64,000 nt of DNA, taken from assembly GCA_002897775.1 (NCBI GenBank), contig BDTR01000039.1, positions 1-64,000 of the forward strand, given 5' to 3'. Positions 1 to 64,000 of the stretch are shown here, piece after piece; the stretch's first letter is position 1, and each line of letters opens with the position of its first letter. The notes under the pieces were generated by a model that saw only the letters and a program-made list of their open reading frames with translations, did no database searches and was not told where the DNA came from. This DNA is from a bacterium BMS3Bbin08 (lineage in GTDB: Bacteria; Nitrospirota; Thermodesulfovibrionia; UBA6902; BMS3Bbin08). A program made the translations under genes and the position numbers.

Positions 1-1
1 C

Positions 2-121
2 AATGTGTCGGTTGAGGTGGAGCTGATAGCGCCGATAGCGATGGAGAAAGAGGTAAGGTTTGCCATACGTGAAGGCGGAAGGACAGTGGGGGCCGGAGTT
101 GTTACCGAGGTTATTGAATAA
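2..121 (+). CDS. tuf: Elongation factor Tu, C-terminal fragment (cut by window edge)
   Basis: The first 39 codons read in frame 2 give the EF-Tu C-terminal barrel ([20 protein letters not shown], then the conserved RTVGAGVV ending) and stop at TAA. EF-Tu is the GTPase that delivers aminoacyl-tRNA to the ribosome; only domain III is visible here. Its place directly before rpsJ is the usual end of the str operon leading into the S10 operon. The call rests on the highly conserved C-terminus. The gene starts outside the window. Confidence 0.93.
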
Positions 122-123
122 AA

Positions 124-239
124 AGTCATTGAGCCAATAAGTCATTTAGTTATTTTTTTAATGACATAATTACTTACTAACTTAATGACTCGGCAGGTTA
201 TATGAATAACTCAATTACTTAATTACTTATTAAGGAACA
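124..239. repeat. AT-rich word-repeat spacer between tuf and rpsJ
   Basis: The spacer is built from drifting copies of AGTCATT, AATTACTT and TTAATGACT, with words and their complements mixed so that partial hairpins are possible. A spacer with the same vocabulary lies between accA and dnaE (about 16262-16368). No gene is visible. It ends just before the rpsJ start (AAGGAACATAATG). Confidence 0.6.
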
Positions 240-241
240 TA

Positions 242-547
242 ATGAGCGAGAAGATAAGAATAAATTTAAGGGCGTACGATTACAGGCTGCTGGACCAGTC
301 TGTTAAGGAGATAGTGGAGACGGCGAAACGTACCGGCGCGAAAATATCAGGGCCTGTACCGCTGCCGACGAAAAAACATAAAATAACGGTCCTCAGATCA
401 CCGCATGTGGATAAGAAATCCAGGGAGCAGTTTGAGATACGTACCCATAAGAGGCTTATAGACATACTTGAGCCCACACCGCAGACTGTTGACGCCCTTA
501 TGAAACTTGACCTTTCCGCTGGTGTTGATGTGGAGATAAAATTATGA
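242..547 (+). CDS. rpsJ: 30S ribosomal protein S10
   Basis: This 101-residue protein has S10 signatures ([17 protein letters not shown] near the N-terminus, [20 protein letters not shown] in the middle) and about the normal family length. S10 sits in the 30S head and also acts as NusE in transcription antitermination. It opens the S10 operon after tuf. The ATG is preceded by AAGGAACATA. The stop overlaps the rplC start by four bases (ATGA), which implies translational coupling. Confidence 0.98.
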
Positions 548-1182
548 TAGGCATCCTTGGCAGAAAGATCGGAGCTACACAGGTATTTACCGGGGACGGC
601 CGTGCCATACCCGTTACTGTCATTGAGGCCGGGCCGTGTAAGGTTGTACAGGCAAAGATGGATGAGAGCGACGGTTACGCGGCTGTGCAGGTAGGCTTTG
701 ACGAGATAAAAAAAGAAAAGAACGTTACCAGGGGACGGTTGGGGCATTTTAAGAAAGTATCCCTGCCCCCTTTTCGCTTTTTAAAAGAGATAAAAATGGA
801 AGGCATGAAGGTCGGGGATGAAATTACTGTGGATATCTTTAATAAAGGTGACAGGGTCTCGATCACAGGGACGTCAAAGGGGAAAGGCTTTCAGGGCGTC
901 ATGAAGAGGCATAATTACAGCGGTGGACCCGGCTCGCACGGCTCGATGTTCAACAGGGCGCCGGGCTCAATAGGCCAGAGCGCTTATCCGTCAAGGGTAT
1001 GGAAGAACAAGGGCATGCCCGGACACATGGGAAGCGAAAGAACAACCACAAAAAATATAGAGGTTGTGGACGTTAGAAAAGAGCAGAACATCATTGTTGT
1101 AAAGGGCCCTGTTCCAGGAGCTCAGGGCGGTTATTTAATAATAAGGTCGGTCGAAGCGACCCGTTCCGGGAAGAAAGACTGA
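544..1182 (+). CDS. rplC: 50S ribosomal protein L3
   Basis: The 212-residue product begins [15 protein letters not shown] and contains the conserved [23 protein letters not shown] region, where the basic extension of L3 approaches the peptidyl-transferase centre. Length matches bacterial L3. It starts inside the rpsJ stop (ATGA) and its own TGA shares a base with the rplD ATG, so rpsJ-rplC-rplD are tightly coupled. L3 is an early assembly protein of the large subunit. Confidence 0.98.
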
Positions 1183-1805
1183 TGCTTCAGCTTGATATTT
1201 TAAATAAGGACAGCAAAACTGTAGGCAAGGTCGATCTGCCGGCGGATATTTTCGGCGTTAAGGTAAAAAAGGGAGTTCTGCATGAAGTGGTCCGCAACTA
1301 TCTCGCCAATCAGAGGCAGGGCAACGCGGTCACTAAAACAAGAGGCCTTGTAAGGGGCGGCGGTAGAAAGCCTTACAAGCAGAAAGGCACGGGCAGGGCA
1401 CGGGCGGGAAGCATTCGTTCGCCTTTATGGAGGGGCGGGGGTACGACCTTTGGTCCTCTGAACAGGGATTATTCCTATAAATTGCCCAAAAAGCTAAAGT
1501 GGTCTGCTCTGGGGTCGGCTTTTTCCGCCAAATTCGCTGACAATGAGATCGTTGTGCTGGAAGATCTGCCGGTAACGGGCTCTAAAACAAAAGAGCTGAT
1601 TTCCCTGCTGAAAGTGCTTGGGCTTGATAATGTGCTGATCATATTGCACGAGAACAACAGGGAGGTTAAGCTTGCGGCAAGGAACGTCCCCAATGTGGAT
1701 GTAGCGGTTGTTGGCGGATTGAACGTTTATGAGATCCTTGTTCACAGGAAACTCCTTATGACACAGAAGGCAGTGGAGCGGATGAAAGAGGTGTATCTGG
1801 GATGA
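1182..1805 (+). CDS. rplD: 50S ribosomal protein L4
   Basis: The 207-residue protein carries the Arg/Gly-rich tunnel loop of L4 (TKTRGLVRGGGRKPYKQKGT, then GRARAGSIRSPLWRGGG). L4 lines the exit tunnel and in some bacteria represses its own operon; no leader supporting that is visible here. It overlaps rplC by one base and rplW by four, so it sits mid-operon with coupled translation. Confidence 0.98.
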   Translation: MLQLDILNKDSKTVGKVDLPADIFGVKVKKGVLHEVVRNYLANQRQGNAVTKTRGLVRGGGRKPYKQKGTGRARAGSIRSPLWRGGGTTFGPLNRDYSYKLPKKLKWSALGSAFSAKFADNEIVVLEDLPVTGSKTKELISLLKVLGLDNVLIILHENNREVKLAARNVPNVDVAVVGGLNVYEILVHRKLLMTQKAVERMKEVYLG

Positions 1806-2092
1806 AGACCATATACGATGTGCTGTTATCCCCTCTGTTGACGGAAAAAGGCACTCAGCTAAAGGAACAGGACAATAAAGTGGTATTCAGGGTTGCAAAT
1901 GACGCCAACAAAATAGAGATCAAAAAAGCGGTTGAAGAGGCATTTAAGGTAAAAGTGGAGCGTGTCACTACCATGAACTGCAGAGGCAAGATAAAGCGTA
2001 TGGGCAAGCATGAGGGCAAGAGGCCTAACTGGAAAAAGGCCATAGTGACACTTAAAAAAGGCGAAAAACTGGACTTTATCGAAGGTGTATAA
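1802..2092 (+). CDS. rplW: 50S ribosomal protein L23
   Basis: The 96-residue protein starts MKTIYDVLLSPLLTEKGTQL, the L23 N-terminal signature with the STEK-like motif, and has the basic loop KRMGKHEGKRPNWKKAIVTL. L23 lies at the tunnel exit, where trigger factor and SRP dock. It overlaps rplD by four bases and ends one base before the rplB start. Confidence 0.98.
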   Translation: MKTIYDVLLSPLLTEKGTQLKEQDNKVVFRVANDANKIEIKKAVEEAFKVKVERVTTMNCRGKIKRMGKHEGKRPNWKKAIVTLKKGEKLDFIEGV

Positions 2093-2926
2093 ATGGCTAT
2101 AAAGAAATATAAACCGGTAACTCCGGCGTCACGCTTTAAAAGCGGATTTGATTTTTCCGAGATCACGGAGAAAAAGCCGCATAAGGCCCTTGTCAGACCC
2201 ATTAAAAAAAGCGGCGGCAGAAATAACAAGGGCCGTATCACGGTCTGGCACAGGGGCGGCGGGCATAAAAGGGCTTACAGGGTCATAGACTTTAAGCGGG
2301 ACAAGTTCAATGTTCCTTCCCGTGTTGAGTCGATCGAGTATGACCCGAACAGGACCGCGCGGATAGCACTGCTTAAGTACGCTGACGGCGAAAGAAGATA
2401 CATTCTTGCTCCGGTAGGCCTGAATGTCGGTGATTCGCTTGTGTCCGGTCCTGAAGTGGAGATAAATAACGGCAACGCGCTGCCTGTCAAAAATGCTCCC
2501 CTTGGGGCCATAATGCATAATATTGAGCTATGGCCGGGCCAGGGAGGCAGGCTGGCCAGAAGCGCCGGCAGCTACGCTCAGCTAATTGCAAAAGAAGAAA
2601 AATACTGTCAGATAAAGCTGGCTTCAGGAGAGGTCAGACGCGTTCATTCAGAGTGTATGGCCACGATCGGTCAGGTAGGAAACGTTGAAAGGGAGAACAT
2701 ATCAATTGGTAAGGCCGGAAGGAACCGCTGGCTGGGCAAGAGGCCCACTGTTCGCGGTGTTGTCATGAACCCGGTAGACCATCCTCTTGGAGGCGGTGAA
2801 GGCAAAAGCTCTGGAGGGAGACCACCGGTTTCGCCGTGGGGCAGGCCTGAAGGCGTTAAGACCAGGAAGAACAAAAGGACCGACAGATTTATTGTCAGAC
2901 GAAAGAAGAAAAGGAAATCGAAGTAA
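2093..2926 (+). CDS. rplB: 50S ribosomal protein L2
   Basis: The 277-residue protein shows L2 hallmarks: [29 protein letters not shown] and the C-terminal [20 protein letters not shown] segment with the essential histidine region near the peptidyl-transferase centre. Length is normal. It lies directly after rplW. The tail is strongly basic ([10 protein letters not shown]), as usual for L2. Confidence 0.98.
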
Positions 2927-2944
2927 TAGAAAGGAGCATGTACT

Positions 2945-3232
2945 TTGCCCAGATCTCTGAAAAAAGGACCTTACGTAGCTGAAAAACTCCTGAAGAAGGT
3001 TCAAGTCATGAACGAATCAGGCGGTAAGAGGATCATTAAGACCTGGTCGCGGAGATCTACGGTTGTGCCCGAGTTTATCGGACATACGTTCGCGGTACAT
3101 AACGGCAGGAAATTTATTCCTGTTTATGTGACGGAGAATATGGTCGGACATAAGCTGGGTGAGTTTTCACCTACAAGGACTTTCAAATCGCATTCAGGAG
3201 TAAAAAAGGCAGAGGCGGCAAAGAGGTCTTAG
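2945..3232 (+). CDS. rpsS: 30S ribosomal protein S19 (TTG start)
   Basis: The 95-residue protein reads [16 protein letters not shown] and contains [21 protein letters not shown] and the S19 ending [14 protein letters not shown]19 binds the 30S head and contacts S13 and 23S RNA. The start is TTG, fixed by the invariant PRSLKKGP N-terminus and an AAAGGAG about ten bases upstream. It is the first of several TTG starts in this operon. Confidence 0.97.
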
Positions 3233-3284
3233 TAATTAACAGAGCCCCCGGATATTCCCGGATAAATGTGTGAGGTTATTATAA

Positions 3285-3623
3285 ATGGAATCAAAAGCAA
3301 TACTTAAATATTCACGTGTCTCGCCGACAAAAGTGAGGAGGCTCACTAACCTGATCAAGGGCAAAAAGGCGGGAGATGCCCTTATTAAGCTGAAATTCCT
3401 TCCGCACAGCCCGGCCAGGATAGTGGCAAAGGTTCTGAAGTCAGCCATGGCGAACGCCGAGCAGAAGAAAGTGGCAGATCCTGAATCGATGAAGATAGTG
3501 GGCGCGGTGGTCGACCAGGGGCCTACGATGAAGAGAATGATGCCGCGTGCCATGGGCAGGGCGGATATTATAAAGAAAAGATCGAGCCATATAAAGGTGC
3601 TCCTGAAAGAAGAAGAAAAATAG
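3285..3623 (+). CDS. rplV: 50S ribosomal protein L22
   Basis: The 112-residue protein has the L22 fold signature: KYSRVSPTKVRRLTNLIKGK near the start, and the tunnel-hairpin and C-terminal segment VDQGPTMKRMMPRAMGRAD. L22 lines the exit tunnel opposite L4, and its beta hairpin is where macrolide-resistance changes fall in other species. A 52-bp spacer separates it from rpsS. The ATG follows GTGTGAGGTTATTATAA, with no strong Shine-Dalgarno. Confidence 0.97.
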   Translation: MESKAILKYSRVSPTKVRRLTNLIKGKKAGDALIKLKFLPHSPARIVAKVLKSAMANAEQKKVADPESMKIVGAVVDQGPTMKRMMPRAMGRADIIKKRSSHIKVLLKEEEK

Positions 3624-3633
3624 GAGGTAGGTT

Positions 3634-4296
3634 TTGGGTCAAAAAACGAATCCAATAGGGAACAGGCTGGGGATAATAAGGACCTGGGAATCCAGGTGGT
3701 TCACAAAGAGGAACTATGCTGCGCTTCTTTTAGAGGACCTGAGGATTCGTGAGCTTATCAAAAGCAACCTGTTCCACGCGGGAGTTGCCAGGGTTGAAAT
3801 AGAGCGGGCGGGGCAAAAGGTCAGAGTGATCATACACACGGCCCGGCCCGGAATTATTATAGGCAAAAAAGGTTCGGAAGTTGACAAACTTAAAAAGGAC
3901 CTGGAACGCATAACAGGAAGACAGGTGAGTATAGACATAAAAGAGGTCAGGAAACCCGAGATCGATGCCCAGCTCGTGGCGGAGAACATCGCCCTTCAGC
4001 TTGAGAAAAGGGTTGCTTTCCGTAGAGCAATGAAGAAATCGGTTGCCTCGGCAAGGCGCTTCGGCGCTCTCGGGATCAAGGTAGCCTGCGCGGGCCGGCT
4101 TGCCGGCTCTGAAATAGCACGGGAAGAGTGGTACAGGGAAGGAAGGGTGCCGCTGCACACGTTCAGGTCTGATATTGATTACGGCCTGACAGAGGCTAAA
4201 ACAACTTACGGAAGAATAGGTATCAAGGTCTGGATATATAAGGGGGACATACTGCCCGAAACTCAGGCCCCCCCGGTAAGTGAACCGGCGGTATAA
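3634..4296 (+). CDS. rpsC: 30S ribosomal protein S3 (TTG start)
   Basis: The 220-residue protein starts [20 protein letters not shown] and contains a KH domain ([20 protein letters not shown]) and the C-terminal [21 protein letters not shown]3 lines the mRNA entry channel. The TTG start follows a strong AGGAGG by five bases and keeps the invariant GQKTNP start. The tail ([13 protein letters not shown]) is a short acidic, proline-rich extension common in the family. Confidence 0.98.
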
Positions 4297-4307
4297 GCGG
4301 AAATATT

Positions 4308-4724
4308 ATGTTATTGCCCAGGAAAGTTAAACACAGAAAGATGCAAAAAGGCCGTATGAAAGGAAAGGCATACAGGGGGGCTGAAGTGTCTTTCGGCGAA
4401 TTCGGATTAAAGGCCCTGGAGCCGGGCTGGGTCTCAAACCGTCAGATAGAATCCGCCAGAATAGCCATAACAAGGCATGTAAAAAGAGGCTGTAAGCTCT
4501 GGATAAGGATGTTCCCTGATAAACCGTTGACAAAGAAGCCGGCTGAGACGAGGATGGGAAAGGGAAAGGGAGCGCCTGAATCCTGGGTGGCTGTTGTAAA
4601 GACAGGCAGGATACTCTATGAGATGTCAGGAGTTAATGAGGATGTAGCCCGGGAAGCGCTCCGCCTGGCCTCGCATAAGCTTCCCATCGCGACAAAGTTT
4701 ATCAGGAGGGGCGATATATTATGA
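4308..4724 (+). CDS. rplP: 50S ribosomal protein L16
   Basis: The 138-residue protein starts [20 protein letters not shown] and contains [27 protein letters not shown] and [21 protein letters not shown]16 helps position tRNAs in the A and P sites and is a late assembly protein. Length is typical (about 136). Its stop overlaps the rpmC start by four bases. Confidence 0.98.
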
Positions 4725-4921
4725 ATAGAACCTCTGAATTAAAGACCTTAACGGTAGAGGAATTAAAGCAGGAAGAACTGAACCTCAAGAAAGAGCTGTT
4801 TAATTTAAGATTTCAGCAGACAACGGGTGAGATCGAGAACCCGATGAGGATAAGGCAGGTCAGGAAGGATATCGCAAGGGTCTATACAATAGTAAGCGGG
4901 AAGTTAAAAGTTAAAAATTAA
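4721..4921 (+). CDS. rpmC: 50S ribosomal protein L29
   Basis: This 66-residue helical protein ([20 protein letters not shown], then [20 protein letters not shown]) is a textbook L29. L29 sits next to L23 at the tunnel exit. It overlaps rplP by four bases (ATGA) and is followed fourteen bases later by rpsQ, whose start is preceded by GAGGAAAG. Confidence 0.97.
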
Positions 4922-4935
4922 TAGAGGAAAGAAGA

Positions 4936-5175
4936 ATGCCGAGGAAAATCTATACAGGTGAAGTTGTAAGCGACAAGATGGATAAAACCGTTGTGGTGGC
5001 TGTAAAAAGGTTAACCCAGCATCCCGTCTACAAAAAGACGATAAAAAAGGTTACCAGGTATAAGGCCCACGATGAGGATAACAAATGCAGGGTCGGGGAC
5101 ACGGTTTCGATCATGGAGTCAAGACCTCTGAGCAAGGACAAGCGGTGGAAAGTCCTTGAGATAACAAAAGGATAG
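4936..5175 (+). CDS. rpsQ: 30S ribosomal protein S17
   Basis: The 79-residue OB-fold protein has the S17 signatures [19 protein letters not shown] and [20 protein letters not shown]17 binds helices 7 and 11 of 16S RNA and is a primary binder in 30S assembly. Order and spacing (rpmC-rpsQ-rplN, six bases to rplN) are canonical. Confidence 0.97.
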
Positions 5176-5181
5176 AACAGG

Positions 5182-5550
5182 ATGATCCAGCATAGAAGCA
5201 TATTATATGTTGCGGACAATTCAGGCGCCAAGAGGGTGCAGTGTATCAAGGTCAAGGGAGGCTCTTACAGGAGATACGCGCGTATAGGTGATGTCATTAT
5301 TGTGAGCATCAAGGAGGCCCTGCCTGTGGGCAACGTAAAAAAAGGAACAGTCGCAAAAGGTGTTGTAGTCAGGACAAAGAAAGAGATCCGCAGACCTGAC
5401 GGGTCGTATATAAGGTTTGACCAGAACGCCGTTGTTCTCATAAACGCTGAAGGCGACCCCATAGGCACGAGGATATTCGGCCCTGTTGCAAGAGAGCTCA
5501 GATGGAAAGAATATATGAAGATAGTTTCTCTTGCGCCTGAGGTATTGTGA
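5182..5550 (+). CDS. rplN: 50S ribosomal protein L14
   Basis: The 122-residue protein starts [20 protein letters not shown] and ends with [19 protein letters not shown], both diagnostic of L14, at exactly the usual family length. L14 forms part of the intersubunit bridge and is the docking site of the silencing factor RsfS. A 111-bp spacer holding a long hairpin element (5571-5650) separates it from rplX, an unusually large break at this point of the operon. Confidence 0.98.
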
Positions 5551-5570
5551 GCAAAAAAAATAGAAAGTAG

Positions 5571-5650
5571 ACCCCGCTAGATTCTGCACCCGCAGTTTTG
5601 TGTTAGCAAAACTGGACGCGGGTGTCATAAGAGAATCTGGACAGCGGGGC
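5571..5650. repeat. Long four-segment hairpin element, copy 1 (rplN-rplX spacer)
   Basis: Nested arms pair in order: CCCCGCT/AGCGGGG, AGATTC/GAATCT, CACCCGC/GCGGGTG and AGTTTTG/CAAAACT, closing on a loop of about six bases. A second copy lies at 45361-45439 before tRNA-Leu, with the basal stem changed to CCCCGTT/AACGGGG. The paired changes imply selection for, or copying of, the structure. Both copies are followed by GCAGG(T/C)AGA. It ends just upstream of rplX and so lies inside the operon transcript. Confidence 0.75.
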
Positions 5651-5661
5651 AGGTAGAGAAC

Positions 5662-5979
5662 ATGGGTTTGGACATAAAGAAAGAAGATATGGTGACAGTA
5701 ATTCTCGGAGATGACAAGGGCAAAAGGGGCAGTATCCTGTCGGTTTCTCCCAAGAAAGGGAGATGTGTGGTCGAAAGGCTCAACATGATAAAAAGGCATA
5801 TGAAGCCCAGCAAAAAATACACGCAGGGGGGGATCATTGAGAAGGAGGCCCCTATACACAGATCCAACCTGATGCTTGTATGTCCGAAATGTGACAAGCC
5901 CACGAAGATAGGGCATAAGTTCCTTGAAAGCGGTTCCAAGGTTAGGGTCTGCAGAAAGTGCGGAGAAGTACTGGATTAA
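5662..5979 (+). CDS. rplX: 50S ribosomal protein L24 with zinc-type C-terminus
   Basis: The 105-residue protein has the KOW-type N-terminus of L24 ([20 protein letters not shown]) and the middle [20 protein letters not shown]. Its last third holds two CxxC pairs (VCPKCDKP and VCRKCGEVL), a small zinc-ribbon-like ending present in some bacterial L24 proteins and absent in E. coli. L24 starts 50S assembly. It lies just after the long hairpin element; the stop is followed seven bases later by rplE. Confidence 0.96.
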
Positions 5980-5986
5980 ATCAGAT

Positions 5987-6526
5987 ATGGCCAGATTACG
6001 GGAAACATATAAAAAAGAAGTAGCGCCTGCTCTGATGAAAGAGTTCGGGTACAAGAGCATAATGCAGGTCCCAAGGCTCAGGAGCATCGTGGTTAATGTT
6101 GGAATGGGTGAGGCCATTCAGAACATAAAACTGCTTGACGCCGCTGTAAAGGAGATCGCCGTGATAACGGGCCAGCGCCCGGTCATTACCAGGGCAAGCA
6201 AGTCTATAGCCGGTTTCAAGCTCAGAAAGGATATGCCTGTAGGATGTAAGGTAACGCTGAGAAGCGAAATGATGTACGATTTCCTGGATAAGTTCATCAG
6301 TATCGCTCTGCCCCGGATAAGGGATTTTCAAGGGGTGTCACCAAAGTCGTTTGACGGCAGAGGGAATTACGCTTTCGGGGTGAAGGAGCAGGTCATTTTC
6401 CCGGAGATCAATCATGACAAGATCGTGAGCGTATACGGTATGGACGTAATAATCGTTACATCGGCCAGGACCAATGAGGAGGGCAGGGCCCTGCTCAGAC
6501 ATTTGGGGATGCCGTTTAAGAAATGA
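5987..6526 (+). CDS. rplE: 50S ribosomal protein L5
   Basis: From the ATG at 5987 the product is 179 residues, starting [20 protein letters not shown], the usual L5 start and length. The ORF track's longer start at 5924 lies inside rplX and is rejected. Signatures include [12 protein letters not shown] and [21 protein letters not shown]5 binds 5S rRNA with L18 and L25 and contacts P-site tRNA. Confidence 0.97.
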
Positions 6527-6554
6527 CAATTGACAATTTAAAGAGGAATACTTT

Positions 6555-6740
6555 ATGGCAAAAAAATGTTTAGTGGAGAAAGCAAAAAGGCCGCCGAAGT
6601 TTAAGGTGAGGGCGTACAACAGATGCCCCAGGTGCGGCAGGTCCAGGGGCTTTCTGAGAAAATTCGGACTCTGCCGGATCTGCTTCAGGGAACTGGCCCT
6701 GAAAGGACAGATCCCGGGCGTAGTAAAATCCAGTTGGTAG
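6555..6740 (+). CDS. rpsZ: 30S ribosomal protein S14 type Z (zinc-binding)
   Basis: The 61-residue protein starts [20 protein letters not shown] and carries two CxxC pairs (NRCPRCGR and [10 protein letters not shown]), the short zinc-binding form of S14, as opposed to the roughly 100-residue zinc-free form. S14 is in the 30S head and helps S19 and S3 bind. It lies between rplE and rpsH as expected. Confidence 0.97.
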
Positions 6741-6769
6741 CCGACGGCTCATAGAGAGGGTTAATAGCA

Positions 6770-7165
6770 ATGATGACAGATCCAGTTGCAGACATGATCA
6801 CAAGGATAAGGAATGCCAATATGATCAAGGCTGAGAAGGTTGATATTCCTGCTTCAAAGCTGAAGATCGAGATAACAAAGATACTTAAAGAAAAGGGATT
6901 TATAAAGGGATATAAGGTGCTGAAGGACAAGAAACAGGGCATTCTCAGGATATCTTTAAAATACGTGTCCGGAGGCGAACGTGTCATTTCCGGGCTTAAG
7001 AGAATAAGCAAGCCGGGCAGAAGGGTGTATGTGGACAAGAGTCATGTCCCCACTGTTATAGGAGGATTTGGAACAGCGGTCCTTTCAACGTCCAGGGGAG
7101 TGTTCAGTGATCAGGGCTGCAGAAGCGAAGGGATCGGCGGAGAGGTGTTGTGCCACGTATGGTAA
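6770..7165 (+). CDS. rpsH: 30S ribosomal protein S8
   Basis: The 131-residue protein shows S8 signatures: [40 protein letters not shown] and the C-terminal [22 protein letters not shown]8 binds helix 21 of 16S RNA and represses the spc operon in E. coli; no such operator is obvious here. Two adjacent ATGs (6770 and 6773) are possible starts; the second gives the family-typical MTDPVADM. Confidence 0.97.
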
Positions 7166-7169
7166 ACAT

Positions 7170-7204
7170 CAATTGTCGATTGTCGATTGTCGATTGTCGA
7201 TTTT
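7170..7204. repeat. Tandem (TCGATTG) array before rplF
   Basis: Four near-perfect heptamer copies of TCGATTG follow rpsH and end just before the rplF ribosome binding site (TTGGAGAT). The array is short and in tandem, with little self-complementarity except through TCGA. It is one of several spacer arrays here, each with its own short word. Confidence 0.75.
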
Positions 7205-7213
7205 GGAGATAAT

Positions 7214-7747
7214 ATGTCAAGGATAGGGAAAAAACCAATTAATTTACCAAAAGGTGTAGATGCCAGGGTAAATAAAAACATGATCACGGTCAAGGGCGCA
7301 AAAGGCGAGCTCAAATGGGAATTTGCTTCTGACATGAAAGTGTCTGTAAAGGAAGGGGAGCTTATCGTAGAGCGTCCCGCTGACACGAAGAGACTGAGGG
7401 CATTACACGGGTTGACGAGGAACTTGATCTGGAATATGGTTGCGGGCGTAAGCGAGGGCTATCAGAAGGTCCTTGAAATTACAGGCGTGGGGTATAAGGC
7501 TCAGGCTCAGGGAAAGAAACTTGTTCTGACCCTTGGCTATTCTCATGCTGTTGATTTCCACCTTCCTGACGGTATAACCGCAGAGGTTGGAGGGAAGCAG
7601 AATCAGATAATACTCAAAGGCATTGATAAACACCTGATCGGCCAGGTCGCTGCGAATATAAGGGCGCTAAGGTCGCCTGATGCTTACAAAGGAAAAGGCA
7701 TCAGATACGCCGGAGAGATGGTTAAACTTAAGGCAGGGAAAAAATAG
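7214..7747 (+). CDS. rplF: 50S ribosomal protein L6
   Basis: From ATG 7214 the product is 177 residues starting MSRIGKKPINLPKGVDARVN, the L6 N-terminus; GGAGATAAT lies just upstream. The track's ATG at 7187 lies inside the TCGATTG array and would add nine unrelated residues, so it is rejected. The C-terminus RSPDAYKGKGIRYAGEMVKL is conserved. L6 sits near the sarcin-ricin loop and GTPase centre. Confidence 0.97.
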   Translation: MSRIGKKPINLPKGVDARVNKNMITVKGAKGELKWEFASDMKVSVKEGELIVERPADTKRLRALHGLTRNLIWNMVAGVSEGYQKVLEITGVGYKAQAQGKKLVLTLGYSHAVDFHLPDGITAEVGGKQNQIILKGIDKHLIGQVAANIRALRSPDAYKGKGIRYAGEMVKLKAGKK

Positions 7748-7760
7748 CAGGGTTTTATTT

Positions 7761-7860
7761 ACCCCGTTAAAAGAAAGCCTTCGATGAAATCGGAGGTTAA
7801 AAAATCTGTCGCAGTCGGTGGTCTAAAGCCAACGACACGTAACACCTTTTTAACGGGGTT
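7761..7860. repeat. CCCCGTTAAAA hairpin element between rplF and rplR
   Basis: A 100-bp segment is closed by ACCCCGTTAAAA and TTTTTAACGGGGT, an uninterrupted inverted repeat, with smaller complementary pieces inside. It shares its CCCCGTTA/TAACGGGG ends with elements at 39840-39910 and 60337-60440. It lies within the ribosomal operon, 13 bases after the rplF stop, and the rplR RBS (GAGGGGGAAG) follows it. It could be an RNA structure or a mobile palindromic repeat. Confidence 0.65.
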
Positions 7861-7882
7861 CACTGAATAAGAGGGGGAAGTT

Positions 7883-8245
7883 TTGAGAGGCAGCAAAGAA
7901 GAAGCAAGAGGCAGGCGTCATAACAGGATAAAAAAGAAGATCTACGGCACAACGGAAAGACCAAGGCTCAATGTGTTCAGGAGCCTGAATCATATATATG
8001 CCCAGATAATAGATGATTCTTCCGGCAGGGTCCTGGTTGCTGCCGGAAGCATGGACAAGGAATTTAAGGGTAAGCTGAAGTCCGGCGGTAATATTGAGGC
8101 GGCAAAGCAGGTAGGCGCCTTAGTTGCCAAAAGGGCTGAAGGCAAGGGTATTAAAAAAGTGTGCTTTGACAGAGGGGGATATCTCTATCACGGCAGAGTA
8201 AAAGCTCTCGCAGAGGCATCAAGAGAGGAAGGACTGGAATTTTAA
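7883..8245 (+). CDS. rplR: 50S ribosomal protein L18 (TTG start)
   Basis: The 120-residue protein has L18 signatures: [35 protein letters not shown] and the C-terminal [21 protein letters not shown]18 delivers 5S rRNA to the large subunit with L5. The TTG start is chosen because AGAGGGGGAAG lies just upstream and the length fits the family (about 117-122). Confidence 0.96.
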
Positions 8246-8301
8246 AATTCAGAAATCGGTGTAATCGCCTTAAAAAAATCGGTGTAATCAGGTTTAATAA
8301 A
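8246..8301. repeat. ATCGGTGTAATC word repeat before rpsE
   Basis: Two direct copies of AAATCGGTGTAATC lie in the rplR-rpsE spacer. The same vocabulary (ATTACACAGAT, ATCGGTGTAATC, ATCTGTG) fills the spacers before secY, before rpmJ and before the lolC-like gene. Confidence 0.6.
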
Positions 8302-8322
8302 TATTAAACCAGGAGGTAATTA

Positions 8323-8811
8323 GTGGGCAGGATAAACCCCGAAGGTCTTAATCTCAAGGACAAGGTCGTATATATAAACAGGGTCGCCAAGGTTGTTAAA
8401 GGCGGAAGGCGTTTTTCTTTTACCGCGCTCGTTGTTCTTGGTGACGGCGAAGGACATGTTGGTATTGGCAAAGGCAAGGCAAAGGAAGTCCCTGAAGCGA
8501 TAAGAAAGGCTATTGAACAGGCAAGAATAAGTCTGGTAAAAGTTCCTCTTACAGAAGGCACTATCCCGCATCAGATAACAGGCAGGTACGGCGCCGGCAA
8601 AATAGTCATGAAGCCTGCCAAAGAGGGTACAGGTCTTATTGCAGGGGGGGCTGTAAGGGCTGTAATGGAAGTTGTGGGAGTGCACAACATAGTTGCCAAG
8701 TCGATCGGCACCCATAATTCCTTCAATACGCTGAGGGCAGTACTTGACGGACTCACCAATCTCAAGGATGCTGAAAGCGTTAAGAAGAGAATGGGCAAAG
8801 TCGAGGAATAA
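8323..8811 (+). CDS. rpsE: 30S ribosomal protein S5 (GTG start)
   Basis: The 162-residue product starts at GTG ([20 protein letters not shown]), preceded by AGGAGGTAATTA. S5 signatures include [20 protein letters not shown], the dsRNA-binding-like N-terminal domain, and [21 protein letters not shown]5 helps form the mRNA entry site and affects decoding accuracy. A 77-bp spacer with two copies of ATCGGTGTAATC separates it from rplR. Confidence 0.97.
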
Positions 8812-8820
8812 CAATAAAAA

Positions 8821-9042
8821 ATGAAACTCAAGATAACATTAAAACGCAGTTTTATCGGCAGGTCAGGGAAGGTCAGGAAGATAATCCTGTCCCTTGGCCT
8901 GAAAAGACTTCACCAGAGTGTAGTGCATGATGATACCCCGCCGATAAGGGGCATGATACATAAGATATCGACCCTGGTCGAGGTAGCAGGGATAAAAGAC
9001 CAGGAACCCAGGAAGCTGAAAGGCGCGGAAAGCAAAAAATAA
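8821..9042 (+). CDS. rpmD: 50S ribosomal protein L30
   Basis: The 73-residue protein begins MKLKITLKRSFIGRSGKVRK, with ILSLGLKRLHQSVVHDDTPP, the L30 core. It is about a dozen residues longer than the usual 58-60 because of a charged tail (EPRKLKGAESKK). L30 binds 23S RNA domain II. Position between rpsE and rplO is canonical. Confidence 0.95.
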   Translation: MKLKITLKRSFIGRSGKVRKIILSLGLKRLHQSVVHDDTPPIRGMIHKISTLVEVAGIKDQEPRKLKGAESKK

Positions 9043-9075
9043 TACGCTGTTGTTCGACCCGTTGAGGAGAAATAA

Positions 9076-9546
9076 ATGAGATTATCAGATTTATCGCCAT
9101 CCCCAGGAAGCAGAAAGAAAAACAAGAGAGTCGGAAGAGGCCCTGGTTCAGGTCATGGCAAGACCTCCTGTAGGGGGCATAAAGGCCAGAAGTCCAGGTC
9201 CGGCGGAGGTACCAGGATAGGGTTTGAGGGCGGACAGATGCCTTTACAGCGAAGACTTCCGAAGAGGGGATTTACGAACATTTTTCAGAAGCAGTACGCA
9301 ACCGTAAATCTCAAGACCCTGAGTGAGATCACGGAGACTGTTGTAACTCCGGAAATAATGCTTGAGAAAGGGATCATAAAGAGCATTAAAGACGGCGTCA
9401 AGATCCTGGGAGACGGTGAAATAAAAAAACCTCTTACCGTGAAGGCCCATGCCTTTAGCGCTTCCGCAAAAGAGAAAATACTCAAGGCAGGCGGAGGCGC
9501 CGAAATAATCCAGAGAGCAAAGCCTGCACCCAAGGTTCAGGGTTAA
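9076..9546 (+). CDS. rplO: 50S ribosomal protein L15
   Basis: The 156-residue protein has the glycine- and arginine-rich N-terminal tail of L15 ([20 protein letters not shown]) and [20 protein letters not shown], followed by a globular domain. L15 is a late assembly protein and usually sits immediately before secY, as here, though with a 173-bp repeat-filled spacer. Confidence 0.97.
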
Positions 9547-9554
9547 CTTTCAAC

Positions 9555-9690
9555 AGCCCGTTGAAAAAGTCATCAACGGTCTTGATTACAAAGATTCTTA
9601 GGGATGATTACACAGATATTGTCGAGATTTAATCGGTGCAATCCTGTTTTCATCTGTGAAATCAGAGATTGTTAGGGTTTTTCAACAATC
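9555..9690. repeat. Repeat-filled spacer with outer inverted repeat before secY
   Basis: The spacer holds drifting GATTACA/ACAGAT/ATCGGTGCAATC words between CCGTTGAAAAAGTC on the left and GGTTTTTCAACAATC on the right; GTTGAAAAA pairs with TTTTTCAAC. It is a hairpin-capable member of the TGTAATC word family. No gene is visible in it. Confidence 0.55.
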
Positions 9691-9719
9691 TCTCAACGTT
9701 CGACTTCCAGCTTTAAATT

Positions 9720-11027
9720 ATGAGCATTATTAACAGTTTTCAGAATATCTTTAAAATAGCCGAACTTAAGAGCAGGGTCTTATTTACGCTCGGTCTCCTT
9801 GCTGTCTACAGAATCGGCGCCCATATTCCTACCCCGGGTATTAATGGTGAAGAACTAAGCAAGTTTCTCATGGAGCGAGGCGGTGCTCTCATGGGATTTT
9901 TTGACATGTTTACCGGCGGCGCGCTTTCCAGGGTAACCATTTTTGCCCTGGGAATAATGCCGTACATAAGCGCATCGATTATTCTCCAGTTACTTACCGT
10001 TGTTATCCCTGCGCTGGGCAGGCTTGCCAAAGAAGGTGAAAGGGGCAGGAAGAAGATAACCCAGTACACCAGGTATGGAACGGTCATAATAAGCGCGATC
10101 CAGTCTTTTGGTATTGCGGCGGGCATCGAGGGAATGGGGCAGGGCGCGTTTGTGCAAAGTCCGGGATGGTCATTCAGACTTACGACCATGATCACCCTGA
10201 CCTCAGGAACGGCCTTTATCATGTGGCTTGGAGAGCAGATAACAGAGCGTGGTATCGGCAACGGTATATCCCTTATAATTTTCGCGGGCATTGTGGCCAG
10301 ACTTCCGAGTGCCGTTATAGATACAGTAAGGCTGCTCAGAATAGGTGAAATGTCCCTTTTGATATTGATCCCCCTTATGGTTATGATGATTGCTGTTGTG
10401 GGGATAATCGTATTTGTAGAGCGGGGACAGAGAAAAATCCCTGTCCAGTATGCCAAGCGGGTAGTTGGTCGAAAAGTATACGGAGGGCAGAGTACCCATC
10501 TGCCGTTAAAGGTTAACACAGCCGGGGTCATACCGGCGATATTTGCATCATCAGTAATAATATTCCCTGCGACCATAGCAGGTTTTATTGATATACCATG
10601 GGTCAAGGTCATTGCCGACCAACTTTCTCCGAGCTCAATACTGTATACATTGATATATGTAAGTATGATCTTCTTTTTCTGTTATTTTTATACTGCCATT
10701 ATTTTCAATCCTGTGGATATGGCGGACAACCTAAAGAAATATGGCGGGTTCATTCCCGGGATAAGGCCCGGCCATAAGACTTCTGAATATATATACAGGG
10801 TTCTGGCGAGAATAACGTTCGGCGGGGCCGTATATCTGTCTGTGATATGTATCCTGCCGGATATTCTGAGCGGGTACTTTAATGTCCCGTTTTATTTTGG
10901 GGGTACGTCGCTTCTCATAGTGGTCGGTGTTGGTCTTGATACCATCTCACAGATCGAGTCTCATCTGGTGACGCGCTCATACGAAGGTTTTCTTAAAAAG
11001 GGTAAGGTTCGCGGACGAAGAGGCTAA
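9720..11027 (+). CDS. secY: Protein translocase subunit SecY
   Basis: This 435-residue integral membrane protein has the SecY pattern: amphipathic N-terminus (MSIINSFQNIFKIAELKSRV), the plug and TM region GGALSRVTIFALGIMPYISA, and the cytoplasmic loop GQRKIPVQYAKRVVGRKVYG that contacts the ribosome and SecA. Ten transmembrane segments are expected. SecY is the channel of the Sec translocon. It lies in the spc operon after rplO; adk, often found next, is absent and map follows. Confidence 0.97.
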   Translation: MSIINSFQNIFKIAELKSRVLFTLGLLAVYRIGAHIPTPGINGEELSKFLMERGGALMGFFDMFTGGALSRVTIFALGIMPYISASIILQLLTVVIPALGRLAKEGERGRKKITQYTRYGTVIISAIQSFGIAAGIEGMGQGAFVQSPGWSFRLTTMITLTSGTAFIMWLGEQITERGIGNGISLIIFAGIVARLPSAVIDTVRLLRIGEMSLLILIPLMVMMIAVVGIIVFVERGQRKIPVQYAKRVVGRKVYGGQSTHLPLKVNTAGVIPAIFASSVIIFPATIAGFIDIPWVKVIADQLSPSSILYTLIYVSMIFFFCYFYTAIIFNPVDMADNLKKYGGFIPGIRPGHKTSEYIYRVLARITFGGAVYLSVICILPDILSGYFNVPFYFGGTSLLIVVGVGLDTISQIESHLVTRSYEGFLKKGKVRGRRG

Positions 11028-11035
11028 CGAAAAGA

Positions 11036-11108
11036 AGTAGAGAGAAGAGAGTAGAGGGTAGCGAGAAAAGATAAATCTCTCTACTTGCTGCTTGCTACTC
11101 GCTACTTT
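11036..11108. repeat. AGTAGAG/CTCTCTACT hairpin spacer, secY-map
   Basis: A left arm of drifting GTAGAGAG, GAGTAGAGGGTAGCGAG words is followed, after ATAAAT, by a right arm of complementary words (CTCTCTACTTGCTGCTTGCT, then ACTCGCTAC). The arms form an imperfect hairpin of about 30 bp. A relative with the same words lies at 23938-24034. The element runs into the apparent 5' end of the map ORF. Confidence 0.7.
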
Positions 11109-11114
11109 AAAACA

Positions 11115-11861
11115 TTGATAATTCTTAAGTCACAGGATGAAATCAAGAGGATAGCTGAGGCTTGCCGGATCGTGGCTGAGGCGCTGGACGGAGTCAGAGA
11201 AATGGTATCTCCCGGCATCAGCACAAGAGAGCTGGACAGTTTTGCGGAATCCTTTATCAGGTCAAAAAAAGCAAGGCCGGCCTTTAAAGGGTACAGGGGT
11301 TATCCGGCAAGCCTGTGTACCTCGATAAATGAGCAGGTCGTGCATGGGATTCCTTCTTTGACCAGGGTCAAAGAAGGCGACATTATAAGCCTTGATGTAG
11401 GGGTGCACTACAGGGGATTCTACGGGGATGCCGCAGTGACTTTGCCCGTCGGCAGGGTAAGTGAAAAGGCGAGAAGACTGCTCACTGTTACCGAGGAGTC
11501 GCTTTACTCGGGTTTAAAAAAGGCTGTTGTTGATAACAGGCTTTCGGATATATCCTGCGCCATACAGGGCCATGTTGAAGCCGCAGGTTTTTCAGTGGTC
11601 AGAAGTTTTGTGGGTCACGGCATAGGCAGGGAACTCCATGAGGAGCCGCAGGTTCCCAATTACGGCAGACCCGGGGAAGGGGTCGTTCTTATGGGAGGGA
11701 TGACCCTGGCGATTGAGCCCATGGTGAATGCGGGCGGCTGGGAAGTGGATGTTCTCGAGGATGGTTGGACGGCTGTAACGAAAGATAGAAGCCTGTCGGC
11801 CCACTTTGAACATACGGTCGCTATTACGGCCGAGGGGCCAAAAACCTTGACTAAATTATAA
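11115..11861 (+). CDS. map: Methionine aminopeptidase, type I
   Basis: From the TTG at 11115 the product is 248 residues starting MIILKSQDEIKRIAEACRIV, the usual MetAP start. The track's TTG at 11085 would encode ten extra residues entirely from the upstream hairpin repeat. Metal ligands are visible in the conserved contexts ISLDVGVHYRGFYGDAAVT, VGHGIGRELHEEP, TLAIEPMV and the final SAHFEHTVAI. The enzyme removes N-terminal methionine from new proteins. No clear Shine-Dalgarno is present because the repeat occupies that position. Confidence 0.93.
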   Translation: MIILKSQDEIKRIAEACRIVAEALDGVREMVSPGISTRELDSFAESFIRSKKARPAFKGYRGYPASLCTSINEQVVHGIPSLTRVKEGDIISLDVGVHYRGFYGDAAVTLPVGRVSEKARRLLTVTEESLYSGLKKAVVDNRLSDISCAIQGHVEAAGFSVVRSFVGHGIGRELHEEPQVPNYGRPGEGVVLMGGMTLAIEPMVNAGGWEVDVLEDGWTAVTKDRSLSAHFEHTVAITAEGPKTLTKL

Positions 11862-11888
11862 AAAATAAATATAATTAATAGTTTAAGT

Positions 11889-12107
11889 ATGCCTAAAGAA
11901 GAGTCTATAGAGGTCCAGGGAACAATAATAGAAAACCTGCCTAACGCCATGTTCAGGGTTGAGTTGGAAAGTGGCCAGAGGATTTTGGCGTATGTTTCCG
12001 GTAAGATGCGTATGCATTTTATCAAAATATTGCCTGGAGATAAGGTTACGGTAGCGCTTTCTCCTTATGACCTCACGAAAGGCAGGATCACTTACAGATT
12101 TAAATAA
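11889..12107 (+). CDS. infA: Translation initiation factor IF-1
   Basis: This 72-residue OB-fold protein ([20 protein letters not shown] and [20 protein letters not shown]) has exactly the usual IF-1 length. IF-1 occupies the A site during initiation. It follows map by 27 bases, the standard order. The start context (AATAGTTTAAGTATG) has no strong Shine-Dalgarno. Confidence 0.97.
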
Positions 12108-12114
12108 GGGGGGC

Positions 12115-12205
12115 TTGATTTCACTGATTAAAGGACCAAGATTACACAGATACAAAAATAAATCTGTGGAATCGTTTTTTGTAAAATCGGTGTAATCAAT
12201 TATAA
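12115..12205. repeat. TGTAATC/ACAGATT word repeat before rpmJ
   Basis: Words such as GATTACACAGATAC, AAATCTGTGGAATC and AAATCGGTGTAATCAA fill the infA-rpmJ spacer. AGATTACACAGAT and ATCTGTGGAATC are roughly complementary, so the transcript could fold here. It shares vocabulary with the spacers before rpsE, secY and the lolC-like gene. Confidence 0.6.
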
Positions 12206-12212
12206 ATTAGAT

Positions 12213-12326
12213 ATGAAGGTTCGTTCATCAGTAAAACCAATGTGCGCAAAGTGCAAGATCATAAAGAGGAAAGGCGTCGTGCGGGTTATCTGCAGCAACA
12301 CGAGGCACAAACAGAGGCAGGGATAA
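12213..12326 (+). CDS. rpmJ: 50S ribosomal protein L36 (zinc type)
   Basis: This 37-codon gene is too short for the ORF track. It reads [20 protein letters not shown] and ends in [12 protein letters not shown], with the CxxC...C...H zinc ligands of the standard L36. L36 is the smallest large-subunit protein and binds 23S domain VI. It lies in its normal place between infA and rpsM; the stop is 13 bases before the rpsM GTG. Confidence 0.96.
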
Positions 12327-12339
12327 GAGAGGGGACAAA

Positions 12340-12711
12340 GTGAGAATCGAAGGTGTTGATCTACCCAAGAACGAAAGGGTTGAGATAGGTCTGACGAGAA
12401 TATTCGGCATCGGAAGGACCTCTTCTCTGAAGATCATCAAAAGTGCGGGGATAGACCCTGATACGCGGGTTAAGAACCTTACAGATGACGATGCCGTAAA
12501 AATAAGAGCGATCCTTGACAAGGATTATAAGGTTGAAGGTGATCTGCGGCGTGAAGTTTCATCGAACATAAAAAGATTTAAGGACATAGGGTCTTACAGG
12601 GGGCTCAGGCACAGATCAGGGCTGCCGGTAAGAGGGCAGAAAACAAAGACCAATGCCCGTACCCGCAAGGGACCCAAAAAATCAATAGCTCTTAAAAAGA
12701 AGGCGACATAA
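12340..12711 (+). CDS. rpsM: 30S ribosomal protein S13 (GTG start)
   Basis: The 123-residue protein starts at GTG ([20 protein letters not shown]), preceded by AGAGGGGACAAA, and contains [18 protein letters not shown] and the C-terminal tRNA-contacting tail [21 protein letters not shown]13 forms intersubunit bridges in the head. Its stop overlaps the rpsK ATG by one base. Confidence 0.97.
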
Positions 12712-13097
12712 TGGCACAAAAGAAAAAAGGTTCTAAAAAAGAAAAGAAGGTTGTGCATGCCGGGGCCGCCTATATTCAGGCGACCTTTAACAATACCATC
12801 GTTACCATCTCGGACCAGAACGGCAATGTGATCGCGTGGTCTTCCGCAGGTTCACTTGGTTTCAGGGGTTCCAGAAAAGGCACACCGTATGCTGCGCAGA
12901 AGGCCTCGGATATTGCCGCGAGAAAGGCTAAAGAGTTTGGTATGAAACAGATAGACGTTTTTGTGAAAGGGCCCGGCGCGGGCAGGGAATCTGCCATAAG
13001 GGCGCTCCAGGCAGCCGGTCTAGAAATAAACCTTATAAAAGATGTAACTCCGGTCCCGCATAACGGCACAAAACCGCCGAAAAGGAGAAGGGTATAA
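12711..13097 (+). CDS. rpsK: 30S ribosomal protein S11
   Basis: The 128-residue protein has S11 signatures: [40 protein letters not shown] and the C-terminal [19 protein letters not shown]11 lies on the 30S platform. It is coupled to rpsM by a one-base overlap, and rpsD starts two bases after its stop. Confidence 0.98.
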
Positions 13098-13099
13098 TT

Positions 13100-13726
13100 A
13101 TGGCGAGATACAGGGATGCATTATGCAGGCTGTGCAGGAGGGAAAGCGAAAAGCTCTTTTTGAAAGGCGACAGGTGTAATACCGACAAGTGCGCTATCGA
13201 GAGGAGGAAATACGCTCCGGGAGTTCACGGTCCGAGGAGGAAGAAGGTCTCGGATTATGGACTGCAGCTGAGGGAGAAACAGAAGGTCAAACAGGTTTAC
13301 AGTGTACTTGAAAGGCAATTTAAAAGATATTATTTTATGGCTGAAAAGAAGAAAGGCGTTACCGGGAGCAATCTTCTTCAATTGCTTGAACGCAGGCTTG
13401 ACAGTGTGGCTTACCGGCTTGGTTTTGCTTCAAACAGGAGACAGGCAAGACAGCTTGTTACGCATGGTCACTTTACGGTAAATGATAAACGGGTAACAAT
13501 CCCTTCATATCTTGTCAGTCCCGGTGATGTTATAGGGCTCAAGGAAACCAGCAAGAAACTTGTTCCCATACAGGACAGCGTGGCAAAGGCTGAGCACAGG
13601 GGTTTTCCCACGTGGGTCGAAGTGGACCTCAGCAACTTCAAAGGCAAGATCCTGCATCTTCCGTCAAGGGAAGAGATCCCTCTGCCGGTCCAGGAACAGC
13701 TGATAATTGAATTGTATTCAAAATAA
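13100..13726 (+). CDS. rpsD: 30S ribosomal protein S4 (cysteine-containing form)
   Basis: The 208-residue protein has an N-terminal four-cysteine cluster ([12 protein letters not shown] followed by DRCNTDKC), the zinc-type S4 found in many lineages, and the S4 RNA-binding domain ([34 protein letters not shown]). S4 nucleates 30S assembly and acts as a transcription antitermination factor. It is followed by the rpoA leader with a perfect TGTATAAT/ATTATACA inverted repeat. Confidence 0.98.
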
Positions 13727-13731
13727 ACAAC

Positions 13732-13755
13732 TGTATAATTAACATTTATTATACA
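13732..13755. promoter_or_regulatory. TGTATAAT-N8-ATTATACA inverted repeat upstream of rpoA
   Basis: Two perfect 8-base arms flank eight bases and end directly at the rpoA ribosome binding site (AAGGAGG). It could be an operator, an internal promoter region (the left arm contains TATAAT) or an RNA hairpin next to the Shine-Dalgarno. Its position before rpoA suggests separate control of the polymerase subunit. No family assignment is possible. Confidence 0.4.
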
Positions 13756-13765
13756 AGGAGGCTTA

Positions 13766-14803
13766 ATGGACTTACTTAAGAAAGGCTTTCAATTACCCGA
13801 GAGAGTCGAATTTGATCCCGAAAGTCTTACAAAGGCCTATGGTAAATTTTCTATTGAGGCTTTTGAACGGGGCTTTGGCACTACTTTGGGGAACGCGTTA
13901 AGGAGAATTCTGCTTTCTTCTATAGAGGGTTCTGCTGTTACATCTGTGAGGATCCCCGGTGTGCTTCATGAACTGTCTACTATTCCAGGGGTAAAAGAAG
14001 ACTTTGTCGATATAATACTGAACGTAAAGCAGTTGAGGGTCAAACTGCATACTGATGTGTCCAAGGTTATTTCCATTAATGTGAAGGGGCCGGCAGAGGT
14101 CAAAGGAAATGATATTAACGCGGGGGCACAGGTTGAGATCCTCACTCCTGACCTGCATATCGTCACCCTGGAAAAAAACGTTAACTTTAAGATGGAACTC
14201 ACGGTCACAAGAGGCAAAGGATATGCCCCGGCTGAGCTGAACAAGACCGAGGACCAGGCAGTTGACGTTATTGCCGTGGACTCTCTTTTCAGCCCCATAA
14301 GGAAGGTTAATTCCCAGGTGGAGAACGCGAGAGTAGGCCGTTCAACGGATTATGACAGGCTTATGATGGAGATATGGACCGATGGAAGTATTTCACCAAA
14401 GCAGGCGCTTACACAGGCCTCTGATATACTTACGGGTCACCTCTCACTGTTCTCTCTGAAAGAAGAACCTGTTATACAGGAGGAAGTCAGCATTGTTGAG
14501 ACCGAAGACGATGATGAAGAGGTTCCGGCAGTCTTTAACGATAACCTCCTGAAAAGTGTCGATGAACTTGAGCTTTCGGTCCGCTCTGCCAACTGTCTTA
14601 AGAATGCGAATATCCGGACGATCGCCGATCTTGTTCAGAAAAGCGAGCAGGAGATGCTCAGGACCAAGAACTTCGGCCGGAAATCCCTGAACGAGATAAA
14701 AGAGGTCCTTGCGTCAATGGGGCTGCATTGCCACATGAGAATAGATACAGATATGCTGGAGACCTCCGTGAGTTCCGGTAAAGGGGAAAAAGATGCGTCA
14801 TAG
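13766..14803 (+). CDS. rpoA: DNA-directed RNA polymerase alpha subunit
   Basis: The 345-residue protein has the alpha N-terminal assembly domain (SIEAFERGFGTTLGNALRRI, VTSVRIPGVLHE) and a C-terminal domain for UP elements and activators (LLKSVDELELSVRSANCLKN, TKNFGRKSLNEIKEVLASMG), joined by an acidic linker (TEDDDEEVPA). Alpha dimerises to nucleate RNA polymerase. Its end overlaps the rplQ start by eleven bases, closing the alpha operon. Confidence 0.98.
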   Translation: MDLLKKGFQLPERVEFDPESLTKAYGKFSIEAFERGFGTTLGNALRRILLSSIEGSAVTSVRIPGVLHELSTIPGVKEDFVDIILNVKQLRVKLHTDVSKVISINVKGPAEVKGNDINAGAQVEILTPDLHIVTLEKNVNFKMELTVTRGKGYAPAELNKTEDQAVDVIAVDSLFSPIRKVNSQVENARVGRSTDYDRLMMEIWTDGSISPKQALTQASDILTGHLSLFSLKEEPVIQEEVSIVETEDDDEEVPAVFNDNLLKSVDELELSVRSANCLKNANIRTIADLVQKSEQEMLRTKNFGRKSLNEIKEVLASMGLHCHMRIDTDMLETSVSSGKGEKDAS

Positions 14804-15221
14804 AGTAGCCGGCCGTGAGTTAGGCAGGAACACGAACCAGAGGAAGGCCCTGCTGAGAGGTCTGGTAACATCTTTGTTCGAACACCTGAAGATCGAAACC
14901 ACGGTTGCCAAAGCCAGGGAGACCAGAATAATAGCGGAACGCATAATCACCCTTGGTAAGCGCGGAGACCTGCATTCAAGAAGGCTGGCGCTTTCGCGCA
15001 TACCGAACAAGAATATAATATCGAAGCTTTTCAATGAAATAGCGCCGAAACTTGAGGGAAGAAACAGCGGATATCTGCGTATCCTCAAAACCAGGCTTCG
15101 CCAGGGGGACTGCTCTTCCATGGCCGTTCTGGAGTTCACGGACTACGACGTGTTAACAAAGGGAAAAGAAGAGAAGCAAGAGGGGAAAAAGGCGAAAAAA
15201 GAGAAGAAAAAAGAAGGCTAG
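14793..15221 (+). CDS. rplQ: 50S ribosomal protein L17
   Basis: The 142-residue protein starts MRHRVAGRELGRNTNQRKAL, with LVTSLFEHLKIETTVAKARE, the L17 core. After about 118 residues it carries a low-complexity Lys/Glu tail (KEEKQEGKKAKKEKKKEG), variable in this family. It starts within the end of rpoA and ends the ribosomal block. The minus-strand accA ends 32 bp further on, so the two blocks converge. Confidence 0.97.
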   Translation: MRHRVAGRELGRNTNQRKALLRGLVTSLFEHLKIETTVAKARETRIIAERIITLGKRGDLHSRRLALSRIPNKNIISKLFNEIAPKLEGRNSGYLRILKTRLRQGDCSSMAVLEFTDYDVLTKGKEEKQEGKKAKKEKKKEG

Positions 15222-15253
15222 CATTTCCCCGTGTCCAGCTGTTCAACCTTGTC

Positions 15254-16231
15254 TCAACTTCCCTTATTTATTGAACCCATTATTCTGAACTTTGTGTACC
15301 GCTCATCGCAAAGTTTGTCCCCGGATTTTTTCATAAGTTCAGCAAGATGCTTTTTTAGCACTTTTGCGATCAGGTCCGCTGCTTCCTGCGGGTTCCTGTG
15401 AGTTCCGCCGACCGGTTCAGGGATTATCTCATCTATTGCTTTCAGCCTGTACAGGTCCTGTGCAGTGAGTTTCAGCGCTTCGGACGCCTTTTCATATTCC
15501 TGCTGCCCGATCTCTGAGCGGTTCTTCTTCCATAAGATCGCGGCGCAACCCTCAGGTGAGATCACCGAATAAATAGAGTGTTCGAGCATAAGAACACGGT
15601 CCGCCACGGCAAGCGCTAGCGCGCCTCCGCTTCCACCTTCTCCGATCACCAGGGATACGATAGCGGTCTTGAGCCTGGACATTTCATAAAGGTTTATGGC
15701 TATGGCCTCTGCCTGACCCCTTTCTTCAGCGCCTATGCCGGGATAGGCGCCCGGCGTGTCGATAAAGGTGATGATGGGTTTGCCGAATCTTTCCGCGAGC
15801 TTCATTATCCTCAGCGCTTTTCTGTAACCTTCCGGATGCGGCTGGCCGAAGTTCCTCCATATCCGTTCTTTTGTGCCCCGGCCTTTCTGGTGGCCTATCA
15901 CAGCCACAGGCATGTCCTGAAATCTGGCAAAGCCGCATACTATGGCAGGATCGTCCGCGAACCTCCGGTCTCCGTGAAGTTCGACAAAATCCTCCATCAG
16001 GAGCCTTATATAATCCAGAGTATGAGGTCTTTCAGGATGCCTGGACAGCAGGGTTTTCTGCCACGGAGTCAATTTGGAAAAGATATCGATCCTCAGGTCC
16101 CGCGCCTTTTTCTCAAGCTTCTTTATTTCTGAAGTTATGTTCATGTCCCTGCCGTCGGCAAGGCGTTTAAGTTCTTCTATCTTATTTTCCAGGTCTGCTA
16201 CCGGCTTTTCAAAATCAAGATAGTAATGCAT
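15254..16231 (-). CDS. accA: Acetyl-CoA carboxylase carboxyltransferase subunit alpha
   Basis: The 325-residue protein has the AccA N-terminus ([20 protein letters not shown]) and the carboxyltransferase core ([60 protein letters not shown]). With AccD it moves the carboxyl group from biotin to acetyl-CoA to make malonyl-CoA for fatty acid synthesis. accD is not in the window. It lies downstream of dnaE on the same strand, separated by a 139-bp AT-rich word-repeat spacer. Confidence 0.97.
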
Positions 16232-16261
16232 GCACTCTCCGCTTAAAATAAAAATATAAAA

Positions 16262-16368
16262 TATTTTTTAGTTATTAAGTTATTCATCATTCAAGTAATT
16301 GAGTAATTAAGTCATTGAGTTATTTAAATAACTTAGTTGCTTAATGACCTAATGACTAAATGACTTAT
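16262..16368. repeat. AT-rich word-repeat spacer between dnaE and accA
   Basis: Drifting AAGTCATTGAG, AATTAAGTCATT, AATAACTTAG and ATGACCTAATGAC words fill the spacer. It shares vocabulary with the tuf-rpsJ spacer (124-239) and contains complementary words (GAGTTATTTAAATAACTTAG is nearly palindromic). Confidence 0.65.
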
Positions 16369-16370
16369 TT

Positions 16371-19300
16371 TTAATTTATTACTGCCGTTCCTTTCCCCAG
16401 GATACCCTCAACTTCGGCTATCATTTCTCCGGTCGGATCTACCTGCTGTTCCGTGACTATAAGGGTCTCCCACTCGCCTGGACGGACAATGTTCAGATAA
16501 ACGGCAACCGCCTTGTTGCCTTCATACTTTGAAAGGCTGTTTTTAAGGCTCGAGAGGTTATCAGAGCCCATATCAGCGCTAAGCGTTAACGTCAGTTTCT
16601 GAGGAGGCTTCGGCAGAGCTGCCCGGCCGGAAGAGGCCGGCCTCGCGCGGCGGTTCATGCCCTTTCGAGGTGACTGACTGCTGTCGGCCGACTGGTCATA
16701 ATCTTCTATTGCGGTTATTTCTCTCGCGATTATCTTTAAGCCTTTATCGCTTTTATCTATGTACCCTGAGATAATGACAGGGGTATCCTGCGATATGATA
16801 TTCGCGGATTCCCTGTAGATGTCAGGGAAGACAATAAGTTCGATCGTTCCATGCAGGTCCTCTATGGTCAGATAGCCCATTAGATCGCCCTTTTTCCTGG
16901 TCTGGATCTTCTTGAGCTTTATGGGGATGCCGCCTACATTCACGTCTTCCTTGTCCGCCAGGTCCTGTATCTCAGAGGTAGGCGTGACAGAGAACTTTTT
17001 AAGCTTTTCTTTATACCTGTTCAGCGGATGTCCTGTAATATAAAAACCAAGAGCGTCCTTTTCCATAAGCAGACGTTCGGATTCACTCCATTCTTCTGTT
17101 TCCGGCAGTTTATTATGAAAGGCCGGCTGTTGTTCTTCGAACATGCTTCTCTGTCCTGAAGACCTTTCTTTCTGGGCCTTTAACGCGGCATCCATAACAG
17201 GTCCAATAGCCTGCATCAGCTGTGCCCTTTTCCCCATGGAGTCCAGTGCCCCGGCTTTTATAAGGCTCTCAATGACCTTTTTATTTACTCTCCTGGAGTC
17301 AGCCTTTGAGCAGAAATCGAAGAAAGAAGTGAAAGTGTCATTGCCCCGTGTCTCTATTATCGCCTCTATCGCGGCGCTTCCGACGCCCTTGACCGCTTCC
17401 AGTCCAAAACGTATGGAGTTGCCAATAACGTTGAACTCTCTCTGGCTCTCGTTAATGTCAGGCGGAAGGATCTCTATGCCCATGTCCTTACACTCATTGA
17501 TATATGATACGAGCTTTGTCGTGTTGTCCATTTCAGCGCTCAGGGCGGCTGCCATGAACTCAACAGGATAATGAGCCTTAAGGTACGCGGTCCTGTAGGC
17601 TATGAGCGCGTAAGCGGCTGAATGTGATTTATTAAACCCGTACTGCGCGAACTGTGCCATGGTGTCAAACAGCTTTAATGCCTTTTTCCCGGATATTTTG
17701 TTAGCCTTTGCGCCCTGGACAAAATCATCTTTTAATTTTTCCATTTCGACCAGCTTTTTCTTACCCATTGCCATGCGCAGAATATCGGCCTGGGCCATTG
17801 AAAAACTGGCAAGCATATTGGCGATCTTCATCACCTGCTCCTGATACAGGATCACACCATAGGTTTCCTTAAGTATTTCTCCTAACTGCGGCAGTGCATA
17901 CTTGATCGGAATCTCGCCCCTTTTTCGCTTTATGAAATCATCTACCATTCCGCTTCCAAGAGGGCCCGGCCTGTAAAGAGCAACAAGCGCTATCAGGTCT
18001 TCAAATATTTCCGGCTGCATTCTTAACAGCAGGTCCCTCATCCCCGGACTTTCAAGCTGGAAAACGCATGTTGTCCTGGCCCCGCACAGTAATTTGAAGG
18101 TGTCTTTATCGTCCAGCGGTATTTCCCTGATACTAAAGGGGGCAGCAGGGGCTTTGGAGCTCTTTTTCTGGTTTATGATCTTTTCTGTCTTATCTATGAC
18201 CGTCAGGGTTTTAAGCCCGAGGAAATCAAACTTCAAAAGCCCCAGCGTTTCTATGGACGCCATCTCAAACTGCGTGGTTATGGCTACATCGTTCGGGGCT
18301 TTGTACAGCGGCAGGAATTCTGTAAGCGGTTTCGGCGATATAACAACGCCGGCGGCGTGTGTTGAGGCGTGCCTTGAAAGCCCTTCGAGTTTCTGTGCGA
18401 CATCTATCAATTCCTGTATGGTGGAGTTCGTATCATAGAGTTCTTTGATCTTGGGCTCAATGGCAAGGGCGTCCTTTAATGTTATGTTCGGCACGTTCGG
18501 TATGAGCTTTGCGACAACGTCTACCTCGGCATAAGGTATGTCCAGGGCCCTGCCCACATCTCTTATGGCCGCTCTCGCCTGCATTGATCCAAAGGTAATG
18601 ATCTGGGCCACATGGTCCTTGCCGTAGCGCTCGGCGACGTATTCAATGACCTCGGGCCGCCTGTTCATGCAGAAGTCAACGTCAATATCAGGCAGGCTGA
18701 TCCTTTCGGGATTTAAAAATCTCTCAAACAGCAGGTCATATCTGAGCGGGTCGATCTCAGTTATATCCAGACAGTAAGCAACAAGGCTTCCGGCTGCAGA
18801 ACCCCTGCCTGGCCCTACCGGGATCCCCCTGCCTTTGGCATACTTTATAAAATCCCACACAATAAGAAAGTAGGAGGAAAAGTCCATGGCCTCTATTGTG
18901 TCAAGCTCGCTCTGAAGCCTTTCTTTATACTCCGCAACTGCTTTGCCACGCAGTTTTTTCTCCAGGCCTTCTTCCGCGAGTTTTTTCAGATAGGAATTTG
19001 CATTGTGCCCGCCCGGCACCTTGTATCTGGGCAGGTGAAAGACGCCGAACTTAAAATCAAGATTACATCTACCAGCTATTTTTTTAGTGTTTTCAATGGC
19101 TTCGGGGATATCCCTGAATTTCTCCTTCATCTCCTCAGGGCTTTTAAAATAGAAGGTGTCGCGTGAGAACTTCATTCTGTCGGCGTCGTTGACGGTCTTG
19201 CCTGTCTGGATGCATATAAGCACGTCGTGGGCCTTTGCGTCTTCCTTTTCTAAATAGTGACAGTCATTGGTTGCCACAAGGCCTATGTGAAGCTCGCGGC

Positions 19301-19889
19301 CCAGCTCTATAAGCTGTTTGTTGACCTCTTCCTGCTCGGGCATCTCATTGGCCTGAATTTCAAGAAAGAAGTTGTCGGGCCCGAGGATCTGCTTGTAGCT
19401 CAGGGCAGCCTCACGTGCCTTATCGATCATTCCAAGCGCCAGGTAATGCGGGATCTCGCCCTTGAGGCACGCGGACAGGCCGATCAGGCCTCCGCTGTAT
19501 TGTGACAGGAGGTCCTTATCGATCCTGGGCCTGTAATAAAAGCCTTCCAGGTAAGCCTTACTTATAAGTGTCGTAAGGTTCCTGTAGCCGTCAAGGTCTT
19601 TGCACAGCAATATCAGGTGATACGCAATGTCCGGACCGTTACCCGGGCTTTTTTTATCGAGATAATTCCCGGATGTGACATAAACCTCGCAACCTATTAC
19701 GGGTTTCATCCCGGCCCTGGAAACTTTCTTGTAAAAAGGTATGGCGCCAAAAAGGTTCCCGTGGTCGGTTATAGCTATCGCCGGGAGCCTGTATTCCCTG
19801 GCTTTTGCTATTAAGTCCTCTATGCGTATCGCGCCGTCAAGAAGACTGTACTGGGTATGGAGATGAAGCGGGACGTAGTCGGAATGCAT
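16371..19889 (-). CDS. dnaE: DNA polymerase III alpha subunit
   Basis: The product is 1172 residues from the ATG at 19889; the track's upstream TTG adds one residue. In order it has a PHP domain (PLHLHTQYSLLDGAI, residues 1-210), the palm with GPGRGSAAGSLVAYCL and the catalytic aspartates in PDIDVDFCMNRRPEV near residue 403, a third acidic residue in the KFDFLGLKTL region near 550, helix-hairpin-helix segments and an OB-fold near 985. It is the replicative polymerase subunit, of the DnaE1 type by length. The linker SQSPRKGMNRRARPASSGRA is low-complexity and probably disordered. Confidence 0.97.
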   Translation of the reverse strand: MHSDYVPLHLHTQYSLLDGAIRIEDLIAKAREYRLPAIAITDHGNLFGAIPFYKKVSRAGMKPVIGCEVYVTSGNYLDKKSPGNGPDIAYHLILLCKDLDGYRNLTTLISKAYLEGFYYRPRIDKDLLSQYSGGLIGLSACLKGEIPHYLALGMIDKAREAALSYKQILGPDNFFLEIQANEMPEQEEVNKQLIELGRELHIGLVATNDCHYLEKEDAKAHDVLICIQTGKTVNDADRMKFSRDTFYFKSPEEMKEKFRDIPEAIENTKKIAGRCNLDFKFGVFHLPRYKVPGGHNANSYLKKLAEEGLEKKLRGKAVAEYKERLQSELDTIEAMDFSSYFLIVWDFIKYAKGRGIPVGPGRGSAAGSLVAYCLDITEIDPLRYDLLFERFLNPERISLPDIDVDFCMNRRPEVIEYVAERYGKDHVAQIITFGSMQARAAIRDVGRALDIPYAEVDVVAKLIPNVPNITLKDALAIEPKIKELYDTNSTIQELIDVAQKLEGLSRHASTHAAGVVISPKPLTEFLPLYKAPNDVAITTQFEMASIETLGLLKFDFLGLKTLTVIDKTEKIINQKKSSKAPAAPFSIREIPLDDKDTFKLLCGARTTCVFQLESPGMRDLLLRMQPEIFEDLIALVALYRPGPLGSGMVDDFIKRKRGEIPIKYALPQLGEILKETYGVILYQEQVMKIANMLASFSMAQADILRMAMGKKKLVEMEKLKDDFVQGAKANKISGKKALKLFDTMAQFAQYGFNKSHSAAYALIAYRTAYLKAHYPVEFMAAALSAEMDNTTKLVSYINECKDMGIEILPPDINESQREFNVIGNSIRFGLEAVKGVGSAAIEAIIETRGNDTFTSFFDFCSKADSRRVNKKVIESLIKAGALDSMGKRAQLMQAIGPVMDAALKAQKERSSGQRSMFEEQQPAFHNKLPETEEWSESERLLMEKDALGFYITGHPLNRYKEKLKKFSVTPTSEIQDLADKEDVNVGGIPIKLKKIQTRKKGDLMGYLTIEDLHGTIELIVFPDIYRESANIISQDTPVIISGYIDKSDKGLKIIAREITAIEDYDQSADSSQSPRKGMNRRARPASSGRAALPKPPQKLTLTLSADMGSDNLSSLKNSLSKYEGNKAVAVYLNIVRPGEWETLIVTEQQVDPTGEMIAEVEGILGKGTAVIN

Positions 19890-19918
19890 CAAAAATTTTA
19901 AACTATTATCCGGGTGTT

Positions 19919-19967
19919 AGTCAATTAACATAAATTGACGATTGACAATTGAGAATTGACAATTTTC
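19919..19967. repeat. TTGACAATTGA word repeat, trpD-dnaE spacer
   Basis: Direct drifting copies of ATTGACGATTGACAATTGAG and AATTGACAATT fill the short spacer between trpD and dnaE. CAATTG is itself palindromic, so the array can pair with itself. It is a different vocabulary from neighbouring spacers. Confidence 0.65.
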
Positions 19968-20976
19968 AAAGTCTGTTACTGGCTACTTTTACTTCTTCCA
20001 GTTTTTCCTTTGCCTTGCCTGAATCTATTGCCTCAGAGGCCTTTTGGACAGCCTCTGTAAAGCTTTTCGCGCTGTCTCCGGCGATTAGGGCCGCGGCCGC
20101 GTTCATTAGCACTATATCTCTTTTCGGGCCTTTGACGCCTTCGAGTATATCCACTGTTATCCGGGCGTTTTGTTCGGCTGTCCCGCCGGCAAGGTCCTGC
20201 TTTTTGGCCCGTTCAAAGCCAAGGTCCTCCGGAGCTATGAAATATGTGTCTATCCTGTTATCTTTCAGTTCCGAGACCCTTGTCTTTTCAGTGTTGGTTA
20301 TCTCGTCAAGCCCGTCTTCTCCGTGGACTATAAACGCGTGCATAGCACCGAGGTTGGCAAGCACCTTTGCCAGGGGTTCTGTCAGTTCATCACTGAAAAC
20401 CCCCAGTACCTGTCTTGCGGCGCCCGCGGGGTTTGTAAGCGGTCCGAGTATGTTAAAGATCGTCCTTATACCCATTTCCCGTCTCGGGCCGATCGCGTAT
20501 TTCATTGCCGGATGGAACAAAGGCGCGAACATAAAACCGAATCCGGTCAGCTCAAGGCATTTTTCCACTTTTTCAGGCTCGAGGTCTATTTTAACGCCGA
20601 GTGCCTCAAGCACATCCGCGCTTCCCGAACGGCTGGACACAGAGCGGTTGCCGTGCTTTGCAACAGGAACTCCGCATGCCGCCACAACAAGGGCAGAGGT
20701 TGTGGAGATGTTAAAGGTGTGAGACATATCCCCGCCTGTGCCGCACGTGTCGACAGTATGGTCCGGCGATTTTATCGCTGTCACCTTTTCCCTCATCACC
20801 TTTACCGCGCCTGTTATCTCATCTACGGTCTCTCCTTTCAGACGAAGCGCGGTCAGGAAACACGCGATCTGCGCGTCAGACGCGTTACCTTCCATAATAT
20901 CCTTCATGGAAACTGTCATTTCCTCCTGAGACAGGTTTTTACCTTCAACCAGCATTTTGACAGCTTCTTTGATCAT
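19966..20976 (-). CDS. trpD: Anthranilate phosphoribosyltransferase
   Basis: The 336-residue protein has the TrpD PRPP-binding motif ([20 protein letters not shown]), [20 protein letters not shown], and [17 protein letters not shown]. It joins anthranilate to PRPP, the second step of tryptophan synthesis. Its start overlaps the trpG stop by four bases, giving a trpE-trpG-trpD order on the minus strand. trpC, trpF, trpB and trpA are not in the window. Confidence 0.97.
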
Positions 20977-21548
20977 TTTCTATCTCCCAGGTTTAAAAAA
21001 TTCCGCAACAGGTCGTGGCCCGCCTTTGTCAGTATGGACTCCGGGTGGAACTGGACGCCTTCAACAACAAACTCCCTGTGTCTTATCCCCATGATCTCGT
21101 CCGTGTCTGTCCACGCGGTTATTTCAAAGCAGTCGGCAAGGGTCTCTTTTTTTATGATAAGCGAGTGGTACCGTGTTGCCTCAAAAGGATCTGGCAGGCC
21201 ACTGAAAACGGTCTTTCCGTCATGATGGATCATGGATGTCTTTCCGTGCATCAGTCGCGGCGCGTTTATTATCTCCCCGCCAAAGGCGGCCCCGATTGAC
21301 TGATGTCCCAGGCAGACGCCCAGGATAGGAACTTTACCGCTGAAATGCTGTACCACTTTTATTGATATGCCCGCTTCATTCGGTGTGCGCGGCCCGGGTG
21401 AGATAACTATCCGTTCGGGGCCGAGTTTTTCTATCTCTTTGATAGTTATCCTGTCGTTCCTGTAGACGCGTATGTCCTGCCCGAGTTCACCAAGGTATTG
21501 GACCAGGTTATAGGTAAACGAATCGTAGTTGTCGATCATTAATAACAT
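20973..21548 (-). CDS. trpG: Anthranilate/aminodeoxychorismate synthase glutamine amidotransferase
   Basis: This 191-residue class I glutamine amidotransferase has the nucleophile Cys79 in [17 protein letters not shown] and the His-Glu of the triad in [11 protein letters not shown]. It supplies ammonia to TrpE and in many bacteria also to PabB. It lies between trpE and trpD, which makes the tryptophan role primary. It overlaps trpD by four bases. Confidence 0.96.
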
Positions 21549-21554
21549 ATCTTC

Positions 21555-21672
21555 ACTTCCGTTAATAGTTAATCGTTAATAGTTAATAGTAACAGATAAA
21601 ACTACCGTGTTACAGTACGAAATGTCGTTAACCGCTTGAACGGTTTGAACAGTTTGAACGGCTTGAACTTTA
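21555..21672. repeat. Two word-repeat arrays in the trpE-trpG spacer
   Basis: The 135-bp spacer inside the trp operon holds a GTTAATAGTTAATCG array (about 21558-21592) and, further upstream, a TTTGAACGG/CTTGAACGG array (about 21633-21668). The vocabularies differ from each other and from neighbouring spacers. In the trp transcript these would form low-complexity segments between trpE and trpG. No gene is visible. Confidence 0.65.
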
Positions 21673-21683
21673 CTTCTCACTTC

Positions 21684-23189
21684 TTAGTTCAATTCCTTTT
21701 CGGCCATTTCTATTGCCTTGAACATTCCCTTTGCCTTGTTCAAAGTCTCCTTGTATTCCAGTTCAGGGTCTGAGTCCGCGACTATGCCGGCGCCCGCCTG
21801 TATATAAGCGGTTTGTTTTTTCAGACCCGTCTGATCCGCCGAGGCGGAAAAGATTATCGTCCTGATGGTTATACACATATCCATATTGCCGGAGAAGCTG
21901 AAATATCCAACACAACCGGCATACGGTCCCCGCTTTGCGGGCTCCAGCTCTTCAATGATCTCCATGGCACGTATCTTCGGCGCGCCGGTCACTGTGCCCG
22001 CGGGGAATGACGCCCTTAAGACATCTAACGCGTCCAGTCCGTTCTTAAGCCTGCCGACAATATTTGATACAAGATGCATTACATGGGAGTATTTTTCGAC
22101 TGTCATGAGTTCATTGACCTCAACAGTGCCTGTGGTCGCGACCCGTCCCACGTCATTTCGTCCGAGGTCGACAAGCATGATATGTTCGGCAAGTTCTTTA
22201 GGGTCGTTTTTCAGCTCCTGTTCCATCTGGTCGTCTCTTTTCTGATTTTCGCCTCTTTTTCTTGTCCCTGCTATCGGCCTGAGCTCTATTGTATCACCTT
22301 CAAGCCTCACAAGTATCTCAGGAGAGGAGCCGACAAGCGTGCTTTTCCCGGTATTAATGCAGAACATATAAGGCGACGGGTTTATGACCCTGAGCGCCCT
22401 GTAGGTATTTACCGGGTGCGCGTTTGTATCCCTCTGGAAATTCTGCGATAATACTATCTGAATCACATCACCGGCATGCACATAGTCCTTTGCCTTTTCA
22501 ACTGCCTTTAGAAAGTCCTGCTTTGAAAAATTGGACTGAAAGTCTGCCTGTGGTTCTGTCTCAGATGTTCCGGAGTTCTTTGGCAGGACAACCTTTGATT
22601 TAAGTTTTTTTACTATGTTGTCAATTTTTTTCAGGGCCCCGTCATAAGCCTCTTTCGGGTCACCCTCTACGTGCGCGTTTGATATCACCTTGATCGTCTG
22701 TGTCAGGTTGTCAAAGACAAGCAGGGTGTCAGTAAGCATCAGAAAAACATCAGGCATGTTCAGGCCCTTATGCCGCCTGTCGGGCAGTCTCTCAAAATGG
22801 CGCACAGTGTCATAACCTATATAGCCCACAAAACCTCCGAAGAACCTCGGAAGCCCGGGCATGATCACAGGTTTGTACTTTTTTAATTCCTCTGATATGA
22901 CCTCAAGCGGGTCATGCCTGAACCGTTTTTTTTCCTTTTTGCCGTCTCTTTTGATCGTCAGACTCTTTCCTTTACCCTCGATCGTCAGTGACGGGTCTCC
23001 TCCGATAAAAGAGTATCTTGCCCATTTCTCCCCGCCCTCAGCGCTTTCAAGCAGGAATCCTGTCTTTCCCTTTAACTTGAGAAAAGCTGACAGGGGAGTG
23101 TCAAGGTCAGCCAGTATCTCTTTATACACAGGGATAAGGTTGCCCTCTCTGGTTTTCTCCTTAAACTCTTTAAAATCAGGGTAGATCAT
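21684..23189 (-). CDS. trpE: Anthranilate synthase component I
   Basis: The 501-residue protein has the N-terminal regulatory segment (LKLKGKTGFLLESAEGGEKW, the region that binds tryptophan in the family) and the chorismate-binding core (PSPYMFCINTGKSTLVGSSP, PIAGTRKRGENQKRD, DLGRNDVGRVATTG, SFPAGTVTGAPKIRAMEI). With TrpG it converts chorismate to anthranilate. It heads the operon. I see no leader peptide with tandem Trp codons or attenuator in the 434 bp upstream. Confidence 0.97.
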   Translation of the reverse strand: MIYPDFKEFKEKTREGNLIPVYKEILADLDTPLSAFLKLKGKTGFLLESAEGGEKWARYSFIGGDPSLTIEGKGKSLTIKRDGKKEKKRFRHDPLEVISEELKKYKPVIMPGLPRFFGGFVGYIGYDTVRHFERLPDRRHKGLNMPDVFLMLTDTLLVFDNLTQTIKVISNAHVEGDPKEAYDGALKKIDNIVKKLKSKVVLPKNSGTSETEPQADFQSNFSKQDFLKAVEKAKDYVHAGDVIQIVLSQNFQRDTNAHPVNTYRALRVINPSPYMFCINTGKSTLVGSSPEILVRLEGDTIELRPIAGTRKRGENQKRDDQMEQELKNDPKELAEHIMLVDLGRNDVGRVATTGTVEVNELMTVEKYSHVMHLVSNIVGRLKNGLDALDVLRASFPAGTVTGAPKIRAMEIIEELEPAKRGPYAGCVGYFSFSGNMDMCITIRTIIFSASADQTGLKKQTAYIQAGAGIVADSDPELEYKETLNKAKGMFKAIEMAEKELN

Positions 23190-23197
23190 AACCCCAT

Positions 23198-23227
23198 ATT
23201 GTACGACACCTGCAAATCCTTTGGCAA
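23198..23227 (-). promoter_or_regulatory. Possible sigma70 promoter for trpE
   Basis: On the minus strand TTGCCA, 18 bases, then TACAAT precedes the trpE ATG. The -10 box ends only eight bases before the start codon, so the transcript would be essentially leaderless. The geometry makes the call weak. Confidence 0.3.
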
Positions 23228-23254
23228 ATATTTGGGAATCAGCAAGAACCTGCC

Positions 23255-23495
23255 GGTCGAAGTTCGCGTATGTAATACCAAAATAGAAATGTCCTAAAAA
23301 CGGTCATGCTATATAACCCTTTTAAAACATCCCTGTCTGTCATGCTGGCTTGTCCAGCATCCTTCTAAACAAGTCTGAAAGATTCCCGACAAGCGGGAAT
23401 GACACCTGCATTGAGTCAATGCAAAAACAGGACATTTCTAAATTGGTAAGAATAGGACATTTCTAAATTGGTTTGACAGGTCGAAGTTCGCGTAT
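23255..23495. mobile_element. Short non-coding insertion or IS/MITE remnant
   Basis: A 17-bp direct repeat (GGTCGAAGTTCGCGTAT) occurs at 23255-23271 and 23479-23495. Just inside lie inverted copies of AGAAATGTCCT and AGGACATTTCT, the right-hand one doubled as AGGACATTTCTAAATTGGT. The middle holds two dispersed palindromes (TGCTGGCTTGTCCAGCA and ATTCCCGACAAGCGGGAAT). No ORF is present. Terminal inverted repeats and flanking direct repeats suggest a deletion derivative or MITE, although 17 bp is long for a target duplication. Confidence 0.45.
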
Positions 23496-23524
23496 TGACA
23501 AGTTTCGGGTGTATTCATTACTAT
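23495..23524 (+). promoter_or_regulatory. Likely sigma70 promoter for tRNA-Gly
   Basis: TTGACA, 18 bases, then TACTAT lies about 100 bp upstream of the tRNA-Gly gene, at the right end of the insertion remnant. A second AT-rich -10-like TATAAT follows at 23542. The -35 box is consensus. Confidence 0.5.
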
Positions 23525-23552
23525 TTATATCTGTTTTAGAGTATAATATTAA

Positions 23553-23612
23553 GTTAAAATTAAGAATTGAGAGTTGAAAATTGATGAATCACAGGTCCAT
23601 AATTTTTAACTT
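23553..23612. repeat. AATTGAGAGTTGAAAATTGA word repeat before tRNA-Gly
   Basis: Drifting words AAGTTAAAATTAAGAATTG, AGAGTTGAAAATTG are followed by the roughly complementary AATTTTTAACTTTT, so the spacer can fold. It is one more private vocabulary in this window. Confidence 0.5.
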
Positions 23613-23623
23613 TTGCAGTTAAT

Positions 23624-23698
<75 letters not shown>

Positions 23699-23711
23699 TA
23701 TATTTTGAGAA

Positions 23712-23846
23712 ATTTCGAAGATAAGAGGATGACCCTGCACCATTTTGCAAAAGCAAAATGAACCGTGAGGGCCGGGGGAAGTTTGGCAACTACATTTTCT
23801 GGTATGCTCATCCTCTCAGCTTCTTATCTTCATTAACTTCTTAAGG
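23712..23846. repeat. GAAGATAAGAGG hairpin element between tRNA-Gly and tRNA-Cys
   Basis: A left arm CGAAGATAAGAGGATGA and a right arm TCATCCTCTCAGCTTCTTAT plus CTTC enclose about 90 bp that includes the small hairpin TTTTGCAAAAGCAAAA. The arm words match the repeats found in frame inside queC (55508 and 55919) and after the lolC-like gene (63731). Between the two tRNAs it would be part of a processed precursor. Confidence 0.6.
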
Positions 23847-23850
23847 AATC

Positions 23851-23926
23851 GGCGACGTACCCAAGTGGCTAAGGGGGAGGTCTGCAAAACCTTTATTCAG
23901 CGGTTCGAATCCGCTCGTCGCCTCCA
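23851..23926 (+). tRNA. tRNA-Cys (anticodon GCA)
   Basis: The 76-base cloverleaf has acceptor arms GGCGACG/CGTCGCC, anticodon loop GTCTGCAAAAC with anticodon GCA, T arm GCGGTTCGAATCCGC, and an encoded CCA. It is probably co-transcribed with tRNA-Gly. Confidence 0.95.
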
Positions 23927-23937
23927 GTTCTAAAAAA

Positions 23938-24034
23938 AAGTAGAGAGTAGAGGGTAGCAAGTAGCAAGAAAAAAATCTACGATCTAAAATGTGAAATCAA
24001 AGATCTCTCTGTTTTCCACTCCCTACTTCTTAAA
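23938..24034. repeat. AGTAGAGAGTAGAGGGTAGC hairpin spacer
   Basis: Left arm AGTAGAGAGTAGAGGGTAGC plus AAGTAGCAAG; right arm about 50 bases later with CTCTCT and CCACTCCCTACTTCTT. It is the second site with the AGTAGAG vocabulary (first at 11036-11108). It ends just before the flavoprotein start. Confidence 0.6.
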
Positions 24035-24039
24035 ATGAA

Positions 24040-24612
24040 ATGAAAACTATCGCTTTCTTGGCAAGCCCGAGAAAAGAAGGGAACACGGAAGTTCTTTTAA
24101 ACGAAGCTGTCAGGGGCATAGAGGAGTCAGGTTCAGAGGTCCGGCTCTTTGACCTTAATTCCATGGATATCCAGCCGTGCCAGGACTGCGGCGGATGTGA
24201 AGAGACCGGAGAGTGCGTTGTGCGCGATGATATGGATGTGGTGTATGACGCTATCAGGACCGCTGACAGGATAATGCTGGCGTCGCCCATTTTCTTTTTT
24301 GCCCTGAGCGCCCAGGCAAAGATAATGATAGACAGGTGCCAGAGTTTCTGGTGCGAGAAATATCTGCTGAAAAAACCCGTGCAGGCAGGGCCGTCCGGCA
24401 GGAAAGGCCTGCTGCTTCTTGTTGGCGGAATGAAAAAAGATATCGGCATTCAGTGCGCGGGGTCAAGCGCAACCGCTTTTTTCAGGACAATAAGTGTGCC
24501 TGAACACCAGACACTGAGTTTTCCGGGCATTGACAGCAAAGGCGAGATCCTTAAACATCCGACCGCGCTTAAGGACGCATACGAAGCAGGCAGAAAGCTG
24601 GCAGCTTTTTAA
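24040..24612 (+). CDS. Iron-sulfur flavoprotein, NADPH-dependent FMN reductase fold
   Basis: The 190-residue flavodoxin-like protein starts MKTIAFLASPRKEGNTEVLL, with the FMN phosphate-binding loop (SPRKEGNT). It carries a compact cysteine motif at residues 47-59 (PCQDCGGCEETGEC, Cx2Cx2Cx5C) typical of archaeal and bacterial iron-sulfur flavoproteins. The conserved LASPIFFFALSAQAKIMIDR follows. Such proteins carry FMN and a 4Fe-4S cluster and work in anaerobic electron transfer or peroxide reduction; the partner here is unknown. The stop codon lies in a perfect palindrome (24601-24620). It appears monocistronic. Confidence 0.85.
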   Translation: MKTIAFLASPRKEGNTEVLLNEAVRGIEESGSEVRLFDLNSMDIQPCQDCGGCEETGECVVRDDMDVVYDAIRTADRIMLASPIFFFALSAQAKIMIDRCQSFWCEKYLLKKPVQAGPSGRKGLLLLVGGMKKDIGIQCAGSSATAFFRTISVPEHQTLSFPGIDSKGEILKHPTALKDAYEAGRKLAAF

Positions 24613-24620
24613 AAAGCTGC
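24601..24620 (+). terminator. Perfect palindrome at the flavoprotein stop codon
   Basis: GCAGCTTTTTAAAAAGCTGC is a perfect 20-bp palindrome spanning the TAA stop, with no following T-tract (TGATTTCAAA). It may serve as a transcription end or as 3' protection. Confidence 0.45.
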
Positions 24621-24643
24621 TGATTTCAAACGCAGTTAACTTA

Positions 24644-24673
24644 TTGACGCATATAAATTATTAATGATATACT
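24644..24673 (+). promoter_or_regulatory. Likely sigma70 promoter of the chemosensory operon
   Basis: TTGACG, 18 bases, then TATACT lies about 190 bp upstream of cheY. It is the only good match in the 252-bp spacer, which otherwise shows no gene I would accept (see rejected ORF at 24680). It implies a leader of about 185 bases and sigma70 control; no sigma28 flagellar-type promoter was seen. Confidence 0.5.
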
Positions 24674-24864
24674 CAACATGTGAAAAGGGACAGAAATGAA
24701 AATTTCAGGATCAATGTTCCTGTAACACCGGCTACAGATAAACTGTTTTTTCTCCAGGCGTCAATTTCCATGGTTTATTCTCCGGTCAAAAGCGCCCGGA
24801 GTCCTCGATATCCTTATCATTTCCATTTCAACAGGTCTGCACGCAAACAAGAGAGGATACTTTT

Positions 24865-25233
24865 ATGAAGGCCATTCTTATCGTGGATGATTCAGAGGCC
24901 ACAAGATCATTGATCAGGTCGGCGATAGAGGAGATAAGCGACGTGGATACGTTTGAAGCTGCTACCGGGTTTGAAGCGCTGAAGATCCTGCCGTCTCAGA
25001 AATTTGACCTGATAATGGTAGACATTAACATGCCTGATATAAATGGCCTGGAACTTATAAATTTCGTAAAAAACAATGAATTATATAAAGATATCCCCGT
25101 TGTTATCGTATCAACGGAAAGCAGTGAAGAGGACAGGAAAAGGGGAATAGATCTGGGCGCTTTCGCCTATCTGGTAAAACCTTTTAAGGCCGAGGTACTT
25201 CAGGACACAGTTAAAAAGGCGTTGAACTTATGA
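24865..25233 (+). CDS. cheY: CheY-like response regulator
   Basis: This 122-residue single receiver domain has the acidic pair in ILIVDDSEATRS, the phospho-acceptor Asp53 in LIMVDINMPDIN, a serine in VIVSTESSEED and the conserved lysine in YLVKPFKAE. It is the probable target of the neighbouring CheA kinase. It overlaps cheA by four bases. It has no DNA-binding or enzymatic output domain, so it should act by protein contact. Confidence 0.93.
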   Translation: MKAILIVDDSEATRSLIRSAIEEISDVDTFEAATGFEALKILPSQKFDLIMVDINMPDINGLELINFVKNNELYKDIPVVIVSTESSEEDRKRGIDLGAFAYLVKPFKAEVLQDTVKKALNL

Positions 25234-27212
25234 GCTCATCAAAAAAAGATTTTATTGCAGAGGCTGAGGAGATCATTGAGAACGCCAATGCGTGTCTTCT
25301 GGAACTGCAGAGCGGTTTTAATCCTGATACGCTGAATTCCCTGTTCCGCGCGCTCCACACAATGAAAGGCCTGTCAGGGCTCTTTGGCCTGCGGGGCATT
25401 ACTGACCTCAGTCATTCCCTGGAATCGATCCTTGATGATCTTAGGCTCGGGAAACTTGATTTTAATGATGACGCCATCAGTTTCATATTCAGCAATATGG
25501 ATATTCTCAGGGGGCTGATAGTACAGGTAAGCCAGGACAAGGACACTGACGACGTAAGTGACGCCATTAAGGCGGTAACAGAGTTCAGAGAGGCGGGCAG
25601 GTCAAAAGAAAAAGGATCGTCTGCCGATGATATCGGTATAAGCCCGGCTGTTTTAAAGGTCCTTTCCGAGTATGAAGAGCACCGGCTTAAAAGCAATATA
25701 AAGGAAGGAAAGCGGCTATATTTTGTGAAGGCGGTTTACGCGCTTACGGATTTTGCTCCCGGGCTTGAGAACCTTAACACTGCTTTGAAGTCCTTAGGCG
25801 AGATAATAGCAACACTGCCTGTATCAGAAGGTGTGCCGGAAGGCTCTATAGGGTTTAACCTGCTTTTTGGAAGCGATTCAGGCACAGATGATATCAAACC
25901 AAAGGTCGCCCCCGCGGAGGTAGAGGAAATATCACTTCCAAAGAGTGAAGAGCCGCCCCCCCGGGCGCCAAAGGCTCCGGAGGTATCATTAAAGAGCTCT
26001 ACCAATACAGTAAGAGTAGATATCGATAAGCTCGATAAAATCCTGAGTACGGTTGGGGAGCTTGTGCTGGCCAAAGGCGCCGTTGTCAGGATCGGCAATG
26101 AGCTGGCTGAAAGTGTGGGCTATACCGCGTTGACGCTGGATGTTTTTAAGATCACTCAGACCCTTGACAGAAAGCTTACAGAGCTTCAGGGACATATCCT
26201 TGAGTTAAGGATGGTTCCGTTCAGCCAGATATTTACCAGGCTCGCTCAGGTTGTAAGAAGGTATACGAGAGAGGTTAAAAAAGAGATAGACCTTGAACTC
26301 TTTGGTGAAGATACAGAGATAGACAAGCTCCTGGCAGAAGAGATAATCGACCCGCTCGTACATCTTATCAGGAACTGTATTGATCATGGTATAGAACCCG
26401 CTGATAAGAGAAAGGCTGCCGGCAAAAAAGAGCGCGGCACAGTGACACTTAAGGCGTTTCCAAAGGGCAATAACGTAATAGTCTCTGTTCATGACGACGG
26501 CGCGGGCATTAATACCGGGAAGATCCTTCAGAAGGCGATTGAGCGTAACCTGGTGCCAGAGGACGAAGACCTTGAACGAAATGAAGTGCTCGATTTGATC
26601 TTCCTTCCGGGACTCAGCACAAAAGAACAGATAAGCGATATTTCAGGCAGGGGCGTGGGCATGGACATTGTAAAGGAAAAGCTGACATTGTTTGGAGGTT
26701 TTGTTGAGGTAGAGTCGGAAAGCGGTGAGGGGACCACATTCACGCTTACATTGCCCATAACTCTTGCCATTGTCAAGGCCCTGATAGTAAGTGTGGGAAA
26801 TGAGATGTTCGCCATACCATTGACATCCATCTCGGAGACGTTTATTGTACAGCCCTCAAAGATCCAGACCATTGAAGAGAGAGAGGTTATTGAGATCAGG
26901 GGTGAAATGCTGCCTTTACTGAGAGTGGCCAGGGTATTCGGCCTCGAGGAGACGGCCGTGGACGAATATTTCGCGGTAGTGATCGGTTTTGCGGGCAAGA
27001 GGCTTGGACTTCTGGTGGACACGCTGTCCGAGCAGACAGAGATAATCATTAAACCGCTTGGTGAGCATTTAAAAGGCATCCGGGGACTGGCAGGGGCCGC
27101 TGAGGTGGGCAGGCACGAAATAATTCTCGTTCTTGATGTTGAGGCCATGATGGAGGAATCTTTTTCAGGTAAGAAAAAGACAAGCCGGGCCGCATCAGAT
27201 ATAAAGACTTAA
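25230..27212 (+). CDS. cheA: Chemotaxis histidine kinase CheA
   Basis: The 660-residue protein has an HPt domain with phospho-His43 (FRALHTMKGLSGLFGL), a middle segment with no clear P2 signature, the P3 dimerisation domain (VRVDIDKLDKILSTVGELVL, about 255-320), the P4 ATPase (LIRNCIDHGIEPADKR near 380, then HDDGAGINTGKI and DISGRGVGMDIVKEKLTLFG) and a C-terminal CheW-like P5 domain (LIVSVGNEMFAIPLTSISET). It transfers phosphate to CheY and CheB in response to receptors. It overlaps cheY by four bases; a 55-bp gap leads to the AAA ATPase. Confidence 0.96.
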   Translation: MSSSKKDFIAEAEEIIENANACLLELQSGFNPDTLNSLFRALHTMKGLSGLFGLRGITDLSHSLESILDDLRLGKLDFNDDAISFIFSNMDILRGLIVQVSQDKDTDDVSDAIKAVTEFREAGRSKEKGSSADDIGISPAVLKVLSEYEEHRLKSNIKEGKRLYFVKAVYALTDFAPGLENLNTALKSLGEIIATLPVSEGVPEGSIGFNLLFGSDSGTDDIKPKVAPAEVEEISLPKSEEPPPRAPKAPEVSLKSSTNTVRVDIDKLDKILSTVGELVLAKGAVVRIGNELAESVGYTALTLDVFKITQTLDRKLTELQGHILELRMVPFSQIFTRLAQVVRRYTREVKKEIDLELFGEDTEIDKLLAEEIIDPLVHLIRNCIDHGIEPADKRKAAGKKERGTVTLKAFPKGNNVIVSVHDDGAGINTGKILQKAIERNLVPEDEDLERNEVLDLIFLPGLSTKEQISDISGRGVGMDIVKEKLTLFGGFVEVESESGEGTTFTLTLPITLAIVKALIVSVGNEMFAIPLTSISETFIVQPSKIQTIEEREVIEIRGEMLPLLRVARVFGLEETAVDEYFAVVIGFAGKRLGLLVDTLSEQTEIIIKPLGEHLKGIRGLAGAAEVGRHEIILVLDVEAMMEESFSGKKKTSRAASDIKT

Positions 27213-27267
27213 AACGGCATTGAAATTTTATTGGTTGTATAACGGATAGTACGCAGCGGGGCGAGAT

Positions 27268-28077
27268 ATGTATGAGGAATTTTTCAGACTGAAGATCAGA
27301 CCGTTCAGTAAAACGCCTGATCCAAAATTTCTCTTTTACAGCAAAGCCCATGAAGAGGCGCTGGCTAGGCTTCTTCTGGGTGTGGAGGAAAAAGAACTGA
27401 TCCTTTTGACGGGGGAGGTAGGGTCAGGCAAAACGACCCTTTCGCGCGTGTTGATGGATTCGCTTGGAGAAAAATACAGGGTTATCTCAATACTGAACCC
27501 CCGGCTTACAGCCATTCAGTTCTTAAGGTCTATTGCAAAGGGGTTCGACATTGATGCGATCCGGTTCAAGGACGAACTGCTTGAAACGATCTATGAGAAA
27601 GTATACGAGGATTACAACAACGGTGTAACGCCTGTGATAATTATCGATGAGGCTCAGCTAATACCGTATAAAAGCACTTTTGAAGAGATACGCCTGCTTA
27701 CAAATTTTCAGCTTGACGATGAGAACCTTCTTAGCGTGATCCTCATTGGACAGCCGGACCTGAACAAAAGGCTTGAACGCAAGCCGTATCTTCCTTTAAG
27801 ACAGAGGATCGGTTTCAGATATCACCTTAACCCTCTTAGCGATGATGAAGTGCGGGAGTATGTGATACACAGACTGAAGGTGGCGGGCGGGACCGATCTG
27901 CTTTTCAGCGAAGAGGCTATAGAGGCGCTATCCAGGTTCTCCAGAGGGATCCCCAGAAATATCAATAATATTGCGTCCAGTTCCCTGCTTGAAGGCTTTG
28001 GCACTGACTCGCATGTCATATCAAAAGAAATTGTGGATGACGTGGCACATGAACTTGGCCTGAACGGGGTGAAGTAA
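27268..28077 (+). CDS. ExeA/GspA-like AAA ATPase
   Basis: The 269-residue ATPase has the family N-terminus (EEFFRLKIRPFSKTPDPKFL), Walker A GEVGSGKTT at residues 49-57, Walker B PVIIIDEAQ, sensor-like VILIGQPDLNK and an Arg-finger region (LPLRQRIGFRYHLNPLSDDE). ExeA/MshM-type ATPases usually serve type II secretion, MSHA pili or exopolysaccharide systems and often carry a peptidoglycan-binding C-terminus, which is absent here. It sits between cheA and cheW with short gaps, so it is probably part of the chemosensory system. Its role there is not known to me. Confidence 0.85.
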   Translation: MYEEFFRLKIRPFSKTPDPKFLFYSKAHEEALARLLLGVEEKELILLTGEVGSGKTTLSRVLMDSLGEKYRVISILNPRLTAIQFLRSIAKGFDIDAIRFKDELLETIYEKVYEDYNNGVTPVIIIDEAQLIPYKSTFEEIRLLTNFQLDDENLLSVILIGQPDLNKRLERKPYLPLRQRIGFRYHLNPLSDDEVREYVIHRLKVAGGTDLLFSEEAIEALSRFSRGIPRNINNIASSSLLEGFGTDSHVISKEIVDDVAHELGLNGVK

Positions 28078-28087
28078 TGGAGTTTTT

Positions 28088-28831
28088 ATGGATATAGCAA
28101 GGATCAGAAAAAAACTGAAAGCAAAGGCCTCTGACGCGCAGAAAAAAGCCCTTCGGCAGGCTCAGGATAAAACTGTGCAGCCGTCAGAGGAAGAGATAAA
28201 ACATGGTGCAGGGGATACTCCGCAGGCAAATGATACGGAAAAAGTAGATATTATTCCGGAGACCCCTGGAGAGCAGAAGCCTTCGGAAAAAATCCTTCGA
28301 CCCCCTCGACAGGCCTGCCTACCGGACAGGCAGGCTAGGGACGAAACAGAGCAGGCTGATACAGGCCGGGCAGAGACCGGTGCCACTGAAGAAGTTGAAC
28401 CGGTAACAATACTTGAGATACTGGTTTTTAAGGTCTCAAACGAAGACTATGCGATAAGAATATCTGATCTGCAGGAAGTACTTAACAAGCAAAAATTTGT
28501 CAGGGTGCCCAGGGCGCCGGCTTATTTATTGGGCATAACATCGGTTCGTGGTAAAATACTTCCTGTTGTGGACCTCAGGAAGCGGCTGGAGCTTTCAGAA
28601 GATAACGAGGGGAAGGAAAAGATAATCATTCTGTCAGGAGAAAAAGAACCGATAGGTATTCTGGTCGGCGCGGTTTCAGATGTGCAAAGGTTTCCTGAGG
28701 ACGGGCTTTTGCCCCCTCCGTCCACGCTGTCAGACGAGGAAAAGAGATTTATAGAGGGTGTGGTAAAGATAAAAAATAAATTTGTATCTATTTTAAAAGT
28801 TGACGAGATACTCGGGATGGAGGAATTATGA
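28088..28831 (+). CDS. cheW: CheW coupling protein with long N-terminal linker carrying in-frame repeats
   Basis: The CheW domain occupies about residues 115-247 ([40 protein letters not shown]). The first ~110 residues are a charged, low-complexity extension absent from standard CheW. Two dispersed repeats lie in frame there: CCCTTCGGCAGGCTCAGGAT near 28149, and the perfect palindrome GCCTGCCT-ACCGGAC-AGGCAGGC at 28313-28335, translated as [11 protein letters not shown]. CheW links receptors to CheA. The stop overlaps the receptor start (ATGA). An adaptor with a disordered arm is inferred. Confidence 0.9.
28149..28173. repeat. CTTCGGCAGGCTCAGGATAA repeat in cheW linker
   Basis: This sequence matches, in reverse complement and with few changes, the intergenic copy at 44985-45009 (TTTATCCTGAGCCTGGTCAA). 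It resembles the dispersed CCCTTCGACAGGCTCAGGAT repeat seen in many bacterial genomes. Here it is translated within the cheW linker (ALRQAQDKT). Confidence 0.6.
28313..28335. repeat. Palindromic GCCTGCCT/AGGCAGGC element in cheW
   Basis: A perfect 8-bp stem with a 7-base loop (ACCGGAC) lies in frame within the cheW linker. Related GCCTGCC/GGCAGG palindromes occur between genes at 31709-31731, 45303-45344 and about 62440-62455. Confidence 0.65.
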
Positions 28832-31689
28832 ACTTAAAACTGGAATTTAAGATCGTTGGGATGGTTATCATAACTCTGCTCATAGGGGCAGTATCTATCG
28901 GCTTTATGAGTATTAAGTTTTTGAGGACCGATATGAATAACCTGGTTGATACATATACGGGTGAAGCCATAACTTTTATGAAGCACGCGATAGAAGAGAC
29001 AATGATAACGGGCAACGCTGAAATAACAGAAGCCCTTACAAATAAACAGAAGGAATCCGGAAACGTCAAATCCATAACCATCCTTAACGCTCTGGGTCAG
29101 GAGGCGTTCACCACAACCGGGAAAAGTCTTCCTGCGGATGTTGCAATTACCGCTCAGATAAGGGAAAGCAGGACCACGTTTGTAAAACGGCTTGATGATA
29201 TGAATATCTATTATGTTCCGCTTATTAAGAACGAGCGCTGCCTGCAATGCCATGATACTCAGGATGAGGTACTGGGCGCGCTGAAGATCGCTATGTCGGT
29301 TAAAGGGGTAAATAACCTGCTTGCTTACAGGACAAAGGTTGTAGTGTTGAGCCTTATTTTCGGCATATTGATCCTGGGAACGGCGTTGTGGATAGCCTTC
29401 AAAAAAGCAGTGATCAACCCTGTCAAGGAGCTCCAGCGGGCCGCGCATTCACTGGCCGGAGGCGATTTTTCATTTAAGACAAATATTCGCTCCAGAGACG
29501 AGATCGGGATGCTTAACGACGATATGAGCGATGCTATCAAAGGCATCGGCAACATTCTTCAGAGAATAGGGGCAGTGGCCAGGAGGGTCAAGACCGTCAG
29601 CATCGCTGTTGAAAAAGAGTCAAAGAAGGTCGCTGAAGGGACACAGCTTGAGACCGAGGCGATCGATAACATGCTTAGCGGCATAGAGGAGTTCAACCGA
29701 AGTGTGCTGGAAATTGCTGACAATGTAGCGGGGCTTTCCGTATCCTCGGAGCAGACAGCGGCGTCGGTTGATGAAACGAGTACAAATGCCGAAGAGATCA
29801 CAAAGAACACAGTTGAGCTGTCAAGCGCTGTGGAAACGACCTCTTCTTCTATTGAAGAGATGTCGGCAAATATAAGGGAGATCGCCCTTAAGACCGAGGG
29901 GCTGAGCTCCTCCGCGGAGGAGACACTGAGCGCGATAGAAGAGATCAACTCGTCTGTTAAGGAAATAGAATCAAACGCGAGAGAATCGGCAAAGCTTTCA
30001 GAAAAGGTGACCGCGGACGCCTCGGGTTTTGGCATGGAGTCCGTTAACAAGACAGAGGAAGGTATGGAGAGGATAAAAACAACGGTACAGAAAACCGCTG
30101 AATTTATCGGAAAACTGGGCGGGAGGTCAGATGAGATAGGAAAGATACTGAACGTCATAGATGAGATAACCGACCAGACGGCCCTGCTCGCGCTGAATGC
30201 CGCTATCCTGGCGGCGCAGGCGGGAGAGCACGGGAAAGGTTTTTCTGTTGTCGCGGATGAGATCAAGGACCTTGCTGAAAGGACATCGTACTCGACACAG
30301 GAGATATCATCGCTCATACAGGCTGTTCAGCAGGAAGTTCAGGGGGCTGTCAGTACCATGGGAGACGGCCTGAAGACAGTGGAGGAGGGTGCAAGGCTTT
30401 CACGGGAGTCAAAAAACGCCCTGCAGAAGATCATAGGCAGTTCCAGGAAATCAACCGAGATGGCCTCATACATTGAGAACGCCACGTCTGAACAGACAAA
30501 GGGTATCAGGTTTGTCACTGACGCGATGGAAAAAGTAAAGGACATGATCGGTCAGATCGCAAGGGCCACGACCGAGCAGACCAGGGGTACTACGCTGATG
30601 ATAGCGGCCTCGGAAAAGATCCGTGACATAACAAAACACGTGAAGAACTCTACTTTTGAGCAGGCCAGCGGCGGCAAACAGATAAATAAGGCTGTCGAGG
30701 ATGTATCTGTACGCATACGTGAGATATCGGATTCCCTGGGAGAACAGAAAAAAGGCAGCGCGTCAATAGTATCCGCCATAGAAAAGATAAGGGACATTCC
30801 GGAGAAGAACAGAACCGGGGCGTTCAGTATGAACAGAAGCCTGAGGAACCTTCTGAAGGACGCTGATCTTCTTATGACAGAGCTCAGCAAGTTCAGGTTC
30901 GCCGCCAGTGAGAAAGAGGCGGCTGTATTAAAAATGGGTGTTGTGCCGCTGGAGTCTCCCTCGGAAATGTACAAGAAGTTTACGCCCATTTCACATTACC
31001 TTGCGGAAAAGCTGGGTAAACATCTGGATCTCAAGATAGCCGTAAACTTTTCAGAGGCGTGTAAAGAGATCGGCACCGGTATCACGAACATCTGCTATAT
31101 GACACCTTCCACTTATATAGAGGCGCACGTCAAATACGATGTTGAGATCCTTGTAAAGGCCCTTAGGAAAGGCAAACCTTTTCACCGTGCGGCCATCATT
31201 GCCAGGGAGAATGGAAAGATCAATAATATTGAAGATATAAAAGGTCATTCTTTTGCTTTTGGTGATGAGCGCTCTACCTCGAGCCATATAGTGCCCCGGG
31301 CCATGCTCATGGAGGCCGGCATTGATCTGAAGGACCTCAGTTTTTATGATTATCTGGGTCAGCACGATGACGTGGTCAAAGCAGTGCTGGGCGGAGAATT
31401 CGATGCCGGCGGGGTCATGGAATCCGCGGCTGAAAAATTCACGGCACAGGGACTGAAGATCATAAAGTATTCACTTGATATACCGGAGTTCAATATATGT
31501 GTGAATAAAGATCTGCCGGAAGATGAAAAGGTCATGATAAAGCACGCCCTTCTGGAGCTGGACGAGGGGATTGCCGGGGGCAGTGAGATCCTTCATGCAA
31601 TATCCCGGGACTATACAGGGCTCACAGATGCCAGTGACAGTGATTACGACGTGATAAGGGAGATGATGCGGCGTATCGGCCTGCTGTAA
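28828..31689 (+). CDS. Chemoreceptor with periplasmic CxxCH haem motif and C-terminal PhnD-like domain
   Basis: This 953-residue fusion has, in order: TM1 (8-28), a periplasmic domain with one c-type haem site CLQCH at 138-142 (like the DUF3365/Tll0287 haem sensors), TM2 (170-190), HAMP, a long methyl-accepting coiled coil with the signalling tip ([20 protein letters not shown], then [11 protein letters not shown]), and from about residue 700 a PhnD/PF12974-like substrate-binding domain ([67 protein letters not shown]). With this topology the binding-protein domain is cytoplasmic, whereas such domains are normally periplasmic. It overlaps cheW. Domain calls are by motif reading. Confidence 0.85.
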
Positions 31690-31750
31690 GCCAGAGGGTG
31701 ATAGGGCCCTGCCTGTCAGAGGGGCAGGCCGGTCTCGCGCTGAAAAAGAT

Positions 31751-33772
31751 ATGAATAAAAAAAGATCATTAATGTTCGGATTCCTGATAGGGCTTCTGGT
31801 AATTCTGATCGTGGTTCAGAGCCTTGGTTTTATCCTCTTCATATCATCGGTGCGCGGTGATCTGGTTAATGCGCTTAATGATAAGGTCGACCGGACCGGG
31901 GCCCTGTTGGCTGAGATCGGCGCTGAACCGGTTTTAAACAATGACAGCGGATCGCTGGATTCATATCTGGAGAGGGTTTTTAGTGACGAAGATTTCACCT
32001 CTATCGTTGTGTATGACAGGGACGGTAATATTATAGCGCAAAAGACCAGAGCCGGACGGATCAGGCAGGTGGCAAACCCCTTTTACGCGCAGATGTTATT
32101 CAGCAGCGAGACCCCGGTGCTGATGGAGCGGCAGAAGATAGGTAATATAGAGATAACAGCATCGTCCGGCAGGATAAACAATGAGATATTCAGGCACCAG
32201 CTGGCCGCTGTAATACATCAGGGCGTTCTGTCAGTGATCATTGTTATATTTGTGCTGTTTTTTTTCAGGATACATATCAAAAAACCTGTTTCAGACCTTA
32301 TCTCCGTCATTAACAGGCTGGTTGCCGGCGATCTTACTGTAAAAATGCCGGCAGCAAAAAGTCTGGAGATAGAGGACCTGACAAAAAGTTTTAACGCGAT
32401 GACCGGACAGGTCAAGGGCACTCTCAAGAAACTGTATTCGACCACGAACGACGTATCAATGGCAATACAGCAGATAAAACAGATCTCCGATAAAGTGATC
32501 GAAGGCACTGACAATCAGCTGGCAGCTACACAGCAGGTGGTCGCGTCCATGGCCAGCTCCGATGACGCTGAAAAAGATATACTGGCTAACACCCAGAATC
32601 TTTCCGAATTTTCCGAGGAAAACTTATCCTCTCTAATGGAGATCAAGTCCACGTCAGAAGAGATCACAGAGAGCTCTGAACAACTCTATAAGGCTTCCTC
32701 TGACTCTTATTCCACGATCGCCGAGCTGGTCGCGGCGGCAAAGGCGATTTCAAAGAGCGCTGAAGAACTCTCTGTTTCAACAGAGCAGATATCAGCTTCT
32801 ATTGAGCAGATAAACGCTAACACGAACGAGGTTGATGAAAGCACCAGGGATTCCGCGGTTTTCGCGGCAAAGGTAAGGGAAATTGCCTCGGAGCAGGGCA
32901 TGCTGAGCGTGGCCGACGCCATGGGCGGTATGGAGGAAATAACAAATGCCGTGGACACGACACTCCAGCTGGTAAGGGACCTTAAGCTAAAATCCAAATC
33001 AGTCGAAAAGGTCCTGTCCGTTATAGATGATGTTACAAAACAGACCAATCTGCTGAGCGTGAATGCCGCTATTCTGGCGTCACAGGCAGGTGAGTACGGG
33101 AAAGGATTCTCAGTGGTCGCGGATGAGATCAAGACACTGGCGGACAGGACGTCCGCGTCAGCAAAGGAGATAACAGGTATTATCAAGGCCATCCAGAGAG
33201 GTGTTACGCAGACGACCAATGTTACCGAGAGCACAAAAATAATAGTGGAAAGGGGCAACAGCCTGGTTATAAAGACCGGGGAGGCATTCAGGGACGTTAT
33301 AAACAGCGCGCAGCAGTCCTCTGAAATGGCCGATAGGATCCATAACGCGATCGCGGAACAGGTAAGGGGTATTTCACAGATAAAAGAGGCAATGGAGATG
33401 ATCATGGAAGCGGTCGGGCAGGTTACCGGAGCCACCCATGAACATGAGATAGGCTCGGAACACCTGATCGGAGTTGCCGAGAATGTTAAGGGGATCGCGG
33501 AGGTCATTAAAAAGAGCATGCAGGAGCAGACCGCGGGTATCAGCCTGATATCGAAAAATCTCGAACTTGCGAACGGGAAGATCAGGCAGATAGTTGAGTC
33601 CACATCCAGGCACGGCAGGGCAAACGAGGAGATCCTTTTTGCGGCAGAAGAGATCGGCGGGGTCTGCAGCAGCACGCATATGATCACACAGGACATGATC
33701 TCGTCCTTTGAAACTCTCCACAAGGAGGCTGAAGCCCTGAAAAAATATATGGACGGTTTTAAGTTTGAGTAA
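31751..33772 (+). CDS. Methyl-accepting chemotaxis protein
   Basis: The 673-residue receptor has TM1 (about 8-31), a periplasmic region of some 125 residues (LNDKVDRTGALLAEIGAEPV ... FTSIVVYDRDGNIIAQKTRA, reminiscent of a small Cache/PAS-like fold), TM2 near 158-175, HAMP (RLVAGDLTVKMPAAKSLEIE), then the signalling domain with TKQTNLLSVNAAILASQAGE and [20 protein letters not shown]. No haem motif and no PhnD domain. It ends in YMDGFKFE without a CheR-binding pentapeptide. Its stop overlaps the TTG start of the next cheW by eight bases. Confidence 0.92.
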   Translation: MNKKRSLMFGFLIGLLVILIVVQSLGFILFISSVRGDLVNALNDKVDRTGALLAEIGAEPVLNNDSGSLDSYLERVFSDEDFTSIVVYDRDGNIIAQKTRAGRIRQVANPFYAQMLFSSETPVLMERQKIGNIEITASSGRINNEIFRHQLAAVIHQGVLSVIIVIFVLFFFRIHIKKPVSDLISVINRLVAGDLTVKMPAAKSLEIEDLTKSFNAMTGQVKGTLKKLYSTTNDVSMAIQQIKQISDKVIEGTDNQLAATQQVVASMASSDDAEKDILANTQNLSEFSEENLSSLMEIKSTSEEITESSEQLYKASSDSYSTIAELVAAAKAISKSAEELSVSTEQISASIEQINANTNEVDESTRDSAVFAAKVREIASEQGMLSVADAMGGMEEITNAVDTTLQLVRDLKLKSKSVEKVLSVIDDVTKQTNLLSVNAAILASQAGEYGKGFSVVADEIKTLADRTSASAKEITGIIKAIQRGVTQTTNVTESTKIIVERGNSLVIKTGEAFRDVINSAQQSSEMADRIHNAIAEQVRGISQIKEAMEMIMEAVGQVTGATHEHEIGSEHLIGVAENVKGIAEVIKKSMQEQTAGISLISKNLELANGKIRQIVESTSRHGRANEEILFAAEEIGGVCSSTHMITQDMISSFETLHKEAEALKKYMDGFKFE

Positions 33773-34232
33773 ATATACGGTATTTACGATTGCCGGTGAA
33801 GAATTCGGGATCGAGCTTGGCAGAGTTGTAGAAGTCATGAGGCCGCAAAAGGCCACTCCCCTTCCAAAAGTGCCCTATTTTGTTGACGGCGTAATAAACC
33901 TGAGGGGCACAATAATACCTGTGATGGACCTTAGGAAACGTCTTAATGTAAAGCCTTCTTCCAGAAAAGAAAGGATCATTGTTACGAAGATGCACGGGGA
34001 GAAAATGGGGATCCTTGTTGACTCTGTCACTGAAATAATAGATATTGACGACTCACAGATAGCTCCTTCGCCTTCGATCTTTAAAGGCCTTAAGCCGGAA
34101 TATATGAGCGGGATCGGTAAAGTTAAGAAAAGGTTAATAGTTATTCTCAGCCTTGATAACCTGCTGACCTCCGAAGAAATGATAATGCTGGACGAGCGTA
34201 AAGAGGAATTATCTCCGGAGGACCTTTCATAA
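33765..34232 (+). CDS. cheW: CheW coupling protein (TTG start)
   Basis: The 155-residue protein is a complete CheW domain (MSKYTVFTIAGEEFGIELGR, VPYFVDGVINLRGTIIPVMD, MGILVDSVTEIIDIDDSQIA). The TTG start at 33765 gives the usual N-terminus and overlaps the receptor end by eight bases. It is the second CheW of the operon and, unlike the first, has no long linker. One CheW per receptor type is possible. Confidence 0.93.
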   Translation: MSKYTVFTIAGEEFGIELGRVVEVMRPQKATPLPKVPYFVDGVINLRGTIIPVMDLRKRLNVKPSSRKERIIVTKMHGEKMGILVDSVTEIIDIDDSQIAPSPSIFKGLKPEYMSGIGKVKKRLIVILSLDNLLTSEEMIMLDERKEELSPEDLS

Positions 34233-34266
34233 TAATCATCCATCAGCGCAAAAAGGAGGAAAACAG

Positions 34267-36249
34267 TTGCCTGAAAATTTCGAGAAGCTGCTTCATCACG
34301 ACAACGTAGAGGTCAGGATACAGGCTGTTAAAGACCTGAGAGAACGTGAGCCTGATACTTCCCGGGCTGTTCCGCTGCTGATGAAGGGACTTGAGGATGA
34401 GGACTGGCGCGTCAGGAAAACAGTTGCGGACATATTTCTTGATATTGGCGGGGAACAGGTGATAAAGGCCCTTATTCCCGGCATCTACCGCGAGGACAGC
34501 GCAAACGCAAGGAATTCGGCGATCGAGGTCCTTACTGCAATGGGTTCAGAGGCCACCGATCATCTTATTGATGAATATCAGCGTGCTGAAGATAATGCGG
34601 ACGTAAAAAAATTTATTATTGATATCCTTGGAAACACCGGAGACATGAAGGGCCTTCCTTTGCTGCTAAAAGCGCTTGAGGACAAAGATGAGAATGTCAG
34701 GGCGTCGGCAGTGGAGTATCTTGGCAGCATCCGGGGAAATACTTCGGTTATTAAGGCGTTGATCGGGATACTGGAAAGTGAGGACACATGGGTGGCGTAT
34801 CCCGCGGCTGAAGCCCTTGGCAGGATAGGGGACGCCGCGGCGGTGGATGCGCTTGTTTCCGCGTTAAAGCAAAAGGCTTTGAGAAAACCTGTAATAAAGG
34901 CCCTTGCCTCTATTGCCGACCCCGGCACCTTCCATTTGGTCGTGCCTTTTCTTAATGATAAATCAAAAACGATCAGGGAAGAGGCAGTGAACGCTGTCGA
35001 GCTTTTCTTTAAGAACGGCCTGTCCGAAGAAACAATCGCGGAGAAACTTAAAGAGGTCCTTGGCGCCGGGGCTCCGAATGTCCTTCTGCCGCATACAAGA
35101 AGCAAGACCAAAGATATCCGGATAGCCGCTATTTTGCTGCTCGGGCTGCTCAAAGATAAAAAAGTCATTCCTCGTCTGCTGGAGATCGCCATGGAAGAGG
35201 ATGTTCATGATATTGTTGTCAAGGCGCTGGTCTTTATCGGAAGATCATTGCCCAGGTCGCTTTTACCTTTTTTCAGGGTGAGCGATGCCTACCAGAGGAG
35301 AATTATCTGCGAAGTGGCCGGGAAGGTCGGGGATTCGGCTTTTTTCAAACACCTGGTGGAGAGCCTCAAGGACGAAGACGGGCATGTAAGGGGCAATGCC
35401 GCCGCCGCGCTTTCTAATATGAACAATTCAGAGGCGATACCGCATATAAAGCCGCTTCTTCTGGACGAATATGAAAATATTCAGGAAGAAACAATAAAGT
35501 CACTGGCAAAATTAAAAAAATGGCTGGATCAGAATGAAATAATAAAAGGACTTTCCGACGAGAATCATATTTTAAAGAAGAATACAGCATCACTTCTGGG
35601 CCTTATTGGAGATAAGGGCGCGCTTGAAGCACTGGGCCGCGCATTAAAGGACAGCCATGTCACGGTGCGGGTGTCTGTCGTAGAGGCGATTGGAGCCATT
35701 GGCGGGGCAGAAGCCGTGCAATACCTGATCCTCGCCCTCAGCGACGAATCTCCTGAGGTGAGGCGTGTTGCCGCCATTGCTATCGGCAGGATGCGCGCGG
35801 ACGCGGGGATAGAGCCCCTGATCATTCTTTTGAAGGATCCGGATGTGTGGGTCAGGGCGTCAGCCGCAGAGGCCCTCGGTAATATCGGCGACAGTAAGGC
35901 AATAGAACCCCTGATCCAGCTGCTGACCGATGAGTCTGGTTTTGTAAAGGCAGTTGATATAGAGGCGCTTGGCAAGTTTAAGACTGAGAGGGTCAAAAAG
36001 ATACTGCTTCAGCTTCTTAATGATATGGACGCAGAGATAAGGAGCACGGCGGTAGGGGCATTGGCTAACTTCAGCGGAATCGCCCAGGACATAATACCGC
36101 TCTTAAAGAGCAGGGAATGGTCTGTCAGAAAAACGGTTATTGAAGTGCTCGGTACGCATTTCAGGGCGGAGAGCATGGCATATATTAAAGAAGTCGCCAA
36201 TACTGATGAGGACCCCCAGGTAAGAGAGACCGCAGCGAGGTATCTATAA
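34267..36249 (+). CDS. HEAT-repeat (PBS-lyase type) scaffold protein
   Basis: The 660-residue protein consists almost wholly of about 30-residue HEAT/PBS-lyase repeats (for example EDEDWRVRKTVADIFLDIGG, DKDENVRASAVEYLGSIRGN, DPDVWVRASAAEALGNIGDS). No signal peptide, membrane segment or catalytic motif is visible, so it is probably a cytoplasmic scaffold. The TTG start follows AAAAGGAGGAAAACAG. HEAT-repeat proteins occur in some non-flagellar Che clusters. It abuts cheR with no gap, so it is part of this operon. Confidence 0.85.
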   Translation: MPENFEKLLHHDNVEVRIQAVKDLREREPDTSRAVPLLMKGLEDEDWRVRKTVADIFLDIGGEQVIKALIPGIYREDSANARNSAIEVLTAMGSEATDHLIDEYQRAEDNADVKKFIIDILGNTGDMKGLPLLLKALEDKDENVRASAVEYLGSIRGNTSVIKALIGILESEDTWVAYPAAEALGRIGDAAAVDALVSALKQKALRKPVIKALASIADPGTFHLVVPFLNDKSKTIREEAVNAVELFFKNGLSEETIAEKLKEVLGAGAPNVLLPHTRSKTKDIRIAAILLLGLLKDKKVIPRLLEIAMEEDVHDIVVKALVFIGRSLPRSLLPFFRVSDAYQRRIICEVAGKVGDSAFFKHLVESLKDEDGHVRGNAAAALSNMNNSEAIPHIKPLLLDEYENIQEETIKSLAKLKKWLDQNEIIKGLSDENHILKKNTASLLGLIGDKGALEALGRALKDSHVTVRVSVVEAIGAIGGAEAVQYLILALSDESPEVRRVAAIAIGRMRADAGIEPLIILLKDPDVWVRASAAEALGNIGDSKAIEPLIQLLTDESGFVKAVDIEALGKFKTERVKKILLQLLNDMDAEIRSTAVGALANFSGIAQDIIPLLKSREWSVRKTVIEVLGTHFRAESMAYIKEVANTDEDPQVRETAARYL

Positions 36250-37137
36250 GTGCTGGATGAAGTGATCATACCGCTTCCGGCGGACGTTTTCCGTCAGATA
36301 AGGGATTTTATAAATGACTACTGTGGCATATATTTTGACGATAAATCAAAATATATACTTGAACGCAGGCTTAACAGACGGCTGAAGGTCAGGTACCTGA
36401 AGGACTTCAGGGACTATTACCGTCTCCTCATGTACGACTCGAACCGTGATGATGAACTGCAGACGATCATAGACATCCTGACGGTCAATGAGACCTATTT
36501 TTTCAGAGAGCAGAATCAGCTCGCGGCTTTCAGCGAGGAGATCATCCCGGAACTGAAGCAAAAGAAAAAAGCCAGAAAAAGGATAAGGGTATGGTCCGCG
36601 GGGTGCTCTACAGGAGAAGAGCCGTACACAATAGCCATGTTCGTGCTGGAGGACAAGGGCCTGAGTGACTGGTCTGTTGATATAGTCGGCAGTGACATAA
36701 GCCGGAGGGTCCTGCGTGTTGCCAGGGACGGCGTATACAAGAAGAACTCTTTCAGGACCACAAGCCCGTATTTCGTTCACACGTACTTTAAGGACATGAA
36801 TGATGGGACCCACAGGGTCTCGGACAGGGTAAGGAGCCTGGTAAATTTTAACTGTTTGAACCTGCTCGATCCCTTCAAGGTTAAACTTGTCGGAAAAGTA
36901 GATGTAATTTTTTGTCGTAATGTTTTAATATATTTTGATAAATCCTCAAGGATAAAAGTGATCGAACATTTTTTTGATCTGCTTAATGATGGCGGTTATC
37001 TGTTGCTTGGACATTCGGAATCGCTTATTAATCTGTCAACAGCCTTTACTCTGAAACATTTGAAGAACGATCTGGTTTATCAGAAGCCGGTTGCCTCTTC
37101 AAAAAAAGGAAAGTCAGTGAAAGGACATTCTAAATAA
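36250..37137 (+). CDS. cheR: Chemotaxis protein methyltransferase CheR (GTG start)
   Basis: The 295-residue protein has the CheR N-terminal helical domain (FRQIRDFINDYCGIYFDDKS) and the SAM-binding domain (RVWSAGCSTGEEPYTIAMFV; VDIVGSDISRRVLRVARDGV; DVIFCRNVLIYFDKSSRIKV). It methylates receptor glutamates. The GTG start comes directly after the HEAT gene stop, and the stop shares a base with cheB. The tail is short and Lys/Ser-rich. Confidence 0.96.
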   Translation: MLDEVIIPLPADVFRQIRDFINDYCGIYFDDKSKYILERRLNRRLKVRYLKDFRDYYRLLMYDSNRDDELQTIIDILTVNETYFFREQNQLAAFSEEIIPELKQKKKARKRIRVWSAGCSTGEEPYTIAMFVLEDKGLSDWSVDIVGSDISRRVLRVARDGVYKKNSFRTTSPYFVHTYFKDMNDGTHRVSDRVRSLVNFNCLNLLDPFKVKLVGKVDVIFCRNVLIYFDKSSRIKVIEHFFDLLNDGGYLLLGHSESLINLSTAFTLKHLKNDLVYQKPVASSKKGKSVKGHSK

Positions 37138-38219
37138 TGCCTGACGAAGACTTAAAACCCATTAAAGTTCTGGTGGTCGATGACTCCGCGTTCAGCCGTC
37201 AGACCATAAAGACGATCCTGCAGAAAGTCCCGAACGTCGAGATCGTGGGTGTCGCGGTTAACGGACAGGACGGCATGAGGAAGATTATTAACTTCAAGCC
37301 TGATGTGGTCACGCTGGATCTGGAGATGCCTGAAATGGACGGCTTCACACTGCTCAGGTGGGTGATGCAGGAGAGACCGCTGCCTGTAATAGTGGTCAGC
37401 TCTCATGGTGACGACCCAACAGTCTTTAAAGCGCTTGAACTGGGAGCTGTAGATGTTGTTATAAAGCCTACAGCCAGGGCCTCCAGGGAACTTAAAGAGA
37501 TCGAGAGTGACCTCATCAGAAAGGTTGTAGGCGCGAGCTCTTTACAGCTGGAAAAGCTCAAAAGGAGCATTTCGCTCCTGGAGAAGAGAAAAGTTATAAA
37601 TGGTTCGGATTTCTCCGGGCATTCTGAGATAAAAATGGTCGCTGTAGGGTCTTCTACAGGAGGCCCTACAGCGCTTCAGAGCATATTAACCCGGCTTCCC
37701 GGCAATTTCCCCTCAATGATAGTTATCAGCCAGCATATGCCAAGGGGTTTTACAAGACAGTTTGCCGACAGAATGGACAAGCTCTGCGCGCTTTACGTCA
37801 AAGAAGCTGATCAGGGCGAGCCGATCGAAGCGGGCAAGGTGCTTATCTGTCCCGGCGGGTACCACCTGATGTTCCAGAGATTAAAGGGGAAGATCTTTGT
37901 GCTTTTAAAAGAGTCCGCGACCAGTGACAGATACATACCTTCTGTTGATATTATGATGAAGAGCATTGCTGAGGTTTACGGACCAAGAACTATGGGAGTG
38001 CTCCTGACAGGTATGGGGAATGACGGGAAGGAAGGTATGCTTGAGATCAAGAAACAGGGAGGGTTTACCATAGCTGAATCAGAGGAGACCGCTGTTGTGT
38101 TTGGAATGCCAAGAGAGATAATTCTGGCTGGAGGCGCTGATAAGATCGCTCCACTGGAGAAGATCCCTGACGAGATCATGAAAAGGATGAAAAGAGACGA
38201 GAAACAGAATAATTACTAA
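37137..38219 (+). CDS. cheB: Chemotaxis response regulator methylesterase CheB
   Basis: The 360-residue protein has a receiver domain (phospho-Asp61 in DVVTLDLEMPEMDG) and the methylesterase domain with the catalytic triad contexts VGSSTGGPTAL (Ser), ISQHMPRGFTRQFADRM (His) and LLTGMGNDGKEGM (Asp). It removes methyl groups from receptors after phosphorylation by CheA. With cheR it gives a full adaptation pair. No CheD, CheC or CheZ is visible. Confidence 0.97.
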   Translation: MPDEDLKPIKVLVVDDSAFSRQTIKTILQKVPNVEIVGVAVNGQDGMRKIINFKPDVVTLDLEMPEMDGFTLLRWVMQERPLPVIVVSSHGDDPTVFKALELGAVDVVIKPTARASRELKEIESDLIRKVVGASSLQLEKLKRSISLLEKRKVINGSDFSGHSEIKMVAVGSSTGGPTALQSILTRLPGNFPSMIVISQHMPRGFTRQFADRMDKLCALYVKEADQGEPIEAGKVLICPGGYHLMFQRLKGKIFVLLKESATSDRYIPSVDIMMKSIAEVYGPRTMGVLLTGMGNDGKEGMLEIKKQGGFTIAESEETAVVFGMPREIILAGGADKIAPLEKIPDEIMKRMKRDEKQNNY

Positions 38220-38308
38220 TGTATTCGCCTACGCATTGATTTGAGTATAGATGCTTCGGTGGATTTCACCATAATTTAGCAGGAGAGGCAGCATAAAAAA
38301 ATAAGACT

Positions 38309-38674
38309 ATGCCTAGTGTACTGGTTGTAGAGGATTCGCCAACAATGAGGCAATTAATAACTTTTGCCCTTAAAAGACTGCCTGACTGTTCTATCACAGA
38401 GGCCGCGAACGGGATGGAGGCGCTTGATAAACTGTCTTCCACGACCTTTGACCTGATCCTGGCGGACATCAATATGCCGGTGATGGACGGCCTTAAGCTC
38501 GTAGGTCTTCTCAGGAGCGATCCCAGGCACAAGGAAACTCCCATTATTATTATTACGACCGAAGGCGCTGAAGAAGACAAGAACAGGGCCATGGAAATAG
38601 GGGCCAATGCCTATTTGACCAAGCCGATCCATACCAACGAACTTTTAAAAAGGGTTTCAGAATACATCGGGTAA
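38309..38674 (+). CDS. cheY: CheY-like response regulator, second copy
   Basis: This 121-residue receiver has SVLVVEDSPTMRQLITFALK, phospho-Asp53 in LILADINMPVMDGLK, IITTEGAEED and the lysine in YLTKPIHTNE. It lies 89 bp after cheB, so it may be co-transcribed or separately expressed. With the first CheY it gives the system two candidate outputs, or one output and one phosphate sink. Its stop lies in a stem (38672-38703) shared with the converging rlmN. Confidence 0.93.
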   Translation: MPSVLVVEDSPTMRQLITFALKRLPDCSITEAANGMEALDKLSSTTFDLILADINMPVMDGLKLVGLLRSDPRHKETPIIIITTEGAEEDKNRAMEIGANAYLTKPIHTNELLKRVSEYIG

Positions 38675-38703
38675 CCCTCCCGCGCCAAGGCTTCTGAGGG
38701 TTA
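38672..38703. terminator. Hairpin between converging cheY and rlmN
   Basis: TAACCCTC and GAGGGTTA form a perfect 8-bp stem around a GC-rich loop, spanning both stop regions. There is no clear T-tract on either side. The location between convergent genes fits a bidirectional terminator. Confidence 0.45.
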
Positions 38704-39789
38704 TCCGGAGGGTAACACTGGCTTGCCCGCGCGGGTCCATTTTAACGCGCCGAGCTGGCCGCAGGCCGCGGAAATATCTCTCCCCCTGCTTTTTCTTATA
38801 ATAGCCGCGATCTTCGCGTCCAGCAGGACTTTCTGAAAGGCAAGGACCCCGGCTTCTGAAGGTTTGCTGAAGCCTGAGTTTTTAACTGGTTCATTAAAAG
38901 GAATCAGGTTCACCTTTGCCCTTATCCCTTTTAACAGCCTTACAAGCCTTACAGCGTCATCCATTGAATCATTGATCCCTTTTAACAGCACGTATTCAAA
39001 AGTTATCCGCCTCCCTGGGGGCAGTGGGTATTTTCTGCAGGCCTGCACGAGTTTGTGCAAAGGGTATTTTTTATTAACAGGCATTATTTTGTTCCTTGCG
39101 GCATCGGTCACGGCATTAAGGGACACTGCGAGGTTCACACCTGTTCTGCCGCGCGCAAGTTCATCGATCCCGGGCACAATTCCGCAGGTTGAGACAGTTA
39201 TCCTTCTTTTTGAGAAACCCAGCAGACCGGTCAGTTTGCGGACAGCTTCAATGACCTCTGGCAGATTGTTAAGCGGCTCACCCATGCCCATAAAAACGAT
39301 GTTGGTGATCTTCCGGCTGTAAAATCCCTGCCTTAAGCGGACCTTGTTTTCCGAGACAAGTCTCTGCACTGTTATTACCTGGTCAAATATCTCATGGGCC
39401 CTGAGGTTTCTTTTTAATTTCAGGCTTCCTGTTATGCAGAACTCACAGCCCATCGCGCACCCGACCTGCGAGGAAATGCATAATGTAAGGCGGTCACTGT
39501 CAGGGATCAGGACGCTTTCTATTGTCCTGCTGTCTTCAAGTTCAAATAAGAATTTATGAGTACCGTCCTTTGAGACCTGTACTTTAAGGATTTTCAGGTT
39601 GCTGATAAAGGCTTTTTTATCAAGGATATCTTTAAAAGACTTTGACAGATCGGTCATATCGGTAAAGGATGAAGCGTATTTTTTATATAACCAGTTAATG
39701 ATCTGGTTTGCCTTGTACCGGCTTTGTCCGAGATTTTCTGCAAATTCAGTGATTTCTTCTGCTTGTAAAGCTTTAAGGTTGATTTTCAT
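38701..39789 (-). CDS. rlmN: 23S rRNA/tRNA adenine-C2 methyltransferase RlmN
   Basis: The 362-residue radical SAM enzyme carries the CxxxCxxC cluster motif at residues 111-118 (GCAMGCEFCITGS) and the C-terminal methyl-carrying cysteine region (GRDISAACGQLG). VFMGMGEPLNN and ITVSTCGIVPGIDELA are also diagnostic. RlmN methylates A2503 of 23S rRNA and A37 of some tRNAs. It lies alone on the minus strand between the chemosensory operon and the c-di-GMP gene. Confidence 0.96.
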   Translation of the reverse strand: MKINLKALQAEEITEFAENLGQSRYKANQIINWLYKKYASSFTDMTDLSKSFKDILDKKAFISNLKILKVQVSKDGTHKFLFELEDSRTIESVLIPDSDRLTLCISSQVGCAMGCEFCITGSLKLKRNLRAHEIFDQVITVQRLVSENKVRLRQGFYSRKITNIVFMGMGEPLNNLPEVIEAVRKLTGLLGFSKRRITVSTCGIVPGIDELARGRTGVNLAVSLNAVTDAARNKIMPVNKKYPLHKLVQACRKYPLPPGRRITFEYVLLKGINDSMDDAVRLVRLLKGIRAKVNLIPFNEPVKNSGFSKPSEAGVLAFQKVLLDAKIAAIIRKSRGRDISAACGQLGALKWTRAGKPVLPSG

Positions 39790-39839
39790 GATTAAATCAC
39801 AGCTTCTAATGTCCTGTTCTTTCAGTATATTCTATTTTT

Positions 39840-39910
39840 ACCCCGTTAGAAAATGCCGCCCCTCTCCGGCTGGGATGTTATAAACCCCATTCCTTTCTAA
39901 CGGGGTTTAC
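39840..39910. repeat. CCCCGTTAGAAA hairpin element
   Basis: ACCCCGTTAGAAA and TTTCTAACGGGGT form a perfect closing stem of about 12 bp around some 45 bases, followed by TTACT. It belongs to the family at 7761-7860 and 60337-60440. It lies upstream of rlmN in the 421-bp divergent spacer. Confidence 0.7.
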
Positions 39911-39942
39911 TGTGCAAAGAAACTGATATATCCGGTAAACAG

Positions 39943-39972
39943 TTGAAACTAACAAAATGCTGCGTATATAAT
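39943..39972 (+). promoter_or_regulatory. Likely sigma70 promoter for the REC-GGDEF-HD-GYP gene
   Basis: TTGAAA, 18 bases, then TATAAT is the best promoter match in the 421-bp spacer. Transcription from it would include the nested palindromes at 40007-40146 in a leader of about 230 bases. Confidence 0.5.
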
Positions 39973-40006
39973 AAAGATATAAGGATTATATTATTAATCA
40001 AAAGAA

Positions 40007-40146
40007 TTCCTCGAAGCTTGCTTCGGGGTTTCAATAGTTTTCGTCATTTTTGTCATTCCGGCTTGTCCGGAATCTATCTTTGATACAGGAAGATTCCGGA
40101 CAAGCCGGAATGACAGACTTGATACCTCGCAGCTTGCTGCGGGGTA
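40007..40146. repeat. Nested dispersed palindromes in the leader of the GGDEF gene
   Basis: Outer units CCTCGAAGCTTGCTTCGGGG and CCTCGCAGCTTGCTGCGGGG are each hairpins. Between them TGTCATTCCGGCTTGTCCGG and, inverted, CCGGACAAGCCGGAATGACA form a 25-bp inverted repeat. The TCATTCCGGCTTGTCCGGAATC type resembles repeats common in many bacterial genomes; a diverged relative lies in the insertion remnant at 23336-23403. Confidence 0.7.
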
Positions 40147-40210
40147 GTTCATTGTACAATTTTACCGCAAATGTCTTTAATTATCAGGTATTAAGAAAGT
40201 TGCCATAACT

Positions 40211-41800
40211 ATGCAAAAAGAAAAAATTCATATTCTGATAGTGGACGATAACCCCGTTGATCTCGAAATTATCAGGACAGTCTTAAATGAAAATTATGTT
40301 ATTCATTACACTATTGATACTGCCTTTACAGGCATGGAGGCTGTAGAGAAAGCGTCAACTGGTGAATTTCATCTGGCATTGCTGGATTACAGGCTTCACG
40401 ACATGAACGGGATAGAAATACTGGAAGAAATCAAAACAAGAAGCATAGATTTGCCGGTGATCATGGTTACTGGAGAGGGAGATGAAAAAATAGCCAAAGA
40501 GTCCATAAAAAAAGGGGCATATGATTATTTGATCAAGGATGAGATTAATAATATATTGCTAACCCGCACCATACAGGGTGTTCTTAAAAGGAAAAGCCTT
40601 GAAGACAAGATAAAGGAATACCATGAAAAATTAAAAGATCTGGCAATAAAAGACGGGCTTACAGGATTATATAATCACCGTCATTTTCAGGAGATATTAA
40701 GCAATGAATTTAAAAGATCGAAAAGACATGTTCAGCCTCTTTCCTGTATGATGCTTGACCTTGACCACTTTAAACTGGTAAACGATTCTCATGGTCATCA
40801 ATATGGTGACTTTGTGCTTGCTCAGTCGGCTGGAATATTAAGAAGATTTGCCAGGGATACGGATTTTATTGCCCGTTATGGAGGCGAGGAATTTGTTATT
40901 ATTCTGCCGAATACAGACCTTGAAGGGGTGCTTCACCTGGCTGAAAAGATACGCAATTCGTTCGAAAATAACCCATTTAAAAAAGGGGAGATATCTGAGT
41001 CGATATCCATAAGTATAGGGATGTCGTCTACTACAGATAGTAATGTGTCAAGCAAGGACGACCTGATAACAAACGCTGATATAGCATTATATCATGCCAA
41101 ATCAAGGGGCAGGAATAACGTATGTGCCTGGGAAGAGATAGAATCCGAGGACACAATTGATGTTAAGGAGGAATATCACAAGACAACGGATTTTTATAAC
41201 AGGATTAAAAACCTTAGCCAAGACATGAAAGAACCCTGTGTCAAGTCTATACAGGATATTTTCTGTGAGTTTGAAGCCGGGTGTGATTATTTCAACGAGC
41301 ATTCTTTAAGGGTCAGTTTTTACGCTGAAAAACTGGCCAGGGAACTTTCTATGTCTGATGAGGAGATAAATGTGATAAAGTACTCTGCTTTGCTTCATGA
41401 TATAGGCATGGTCGGGATTAATTCGGATATTTTAAAAAAGAAAGATTTTTTATCTCCCGGGGAATATAACTTAATAAAAAGACATGCCGGCATTGGAGCA
41501 GATATAGTGGGTCAGCTAAAACTATTTGGTAAAGAACTGCAGATGATTCATTACCACCATGAGAGATTTGACGGCAGGGGCTATCCGCATAAATTAAAAG
41601 GCAGGATGATACCCCTCGGGGCGAGGATACTGGCTATTGCCGAGGCATATGATTCCATGATTTCAGGAACAGTGTATCGTAAAGCCCGGTCATCATCAGA
41701 AGCAATAGAAGAGCTCAGGAAATGTGCGGGTTCCCAGTTTGACCCCAAATTAGTTGACGCTTTTATTGAAGCTATTAAGAAACCGGATAAACCTTCCTGA
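40211..41800 (+). CDS. Response regulator with GGDEF and HD-GYP domains
   Basis: The 529-residue protein has a receiver domain (phospho-Asp59 in LALLDYRLHDMNG), a GGDEF diguanylate cyclase domain (about 140-300; LTGLYNHRHFQEIL, FIARYGGEEFVIILP) and an HD-GYP phosphodiesterase domain (LLHDIGMVGI, HHERFDGRGYPHKL, LGARILAIAEAYDSM). Both catalytic motifs look intact, so it could make and degrade c-di-GMP, with phosphorylation choosing the direction. The kinase may be the one on the opposite strand (42266-43780) or CheA. It is monocistronic. Confidence 0.92.
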   Translation: MQKEKIHILIVDDNPVDLEIIRTVLNENYVIHYTIDTAFTGMEAVEKASTGEFHLALLDYRLHDMNGIEILEEIKTRSIDLPVIMVTGEGDEKIAKESIKKGAYDYLIKDEINNILLTRTIQGVLKRKSLEDKIKEYHEKLKDLAIKDGLTGLYNHRHFQEILSNEFKRSKRHVQPLSCMMLDLDHFKLVNDSHGHQYGDFVLAQSAGILRRFARDTDFIARYGGEEFVIILPNTDLEGVLHLAEKIRNSFENNPFKKGEISESISISIGMSSTTDSNVSSKDDLITNADIALYHAKSRGRNNVCAWEEIESEDTIDVKEEYHKTTDFYNRIKNLSQDMKEPCVKSIQDIFCEFEAGCDYFNEHSLRVSFYAEKLARELSMSDEEINVIKYSALLHDIGMVGINSDILKKKDFLSPGEYNLIKRHAGIGADIVGQLKLFGKELQMIHYHHERFDGRGYPHKLKGRMIPLGARILAIAEAYDSMISGTVYRKARSSSEAIEELRKCAGSQFDPKLVDAFIEAIKKPDKPS

Positions 41801-41815
41801 ACTTTTCATATTACG

Positions 41816-42262
41816 CTATTTGCGCGGTATTTTTGTAATTACTAACCAATAATCCTGAATGCTTGTTACTACCTCAATAAATCTGGGAAATCCAACCGGC
41901 TTGGTAATAAAACTGTTTGCCCCCAGGTTATAGCTTTCGCAAACATCCCTGTCCCTGTCCGAGCTGGTTAGAATTATGATAGGGATTTTAAGCAGTTCTT
42001 TGTCTTTTTTTATTTTTTCAAGGACCTCTGTGCCGTTTACTCTCGGCATATTCAGATCCAGCAGGATCAGATCAGGCCTTGGTGCTTTTGAAGCGTCGCT
42101 GAATTCATTTTCATGATACATGAAATCCAGAGCCTCCTGTCCGTCCCTGACACAGTAGAGGTTATTTTTTACCTTCCCAACAGAAAAGGCTTCTTTAATA
42201 ATCTCAACGTCGGTCGGATTATCTTCTACGAGTAAAATATCAATAGGTTTTTCATACCTCAC
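41816..42262 (-). CDS. Single-domain response regulator (Rcp1-like)
   Basis: The 148-residue receiver is of the longer type paired with phytochrome-like kinases (ILLVEDNPTDVEIIKEAFSV; phospho-Asp69 in PDLILLDLNMPRVNG; IIILTSSDRDRDVCESYNLG; FITKPVGFPRF). It starts three bases after the kinase stop, so it is the probable partner. It has no output domain. Confidence 0.9.
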   Translation of the reverse strand: MRYEKPIDILLVEDNPTDVEIIKEAFSVGKVKNNLYCVRDGQEALDFMYHENEFSDASKAPRPDLILLDLNMPRVNGTEVLEKIKKDKELLKIPIIILTSSDRDRDVCESYNLGANSFITKPVGFPRFIEVVTSIQDYWLVITKIPRK

Positions 42263-42265
42263 CTA

Positions 42266-43780
42266 TCAGATCCTCCTTTTGTTTTTTGGTATGGTAAAAA
42301 ATATTGTTGTTCCTTCTCCAACCTTTGATTCTACCCACACCCTGCCCCCATGTTTATATATTATTCTTTTTACAATTGTAAGCCCAGCACCTGTCCCTTC
42401 CTTGTCATCCCTTTCAAGGCGCTGAAAAATATGAAATATCTTATCAAAATATTTTTCTTCAATCCCTATGCCGTTATCTTTCACATGAAACGTATAATGA
42501 TCATTATGTCCATTATAACCTATTTCAATATGAGGTTTGTCCTTGTCATTATATTTAATGGCATTGATAATAAGGTTATGAAAAACTTCTCTTATTCTTG
42601 TGCTGTCACAATATACCGTCGGCAGATCATCAGGTATTTCTAATACGCATTTTTTGCTCTCCAACGCATATGATAGATTGTCCTTTACTTCATTTAAAAT
42701 ATAACTTACATTCGTATATTCAAAAGGGGTTTCTCCGTAACTTATTCTGGACAGTTTTAAAAGATCATCAATAAGCCGCCTCATTCTTTCAGATGAGTCT
42801 AATATTATGTCAATATAGTGTTTTCCTTTTTCATCTAATTTATCCCTGTATTTTTGCCGCAAAAAACCGCTGAAAGCCCCTATGCCTCTTAAGGGTTCTT
42901 TCAGGTCATGGGATACAACATAAGTGAATTCATCCAGCTCCTCATTGGATTTGATCAGTTCTTTATTGGCGATCTGTAATTTTTTATTTGTTCGATCCAG
43001 TTCTTCCCTGGAAGCACTTACTTTGCGTATCATCTCTTCCAGACTTTCAGTATATTCCTTGATTTTACCTCGATCGTTTTTTAGTTCATCGATCATTTTG
43101 TTAAAGGTAATTCCTAACCGGCCGATTTCATCTCCGGTTGTTACCATGGCTTTTTGTTCCAGATTTCCAATACTTACCTGTTCTGCTGTTTTAGTCAGAT
43201 TATAAATAGGTTTTGTTATGGCCGAGGTAAAAAGAATTGCCGCTCCGTTTCCAATGAATAAAATAACAATTATTATCCCGACCAAAAACCTAACCTTTTT
43301 ATCGACCGTAAGATTTAGAGGTTCTTCAGAAAAACCTGCATGTACAACGCCTGTTTCCCCTTTTAATATAGGCACAGCGATATCAAGAATAGCCTCTTTA
43401 TCAGCGATAATGCTTTGAATACTATATTCTTCCCCGGGCTTAACCTCATTGATTTTATTAAGATCGGAAGGAAATCCTTTTCTAAATGTGTGTACTAAGA
43501 CCTTGCCTTTTTTATCGTGAATAAATATGTATTTAATTTCTCTGGTTGATTCTTTGTAGTCATTGATCTGCATCTGGAGACGCAGCCTGTTTTCGGTTAA
43601 TATATCGTTAACACTTATATCAGCTAAATGTTTGGTTAAAGAAATTCCTTTATCCTGCAGGTCGAACAGAAGGGCTTTTGTCAGTTCTGTTTTGACAAAA
43701 ATTACCACTATTACCCCCAACAATACTATAAGGCCTAGAGTCATAAATAAAATTCTGTTCCGTAAACTTATTATTCCCAT
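42266..43780 (-). CDS. Membrane sensor histidine kinase
   Basis: The 504-residue kinase has TM1 (10-28), a periplasmic region of about 130 residues (YIFIHDKKGKVLVHTFRKGF, double-Cache/PAS-like), TM2 (165-186), HAMP, a coiled coil, the phospho-His291 in FTYVVSHDLKEPLRGI, and a HATPase domain (VFHNLIINAIKYNDKDKPHI; KDNGIGIEEKYFDKIFHIFQ; GTGAGLTIVKRII). It lies between a PhnD-like lipoprotein and a receiver with almost no spacing. The lipoprotein may present a ligand to it (inference). Confidence 0.92.
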   Translation of the reverse strand: MGIISLRNRILFMTLGLIVLLGVIVVIFVKTELTKALLFDLQDKGISLTKHLADISVNDILTENRLRLQMQINDYKESTREIKYIFIHDKKGKVLVHTFRKGFPSDLNKINEVKPGEEYSIQSIIADKEAILDIAVPILKGETGVVHAGFSEEPLNLTVDKKVRFLVGIIIVILFIGNGAAILFTSAITKPIYNLTKTAEQVSIGNLEQKAMVTTGDEIGRLGITFNKMIDELKNDRGKIKEYTESLEEMIRKVSASREELDRTNKKLQIANKELIKSNEELDEFTYVVSHDLKEPLRGIGAFSGFLRQKYRDKLDEKGKHYIDIILDSSERMRRLIDDLLKLSRISYGETPFEYTNVSYILNEVKDNLSYALESKKCVLEIPDDLPTVYCDSTRIREVFHNLIINAIKYNDKDKPHIEIGYNGHNDHYTFHVKDNGIGIEEKYFDKIFHIFQRLERDDKEGTGAGLTIVKRIIYKHGGRVWVESKVGEGTTIFFTIPKNKRRI

Positions 43781-43785
43781 AACCT

Positions 43786-44721
43786 TTATTGTTTATTTTC
43801 CTTTTCTTTAGACATCCATGTCCTCATTTCCCTGACAGAATCATACGCACTGTCGTCAATAAGAACGAATTTGTCTATTAACATTCCTTTTAGAATTTTT
43901 CTTCCTTTTTCGTCCTTATGAACATTTAAGAATATCTGCCTTAATTCTTCCTTCAGTTCCGGGTCTAATGCAGGATGAACCACTACGGGTGGAATCCCGT
44001 AAGGCGGTGATTTTTCAATTATCTTTGTCCTGGACGTAAATTCAGGATTCATACGGTTTGCGTATTCCCATACAAGGCTATTTACTGCTGCACCATCCAC
44101 GATTCCGGTGGCAACGGCCTTAATTGATTTGTCGTGGGCATACGTGAAATCATAACGCTTGAAGAATGACTCAGGGGTCTCATTCATTTTAGCCAGCATG
44201 TACGTAGGGACTAGTTTCCCGGTGTTGGACAAGGGGTCTTCAAAGTCAAATACTTTCCCGCGCAGGCCCTCAAAGCTGTTTATAGGACTGTCTTTAGATA
44301 CAATAATATATGAATAATATACTGTCCCGCCATAAGCCTGTGGTGCGACCAATAGATCCATTCCGAATTCTTTATGACCGTCTACATAAGGCCCTGCACA
44401 TACAAAAGCAACATCAATATAATTTGTTTTTAACAGGTTGTTAATCTCGGAATAGCCTTCTCTGGCGACAAATTCTATTTTTTTACCCAGTTTTTCTCCT
44501 ATATAATCCAGAAGTTTCCGGTAGTAAGCAAGTCCTTCTCTGGGTGTAACCATGCCCCCGACCGCGAACTTGAGGGGTTTTTCTTCAGGTGGGCTGACTT
44601 TTTCCTCTACCACTTCTCTTTTTTCAAGGCTTATTACTTTTGCTTTCTCCTTTTGATCACAGCCTGTTATTCCTATAAAGATTAAACAAATAAAACCCAA
44701 TCTCAGTATTGTTTTCAACAC
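43786..44721 (-). CDS. PhnD-like substrate-binding lipoprotein
   Basis: The 311-residue protein has a lipoprotein signal (LGFICLIFIGITGC, Cys21) and a PhnD/PF12974-type binding fold (KFAVGGMVTPREGLAYYRKL; NLLKTNYIDVAFVCAGPYVD; GKVFDFEDPLSNTGKLVPTY; AVATGIVDGAAVNSLVWEY). PhnD proteins bind phosphonates or phosphite for ABC importers, but no permease or ATPase gene is present; a histidine kinase follows five bases later. A sensory role is therefore more likely than transport. RBS AAGGAGG upstream. Confidence 0.9.
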   Translation of the reverse strand: MLKTILRLGFICLIFIGITGCDQKEKAKVISLEKREVVEEKVSPPEEKPLKFAVGGMVTPREGLAYYRKLLDYIGEKLGKKIEFVAREGYSEINNLLKTNYIDVAFVCAGPYVDGHKEFGMDLLVAPQAYGGTVYYSYIIVSKDSPINSFEGLRGKVFDFEDPLSNTGKLVPTYMLAKMNETPESFFKRYDFTYAHDKSIKAVATGIVDGAAVNSLVWEYANRMNPEFTSRTKIIEKSPPYGIPPVVVHPALDPELKEELRQIFLNVHKDEKGRKILKGMLIDKFVLIDDSAYDSVREMRTWMSKEKENKQ

Positions 44722-45080
44722 TTTCAGCCTCCTTGTTTAATTGATTGTTTTGCAGAATGTATGAACACTTTAAATCCGGAAATCAGGGAGTTATGTTTTT
44801 CTTTAGATAAGGCCGTAAAAGGGGAAACAAGTAAGGATAAAAAAACAATGATAACAGAGGGAAATTTTATATCCATTATTTTTCCTTCTTTTTATATTAT
44901 ATAAGTTTTTTTACTGCGCTACTATATATTACACAGGATTTTATAATAGTATAATAATTTATGATAACCGGGATAGTCGAACGGGTTTATCCTGAGCCTG
45001 GTCAAAGGGTTGATTATAAATCTACTGTTTATTATTCTATGTATAATCTGTGTAATCAAATAAATCCCGGAGGATTTATT
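44722..45080. other. 359-bp divergent spacer
   Basis: Between the PhnD-like lipoprotein (minus) and the small Cys-rich gene (plus). It holds the lipoprotein RBS, an AT-rich stretch around 44890-44965 with several TATAAT-like boxes, and a copy of the TTTATCCTGAGCCTGGTCAA repeat at 44985-45009. I accept no gene here; a 47-codon ATG ORF at 44761 has no ribosome binding site. Confidence 0.5.
44985..45009. repeat. TTTATCCTGAGCCTGGTCAA dispersed repeat
   Basis: This is the reverse complement, with few changes, of the repeat inside the cheW linker at 28149-28173. It lies in the leader of the small Cys-rich gene. Confidence 0.55.
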
Positions 45081-45278
45081 ATGGAAGAATGCCAGAAGGA
45101 GAAACACAGGGCTCTTTGCAACTGTACCTATGAACCGTGCAGCAGGAAGCTTAAATGCTGTGAATGTATACACTATCACAGACGAAACAGTGAACTGCCG
45201 GCGTGTTTTTTCAATGCCGAGGTTGAGAGCACATACGACCGCTCAATAAGCGCATTTATCAGGATGCATAAAAGATAA
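45081..45278 (+). CDS. Small cysteine-rich cytosolic protein (DUF6485-like)
   Basis: From the ATG at 45081 (RBS CCCGGAGGATTTATT) the product is 65 residues with eight cysteines, seven of them clustered ([20 protein letters not shown]) plus ELPACFF. This resembles the small DUF6485 family (my recollection, unverified). The cysteine pattern suggests metal binding. The track's start at 44961 would translate the upstream dispersed repeat and lacks an RBS. Function unknown; it appears to stand alone. Confidence 0.8.
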
Positions 45279-45360
45279 ATAAATTTTAGATTTTTAGTAC
45301 GTTTGCCGGCCTGCCTACGGTAAACAGGTTTACCTTCGGCAGGTAAATGTGGTGGAATGG

Positions 45361-45439
45361 CCCCGTTAGATTCTGCACCCACAGTTTCTAGGTAAGCAAA
45401 ACTGGACGCGGGTGTTAAAAACGAATCTGGACAACGGGG
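45361..45439. repeat. Long four-segment hairpin element, copy 2 (before tRNA-Leu)
   Basis: Same design as 5571-5650: CCCCGTT/AACGGGG, AGATTC/GAATCT, CACCCA region/GCGGGTG and CAGTTT/AAACTG. The basal stem differs from copy 1 by paired changes (CT/AG to TT/AA). It is followed by CAGGCAGA, as in copy 1 (CAGGTAGA). It lies between a GCCTGCC-type palindrome and tRNA-Leu. Confidence 0.72.
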
Positions 45440-45465
45440 CAGGCAGATTTACCCTGCACTAATTT

Positions 45466-45547
<82 letters not shown>

Positions 45548-45589
45548 TATAATAAATTTTAAAAATCAAAATTTAGTGCAGGGCGCGCT

Positions 45590-45800
45590 GGACTCCCTGA
45601 AGTAGAGCAAGGCTCACTTCAGGGCAGGGCAAAATCCGATGTCCCGAAGTGTCGGGACGTGTGGGTTCTCCGCCAAATTCATTAAAATTTGGCGAGATCT
45701 CGCCTGAGGCGGAAACTCCCACCGCTCTATGAGTCGTAGACCGGCACCACGCTAAGCGTGGTTAAAAGGGACGCTCAGCGTCCCACCATTATTTCGGAAT
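45590..45800. repeat. Run of consecutive hairpins downstream of tRNA-Leu
   Basis: Six stems follow each other: CCCTGAAGT/ACTTCAGGG, GTCCCGA/TCGGGAC, CGCCAAATT/AATTTGGCG, the palindrome GGCGAGATCTCGCC, ACCACGC/GCGTGGT and GGGACGCT/AGCGTCCC. All are perfect. No ORF is present. It may be a pile-up of dispersed palindromic repeats or a structured RNA; I do not recognise an RNA family. Confidence 0.6.
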
Positions 45801-45851
45801 TGTTTCAGTCGTCTAGTACGTAATCCGTTAATACTATAATGGCAGATGAGT

Positions 45852-46055
45852 TTAATTAGTAATGTAAAATGTCAAGGGCTGACCCCCTCTTCTGACTCTA
45901 AACCACTCTGTAACTAATCCGAGATATGAGGGTTCTGTTTTTTGCATTTCCTGATCTAAATCGAGAGCTGACGGAAAAAAGAAGGCGAATATGACAAATG
46001 TTCCAGGTAGAATTAAAAAATATATTTTAATAACATTTTTTTGATTGTTGTTCAT
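45852..46055 (-). CDS. Possible small membrane protein
   Basis: The 67-codon ORF has a hydrophobic stretch near the start (IYFLILPGTFVIFAFFF), a charged middle and an unremarkable tail. The upstream AGGGAAAAATAA is a weak ribosome binding site. It lies in a 686-bp stretch otherwise lacking genes, in a repeat-rich region. I recognise no family, and it may be a chance ORF. Confidence 0.3.
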   Translation of the reverse strand: MNNNQKNVIKIYFLILPGTFVIFAFFFPSALDLDQEMQKTEPSYLGLVTEWFRVRRGGQPLTFYITN

Positions 46056-46233
46056 TTATTTTTCCCTACAACTAATTTGCTCTCAGTATATCAAAACAGG
46101 CACGGAAATCAAGGGAAAACACAGTAAAACCCCCAACTTACGCCTTGAAAACTTGATATAAATTGAGATTTTCATTAGTATTTTAGGAGTTACACGTAAT
46201 ACGTAATGCTTATACTTATACGGGGGAATTGAA

Positions 46234-46767
46234 GTGAAAAGCACATCACGCGTAATTTTACATGCCGTTATTTTACTGTCCATTGTTTTTCTGCCTCTGG
46301 CTGCTGATGCAGGGCAGTACTCACCTTGGGCAATAGAAAAGCTTGTGGGCAGCCAGGCGCCTGAATTCACGGCAAATGACCTTTCCGGAAAGAGAGTTGC
46401 CCTGAAGAAATTCAAAGGCAAGCCTATACTTCTTAATTTCTGGGCAACCTGGTGTCCGTACTGCAGGGAGGAGAGGCCGAAACTTATTAAACTTTACAAA
46501 GAATACAGGAGCCAAGGGCTTGTAATAGTCGCGGTGTCAACAGACAGGTCAGCCCAGAAGGTCAAGGACTACCTTAAAAAGGTGCCAATGGATTTTGAAA
46601 TGCTTCATGATAACACTAAAGAGGCGGCAGCTGCGTACGGCGTCTACTCCCTGCCGACGTCTTTTCTCATTGACCGGGAAGGGATAATAAAATACAAGTT
46701 CATGGGTTTAAGGGACTGGACCAGCAGTGGTTCAAAGACACTTATTGATAAACTTCTTGAAAAGTGA
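46234..46767 (+). CDS. TlpA/ResA-like thioredoxin-fold protein (GTG start)
   Basis: The 177-residue protein has a signal peptide (ILHAVILLSIVFLPLAADAG) and a thioredoxin fold with the redox pair Cys74/Cys77 (NFWATWCPYCREERPK), plus VAVSTDRSAQKVKDYLKKVP and YSLPTSFLIDREGII. Such periplasmic or membrane-anchored thiol reductases serve cytochrome c maturation and disulfide control. This fits the presence of a CxxCH receptor, but no ccm genes are in the window. GTG with GGGGGAATTGAA upstream. Confidence 0.9.
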   Translation: MKSTSRVILHAVILLSIVFLPLAADAGQYSPWAIEKLVGSQAPEFTANDLSGKRVALKKFKGKPILLNFWATWCPYCREERPKLIKLYKEYRSQGLVIVAVSTDRSAQKVKDYLKKVPMDFEMLHDNTKEAAAAYGVYSLPTSFLIDREGIIKYKFMGLRDWTSSGSKTLIDKLLEK

Positions 46768-46794
46768 GATTCTGCAGAGACTGAACGGCAATTC

Positions 46795-46823
46795 TTGACA
46801 AATAATAAGCCTGAGTTTAGAAT
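46795..46823 (+). promoter_or_regulatory. Likely sigma70 promoter for gcvH-lpd
   Basis: TTGACA, 17 bases, then TAGAAT lies about 65 bp upstream of gcvH: consensus -35, optimal spacing and a good -10. It starts just after the thioredoxin gene and so separates the two transcription units. Confidence 0.6.
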
Positions 46824-46887
46824 TTCAAACGCATGTAAAAAATGACCGGCCTGACCCCGGCACGCAAGCTATAATAAGGAGGATAAA

Positions 46888-47280
46888 ATGGACCCTGAAA
46901 ATCTTAAATATCATAAGGAACACACGTGGGTAAATATTTCCGGCAACAAGGCTACCATCGGTATTACTGGTTATGCCCAGGAATCTCTGGGGGATATTGT
47001 GTATATAGACCTGCCTGAGCTTGAGACCAGTACTGAAGCGAACACGGAACTGACAGAGATAGAATCAACAAAGGCCACGGCGTCTGTAATCAGCCCGGTA
47101 ACCGGTTCTGTTGTTGAGGTCAATGAAGAACTCTCTGACGCGCCTGAAATACTTAATGAGGACCCTTACGGCAAGGGGTGGATAGCTGTCATTGAGGTTG
47201 AGGAGGGTGCGGACACCAATGACCTGATGGACGCGTCTGATTATGAGAAATACCTTGAGGAAGAGGTGAAACTGAAGTAA
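46888..47280 (+). CDS. gcvH: Glycine cleavage system H protein
   Basis: The 130-residue protein has the H-protein fold (HTWVNISGNKATIGITGYAQ, ESLGDIVYIDLPE) and lipoyl-Lys62 in TEIESTKATASVISPVTG. H protein shuttles the methylamine group between P, T and L proteins, or serves as a lipoyl carrier. It shares one base with lpd, but gcvP and gcvT are not here, so a lipoyl-relay or other role is possible. RBS AAGGAGG. Confidence 0.95.
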   Translation: MDPENLKYHKEHTWVNISGNKATIGITGYAQESLGDIVYIDLPELETSTEANTELTEIESTKATASVISPVTGSVVEVNEELSDAPEILNEDPYGKGWIAVIEVEEGADTNDLMDASDYEKYLEEEVKLK

Positions 47281-48665
47281 TGAAAGTCACTATTCTTGGA
47301 GCCGGCCCAGGCGGTTATGTTGCGGCGATCAGGGCCGCGCAGCTGGGCGCTGAAGTCATAGTGGTCGAGGAATCAGAGGTTGGCGGCACATGTCTTAACC
47401 GGGGATGTATTCCCACGAAGGCCCTTGTAGCTTCCGCGGAAGTACTTGATAAGGCAAAAAAGGCCAAAGACTTCGGGCTTGAGCTGAGCGGAGAGGTCAG
47501 CGCCAACATTCAGAAAATAATTGAGCGAAAGAACAAGATCGTAGGTATCCAGGTCAAGGGGATCAGGGGCCTTTTTAAGAGCTGGGGCGTACGGATCCTG
47601 GACGGAAGGGGCGTTATAACAGGCCCCGGGAAGATAAGCGTTACGCTTAAAGACGGCGGCGCTGAAGAGATAGAGACTGACAAGATCATAATCGCGACAG
47701 GTTCAAGACCCGCGCAGATACCGATCTTTCCGTTTGACGGTGAAAAGATCCTGTCAAGCACGGACGCTCTTAATCTGGAAGAGATACCTAAAAGGCTTCT
47801 TGTTATAGGAGCAGGTGTAATAGGATGTGAGTTTGCTTTTATCTATAAGGAATTCGGCTCTGAAGTAACAATGGTGGAAATGATGCCAAAGGCGGTGTCA
47901 ACCGAAGATGAGGAGATCTCAGCGGTCCTTGAAAGAGAACTTAAGAAAAAGAAGATAAAGCTTCTGACAAATATCAAGATGGAGAAAATAGAGGTAAAAG
48001 AGGATTCAGTCCAGGCATTTCTTTCTGACGGCAAGACGATTGAAGCGGATAAGGTCCTGGTATCAATAGGCAGGGCCATGAACAGTGAGAACCTGGGCCT
48101 TGAGAGCATTGGTGTTAAAACCGGTCAAAGAGGCGAGATCATCGCTAATAGCAGGATGGAAACCAATGTTGACGGAGTTTACGCGGCAGGTGATGTTACA
48201 GGCGGTATCATGCTGGCGCATCTGGCCTCGAAAGAAGGCGTTGTTGCCGCTGAGAACGCCGTGGGCGGAGATTCCGCGGTTAATTATGATGTGGTGCCGG
48301 CTGCTATTTTTACCAGTCCTGAGATCGGCTCGGTCGGACTAAGAGAGAAACAGGCGGTGGAAAAAGGCCTTAAGGTCAGGATCGGCAGGTTTCAGTTCAG
48401 GGCGCTTGGAAAGGCCCATGCAATGGGCGAGATAGCCGGGATCGTCAAGTTGATAGCTGATGAAGAGAGTGACAAATTGCTGGGTGCCCATATCATAGGC
48501 CCTCACGCGTCTGACCTTGTACATGAAGCTGCCCTGGCAATTGAAAAAGGGCTCACTGCACGGGATATTGCTCATATGATCCACGCGCATCCGACACTGG
48601 CAGAGGGCATTATGGAAGCTGCCGAGGATGTCCATGATTCGGCAATTCACATGCCAAAAAAATAA
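47280..48665 (+). CDS. lpdA: Dihydrolipoyl dehydrogenase
   Basis: The 461-residue flavoprotein has the FAD motif (LGAGPGGYVAAIRAAQLGAE), redox disulfide Cys38/Cys43 (GGTCLNRGCIPTK), NAD motif (LLVIGAGVIGCEFAFIYKEF), AAGDVTGGIMLAHLASKEG and the catalytic His in HAHPTLAEGIMEA. It re-oxidises dihydrolipoyl groups with NAD+. Coupled to gcvH by a one-base overlap, it is the probable L protein for that H protein. Confidence 0.96.
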   Translation: MKVTILGAGPGGYVAAIRAAQLGAEVIVVEESEVGGTCLNRGCIPTKALVASAEVLDKAKKAKDFGLELSGEVSANIQKIIERKNKIVGIQVKGIRGLFKSWGVRILDGRGVITGPGKISVTLKDGGAEEIETDKIIIATGSRPAQIPIFPFDGEKILSSTDALNLEEIPKRLLVIGAGVIGCEFAFIYKEFGSEVTMVEMMPKAVSTEDEEISAVLERELKKKKIKLLTNIKMEKIEVKEDSVQAFLSDGKTIEADKVLVSIGRAMNSENLGLESIGVKTGQRGEIIANSRMETNVDGVYAAGDVTGGIMLAHLASKEGVVAAENAVGGDSAVNYDVVPAAIFTSPEIGSVGLREKQAVEKGLKVRIGRFQFRALGKAHAMGEIAGIVKLIADEESDKLLGAHIIGPHASDLVHEAALAIEKGLTARDIAHMIHAHPTLAEGIMEAAEDVHDSAIHMPKK

Positions 48666-48666
48666 A

Positions 48667-48732
48667 CACAGTTTTTAGTTGTTTGTTGTTAGTTTTTAGA
48701 CTAACAACTAACAACCAGAAACAAACAACTGG
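48667..48732. repeat. TTGTTAGT/ACTAACAAC hairpin spacer, lpd-kdsA
   Basis: Left arm TTTTTAGTTGTTTGTTGTTA and right arm ACTAACAACTAACAACCAGA followed by AACAAACAACTGG form an almost complete hairpin around TTTTTAG. It fills the whole spacer and has its own vocabulary. It overlaps the expected kdsA ribosome binding region. Confidence 0.75.
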
Positions 48733-48740
48733 TCCGGTTT

Positions 48741-49568
48741 ATGACGACAAAAGAAGTAAAAGCAGGCAGTGTAGCGATAGGGAATAAGAACCCGCTTGTT
48801 TTTATTGCCGGGCCGTGCGTCATTGAGACCGAAGAATCCGTATTAAAGACCGCGAACAGGCTTAAAGAGATCTCCATAGATTTAGGCATACCGCTTATTT
48901 TTAAAAGTTCCTATGACAAGGCGAACAGGTCTTCTATAGATTCTTACAGGGGACCTGGTATTGGACGCGGCCTGGAGATCCTTGAGAAGGTCAAAAAAGA
49001 GACTTCCCTGCCGGTTCTCTCTGATGTTCATTCAACAAATGATGTTCAGTTGGCAGCCGGAGTGCTTGATGTTCTTCAGATACCCGCTTTTTTATGCAGG
49101 CAGACAGACCTGATCGTTGCCGCCGCAAAAACAGGGAAGCCTGTGAACATTAAAAAGGGGCAGTTCCTCGCGCCCGGGGATATAAAGAACTCTATTGACA
49201 AGGTCCTTTCGACGGGGAATAAAAGTGTTTTTGTTACCGAACGCGGGGTATCGTTCGGTTATAATAATCTTGTTGTCGACATGAGGTCAATACCGATAAT
49301 GCAGGGCCTGGGTTTCCCGGTTGTTTTTGACGCTACACATGCTGTGCAGCTTCCAGGAGGGCCTGGAAAGGCTTCAGGCGGTCAGAGGGAGTTTGCGGCT
49401 CCGCTGGCAAGGGCGGCTGTGGCTGTTGGCTGTGACGCGGTTTTTCTGGAAGTTCATGAGTCTCCTGACAAGGCCCTGTGTGACGGCCCGAACATGCTGG
49501 GGCTTGATGAATTTCAGACGCTGGCACAGGTGCTAAGAGATATAAATAAACTCGTAAAATTTTTTTGA
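48741..49568 (+). CDS. kdsA: 2-dehydro-3-deoxyphosphooctonate aldolase (Kdo-8-phosphate synthase)
   Basis: The 275-residue protein has KdsA signatures: VFIAGPCVIETEESVLKTAN, FKSSYDKANRSSIDSYRGPG, GFPVVFDATHAVQLPGG and FLEVHESPDKALCDGPNM. It condenses arabinose-5-phosphate with phosphoenolpyruvate for lipopolysaccharide inner core. It opens kdsA-kdsD-kdsC, evidence for a diderm envelope. Start by ATG at 48741; the leader is a word-repeat hairpin, with no clear Shine-Dalgarno. Confidence 0.97.
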   Translation: MTTKEVKAGSVAIGNKNPLVFIAGPCVIETEESVLKTANRLKEISIDLGIPLIFKSSYDKANRSSIDSYRGPGIGRGLEILEKVKKETSLPVLSDVHSTNDVQLAAGVLDVLQIPAFLCRQTDLIVAAAKTGKPVNIKKGQFLAPGDIKNSIDKVLSTGNKSVFVTERGVSFGYNNLVVDMRSIPIMQGLGFPVVFDATHAVQLPGGPGKASGGQREFAAPLARAAVAVGCDAVFLEVHESPDKALCDGPNMLGLDEFQTLAQVLRDINKLVKFF

Positions 49569-49608
49569 TCGCTGTCACGCGTATAAATAATACTCCCTGG
49601 GCGGATAA

Positions 49609-50580
49609 ATGGAAGAAAAAGATTTTATAGAACAGGCCAGAAAAGTTCTGAAAATTGAGGCTGACGCGGTAAGCGCGCTTATTGACAGGGTTGACCAAAA
49701 CCTTGTTAAAGCGATAGATATTATTTATTCATGCACCGGCAGAACTGTTGTTACGGGCATGGGAAAATCAGGGATCATCGGCAAAAAGATAGCCGCGACC
49801 CTTGCTTCCACAGGTACCCCGGCTTTATTCCTGAACCCAGCGGAAGGCGGTCACGGCGACGTAGGTATGGTCACCAGGCACGATGTTGTGATAGCGCTCT
49901 CAAACAGCGGGGAGACAGATGAGATCATAAGAATACTGTCTGTTTTAAAAAGGCTTGATATTAAACTGATCGCCATGACAGGCAGCACGGGCTCGACACT
50001 TGCGAAGGCGTCGGATGTGGTACTGGACGTCTCTGTCAGGGAAGAGGCATGTCCAATGGGGCTTGCGCCTACAGCATCAACAACAGCAGCGCTTGCAATG
50101 GGTGACGCGCTGGCGGTCACGCTTTTAAACAAGAGGGGCTTTAAACAGGAAGATTTTGCTTTTTTTCATCCGGGAGGCAATCTGGGCCGCAGACTTTTGC
50201 TTACCGTGGGAGAGGTAATGCATACCGGGGATTCCATTCCAACTGTGAACATGGAAACGCTTATGAAAGACGCGATAATGGAGATCTCTTCTAAAAGATT
50301 GGGCATGACAGCTGTCCTGGCCGCGGATTCCCGCGTGCAGGGGATCATTACCGACGGAGACCTGCGCAGGGGGCTTGAGAAGTGGGGGCACGAGCTGTTC
50401 TCCCTTAAGGCAGGGGAGGTCATGACTCATAAACCCAGGACAGTGTCCAGGGACACGCTCGCGGCAAAGGCCATGTCAATAATGGAAAAATATTCTATTA
50501 CATCGCTTGTTGTCCTTGGGTCTGACGATAAGGCAGAGGGCGTTGTTCACCTGCATGACCTGCTGAAGGCCGGAGTATAA
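49609..50580 (+). CDS. kdsD: Arabinose-5-phosphate isomerase
   Basis: The 323-residue protein has a SIS domain (VVTGMGKSGIIGKKIAATLA, SNSGETDEIIRILSVLKRL, EEACPMGLAPTASTTAALAM) and two C-terminal CBS domains (from about 205; VMHTGDSIPTVNMETLMKDA, VMTHKPRTVSRDTLAAKAMS). It makes arabinose-5-phosphate from ribulose-5-phosphate for KdsA. It lies 40 bp after kdsA and 26 bp before kdsC. Confidence 0.96.
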   Translation: MEEKDFIEQARKVLKIEADAVSALIDRVDQNLVKAIDIIYSCTGRTVVTGMGKSGIIGKKIAATLASTGTPALFLNPAEGGHGDVGMVTRHDVVIALSNSGETDEIIRILSVLKRLDIKLIAMTGSTGSTLAKASDVVLDVSVREEACPMGLAPTASTTAALAMGDALAVTLLNKRGFKQEDFAFFHPGGNLGRRLLLTVGEVMHTGDSIPTVNMETLMKDAIMEISSKRLGMTAVLAADSRVQGIITDGDLRRGLEKWGHELFSLKAGEVMTHKPRTVSRDTLAAKAMSIMEKYSITSLVVLGSDDKAEGVVHLHDLLKAGV

Positions 50581-50606
50581 AGGAATAAAGTATAAAAAAT
50601 AAGATC

Positions 50607-51134
50607 ATGGATAAAAAGATCATAGAAAAGGCAAAAAAGATCAAACTGGTAATATTTGACGTGGACGGCGTGCTCACGGACGGCAGTATCATTCTCGATA
50701 AAAACGGCAATGAACTTAAAAGGTTTAATGTCAGGGACGGCCATGGTATAAAGGCGCTTCAAAAAGCGGGCATAAAGGTCGCGCTCATAACTGGAAGGGA
50801 ATCCCCGGTTGTGAAAGTCAGGGCCGAGGAGCTCGGTATCGAAGAGGTCCATCAGAAAATATTCAAAAAATCGTCTGTATATGAGACACTGCTTGAGAAA
50901 TATAAACTAACGAATGAAGAAGTGGCTTTTATGGGTGATGATATTGTTGACGCGGAACTTCTCAAAAGAGTGGGTCTGCCTGCTGTGCCTGCTGACGCCG
51001 ATGAAGGGGCCAGGAAGCTTGCTTTGTTTGTTTCCACAAAAGCCGGCGGCAGGGGAGCAGTAAGGGAATTTGTCGAATTAATACTGAAATCATCAGGACT
51101 CTGGGACAGCGTATCCGGGGAAACGCTTGGTTAA
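50607..51134 (+). CDS. kdsC: Kdo-8-phosphate phosphatase
   Basis: The 175-residue HAD phosphatase of the capless C0 type has DxD at Asp18/Asp20 (VIFDVDGVLTDGSIILD), NVRDGHGIKALQKAGIKVAL, ITGRESPVV and FMGDDIVDAELLKRVGLPA. It dephosphorylates Kdo-8-phosphate. Its end overlaps the pgsA TTG start by eight bases, coupling Kdo and phospholipid genes. Confidence 0.96.
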   Translation: MDKKIIEKAKKIKLVIFDVDGVLTDGSIILDKNGNELKRFNVRDGHGIKALQKAGIKVALITGRESPVVKVRAEELGIEEVHQKIFKKSSVYETLLEKYKLTNEEVAFMGDDIVDAELLKRVGLPAVPADADEGARKLALFVSTKAGGRGAVREFVELILKSSGLWDSVSGETLG

Positions 51135-51660
51135 TATACCAACAATAATTACATTCAGCAGGATACTCCTCATCCCCATTTTTATTCTTGTAGTAGGTAC
51201 AAGACCTTTACTGGGAACTTTTGTGTTTGCCGTAGCGTCGATCACAGACCTTCTTGACGGGTATGTCGCCAGAAGGTCAAAACAGGTCACAAAACTGGGT
51301 ATACTCCTTGACCCGGTGGCTGATAAACTGCTGGTCATATCCGCCCTTGTCATATTTGTTGATATGGAAGTGGTTCCCGCGTGGATCGCCATTGTAATAA
51401 TCGTAAGGGAGTTCCTTGTTACGGGCCTCAGGATCGCCGCGCTTTCAAAGGATATTGTGATACCCGCTGAAATGGGCGGGAAAATAAAGACCACATTTCA
51501 GCTTACATCAATTTTTATTCTCCTTATCGACCTGTCACCCAGCATAAATTTTGATTTTTTATATGACCTTGGAATAGTAACGCTGTGGATCGCGATGTTC
51601 ATCGGCATTGCTTCAGGCGTTCAATATCTTGTCCAGTTCTGGAGACGGCTTTCGTTATGA
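51127..51660 (+). CDS. pgsA: CDP-diacylglycerol-glycerol-3-phosphate 3-phosphatidyltransferase (TTG start)
   Basis: The 177-residue membrane protein has the CDP-alcohol phosphotransferase motif DxxDGxxAR...G...D (SITDLLDGYVARRSKQVTKL, GILLDPVADKLL) and starts VNIPTIITFSRILLIP, as PgsA does. It makes phosphatidylglycerol phosphate. The TTG start lies inside kdsC, and the stop overlaps the plsY ATG. Confidence 0.94.
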   Translation: MVNIPTIITFSRILLIPIFILVVGTRPLLGTFVFAVASITDLLDGYVARRSKQVTKLGILLDPVADKLLVISALVIFVDMEVVPAWIAIVIIVREFLVTGLRIAALSKDIVIPAEMGGKIKTTFQLTSIFILLIDLSPSINFDFLYDLGIVTLWIAMFIGIASGVQYLVQFWRRLSL

Positions 51661-52259
51661 ACGACATCCTGTTATATCTTCTGATACCAACAGCTTACAT
51701 TATGGGTTCTGTCCCGTTCGGTGTTCTGGTCGCGAAGGCAAAGGGCATTGATCTGCAAAAGACAGGCAGCAGGAATATTGGCGCGACAAACGTGATGAGG
51801 ACCGTCGGGAAGTGGCCGGCCCTGCTGACATTGCTTGGGGATTCTTTAAAGGGAGCGGCGGCAGTAATGCTGTGCCGCGTCATAACAGGCGGCGAGCTAT
51901 GGGAAAGCATTACCGGCATTGCCGTTGTTCTGGGCCACATGTACCCGGTATTCCTTGGATTCAGGGGAGGGAAGGGGGTGGCCACGGGTCTGGGCGTGCT
52001 GGCCGTTTACAGCCCTGTATCAGCGCTTATTCTGGTAGCTGTCTGGATATTCACGTTTTTTCTTAAAAAGTATTCTTCCCTTGCCGCTTTAGCGGCTTTT
52101 GCATCGCTTCCGGTGGTATTTGTACTTTCCGGAGCCTCCGTCCAAAAAATATTTTTTGCCATAGCGCTTGCTTTTCTGATAATCTTAAAGCATAGGGAAA
52201 ACATAGAAAGACTAATTAAGGGAACTGAGCCTAAGATCGGTACTTCGACAGGTAACTGA
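51657..52259 (+). CDS. plsY: Acyl-phosphate glycerol-3-phosphate acyltransferase
   Basis: From ATG 51657 the product is 200 residues with PlsY motifs: MGSVPFGVLVAKAKGIDLQK, TGSRNIGATNVMRTVGKWPA, GHMYPVFLGFRGGKGVATGL. It starts phospholipid synthesis by acylating glycerol-3-phosphate. The track's longer start at 51585 lies in pgsA and would add non-family residues. It overlaps the pgsA stop (ATGA). Confidence 0.96.
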   Translation: MNDILLYLLIPTAYIMGSVPFGVLVAKAKGIDLQKTGSRNIGATNVMRTVGKWPALLTLLGDSLKGAAAVMLCRVITGGELWESITGIAVVLGHMYPVFLGFRGGKGVATGLGVLAVYSPVSALILVAVWIFTFFLKKYSSLAALAAFASLPVVFVLSGASVQKIFFAIALAFLIILKHRENIERLIKGTEPKIGTSTGN

Positions 52260-52267
52260 CCGAACAG

Positions 52268-54064
52268 GTGAAAGGAAGAATACTGGTTTTGGACAAAAAA
52301 CTGATCCTCCTGGCAATTCTTGTTACGTGCATTCTGATGTCTGCGCCTTTAATAGCTGTACAGGCTGAAGAAGCCGCTGTTCCGTCCGGGGACGTAGAGC
52401 GGACAGGACTGCGCGAAGATATTGACGGGCTGCTTGAGCGCAGGGCAGAGCTCGGTCTTAAAAACCTGGAGCCACAGTCTGTTTTTTTAATAAAAAAGGG
52501 GGAACAGGCGTATAAGCAAAAAAGAGAAAAAGAAGCAATAAAACTTTTCGAGCAGGCCAGAGAATTGTCACCGGACCTGCCGCTGTCCTATCTTTATCTC
52601 GCAAAGGCGCATTTTTCTTTATCCCCTAAAAAGTTGTATAAGGCGTCAGGCTATCTCCTGGGCGCCTGGAGGGCGTTGCTGAATAATTTCTGGTGGTCGT
52701 TCCAGACCGCGGGTATGTTCATCCTCAGTCTGTTCATATCCCTTCATGTGTCGGTTATTATATTTCTGGTCGTTTTAATGACGTCCAAATTAAGCCTGTA
52801 TGTCCATGACATCATTGAAGACAAGAGAAAGATCCTTCTCCTGATTGCCCCTGTCCTCTTCGCGCTGTTCGGGCCGATCTTTGGCGTGATCGGCTTTATA
52901 CTGCCGTTCTGGGTTTATCTGAAAGAAAAAGAGAAAATTGTTCTTTATTCCGCCGTGGGGATATCGTTCATTATTATATTAATGTTTCCGGTTTTTTCGT
53001 CTTTCACCGGCGCTTCGCAGGACAGGACGCTGCGCAGTGTAATTAAAATAAATGAGGGTATATTTACCGGTGAGTCACAGGAGATCTCCACAACCAGGGA
53101 CGATTATGAAGCGCTTTTTTCACGGGCCCTGGAACTTAAAAGGAGAGGCCGCTACGATGAGGCGATAAGTATTTACAACGAACTTCTCAAAATAAAAAGT
53201 GACGCGAGGGTATATAACAACCTTGCCAACTGCTATGTGGGTCTTGGCCGGTACGATACGGCGTCGGGATACTACAACCAGGCTTTGGAATCGGCAGAGA
53301 TGGCTTCTGCAAGTTATAACCTCAGCCAGCTGTACAGAGAAGTCTTTGATTTCAGTGATGCCGAGGAATACTATGACAGAGCCGTAAGGGCGGATGCCCG
53401 GAAAGTAGCCCTTTACAGCTCAATAAAAGGTATGTCTGTCAATCGATTTGTAATGGACGAGACACTGGAAAACAGGGAATTGTGGTCACTGGCCTTTAAA
53501 TGGTATCCATACTATTCATCTTCTGTGTCCCTGGGAAGAATGCAGTCGTTTACCGGAAGGGGAGCTTCAATTTTTTTACTTGTTATTCTAATGGCCGTCC
53601 TTCATGTTTATAAAAGCAAGGTTTCCCGCTGGGCGTATCGCTGCAGAAGATGCGGTGAGATATACTGCAGTGCCTGTGAGAAAAGGATATCGCATGAAGA
53701 TGTATGTCTAACGTGTTTCAAGACGCTTGTACAGGTAAGTGAACTGGGCCCAAAGGAGAGGGTGGAAAGGATCCTGGAGATACAGCATTACAGGGACGAC
53801 AAGAACCAGCGGCTGAAACTTTTAACAGCTATTCTGCCGGGCAGCGGCCATATATACTACGGCCGTACGGTTTACGGCTTTGTCACGCTCGCGGTATTCA
53901 TTTTTTTCCTCATGTCCACCGTGTTCTGGATATCTATGCCCTTACCTGCTTCAATGGAGCAGACAGCCTCTTTTTTCAGACTGGTATCAGCAGGAGGGCT
54001 GGTATTGACTTACGGCTTTGCTGTAATAAGAGTAATGAGGAGGGTCCCTAAAAAATGGCATTAG
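52268..54064 (+). CDS. TPR-containing membrane protein with zinc-finger-like segment (GTG start)
   Basis: The 598-residue protein has an N-terminal signal/TM (LILLAILVTCILMSAPLIAV), an early TPR-like unit (KRGEQAYKQ-type helix pairs, about 75-115), several TM segments (about 140-240), TPRs (FSRALELKRRGRYDEAISIY; YNNLANCYVGLGRYDTASGY), a TM near 430, a Cys cluster (CRRCGEIYCSACEKRISHED, VCLTCF) and two C-terminal TMs (LLTAILPGSGHIYYGRTVYG). No enzyme motif. It overlaps the PATAN-GspG-like gene by ten bases, so the two probably act together. Function unknown. Confidence 0.75.
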   Translation: MKGRILVLDKKLILLAILVTCILMSAPLIAVQAEEAAVPSGDVERTGLREDIDGLLERRAELGLKNLEPQSVFLIKKGEQAYKQKREKEAIKLFEQARELSPDLPLSYLYLAKAHFSLSPKKLYKASGYLLGAWRALLNNFWWSFQTAGMFILSLFISLHVSVIIFLVVLMTSKLSLYVHDIIEDKRKILLLIAPVLFALFGPIFGVIGFILPFWVYLKEKEKIVLYSAVGISFIIILMFPVFSSFTGASQDRTLRSVIKINEGIFTGESQEISTTRDDYEALFSRALELKRRGRYDEAISIYNELLKIKSDARVYNNLANCYVGLGRYDTASGYYNQALESAEMASASYNLSQLYREVFDFSDAEEYYDRAVRADARKVALYSSIKGMSVNRFVMDETLENRELWSLAFKWYPYYSSSVSLGRMQSFTGRGASIFLLVILMAVLHVYKSKVSRWAYRCRRCGEIYCSACEKRISHEDVCLTCFKTLVQVSELGPKERVERILEIQHYRDDKNQRLKLLTAILPGSGHIYYGRTVYGFVTLAVFIFFLMSTVFWISMPLPASMEQTASFFRLVSAGGLVLTYGFAVIRVMRRVPKKWH

Positions 54065-55101
54065 AAGGAGTTCTACAGGAATTCGGACTGGCTGATATCC
54101 TCCAGCTCATATACTTTCAGAGGAAAGCCGGAATACTGAATATCAGGGGTAAGATCGATACCGTGGAACTGAGCTTTATAAACGGAAACATTTCGGGTCT
54201 GAGGTCGCAGAGGAGATCAGAGGCCAACCGGCTTGGGAAGATCCTTATCAAAAGAGGATTGATCAGTCAGAAAGACCTGGACACAGCCATAGAGATGGGC
54301 AAGACCGAAAGTGTAAAGGTCGGGAATATCTTTGTGAGGCATGGACTGGTTTCAAAAGACACCCTTATGGAGATCATCCAGGCACAGATAATAGAGACCA
54401 TTGTTCAGATCTTCACCTGGAAAGAAGGCAGATACGAATTTATTCCTCAGGAGATCCCTGTTGACAAGGAAATGCCCGTTTATCTTGATACCCAGCATCT
54501 GCTTATGGACGGTTTGAGGATAGTTGATGAGTGGTCCCTGGTCGAAGGCAAACTGGATCTGAACACTATTTACAGAAGGGTCACAGATCCTGAGCCGGGG
54601 AAACTGACTGACATAGAAAAAGAGGCGCTCAGCCTGATAGATGATGAGACCGACGTAAGCACAATAATCAATATCAGTTATTCCGGTGATTTTGAAACGT
54701 CCAAGGCCATAATATCTCTGGAGGAGAAGGGGATAATAGAACCTATCGTGGTCAAGCCTCTTGATGAAGGAACTGTCGGTGTGGAACGGAGGCTGGAATC
54801 CCCGTTTTATTTCGCGATACTTGGCGTAGTGCTGGTTGTTTTACTGTTCACTCTTAAAGGCAATTTTGACGCCTTCAAGGCACTGCAGAGAACAACATCG
54901 GGTTTTAACATGGAAAAAATAAAAACTGATATCGATATATATAACGCGGTCAATGGCCGGTATCCATCAAGCCTTGAAGCGGTTACAAAAGAGAATGATC
55001 CGTGGGGCAAGCCTTATATCTATGAAACAACTGACCGGGGTTTTAAACTTTTCAGTGCCGGGCCGGATGGAGTCGCGCAGACAAAAGATGATGTATACTG
55101 A
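54055..55101 (+). CDS. PATAN (DUF4388) protein fused to a GspG-like C-terminal domain
   Basis: The 348-residue protein starts with a DUF4388/PATAN domain (MALEGVLQEFGLADILQLIY, FINGNISGLRSQRRSEANRL) and helical segments like those in gliding and twitching regulators. A single TM follows at about 249-268 (FYFAILGVVLVVLLF). The last ~75 residues resemble the globular part of type II secretion pseudopilin GspG (YNAVNGRYPSSLEAVTKEND, PWGKPYIYE, GFKLFSAGPDGVAQTKDDVY). No prepilin peptidase site is present. If the N-terminus is cytoplasmic, the pseudopilin-like domain is periplasmic. Fusion call by motif reading. Confidence 0.75.
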   Translation: MALEGVLQEFGLADILQLIYFQRKAGILNIRGKIDTVELSFINGNISGLRSQRRSEANRLGKILIKRGLISQKDLDTAIEMGKTESVKVGNIFVRHGLVSKDTLMEIIQAQIIETIVQIFTWKEGRYEFIPQEIPVDKEMPVYLDTQHLLMDGLRIVDEWSLVEGKLDLNTIYRRVTDPEPGKLTDIEKEALSLIDDETDVSTIINISYSGDFETSKAIISLEEKGIIEPIVVKPLDEGTVGVERRLESPFYFAILGVVLVVLLFTLKGNFDAFKALQRTTSGFNMEKIKTDIDIYNAVNGRYPSSLEAVTKENDPWGKPYIYETTDRGFKLFSAGPDGVAQTKDDVY

Positions 55102-55105
55102 TATA

Positions 55106-55222
55106 AACAAGAAATAAGAAGTTGAAAATAAGAAATTTGAAATAAAAAAAAGGATCAAACAATAAGCAGGATAAAACTTATTACTTCCCATTTCCTGTTT
55201 CTCATTTCCCATTTGTTTTAAT
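55106..55222. repeat. AAATAAGAAGTTGAAA/CCCATTTC word-repeat hairpin spacer
   Basis: A-rich left words (GAAATAAGAAGTTGAAAATA) and pyrimidine-rich right words (CCCATTTCCTGTTTCTCATT, TCCCATTTG) are roughly complementary across about 60 bases. It fills the spacer before queC. Confidence 0.6.
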
Positions 55223-55225
55223 TTT

Positions 55226-56077
55226 ATGAAACGTGCGGTTGTTCTTTTAAGCGGCGGAATTGATTCTACTACCTCACTGGCTATTGCAAAGGCTGAGGGT
55301 TTTGGAATATACGCGATCAGTTTTGATTACGGTCAAAGACATAGTATAGAGTTGAGTTCGGCCAAACAGTGCGCCGCGTATTTTGACGTTAAAAAACATA
55401 TTGTCATAAGTTTTGACCTCAGGGAGATCGGAGGGTCCGCACTTACCTCTGATATAGAGGTGCCCAAGGTATCTTTGGGTAAGACCACGCATGATGAGAA
55501 AGAAGTTGAGAAGATAAGAAGTTGGGAAGATAAGAATTCTCAGCCTCTTAACCTCTCAGCCTCTCAGCTTCCGGAGGCGCAGCCTGACATTCCGGTCACT
55601 TATGTTCCCGCTCGTAACACCATATTTTTATCGTTCGCGCTGGCATTTGCCGAAAGTATTGGTTCTGAAAATATCTTCATTGGAGCCAATGCTGTTGATT
55701 ACAGCGGCTATCCTGACTGCAGGCCTGAATTTATAAAAGCATTTGAGAGCATGGCTAACCTTGCTACAAAAGCGTCTGTTGAAGGAAGAGCCAGGTTTTT
55801 GATCCATGCGCCTTTAATAACACTCACCAAGGCTGAGATAATAAAGAAAGGGGCTGAGCTGGGTGTTGATCATTCCCTGACATGGAGCTGTTATGATCCA
55901 CAGCCAGCAACAGAAGATGAGAAGATGAGAAGATGTGAAGATAAGCAGTCTCAACCTCCTAATTTCTTGGCTTCTGAACTTCTGAAGTATGTTCCATGCA
56001 TGCGTTGTGACAGCTGTATATTACGGGCCAGGGGCTTTAAAGAGGCGGGGATAACCGATCCGTTAATCTTAAAGTAG
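55226..56077 (+). CDS. queC: 7-cyano-7-deazaguanine synthase QueC with two in-frame repeat insertions
   Basis: The 283-residue protein (family about 220-235) has the ATP-PPase loop ([20 protein letters not shown]), [41 protein letters not shown] and C-terminal zinc cysteines (TWSCYDPQ, then [15 protein letters not shown]). It makes preQ0 for queuosine. Two 63-bp copies of one repeat lie in the same frame at 55508-55570 and 55919-55981 (translated [18 protein letters not shown] and [18 protein letters not shown]), just before the VTYVPARN segment and between the zinc ligands. The extra length equals these inserts. All active-site motifs remain, so the enzyme is probably functional. Confidence 0.93.
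55508..55570. repeat. In-frame repeat insertion 1 in queC
   Basis: GAGAAGATAAGAAGTTGGGA begins this 63-bp unit; the purine-rich half is followed by a pyrimidine-rich half (CTCAGCCTCTTAACCTCTCA). By hand alignment it matches copy 2 at 49 of 63 bases and 13 of 21 residues. The same words occur between genes at 23712-23846 and 63731-63777. Confidence 0.8.
55919..55981. repeat. In-frame repeat insertion 2 in queC
   Basis: GAGAAGATGAGAAGATGTGA begins this second 63-bp unit, in the same reading frame as copy 1 (offsets 282 and 693 from the ATG, both multiples of three). It lies between the first zinc cysteine (TWSCYDPQ) and the CMRCDSC group. Confidence 0.8.
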
Positions 56078-56142
56078 CAGATTAAATTAAGCTTGCAATA
56101 TCCTTAAAATATGTATTTTTTTTGCTCCAGGAGTTCTAGGTT

Positions 56143-57105
56143 ATGAAGACAGGACCTTTAATCAGGGACTTACTTTATTTTGCTCTTTTTGCTGTATTTT
56201 TTGGTTCTGTTGCCTTTGCCTCTGTTGATGCGGCTGATCTGAAAGTGCGGGAGCAGGTCAGCGTCAAAAAACCTGTCTATTCAGCGGGCCCGTGGAGAGG
56301 CAGGATAGTAGAGGCAGAGACCGGAAAACCGATCGAGGGAGCGCTGGTAGCCGCTGTGTGGTACAGGTCGTTCGATACTGGATTTACCCTGATAAAGGAC
56401 TTTCATGAAGCCAGGGAGGTTTTTACTGACAATAACGGTTATTTTGAAATACCTGCTTATACAGAGACAGGAGACAATAAGGACACCTGGCGCAGACCGC
56501 AGCAACCTGGGCCGGAAGGACCTATTGAGCTGGCTGTCAGAAGGCTTGTTATCACAGATCCGGATTTTATAATTTACAAACCAACCTATAATTCATATCC
56601 GCGGAGCGCTGAGATCATGATTTTTGCTTCAGCTGCTTCCATGGTCAAGTACAGGGAGTTTTACATGGGAACCATTAATAATGAGCTTGTGAGACTTCAG
56701 CGTCAGAAAACAAAGGACTTTCCAGAGGGGTTGGTTTACACCGGGAGAAAATGCTTTTCTGTAATGGCGGAATTACTTAAGAAAACCAATTTCAGGTTCG
56801 ATACGCTTTTTATCCCGATGAAAAATACGCTGGAAAAACTGGAAGAGCTGGAAATTCCTCTTGATTGCCCTGAAAGCGCGGAGCCTGTGCCCACGCGCAT
56901 GACCGGGGGTAAAAGATCGTTTGAGAGCCCTTTGAAAAAAGGCGGGTTTATAGTTATAGGGCTCTCCAGGGCGACAAGGGCAAGAGAGCGGGAAGCGGCC
57001 ATACCCATGGTGCCGGTGGAAGCAGGGCCGGACAAGCTGCCGCGTCTGCACAGGCTTATAGATGAAGAGAAAGAAAATATCAAGACTCAGGGAAAGATGG
57101 AATAG
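56143..57105 (+). CDS. Secreted protein with carboxypeptidase-regulatory-like domain
   Basis: The 320-residue protein has a signal peptide (LLYFALFAVFFGSVAFASVD) and, at about residues 45-115, a Cna-B/CarboxypepD_reg-like beta sandwich (PWRGRIVEAETGKPIEGALV, FTDNNGYFEIPAYT). The rest is not recognised. No lipobox, no sorting signal and no catalytic motif are visible. Its last 26 bases overlap the convergent coaE. Likely periplasmic; function unknown. Confidence 0.75.
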   Translation: MKTGPLIRDLLYFALFAVFFGSVAFASVDAADLKVREQVSVKKPVYSAGPWRGRIVEAETGKPIEGALVAAVWYRSFDTGFTLIKDFHEAREVFTDNNGYFEIPAYTETGDNKDTWRRPQQPGPEGPIELAVRRLVITDPDFIIYKPTYNSYPRSAEIMIFASAASMVKYREFYMGTINNELVRLQRQKTKDFPEGLVYTGRKCFSVMAELLKKTNFRFDTLFIPMKNTLEKLEELEIPLDCPESAEPVPTRMTGGKRSFESPLKKGGFIVIGLSRATRAREREAAIPMVPVEAGPDKLPRLHRLIDEEKENIKTQGKME

Positions 57106-57712
57106 AGGATGTTTCCCCGCTCAATGTTTTAAAAATGGCAGATGTGCGGGCCTTTGCCCTGCTGATATCCGGGTTATTATCGATCAGAAAATCCGCGTGC
57201 TTTTTCTTCTCTGAGATCGGGCCCTGAGCGCGCATACGCTTGACCGCCTGTTCTTTTGACATCCCCTGTCGTTCAAGTCTGGCAAGCGCGGTTGCCCTGT
57301 CGCAGTGTACAACAATTATGCTGTCAAAAAGCTTTGTATAACCGGCTTCGAACAGCAACGGGACCTCAAAAACAATTACTGCCCCGCTGTCTTTTTTCAA
57401 GGTTGCCGTTTTAATTTTTTTTGCGGCCTTCATAACATCAGGATGAAGAATTTTTTCAACTGCCATTCTTTTTTGAGGGTCATTGAAAATGATCTCTGCA
57501 ATGCGTTTTTTATTGACCGACACCTTTGAGGCTTTTTTTATCAGGATATCCCGGCCGAGCAGGCGGGCGAGTTTTTTTATTATCGCCGGGTTTTTGAGGC
57601 TTTCGTGGACGAGCTTATCAGCGTTGATCGTATGAGCGCCTGATCTTTTGAAAAATCCAAGAACAGTTGTTTTGCCAGCGCCGAGACCGCCGGTAAGTCC
57701 GATAAATGGCAT
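57080..57712 (-). CDS. coaE: Dephospho-CoA kinase
   Basis: The 210-residue kinase has the P-loop MPFIGLTGGLGAGKTTVLGF, the CoaE segment GAHTINADKLVHESLKNPAI, EVPLLFEAGYTKLFDSIIVV and LERQGMSKEQAVKRMRAQG. It phosphorylates dephospho-CoA, the last step of coenzyme A synthesis. It is convergent with the secreted-protein gene, overlapping by 26 bases, and divergent from the lytic transglycosylase gene. Confidence 0.95.
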   Translation of the reverse strand: MPFIGLTGGLGAGKTTVLGFFKRSGAHTINADKLVHESLKNPAIIKKLARLLGRDILIKKASKVSVNKKRIAEIIFNDPQKRMAVEKILHPDVMKAAKKIKTATLKKDSGAVIVFEVPLLFEAGYTKLFDSIIVVHCDRATALARLERQGMSKEQAVKRMRAQGPISEKKKHADFLIDNNPDISRAKARTSAIFKTLSGETSSIPSFPES

Positions 57713-57797
57713 ATCAGGATTATAACAGATTCAGATATTTCTCCAGGGAAAACATAATACCTTGCCTGCGTAGAACTTTTGAGTTAATATAAATTTT

Positions 57798-59936
57798 ATG
57801 CGCCTAAAGTATTTGCTTCTTTCCCTGATATGTCTTTTCACGGTCTGTACACTTATACTGCCGCTGACAAGCTGTGCCCATGGAATTGACAGAACCCCTG
57901 ATCCGGCCGGTAAAGAGTTACTGCAGCTGTCAGAGGAACGTTTTAAAGAGGCCGTGAGTCTTTTTGCATCCGGTGAATATGAGCAGGCAGAAAACATTCT
58001 TCAGGATTTTGTAGTTGATGAGCGCTGGCAGAAGCAGGCCCATTTCCTTTTGGGCAGGATATATAAAGAACAGGGTTTTTTTGAAAAGGCAGAGGATCAT
58101 TTAAATCGGGTAAAAGGCAGGGACTTTCTGCTGGGTGACTATGTGTTGAAGGCGCTTGTGGAAACTTATATGGCCCAGGATGAATTTGAAAAAGCCCTGC
58201 AGACCGCACGCGGGATCAAGAATAAGGCGCTTTTACAGACAGCAAAACAGTATGAGATCAAGGCGCTGATCGAACTGGGAAAAGAGAACAGGGCCATCAA
58301 GTCTCTGCGTCAATATATAAGGAAATACCCTGATGACTGGGATTCAAGACTTGTTCTTGCCAGGCTCACTTATGGCACAGGCAGAAAGGATGAGGCAGTA
58401 GGTCTTTTAAAGGATGTATATATTAACGCAGGCCCTCTTGCGGCAGACGCCCTTAAGGAGTTAGAGGTATTGAATGCGGTCTCATTAAGTCTGGAAGAGG
58501 TATTGGAAAGGGCAGGCAACCTTTTTGAAGGACTTTTTTTCCAGGCGGCTGAAGATGAGTATGTAAAGGCAATTAAGAACATAAAAGATCCTGTCATGGA
58601 GAACGATATCAGATTTAAGATCGGAATGTGCCTTTTCAGACAGAAAAAATATGATATGGCTGCTGAAAGTTTTGGGTATATCAAAGATCCCAGGGCAATG
58701 TACTGGATGGCAAGATCAGCCTACAGGTCCGGAAATATGGAGCAATTCAAGACAATTATGGGAGAAGTCAGAAAGGAGTATCCAAAAAGCGGATATCTTG
58801 TGGAACTTCTACTGATATCGGCGGAGGACCGAAGAAGGGCGGGGGAACTGGATAAAACAGAAGAGATCTATAAAAGTATTTTAAAAGACTTTCCCAAAAA
58901 AAGTGAGGACGCGCTCTGGGGCCTCGGATGGATGAGCTATACAAGCGGTGATTACAAAAAGTCAAAGCAGTATTTCTCGGAGCTGGAGTCTTCTGTCAGA
59001 GGGGAGAGACGCTACAAATACACATACTGGAAAGCAAAAAGCCTTGAGATGCTGGCCAAAGACTGCGAAGCAGCAAAGAAAGCGGAGCATAGCGCGGAAA
59101 GCGGTTTGTGCGGGACCGGATATGATGATGTCTACAGGGAAGCTTCAAAGGACACTGGTTACTACGGAATGTTATCCAGGATAAGTCTCGGTGATCTTGA
59201 CGCGCCGGAGAAACTGGTCATATCAAAACCGGAAAAACCAGAAGGGGGCAGGTTCGACAGAATAGAGATGCTCAAACTTCTGGGTATGAACGAGGAGGCG
59301 GCAGAGGAGATAAAACTGATCCTGCACTATTCGAGGGACCCGCGGGAATTTAAGTATCTGGGCTATACAGCAGTTGAAGTCGGTGAATATAAAAGCGTGA
59401 TCTACTTCACGGAAGACACTGAGAACAGGGAATTTCTTCCGCTTTCATACCCCAGGGGTTACTGGGATATTATCAGTGAGGCCGCTGAGATCGAAAAAAT
59501 TGACGCATATCTGATAGCCGCGTTGATAAGAGAAGAGAGCAGGTTCGATCCCGGGGCCTTTTCCGCTGCGGGCGCGGTCGGCCTTATGCAGCTTATGCCT
59601 GCTACTGCCCGCAGGATCAAAAGGGGCGCGGACATAAGGCTCGACAATGATTCTGAGATCTATTCTGTCAGGAAAAATATATTTATGGGGACACATTATC
59701 TGTCAATGCTTATCCGGGAGTTCAGGGAGACAGCCCTGGCAATAGCAGCTTATAACGCGGGCGAGAACGCGGTGAGACAGTGGGTGTCAGTCTCCGATCA
59801 TAAAGACATTGAGGAGTTCATAGAGGACATACCGTATAAGGAGACGAGAAGATACGTCAAAAAGGTCCTGAACAGCTACTGGCAGTACAGGTCGATCGAG
59901 GGACTGCCTTTGCAGGACGGGAAAACTACCAGTTAG
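57798..59936 (+). CDS. Lytic transglycosylase lipoprotein with TPR-like repeats (Slt70-like)
   Basis: The 712-residue protein has a lipoprotein signal (LLLSLICLFTVCTLILPLTSC, Cys26), a long superhelix of TPR-like helix pairs (EAVSLFASGEYEQAENILQD, ALWGLGWMSYTSGDYKKSKQ) and a C-terminal SLT domain (LIAALIREESRFDPGAFSAA, GAVGLMQLMPATAR, AIAAYNAGENAVRQW) with the catalytic glutamate near residue 578. It would cleave peptidoglycan glycans from the outer-membrane side. Ends before a strong terminator-like hairpin. Confidence 0.93.
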   Translation: MRLKYLLLSLICLFTVCTLILPLTSCAHGIDRTPDPAGKELLQLSEERFKEAVSLFASGEYEQAENILQDFVVDERWQKQAHFLLGRIYKEQGFFEKAEDHLNRVKGRDFLLGDYVLKALVETYMAQDEFEKALQTARGIKNKALLQTAKQYEIKALIELGKENRAIKSLRQYIRKYPDDWDSRLVLARLTYGTGRKDEAVGLLKDVYINAGPLAADALKELEVLNAVSLSLEEVLERAGNLFEGLFFQAAEDEYVKAIKNIKDPVMENDIRFKIGMCLFRQKKYDMAAESFGYIKDPRAMYWMARSAYRSGNMEQFKTIMGEVRKEYPKSGYLVELLLISAEDRRRAGELDKTEEIYKSILKDFPKKSEDALWGLGWMSYTSGDYKKSKQYFSELESSVRGERRYKYTYWKAKSLEMLAKDCEAAKKAEHSAESGLCGTGYDDVYREASKDTGYYGMLSRISLGDLDAPEKLVISKPEKPEGGRFDRIEMLKLLGMNEEAAEEIKLILHYSRDPREFKYLGYTAVEVGEYKSVIYFTEDTENREFLPLSYPRGYWDIISEAAEIEKIDAYLIAALIREESRFDPGAFSAAGAVGLMQLMPATARRIKRGADIRLDNDSEIYSVRKNIFMGTHYLSMLIREFRETALAIAAYNAGENAVRQWVSVSDHKDIEEFIEDIPYKETRRYVKKVLNSYWQYRSIEGLPLQDGKTTS

Positions 59937-59960
59937 ATAATAAATATGTATCCCACGGAT

Positions 59961-59998
59961 AAACTCCATGAGATAAAAAACCATATCTCACGGGGTTT
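59961..59998 (+). terminator. Strong hairpin after the lytic transglycosylase
   Basis: AAACTCCATGAGATA and TATCTCACGGGGTTT pair over 15 positions (one U-G and one A-C/G-type variant) around eight bases, followed by ACTTTCTATT. Its right end GGGGTTTACT is also the end of the CCCCGTTAGA family, so it may be a diverged member used as a terminator. Confidence 0.55.
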
Positions 59999-60055
59999 AC
60001 TTTCTATTATTGATTTGATAAGTTACATCATGATTTTATGAAAGGGGATTTATCC

Positions 60056-60325
60056 ATGGACAAGGTAAAGCAACTGGAAGAAAAAATAATGCAGGTGATC
60101 GAGAGAACAAAAAAAGTGAATGATGAGAACAAAGAGTTAACGCAGAACGTAAAAGACCTGCAGGATGAGATCAAACAGAAAGAAAGCGAAATAAAGGCAG
60201 GCAGGCAGGACTACAAGAACATTGATAAACTTCGCGCGACTATTGATAAACTTAACAAAGAGCGTGATAGCGTGAGAGCCCAGATAGAAGATCTGATAAA
60301 CGAGCTTGAAACTCTCGAACTTTAG
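60056..60325 (+). CDS. Coiled-coil division protein, ZapB-like
   Basis: From ATG 60056 (RBS AAAGGGGATTTATCC) the product is 89 residues, almost entirely a coiled coil (VKQLEEKIMQVIERTKKVND, KELTQNVKDLQDEIKQKESE). Length, charge pattern and position just upstream of zapA match ZapB-like division proteins. The track's ATG at 60038 lacks its own RBS. Sequence alone cannot prove ZapB. Confidence 0.75.
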   Translation: MDKVKQLEEKIMQVIERTKKVNDENKELTQNVKDLQDEIKQKESEIKAGRQDYKNIDKLRATIDKLNKERDSVRAQIEDLINELETLEL

Positions 60326-60336
60326 CGGATAATTTT

Positions 60337-60440
60337 ACCCCGTTAGATAATGACGGGCGCCTTTAAGGATAGGACCATGAGACAACCGTATCTAACGGGG
60401 TTTACCCCATTAGATCACACGAATATACTAACGGGGTTTA
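60337..60440. repeat. Tandem CCCCGTTAGATA hairpins between zapB-like and zapA
   Basis: First hairpin: ACCCCGTTAGATA/TATCTAACGGGGT around about 40 bases. A second, ACCCCATTAGATC...ACTAACGGGGT, follows directly and shares the junction ACCCC. Both end GGGGTTTAC. Same family as 7761-7860 and 39840-39910. Confidence 0.7.
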
Positions 60441-60529
60441 CATATTTTGGTATAATCAGTGTAACATATAAAAGTCCTGACAAAGCCAGGACCGTATTCC
60501 TGTAATTTTCAATTGTTCAGGTGGTGGAT

Positions 60530-60796
60530 ATGCATTCCGTAGAAGTCCAGATATTAGGACAGACGTATTCTATCAGAACCGATGAGGACGAGGCCTATAT
60601 AAAAGCCCTGGCCGAATATGTGGATCAGAAATTAAAGGAAATATACAGCGCTGCCCCTAATGTAAACCATGTTAAGGCGGCGATCATGACCGCTCTGGGA
60701 ATAGCGGACGAGTTTTTTAAGGCCAGGTCAGGTCAGGAAGATCTTGACAGGATGATAGAAGAAAAGACAAAAATGCTTTCAAGCCTGCTCGAGTAG
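60530..60796 (+). CDS. zapA: Cell division protein ZapA
   Basis: From ATG 60530 (RBS CAGGTGGTGGAT) the product is 88 residues: HSVEVQILGQTYSIRTDEDE, AYIKALAEYVDQKLKEI, VNHVKAAIMTALGIADEFF, the ZapA fold with its C-terminal helix. ZapA bundles FtsZ. The track's GTG at 60521 lies inside the RBS. It follows the ZapB-like gene; no 6S RNA is evident in the short gap before lysS. Confidence 0.92.
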   Translation: MHSVEVQILGQTYSIRTDEDEAYIKALAEYVDQKLKEIYSAAPNVNHVKAAIMTALGIADEFFKARSGQEDLDRMIEEKTKMLSSLLE

Positions 60797-60902
60797 AGGC
60801 CTTCTGAAGTTCCCGGATCTATTGACCGCGCAATTATTGAGATACTTTATAATATTTGTGATCTTTACCTTAACCGGGATCCCCATTTTTTGAAGAAAAA
60901 TA

Positions 60903-62387
60903 ATGGAAGAGATTAACGAACTCATACAGGAGAGGATAAAAAAGCTTAAGAAACTGCGGGACAGCGGTATCGATCCGTACGGCGGCCCGTTCGATGTCAA
61001 GGACAGCGCGGCCGGGATATTCCGTAGTCACGGCCATAAGAGCAGGGAGGATCTGGACGCTGAAGCAGAAAACTGTACTATCGCGGGCCGTATAGTTGCC
61101 CTGCGGGGTTTCGGCAAGGCAACGTTCGCGCATGTTCAGGATGTCTCAGGAAAGATACAGGTCTACTTTAAGAAGGATATAGTCGGTGACGATTACGCGG
61201 TGCTTAAGAACATGGATATAGGGGACATAGTCGGCCTGAGCGGACGCCTCTTCCGGACAAGGACAGAAGAACTTACAATTGAAGTGAAAAGATTTTCAAT
61301 ACTATGTAAATCGCTGCGGCCGCTGCCTGAGAAATGGCACGGCCTCAAAGACATTGAAACCCGTTACCGTCAGAGATATGTTGACCTGATCGTTAATCCA
61401 GGCGTTCGGGACATATTTATGAAACGCAGTAAATTGATAAAGGCAACAAGAGATTATTTTGATGACAGGGGATTCATAGAAGTTGAAACCCCCATGATGC
61501 ATCAGATACCGGGAGGAGCAGCCGCGAAGCCGTTCAAGACTCATCATAAAGCTCTTGGTATTGACCTTTATCTTAGGATTGCGCCGGAACTATATCTGAA
61601 AAAACTGCTTGTAGGCGGTTATGAAAAGGTTTATGAGATCAATAAAAACTTTAGAAATGAAGGAATATCCACAAAGCACAACCCTGAGTTTACCATGCTT
61701 GAATTTTACATTGCTTATGTGGATTACAATTATCTTATGGACTTTACCGAGGAGTTTATGTCCTACCTGTGTATGGAAGTTACCGGAGGTCTCAGTGTGC
61801 CTTTTGGAGAGGATGGTAAAACCGTGATCGATTTTATTCCACCGTGGCCGAGGGTAAGTATGCAGGATGCAATGGAAGCGCAGGGGGTTGATCCGGGTGT
61901 TTTTAAGGATTTGGGAAAAGCCAGGGAATTTGCCGCAAAGAATAATATTGATGTTCCTGATAATATTACTATCGCCAAACTCCTTGATGAGATCTTCAAG
62001 GAAAAGGTTGAACCCGGCCTTATTCAGCCTGTTTTTATAAAGGACTATCCTGTTGAACTGTCTCCGCTTGCGAGAAGAAAGAAAGACGATGCAAATCTTG
62101 TTGAAAGGTTTGAACTTTTTGTGGGCGGCAGAGAACTGGCAAATGCCTTTTCGGAGCTTAACGATCCGGCGGACCAGAAGCAGAGGTTCTTGAAACAGGT
62201 GGAAGCCCGAAAGATGGGAGACGAAGAGGCAAATCTTATGGACGAGGATTTTATCAGGGCGCTGGAATATGGTATGCCGCCGGCAGCTGGAGAGGGAATA
62301 GGTATTGACCGACTGCTGATGATACTGACCAACTCGCCTTCCATAAGGGATGTAATGCTGTTTCCGCAAATGAAACCGGAACAATGA
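60903..62387 (+). CDS. lysS: Lysyl-tRNA synthetase, class II
   Basis: The 494-residue enzyme has the N-terminal OB-fold anticodon-binding domain (CTIAGRIVALRGFGKATFAH), motif 1 region (FIEVETPMMHQIPGGAAAKP), motif 2 (NKNFRNEGISTKHNPEFTML) and motif 3 (PPAAGEGIGIDRLLMILTNS). It charges tRNA-Lys. Length is typical of bacterial LysS. Confidence 0.97.
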   Translation: MEEINELIQERIKKLKKLRDSGIDPYGGPFDVKDSAAGIFRSHGHKSREDLDAEAENCTIAGRIVALRGFGKATFAHVQDVSGKIQVYFKKDIVGDDYAVLKNMDIGDIVGLSGRLFRTRTEELTIEVKRFSILCKSLRPLPEKWHGLKDIETRYRQRYVDLIVNPGVRDIFMKRSKLIKATRDYFDDRGFIEVETPMMHQIPGGAAAKPFKTHHKALGIDLYLRIAPELYLKKLLVGGYEKVYEINKNFRNEGISTKHNPEFTMLEFYIAYVDYNYLMDFTEEFMSYLCMEVTGGLSVPFGEDGKTVIDFIPPWPRVSMQDAMEAQGVDPGVFKDLGKAREFAAKNNIDVPDNITIAKLLDEIFKEKVEPGLIQPVFIKDYPVELSPLARRKKDDANLVERFELFVGGRELANAFSELNDPADQKQRFLKQVEARKMGDEEANLMDEDFIRALEYGMPPAAGEGIGIDRLLMILTNSPSIRDVMLFPQMKPEQ

Positions 62388-62389
62388 AA

Positions 62390-62500
62390 ATAACACAGAT
62401 TAGCACAGACAGAAAACAACTGATGAGCGCAGACCTGCCTGACGGCAGTCAGGCATATCTGTGTTAATCTGCAAATAATCAGTGGTCATCCGCGTTTATT
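62390..62500. repeat. ACACAGATTAGC / GTGTTAATCTG word repeat before lolC
   Basis: Left words ATAACACAGATTAGCACAGA and right words TATCTGTGTTAATCTGCAAA are near complements around a GACCTGCCTGACGGCAGTCA palindrome. It combines the TGTAATC-type vocabulary with a CCTGCC palindrome. Confidence 0.6.
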
Positions 62501-62503
62501 AAA

Positions 62504-63733
62504 ATGAATTTTCCCTATCAAATCTTCATAGCTCTCCGTTATTTCAGGTCAAAAAAGAAACACGGCGGTGTTTCTGTCAATACGGTAATATCCATTGGAG
62601 GTGTGGCCCTTGGGGTGATGGCGCTTATAATAGTGCTTTCTGTAATGGGAGGCTTCCGTGAGGACCTGCAAGGCAAGATCCTCGGCGCGAACGCGCATGT
62701 GGTGGTCCTGAACTATCAGGGCAAGATCAGGGAATATGACGCGCTGAGACAGGATATCAACAGTATTGAGGGTGTTACAGGGTCCTCACCGGTTGTTTAT
62801 GGACAGGTAATGCTCGGTGTCGGAGACAGGGCTTACGGGGTCGTTGTGCGCGGCATAGAACCGGATATCGAGGCTGAAACAACGGACATCCTTAACTACA
62901 TCAAAGAAGGCGGCATTGACAGATTCAGAGAAAGTGACGAGGGAATTCCCGGCATAATAGTCGGAAGGGAGCTGGCCAGAAGTCTTGGATTGTTTATAGG
63001 TGATGAGATCAATATGATCTCTCCGGTTGGTGAGATCGGCCCCCTTGGCATGCTGCCGAAGATGAAGAAGTTCAGGTTAGACGCCATCTTTGAGGTGGGC
63101 ATGTTTGAATATGATTCAAACCTCGCGCTGATCAATTTATCCGATGCCCAGGATTTTTTTAAGCTCCAGGATGAAGTTACCGGTATCGAGATCAAGGTTG
63201 AAGATATTTACAGGTCACGGGAGATAGCCCGTGAAATAGAGAACCGGCTCGGTTCCCCATATTATGCAAGGGACTGGATGGAGATGAACAGGAACCTTTT
63301 CTCTGCGCTCGAACTCGAAAAGATCGTGATGTTCATAATCCTTATCCTTATAGTCCTTGTCGCATCATTTAATATTGTCAGCAGCCTGATCATGATCGTG
63401 ATGGAAAAGGCAAGGGAGATAGCTGTTATGAAGGCTATGGGCGCTACAAGCAGGGGAGTAATGTCCATTTTTATGATCCAGGGACTTATTATCGGTGTTG
63501 TTGGAACGGTTATAGGTCTTGCAGGAGGCCTGATCGGCTGCCTGGCCCTTAAGATCTGGAAGTTCCCGCTTCCCGCTGATGTGTACTACTTAAGCCATCT
63601 TCCGGTCAGGATGGGCCTGTTTGATTTTATAATTGTGCCCGGGGCGGCAATAATTATCAGTTTCCTTGCGACCATTTATCCGTCCTGGCAGGCGGCAAAG
63701 CTGGACCCGGTAGAACCGTTAAGATATGAGTGA
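62504..63733 (+). CDS. lolC: Lipoprotein-releasing ABC permease (LolC/LolE family)
   Basis: The 409-residue permease starts FPYQIFIALRYFRSKKKHGG, has TM1 at about 25-50 (VNTVISIGGVALGVMALIIV), a large periplasmic MacB-type domain and three C-terminal TMs of the FtsX domain (VMFIILILIVLVASFNIVSS, GLIIGVVGTVIGLAGGLIGC, IIVPGAAIIISFLATIYPSW) ending AAKLDPVEPLRYE. It extracts lipoproteins from the inner membrane with LolD, which would be expected downstream but is outside the window or elsewhere. LolC versus LolE cannot be separated. Confidence 0.93.
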   Translation: MNFPYQIFIALRYFRSKKKHGGVSVNTVISIGGVALGVMALIIVLSVMGGFREDLQGKILGANAHVVVLNYQGKIREYDALRQDINSIEGVTGSSPVVYGQVMLGVGDRAYGVVVRGIEPDIEAETTDILNYIKEGGIDRFRESDEGIPGIIVGRELARSLGLFIGDEINMISPVGEIGPLGMLPKMKKFRLDAIFEVGMFEYDSNLALINLSDAQDFFKLQDEVTGIEIKVEDIYRSREIAREIENRLGSPYYARDWMEMNRNLFSALELEKIVMFIILILIVLVASFNIVSSLIMIVMEKAREIAVMKAMGATSRGVMSIFMIQGLIIGVVGTVIGLAGGLIGCLALKIWKFPLPADVYYLSHLPVRMGLFDFIIVPGAAIIISFLATIYPSWQAAKLDPVEPLRYE

Positions 63734-63777
63734 GAAGACAGAAGATAAGAAGTTAAGAGGATGAGAAGCTGTAAAAG
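63731..63777. repeat. AGAAGATAAGAAGTTAAGAG word repeat
   Basis: GAGAAGACAGAAGATAAGAA, GTTAAGAGGATGAGAAGCTG follows the lolC-like stop. It shares words with the queC insertions and the tRNA-Gly/tRNA-Cys spacer. Confidence 0.55.
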
Positions 63778-63803
63778 ACAGACGTCAAAAATAAAGGATG
63801 GCA

Positions 63804-64000
63804 ATGTTTAAACTACTGTTTAAGATAATATCTTCTGTAATTATCACGATCATTATCATTGTGGCGCTTGCTGTATGGAAGGGCGGAGAACCGTTCAGGT
63901 GGTTAGGTGAAGGTACAATAATGATCGGTGAGGCCATAAAAAAGATCGGCTACACTATTGATGAGATAAAAGAAGGAGGGGAAGAGGTAAAAGAGCAGCT
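63804..64000 (+). CDS. Small membrane protein, partial (cut by window end)
   Basis: Sixty-five codons are visible (MFKLLFKIISSVIITIIIIV, then ALAVWKGGEPFRWLGEGT), with one N-terminal TM helix followed by a charged helix (KIGYTIDEIKEGGEEVKEQ). ATG 63804 is preferred over 63798 because AAGGATGGCA spaces better. No family recognised. It follows the lolC-like gene by 70 bp. Confidence 0.65.
   Translation, partial: MFKLLFKIISSVIITIIIIVALAVWKGGEPFRWLGEGTIMIGEAIKKIGYTIDEIKEGGEEVKEQ

Follow-up and report, generated by a model that had tools for sequence, protein, structure and literature searches.

Nested bulged hairpins, probably REP-like mobile elements, in the Nitrospirota bacterium BMS3Bbin08 and two relatives

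REPs of the GTAG and CGTC classes are short palindromes located behind genes. Their stems covary, they have at times inserted into other palindromes, and those of the CGTC class have no transposase (PMC3733652). In the GTAG class, the GTAG foot is present in more than 90% of REPs, and the cognate PF01797 gene is usually flanked by repeats (PMC3733652, PMC8266576, PMC3116915). Bulged imperfect hairpins are described as the recognised REP substrate in E. coli (PMC8266576). Palindrome elements derived from IS200/IS605 are characterised by a Y1 HUH enzyme, a folded strand and duplication-free insertion. Integron attC sites are folded single strands with extrahelical bases, variable stems and a RYYYAAC/GTTRRRY core, arranged in a cassette array. 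Fungal and algal mitochondria contain double-hairpin elements, which are small mobile hairpins without coding capacity.

The window analysed here is a stretch of 64,000 nucleotides from BMS3Bbin08 (contig BDTR01000039.1), whose genome is called the host genome below. It contains two copies of a nested hairpin, described in the first-pass annotation as the same four-segment fold with a base change that keeps the basal arms paired. This fold stands: the arms are CCCCGCT/AGCGGGG in copy 1 (5572-5649) and CCCCGTT/AACGGGG in copy 2 (45361-45439), and folding z scores against shuffled sequences were low in both (copy 1, -5.7 for RNA and -8.4 for ssDNA; copy 2, -3.1 and -3.2). The weaker scores of copy 2 are due to its innermost stem, which has partly decayed (TTTCTAGGTAAGCAAAAC). 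What had been missed is that the hairpin consists of two copies of one smaller bulged module, one sitting in the other's tip loop, and that each carries GGAC on its 3' side. The layout of copy 1 is CCCCGCT-AGATTC-tg-CACCCGC-AGTTTTG-tgttag-CAAAACT-GGAC-GCGGGTG-tcataaga-GAATCT-GGAC-AGCGGGG. CAGG[T/C]AGA was found directly 3' of both copies, and the genomic contexts were as annotated, rplN ending at 5550 and rplX starting at 5662 (Pfam), with tRNA-Leu (CAA) at 45465-45548. The features are:

5572-5649, + strand: copy 1, the whole two-layer hairpin, between rplN and rplX (sequence, BLAST, covariation, folding).
5572-5584, + strand: 5' side of the copy 1 outer module, basal arm CCCCGCT and apical arm AGATTC.
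5587-5624, + strand: copy 1 inner module in the outer loop, CACCCGC-AGTTTTG-tgttag-CAAAACT-GGAC-GCGGGTG (R2 match, 55.6 bits).
5614-5617, + strand: conserved GGAC bulge of the copy 1 inner module.
5633-5649, + strand: 3' side of the copy 1 outer module, apical GAATCT, bulge GGAC (5639-5642) and basal AGCGGGG.
5650-5657, + strand: 3' tail of copy 1, CAGGTAGA.
45361-45439, + strand: copy 2, the whole element, whose inner tip stem has partly decayed; tRNA-Leu lies 25 nt downstream.
45376-45414, + strand: copy 2 inner module (R2 match, 38.5 bits).
45423-45439, + strand: 3' side of the copy 2 outer module, GAATCT, GGAC (45429-45432) and AACGGGG.
45440-45447, + strand: 3' tail of copy 2, CAGGCAGA.
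5182-5550, + strand: rplN (L14), upstream of copy 1 (PF00238).
5662-5979, + strand: rplX (L24), downstream of copy 1 (PF17136).
45465-45548, + strand: tRNA-Leu (CAA), downstream of copy 2.

The module has two stems, basal (about 7 bp) and apical (6-8 bp), and a conserved 3'-side bulge of 4-5 nt, which reads GGAC or, in variants, AGAC or AAGAC. When 447 kb were scanned without bias for two-stem hairpins bulged by any four nucleotides on the 3' side, GGAC accounted for 14 of 61, against 4 for the runner-up (binomial P about 4e-21, some copies being duplicates). Single, double, triple and apparently quadruple nestings occur in the host genome: certain copies have the outer module alone (e.g. L020 and L029), two have three layers (L069 and L072) and one apparently four (L073), and others consist of one module whose stems differ (L082, L084 and L085). 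CAGG follows 16 of the 38 host elements, and across the family the 3' tail is CAGG or CTTCG. The unit is a bulged hairpin of about 34-38 nt with a short 3' tail, or about 41-43 nt in cases with two legible ends, these ends being deduced from few insertions. Composite units such as the two-layer window element are themselves multi-copy, and six copies in G018, a genome from another family of the same order, have in their tip loop one further nested module in common. Most matches from a permissive scan, in which any hairpin with an insertion of 38-61 nt counted, were due to chance. An autonomous form, which would carry a gene in its loop, was also sought; the long-loop matches either join adjacent copies or are unrelated.

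The host genome is fragmented (2.71 Mb in 67 contigs). It contains 17 near-full copies by BLAST, about 22 long and more than 15 short copies with a model of the double form, 41 modules at E <= 0.1 with the general model and 32 at E <= 0.01 with a second model, the covariance models having been built from the very elements counted. The covariance-model scan suggested in the first-pass annotation thereby yielded further copies, with covarying stems, in the host and in two relatives: about 42 modules in G018 (general model) and six in G013, all in one cluster. With the covariance model, no module was found in the remaining 44 genomes of that order, among which three belong to the host's own family, so that carriers amount to 3 of 47. 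A search of 396 genomes of the phylum, with stricter filters that may miss weak copies, gave matches in the host and G018 alone, both already known, G013 being absent from its matches. Viral contigs, phages and plasmids gave no match, and the single match to the exact pattern in GTDB contigs, on a SAR86 contig, was discarded as a chance match that is not a hairpin.

Several observations bear on mobility. First, the orthologous rplN-rplX spacer is free of such a hairpin in 9 of the 10 relatives searched, the G009 spacer being unparsed. In G018 a module lies between rplR and rpsE, in the same ribosomal superoperon, and was not found in the host rplR-rpsE spacer within the window. Second, a serine-recombinase N-terminus in G013 continues across two modules in three frames (C37:30360-30650, L257), and the GIY-YIG gene that comes next has a further four modules at its borders. 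Joining the recombinase flanks raised the Resolvase score to 44.9 bits, from 17.1 with the first piece alone, one residue of the joined peptide (H) being inferred at the second junction. Third, in G018 the bulge of one module holds another in four cases, the points of insertion being GGGA^C, AGGA^C (twice) and AAGA^C. These inserts consist of a hairpin of 36-38 nt and a tail of five bases, 41-43 nt in all, and lack a target duplication; a fifth, in contig C46, is similar by eye. The 41 bases inserted in the G013 recombinase correspond to the unit length in these bulge insertions. No consensus target besides the bulge site was noticed by eye. In conclusion, units enter intergenic spacers, a gene and one another without visible target duplication, as read from comparisons between genera or wider, recent insertion or excision not being directly seen. 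Unit-into-unit insertion recurs at one point, RGA^C of the bulge, or in the apical loop, and produces nested hairpins.

The stems of these units covary. Double-sided changes were observed in 5 of 27 pairs among 13 long host copies, compared with 0-1 when the partners were slid, in 9 of 13 pairs among 11 diverse single modules, and in 11 of 13 pairs among 73 distinct modules from the three genomes. The 73-module alignment was fitted to the model and its pairing figures lean towards it; 95.6% of its 949 cells were paired and 149 were double-changed, compared with at most 7 in slid controls, so that covariation, the absence of which, together with neutral decay, would for the first-pass annotation have made a conserved structural role unlikely, is present genome-wide. 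Fixed across the modules are the RGAC bulge and the A-T and G-C pairs that close the apical stem. The module keeps its structure through compensating changes in the stems. One-sided changes gave 12 G-U and 42 non-pairs, and double changes were almost all Watson-Crick, which suggests pairing of DNA rather than a selected RNA; pairing would be maintained at the DNA level or through arm-to-arm copying. The functional RNA or ssDNA structure first proposed as one option is supported to the extent that its pairing is maintained. Because tips are flipped in 3 of 12 cases (GTGTTAGC to GCT[A/C]ACAC) and one copy (G018 C46:20740) is now a bulge-less perfect palindrome, template switching within the palindrome probably corrects the arms.

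Taken together, the hairpin is probably a REP-like, non-autonomous small mobile element of the ssDNA type. The other option of the first-pass annotation, a mobile palindrome, is indeed well supported by the empty orthologous site, the broken gene, nesting, the patchy distribution and the many unrelated flanks. The moving form would be folded single-stranded DNA, an enzyme acting in trans may recognise and nick the RGAC bulge, and composites would have spread after one unit entered the loop of another. The window copies would occupy tolerated short spacers, and a host function is not needed to explain them. More tentatively, the family could be a self-nesting, site-specific ssDNA hairpin transposon, with the bulge as mark and insertion site, an enzyme other than Y1/RAYT and a bias for the transcribed strand. 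As the bulge would be both the mark of the element and its insertion site, successive insertions would stack layered hairpins that record their history.

Most copies adjoin the 3' end of a same-strand gene. In G018, the gene on the 5' side was on the strand of the element for 32 of 41 elements (P about 2e-4 with simple ORF calls, a crude caller that misassigned some cases, the window rplN copy among them). These same-strand elements are usually within 60 nt of the gene's end, and tandem gene pairs predominate (21:3). Placement in the host is similar with respect to the 5'-side gene and strand. On host contig C53, PAS histidine kinases end in APLDSAPAVLC, a C-terminal tail encoded by an element; a cluster of such genes with element-encoded C-terminal tails is located at 137-154 kb (L002-L004, L010 and L015). 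CTTGGGAGG, which resembles a Shine-Dalgarno sequence, and a start codon directly follow several G018 copies. It was also observed that in seven G018 loci (L118, L123, L174, L176, L179, L244 and L248) a second small variable hairpin follows the tail and ends with CTTGGGAGG at the start codon.

A strand bias relative to the gene upstream would not be expected of a simple ssDNA element, and RNA could be involved. The position of most copies behind a same-strand gene, the excess of tandem pairs, the transcribed contexts of both window copies and the proximity of several G018 copies to translation starts agree with a cis-acting RNA. In this view the mRNA hairpin downstream of stop codons is under selection as an attenuator, a stabiliser or a processing site, and its usefulness led to amplification. 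This explanation is nevertheless doubtful: the G-U excess among one-sided changes is absent, the adjoining genes are unrelated, relatives do without the element in the rplN-rplX spacer, copies occur within a broken gene and within each other, and nothing in Rfam matched the hairpin above the gathering score.

A classical REP family moved by a genome-encoded RAYT/TnpA_REP (Y1 HUH) transposase would account for the size, the intergenic sites behind genes, the compensatory stems and the duplication-free insertion, and the host has 17 Y1_Tnp genes (L037-L053), an unusually high number (8 or fewer in relatives). GTAG was found within 12 nt 5' of 16 of the 38 host elements, against about 1% expected; however, it was at 0-2 nt in only 7 of the 38, and the tag was not seen beside the G018 copies. 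None of the 17 host Y1 genes has an element within about 1.5 kb, and G018 (92% completeness), with its 42 or so modules, gave no PF01797 match. Several host Y1 genes are bounded by GGGGTCAG-type inverted repeats and resemble the TIRYT class in these terminal repeats (PMC3733652). A link to RAYT was rejected, host Y1 genes being distant from the elements and G018 having none, and a classical REP family is improbable. As a separate observation, several host Y1 loci have GGGGTCAGG terminal inverted repeats.

Two other mobiliser candidates were rejected. A GIY-YIG nuclease gene is surrounded by the sole G013 cluster, yet GIY-YIG genes are present in 20 of 20 genomes tested, and no module was found at the remaining GIY-YIG loci scanned. 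Reverse transcriptase (RVT_1) is absent from the host and G013, with one gene in G018. At 192.3-193.0 kb of host contig C30 (L107), two identical tRNA-gene-like sequences flank a GIY-YIG ORF.

Spread and maintenance of palindromes by replication errors alone (template switching, slippage), with no enzyme, is very improbable, for it agrees with the flipped tip loops, the bulge-less palindrome and an arm correction giving Watson-Crick double changes, but leaves unexplained the dispersal to dozens of unrelated sites, the bulge retained across three genomes and the repeated insertion exactly at RGA^C.

The REP-like mobile element can be compared with the known systems. It shares with GTAG REPs and REPINs the short dispersed intergenic palindrome, often behind genes, with compensating stems, the imperfect bulged hairpin and insertion into palindromes, known in some genomes; it differs by its two stacked stems, its conserved RGAC bulge, nesting in bulge and tip, and the lack of a linked Y1 gene (PMC3733652, PMC8266576, PMC3116915). 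As in CGTC (TGTC) REPs, the opposite strand of the bulge reads YGTC(C) next to the apical stem, copies are dispersed and patchy, and REPs lie inside palindromes in one species, H. neapolitanus (PMC3733652). CGTC REPs have no known dedicated transposase; for the present family the search covered Y1, GIY-YIG and reverse transcriptase genes, and gave no linked Y1 gene, no general GIY-YIG link and no reverse transcriptase in the host or G013. In contrast, the CGTC tag is unpaired at the end, whereas YGTC(C) here is enclosed by a second stem; the CGTC stem starts with AT and its tail is CCA, compared with AG and CAGG or CTTCG; and CGTC REPs form head-to-head dimers, compared with mostly single nested units. 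The family was set apart as a variant of REPs because both tag tests (GTAG, CGTC) failed. With respect to IS200/IS605-derived elements, the four bulge insertions showed no duplication.

Little was found in the literature on nested bacterial palindromes. Like attC sites, the elements have a folded strand with extrahelical bases and variable stems; however, the RYYYAAC/GTTRRRY core is not at the hairpin ends, CCCCGTT/AACGGGG has the reversed core sense, and copies are dispersed rather than in a cassette array. Mitochondrial double-hairpin elements are likewise small, mobile and non-coding but organellar, a distinction made by description alone, and we know of none with a GGAC-bulge architecture.

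Other repeats were noticed. A second palindrome family (window positions 39841-39905, 60338-60400 and 7760-7861) has the ends TTTACCCCGTTA(GA)...(TC)TAACGGGGTTTAC and lacks the GGAC bulge; the family's ends have CCCCGTTAGA in common with the outer arm of the GGAC element, and rplF and rplR flank one of its copies. Palindromes TGTCATTCC[CG]GCTTGTC[CG]GGAAT at 23335-23404 and 40044-40122 resemble TGTC-tagged REPs. Degenerate repeats with a period of about 8 nt (AGTAGAGAG, GAAGATGA, AAGTCATTG), often in inverted pairs, are present at 11030-11108, 23933-23972, 55499-55948, 63738-63776, 123-229 and 16277-16367, and one occurs in the orthologous rplN-rplX spacer of the relative G001. In the rplR-rpsE spacer (8246-8322), AATCGGTGTAATC is in tandem; the motif is also found near 12175, 45035 and 60444.

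CGTC REPs are the known case of small bacterial palindromes that spread without a linked transposase (PMC3733652). The hairpin family offers handles on such spread: unit ends that can be read, a conserved bulge into which insertion recurs, and nesting from which the order of events is legible. Such elements can enter the ribosomal superoperon, and have done so independently in two genomes.
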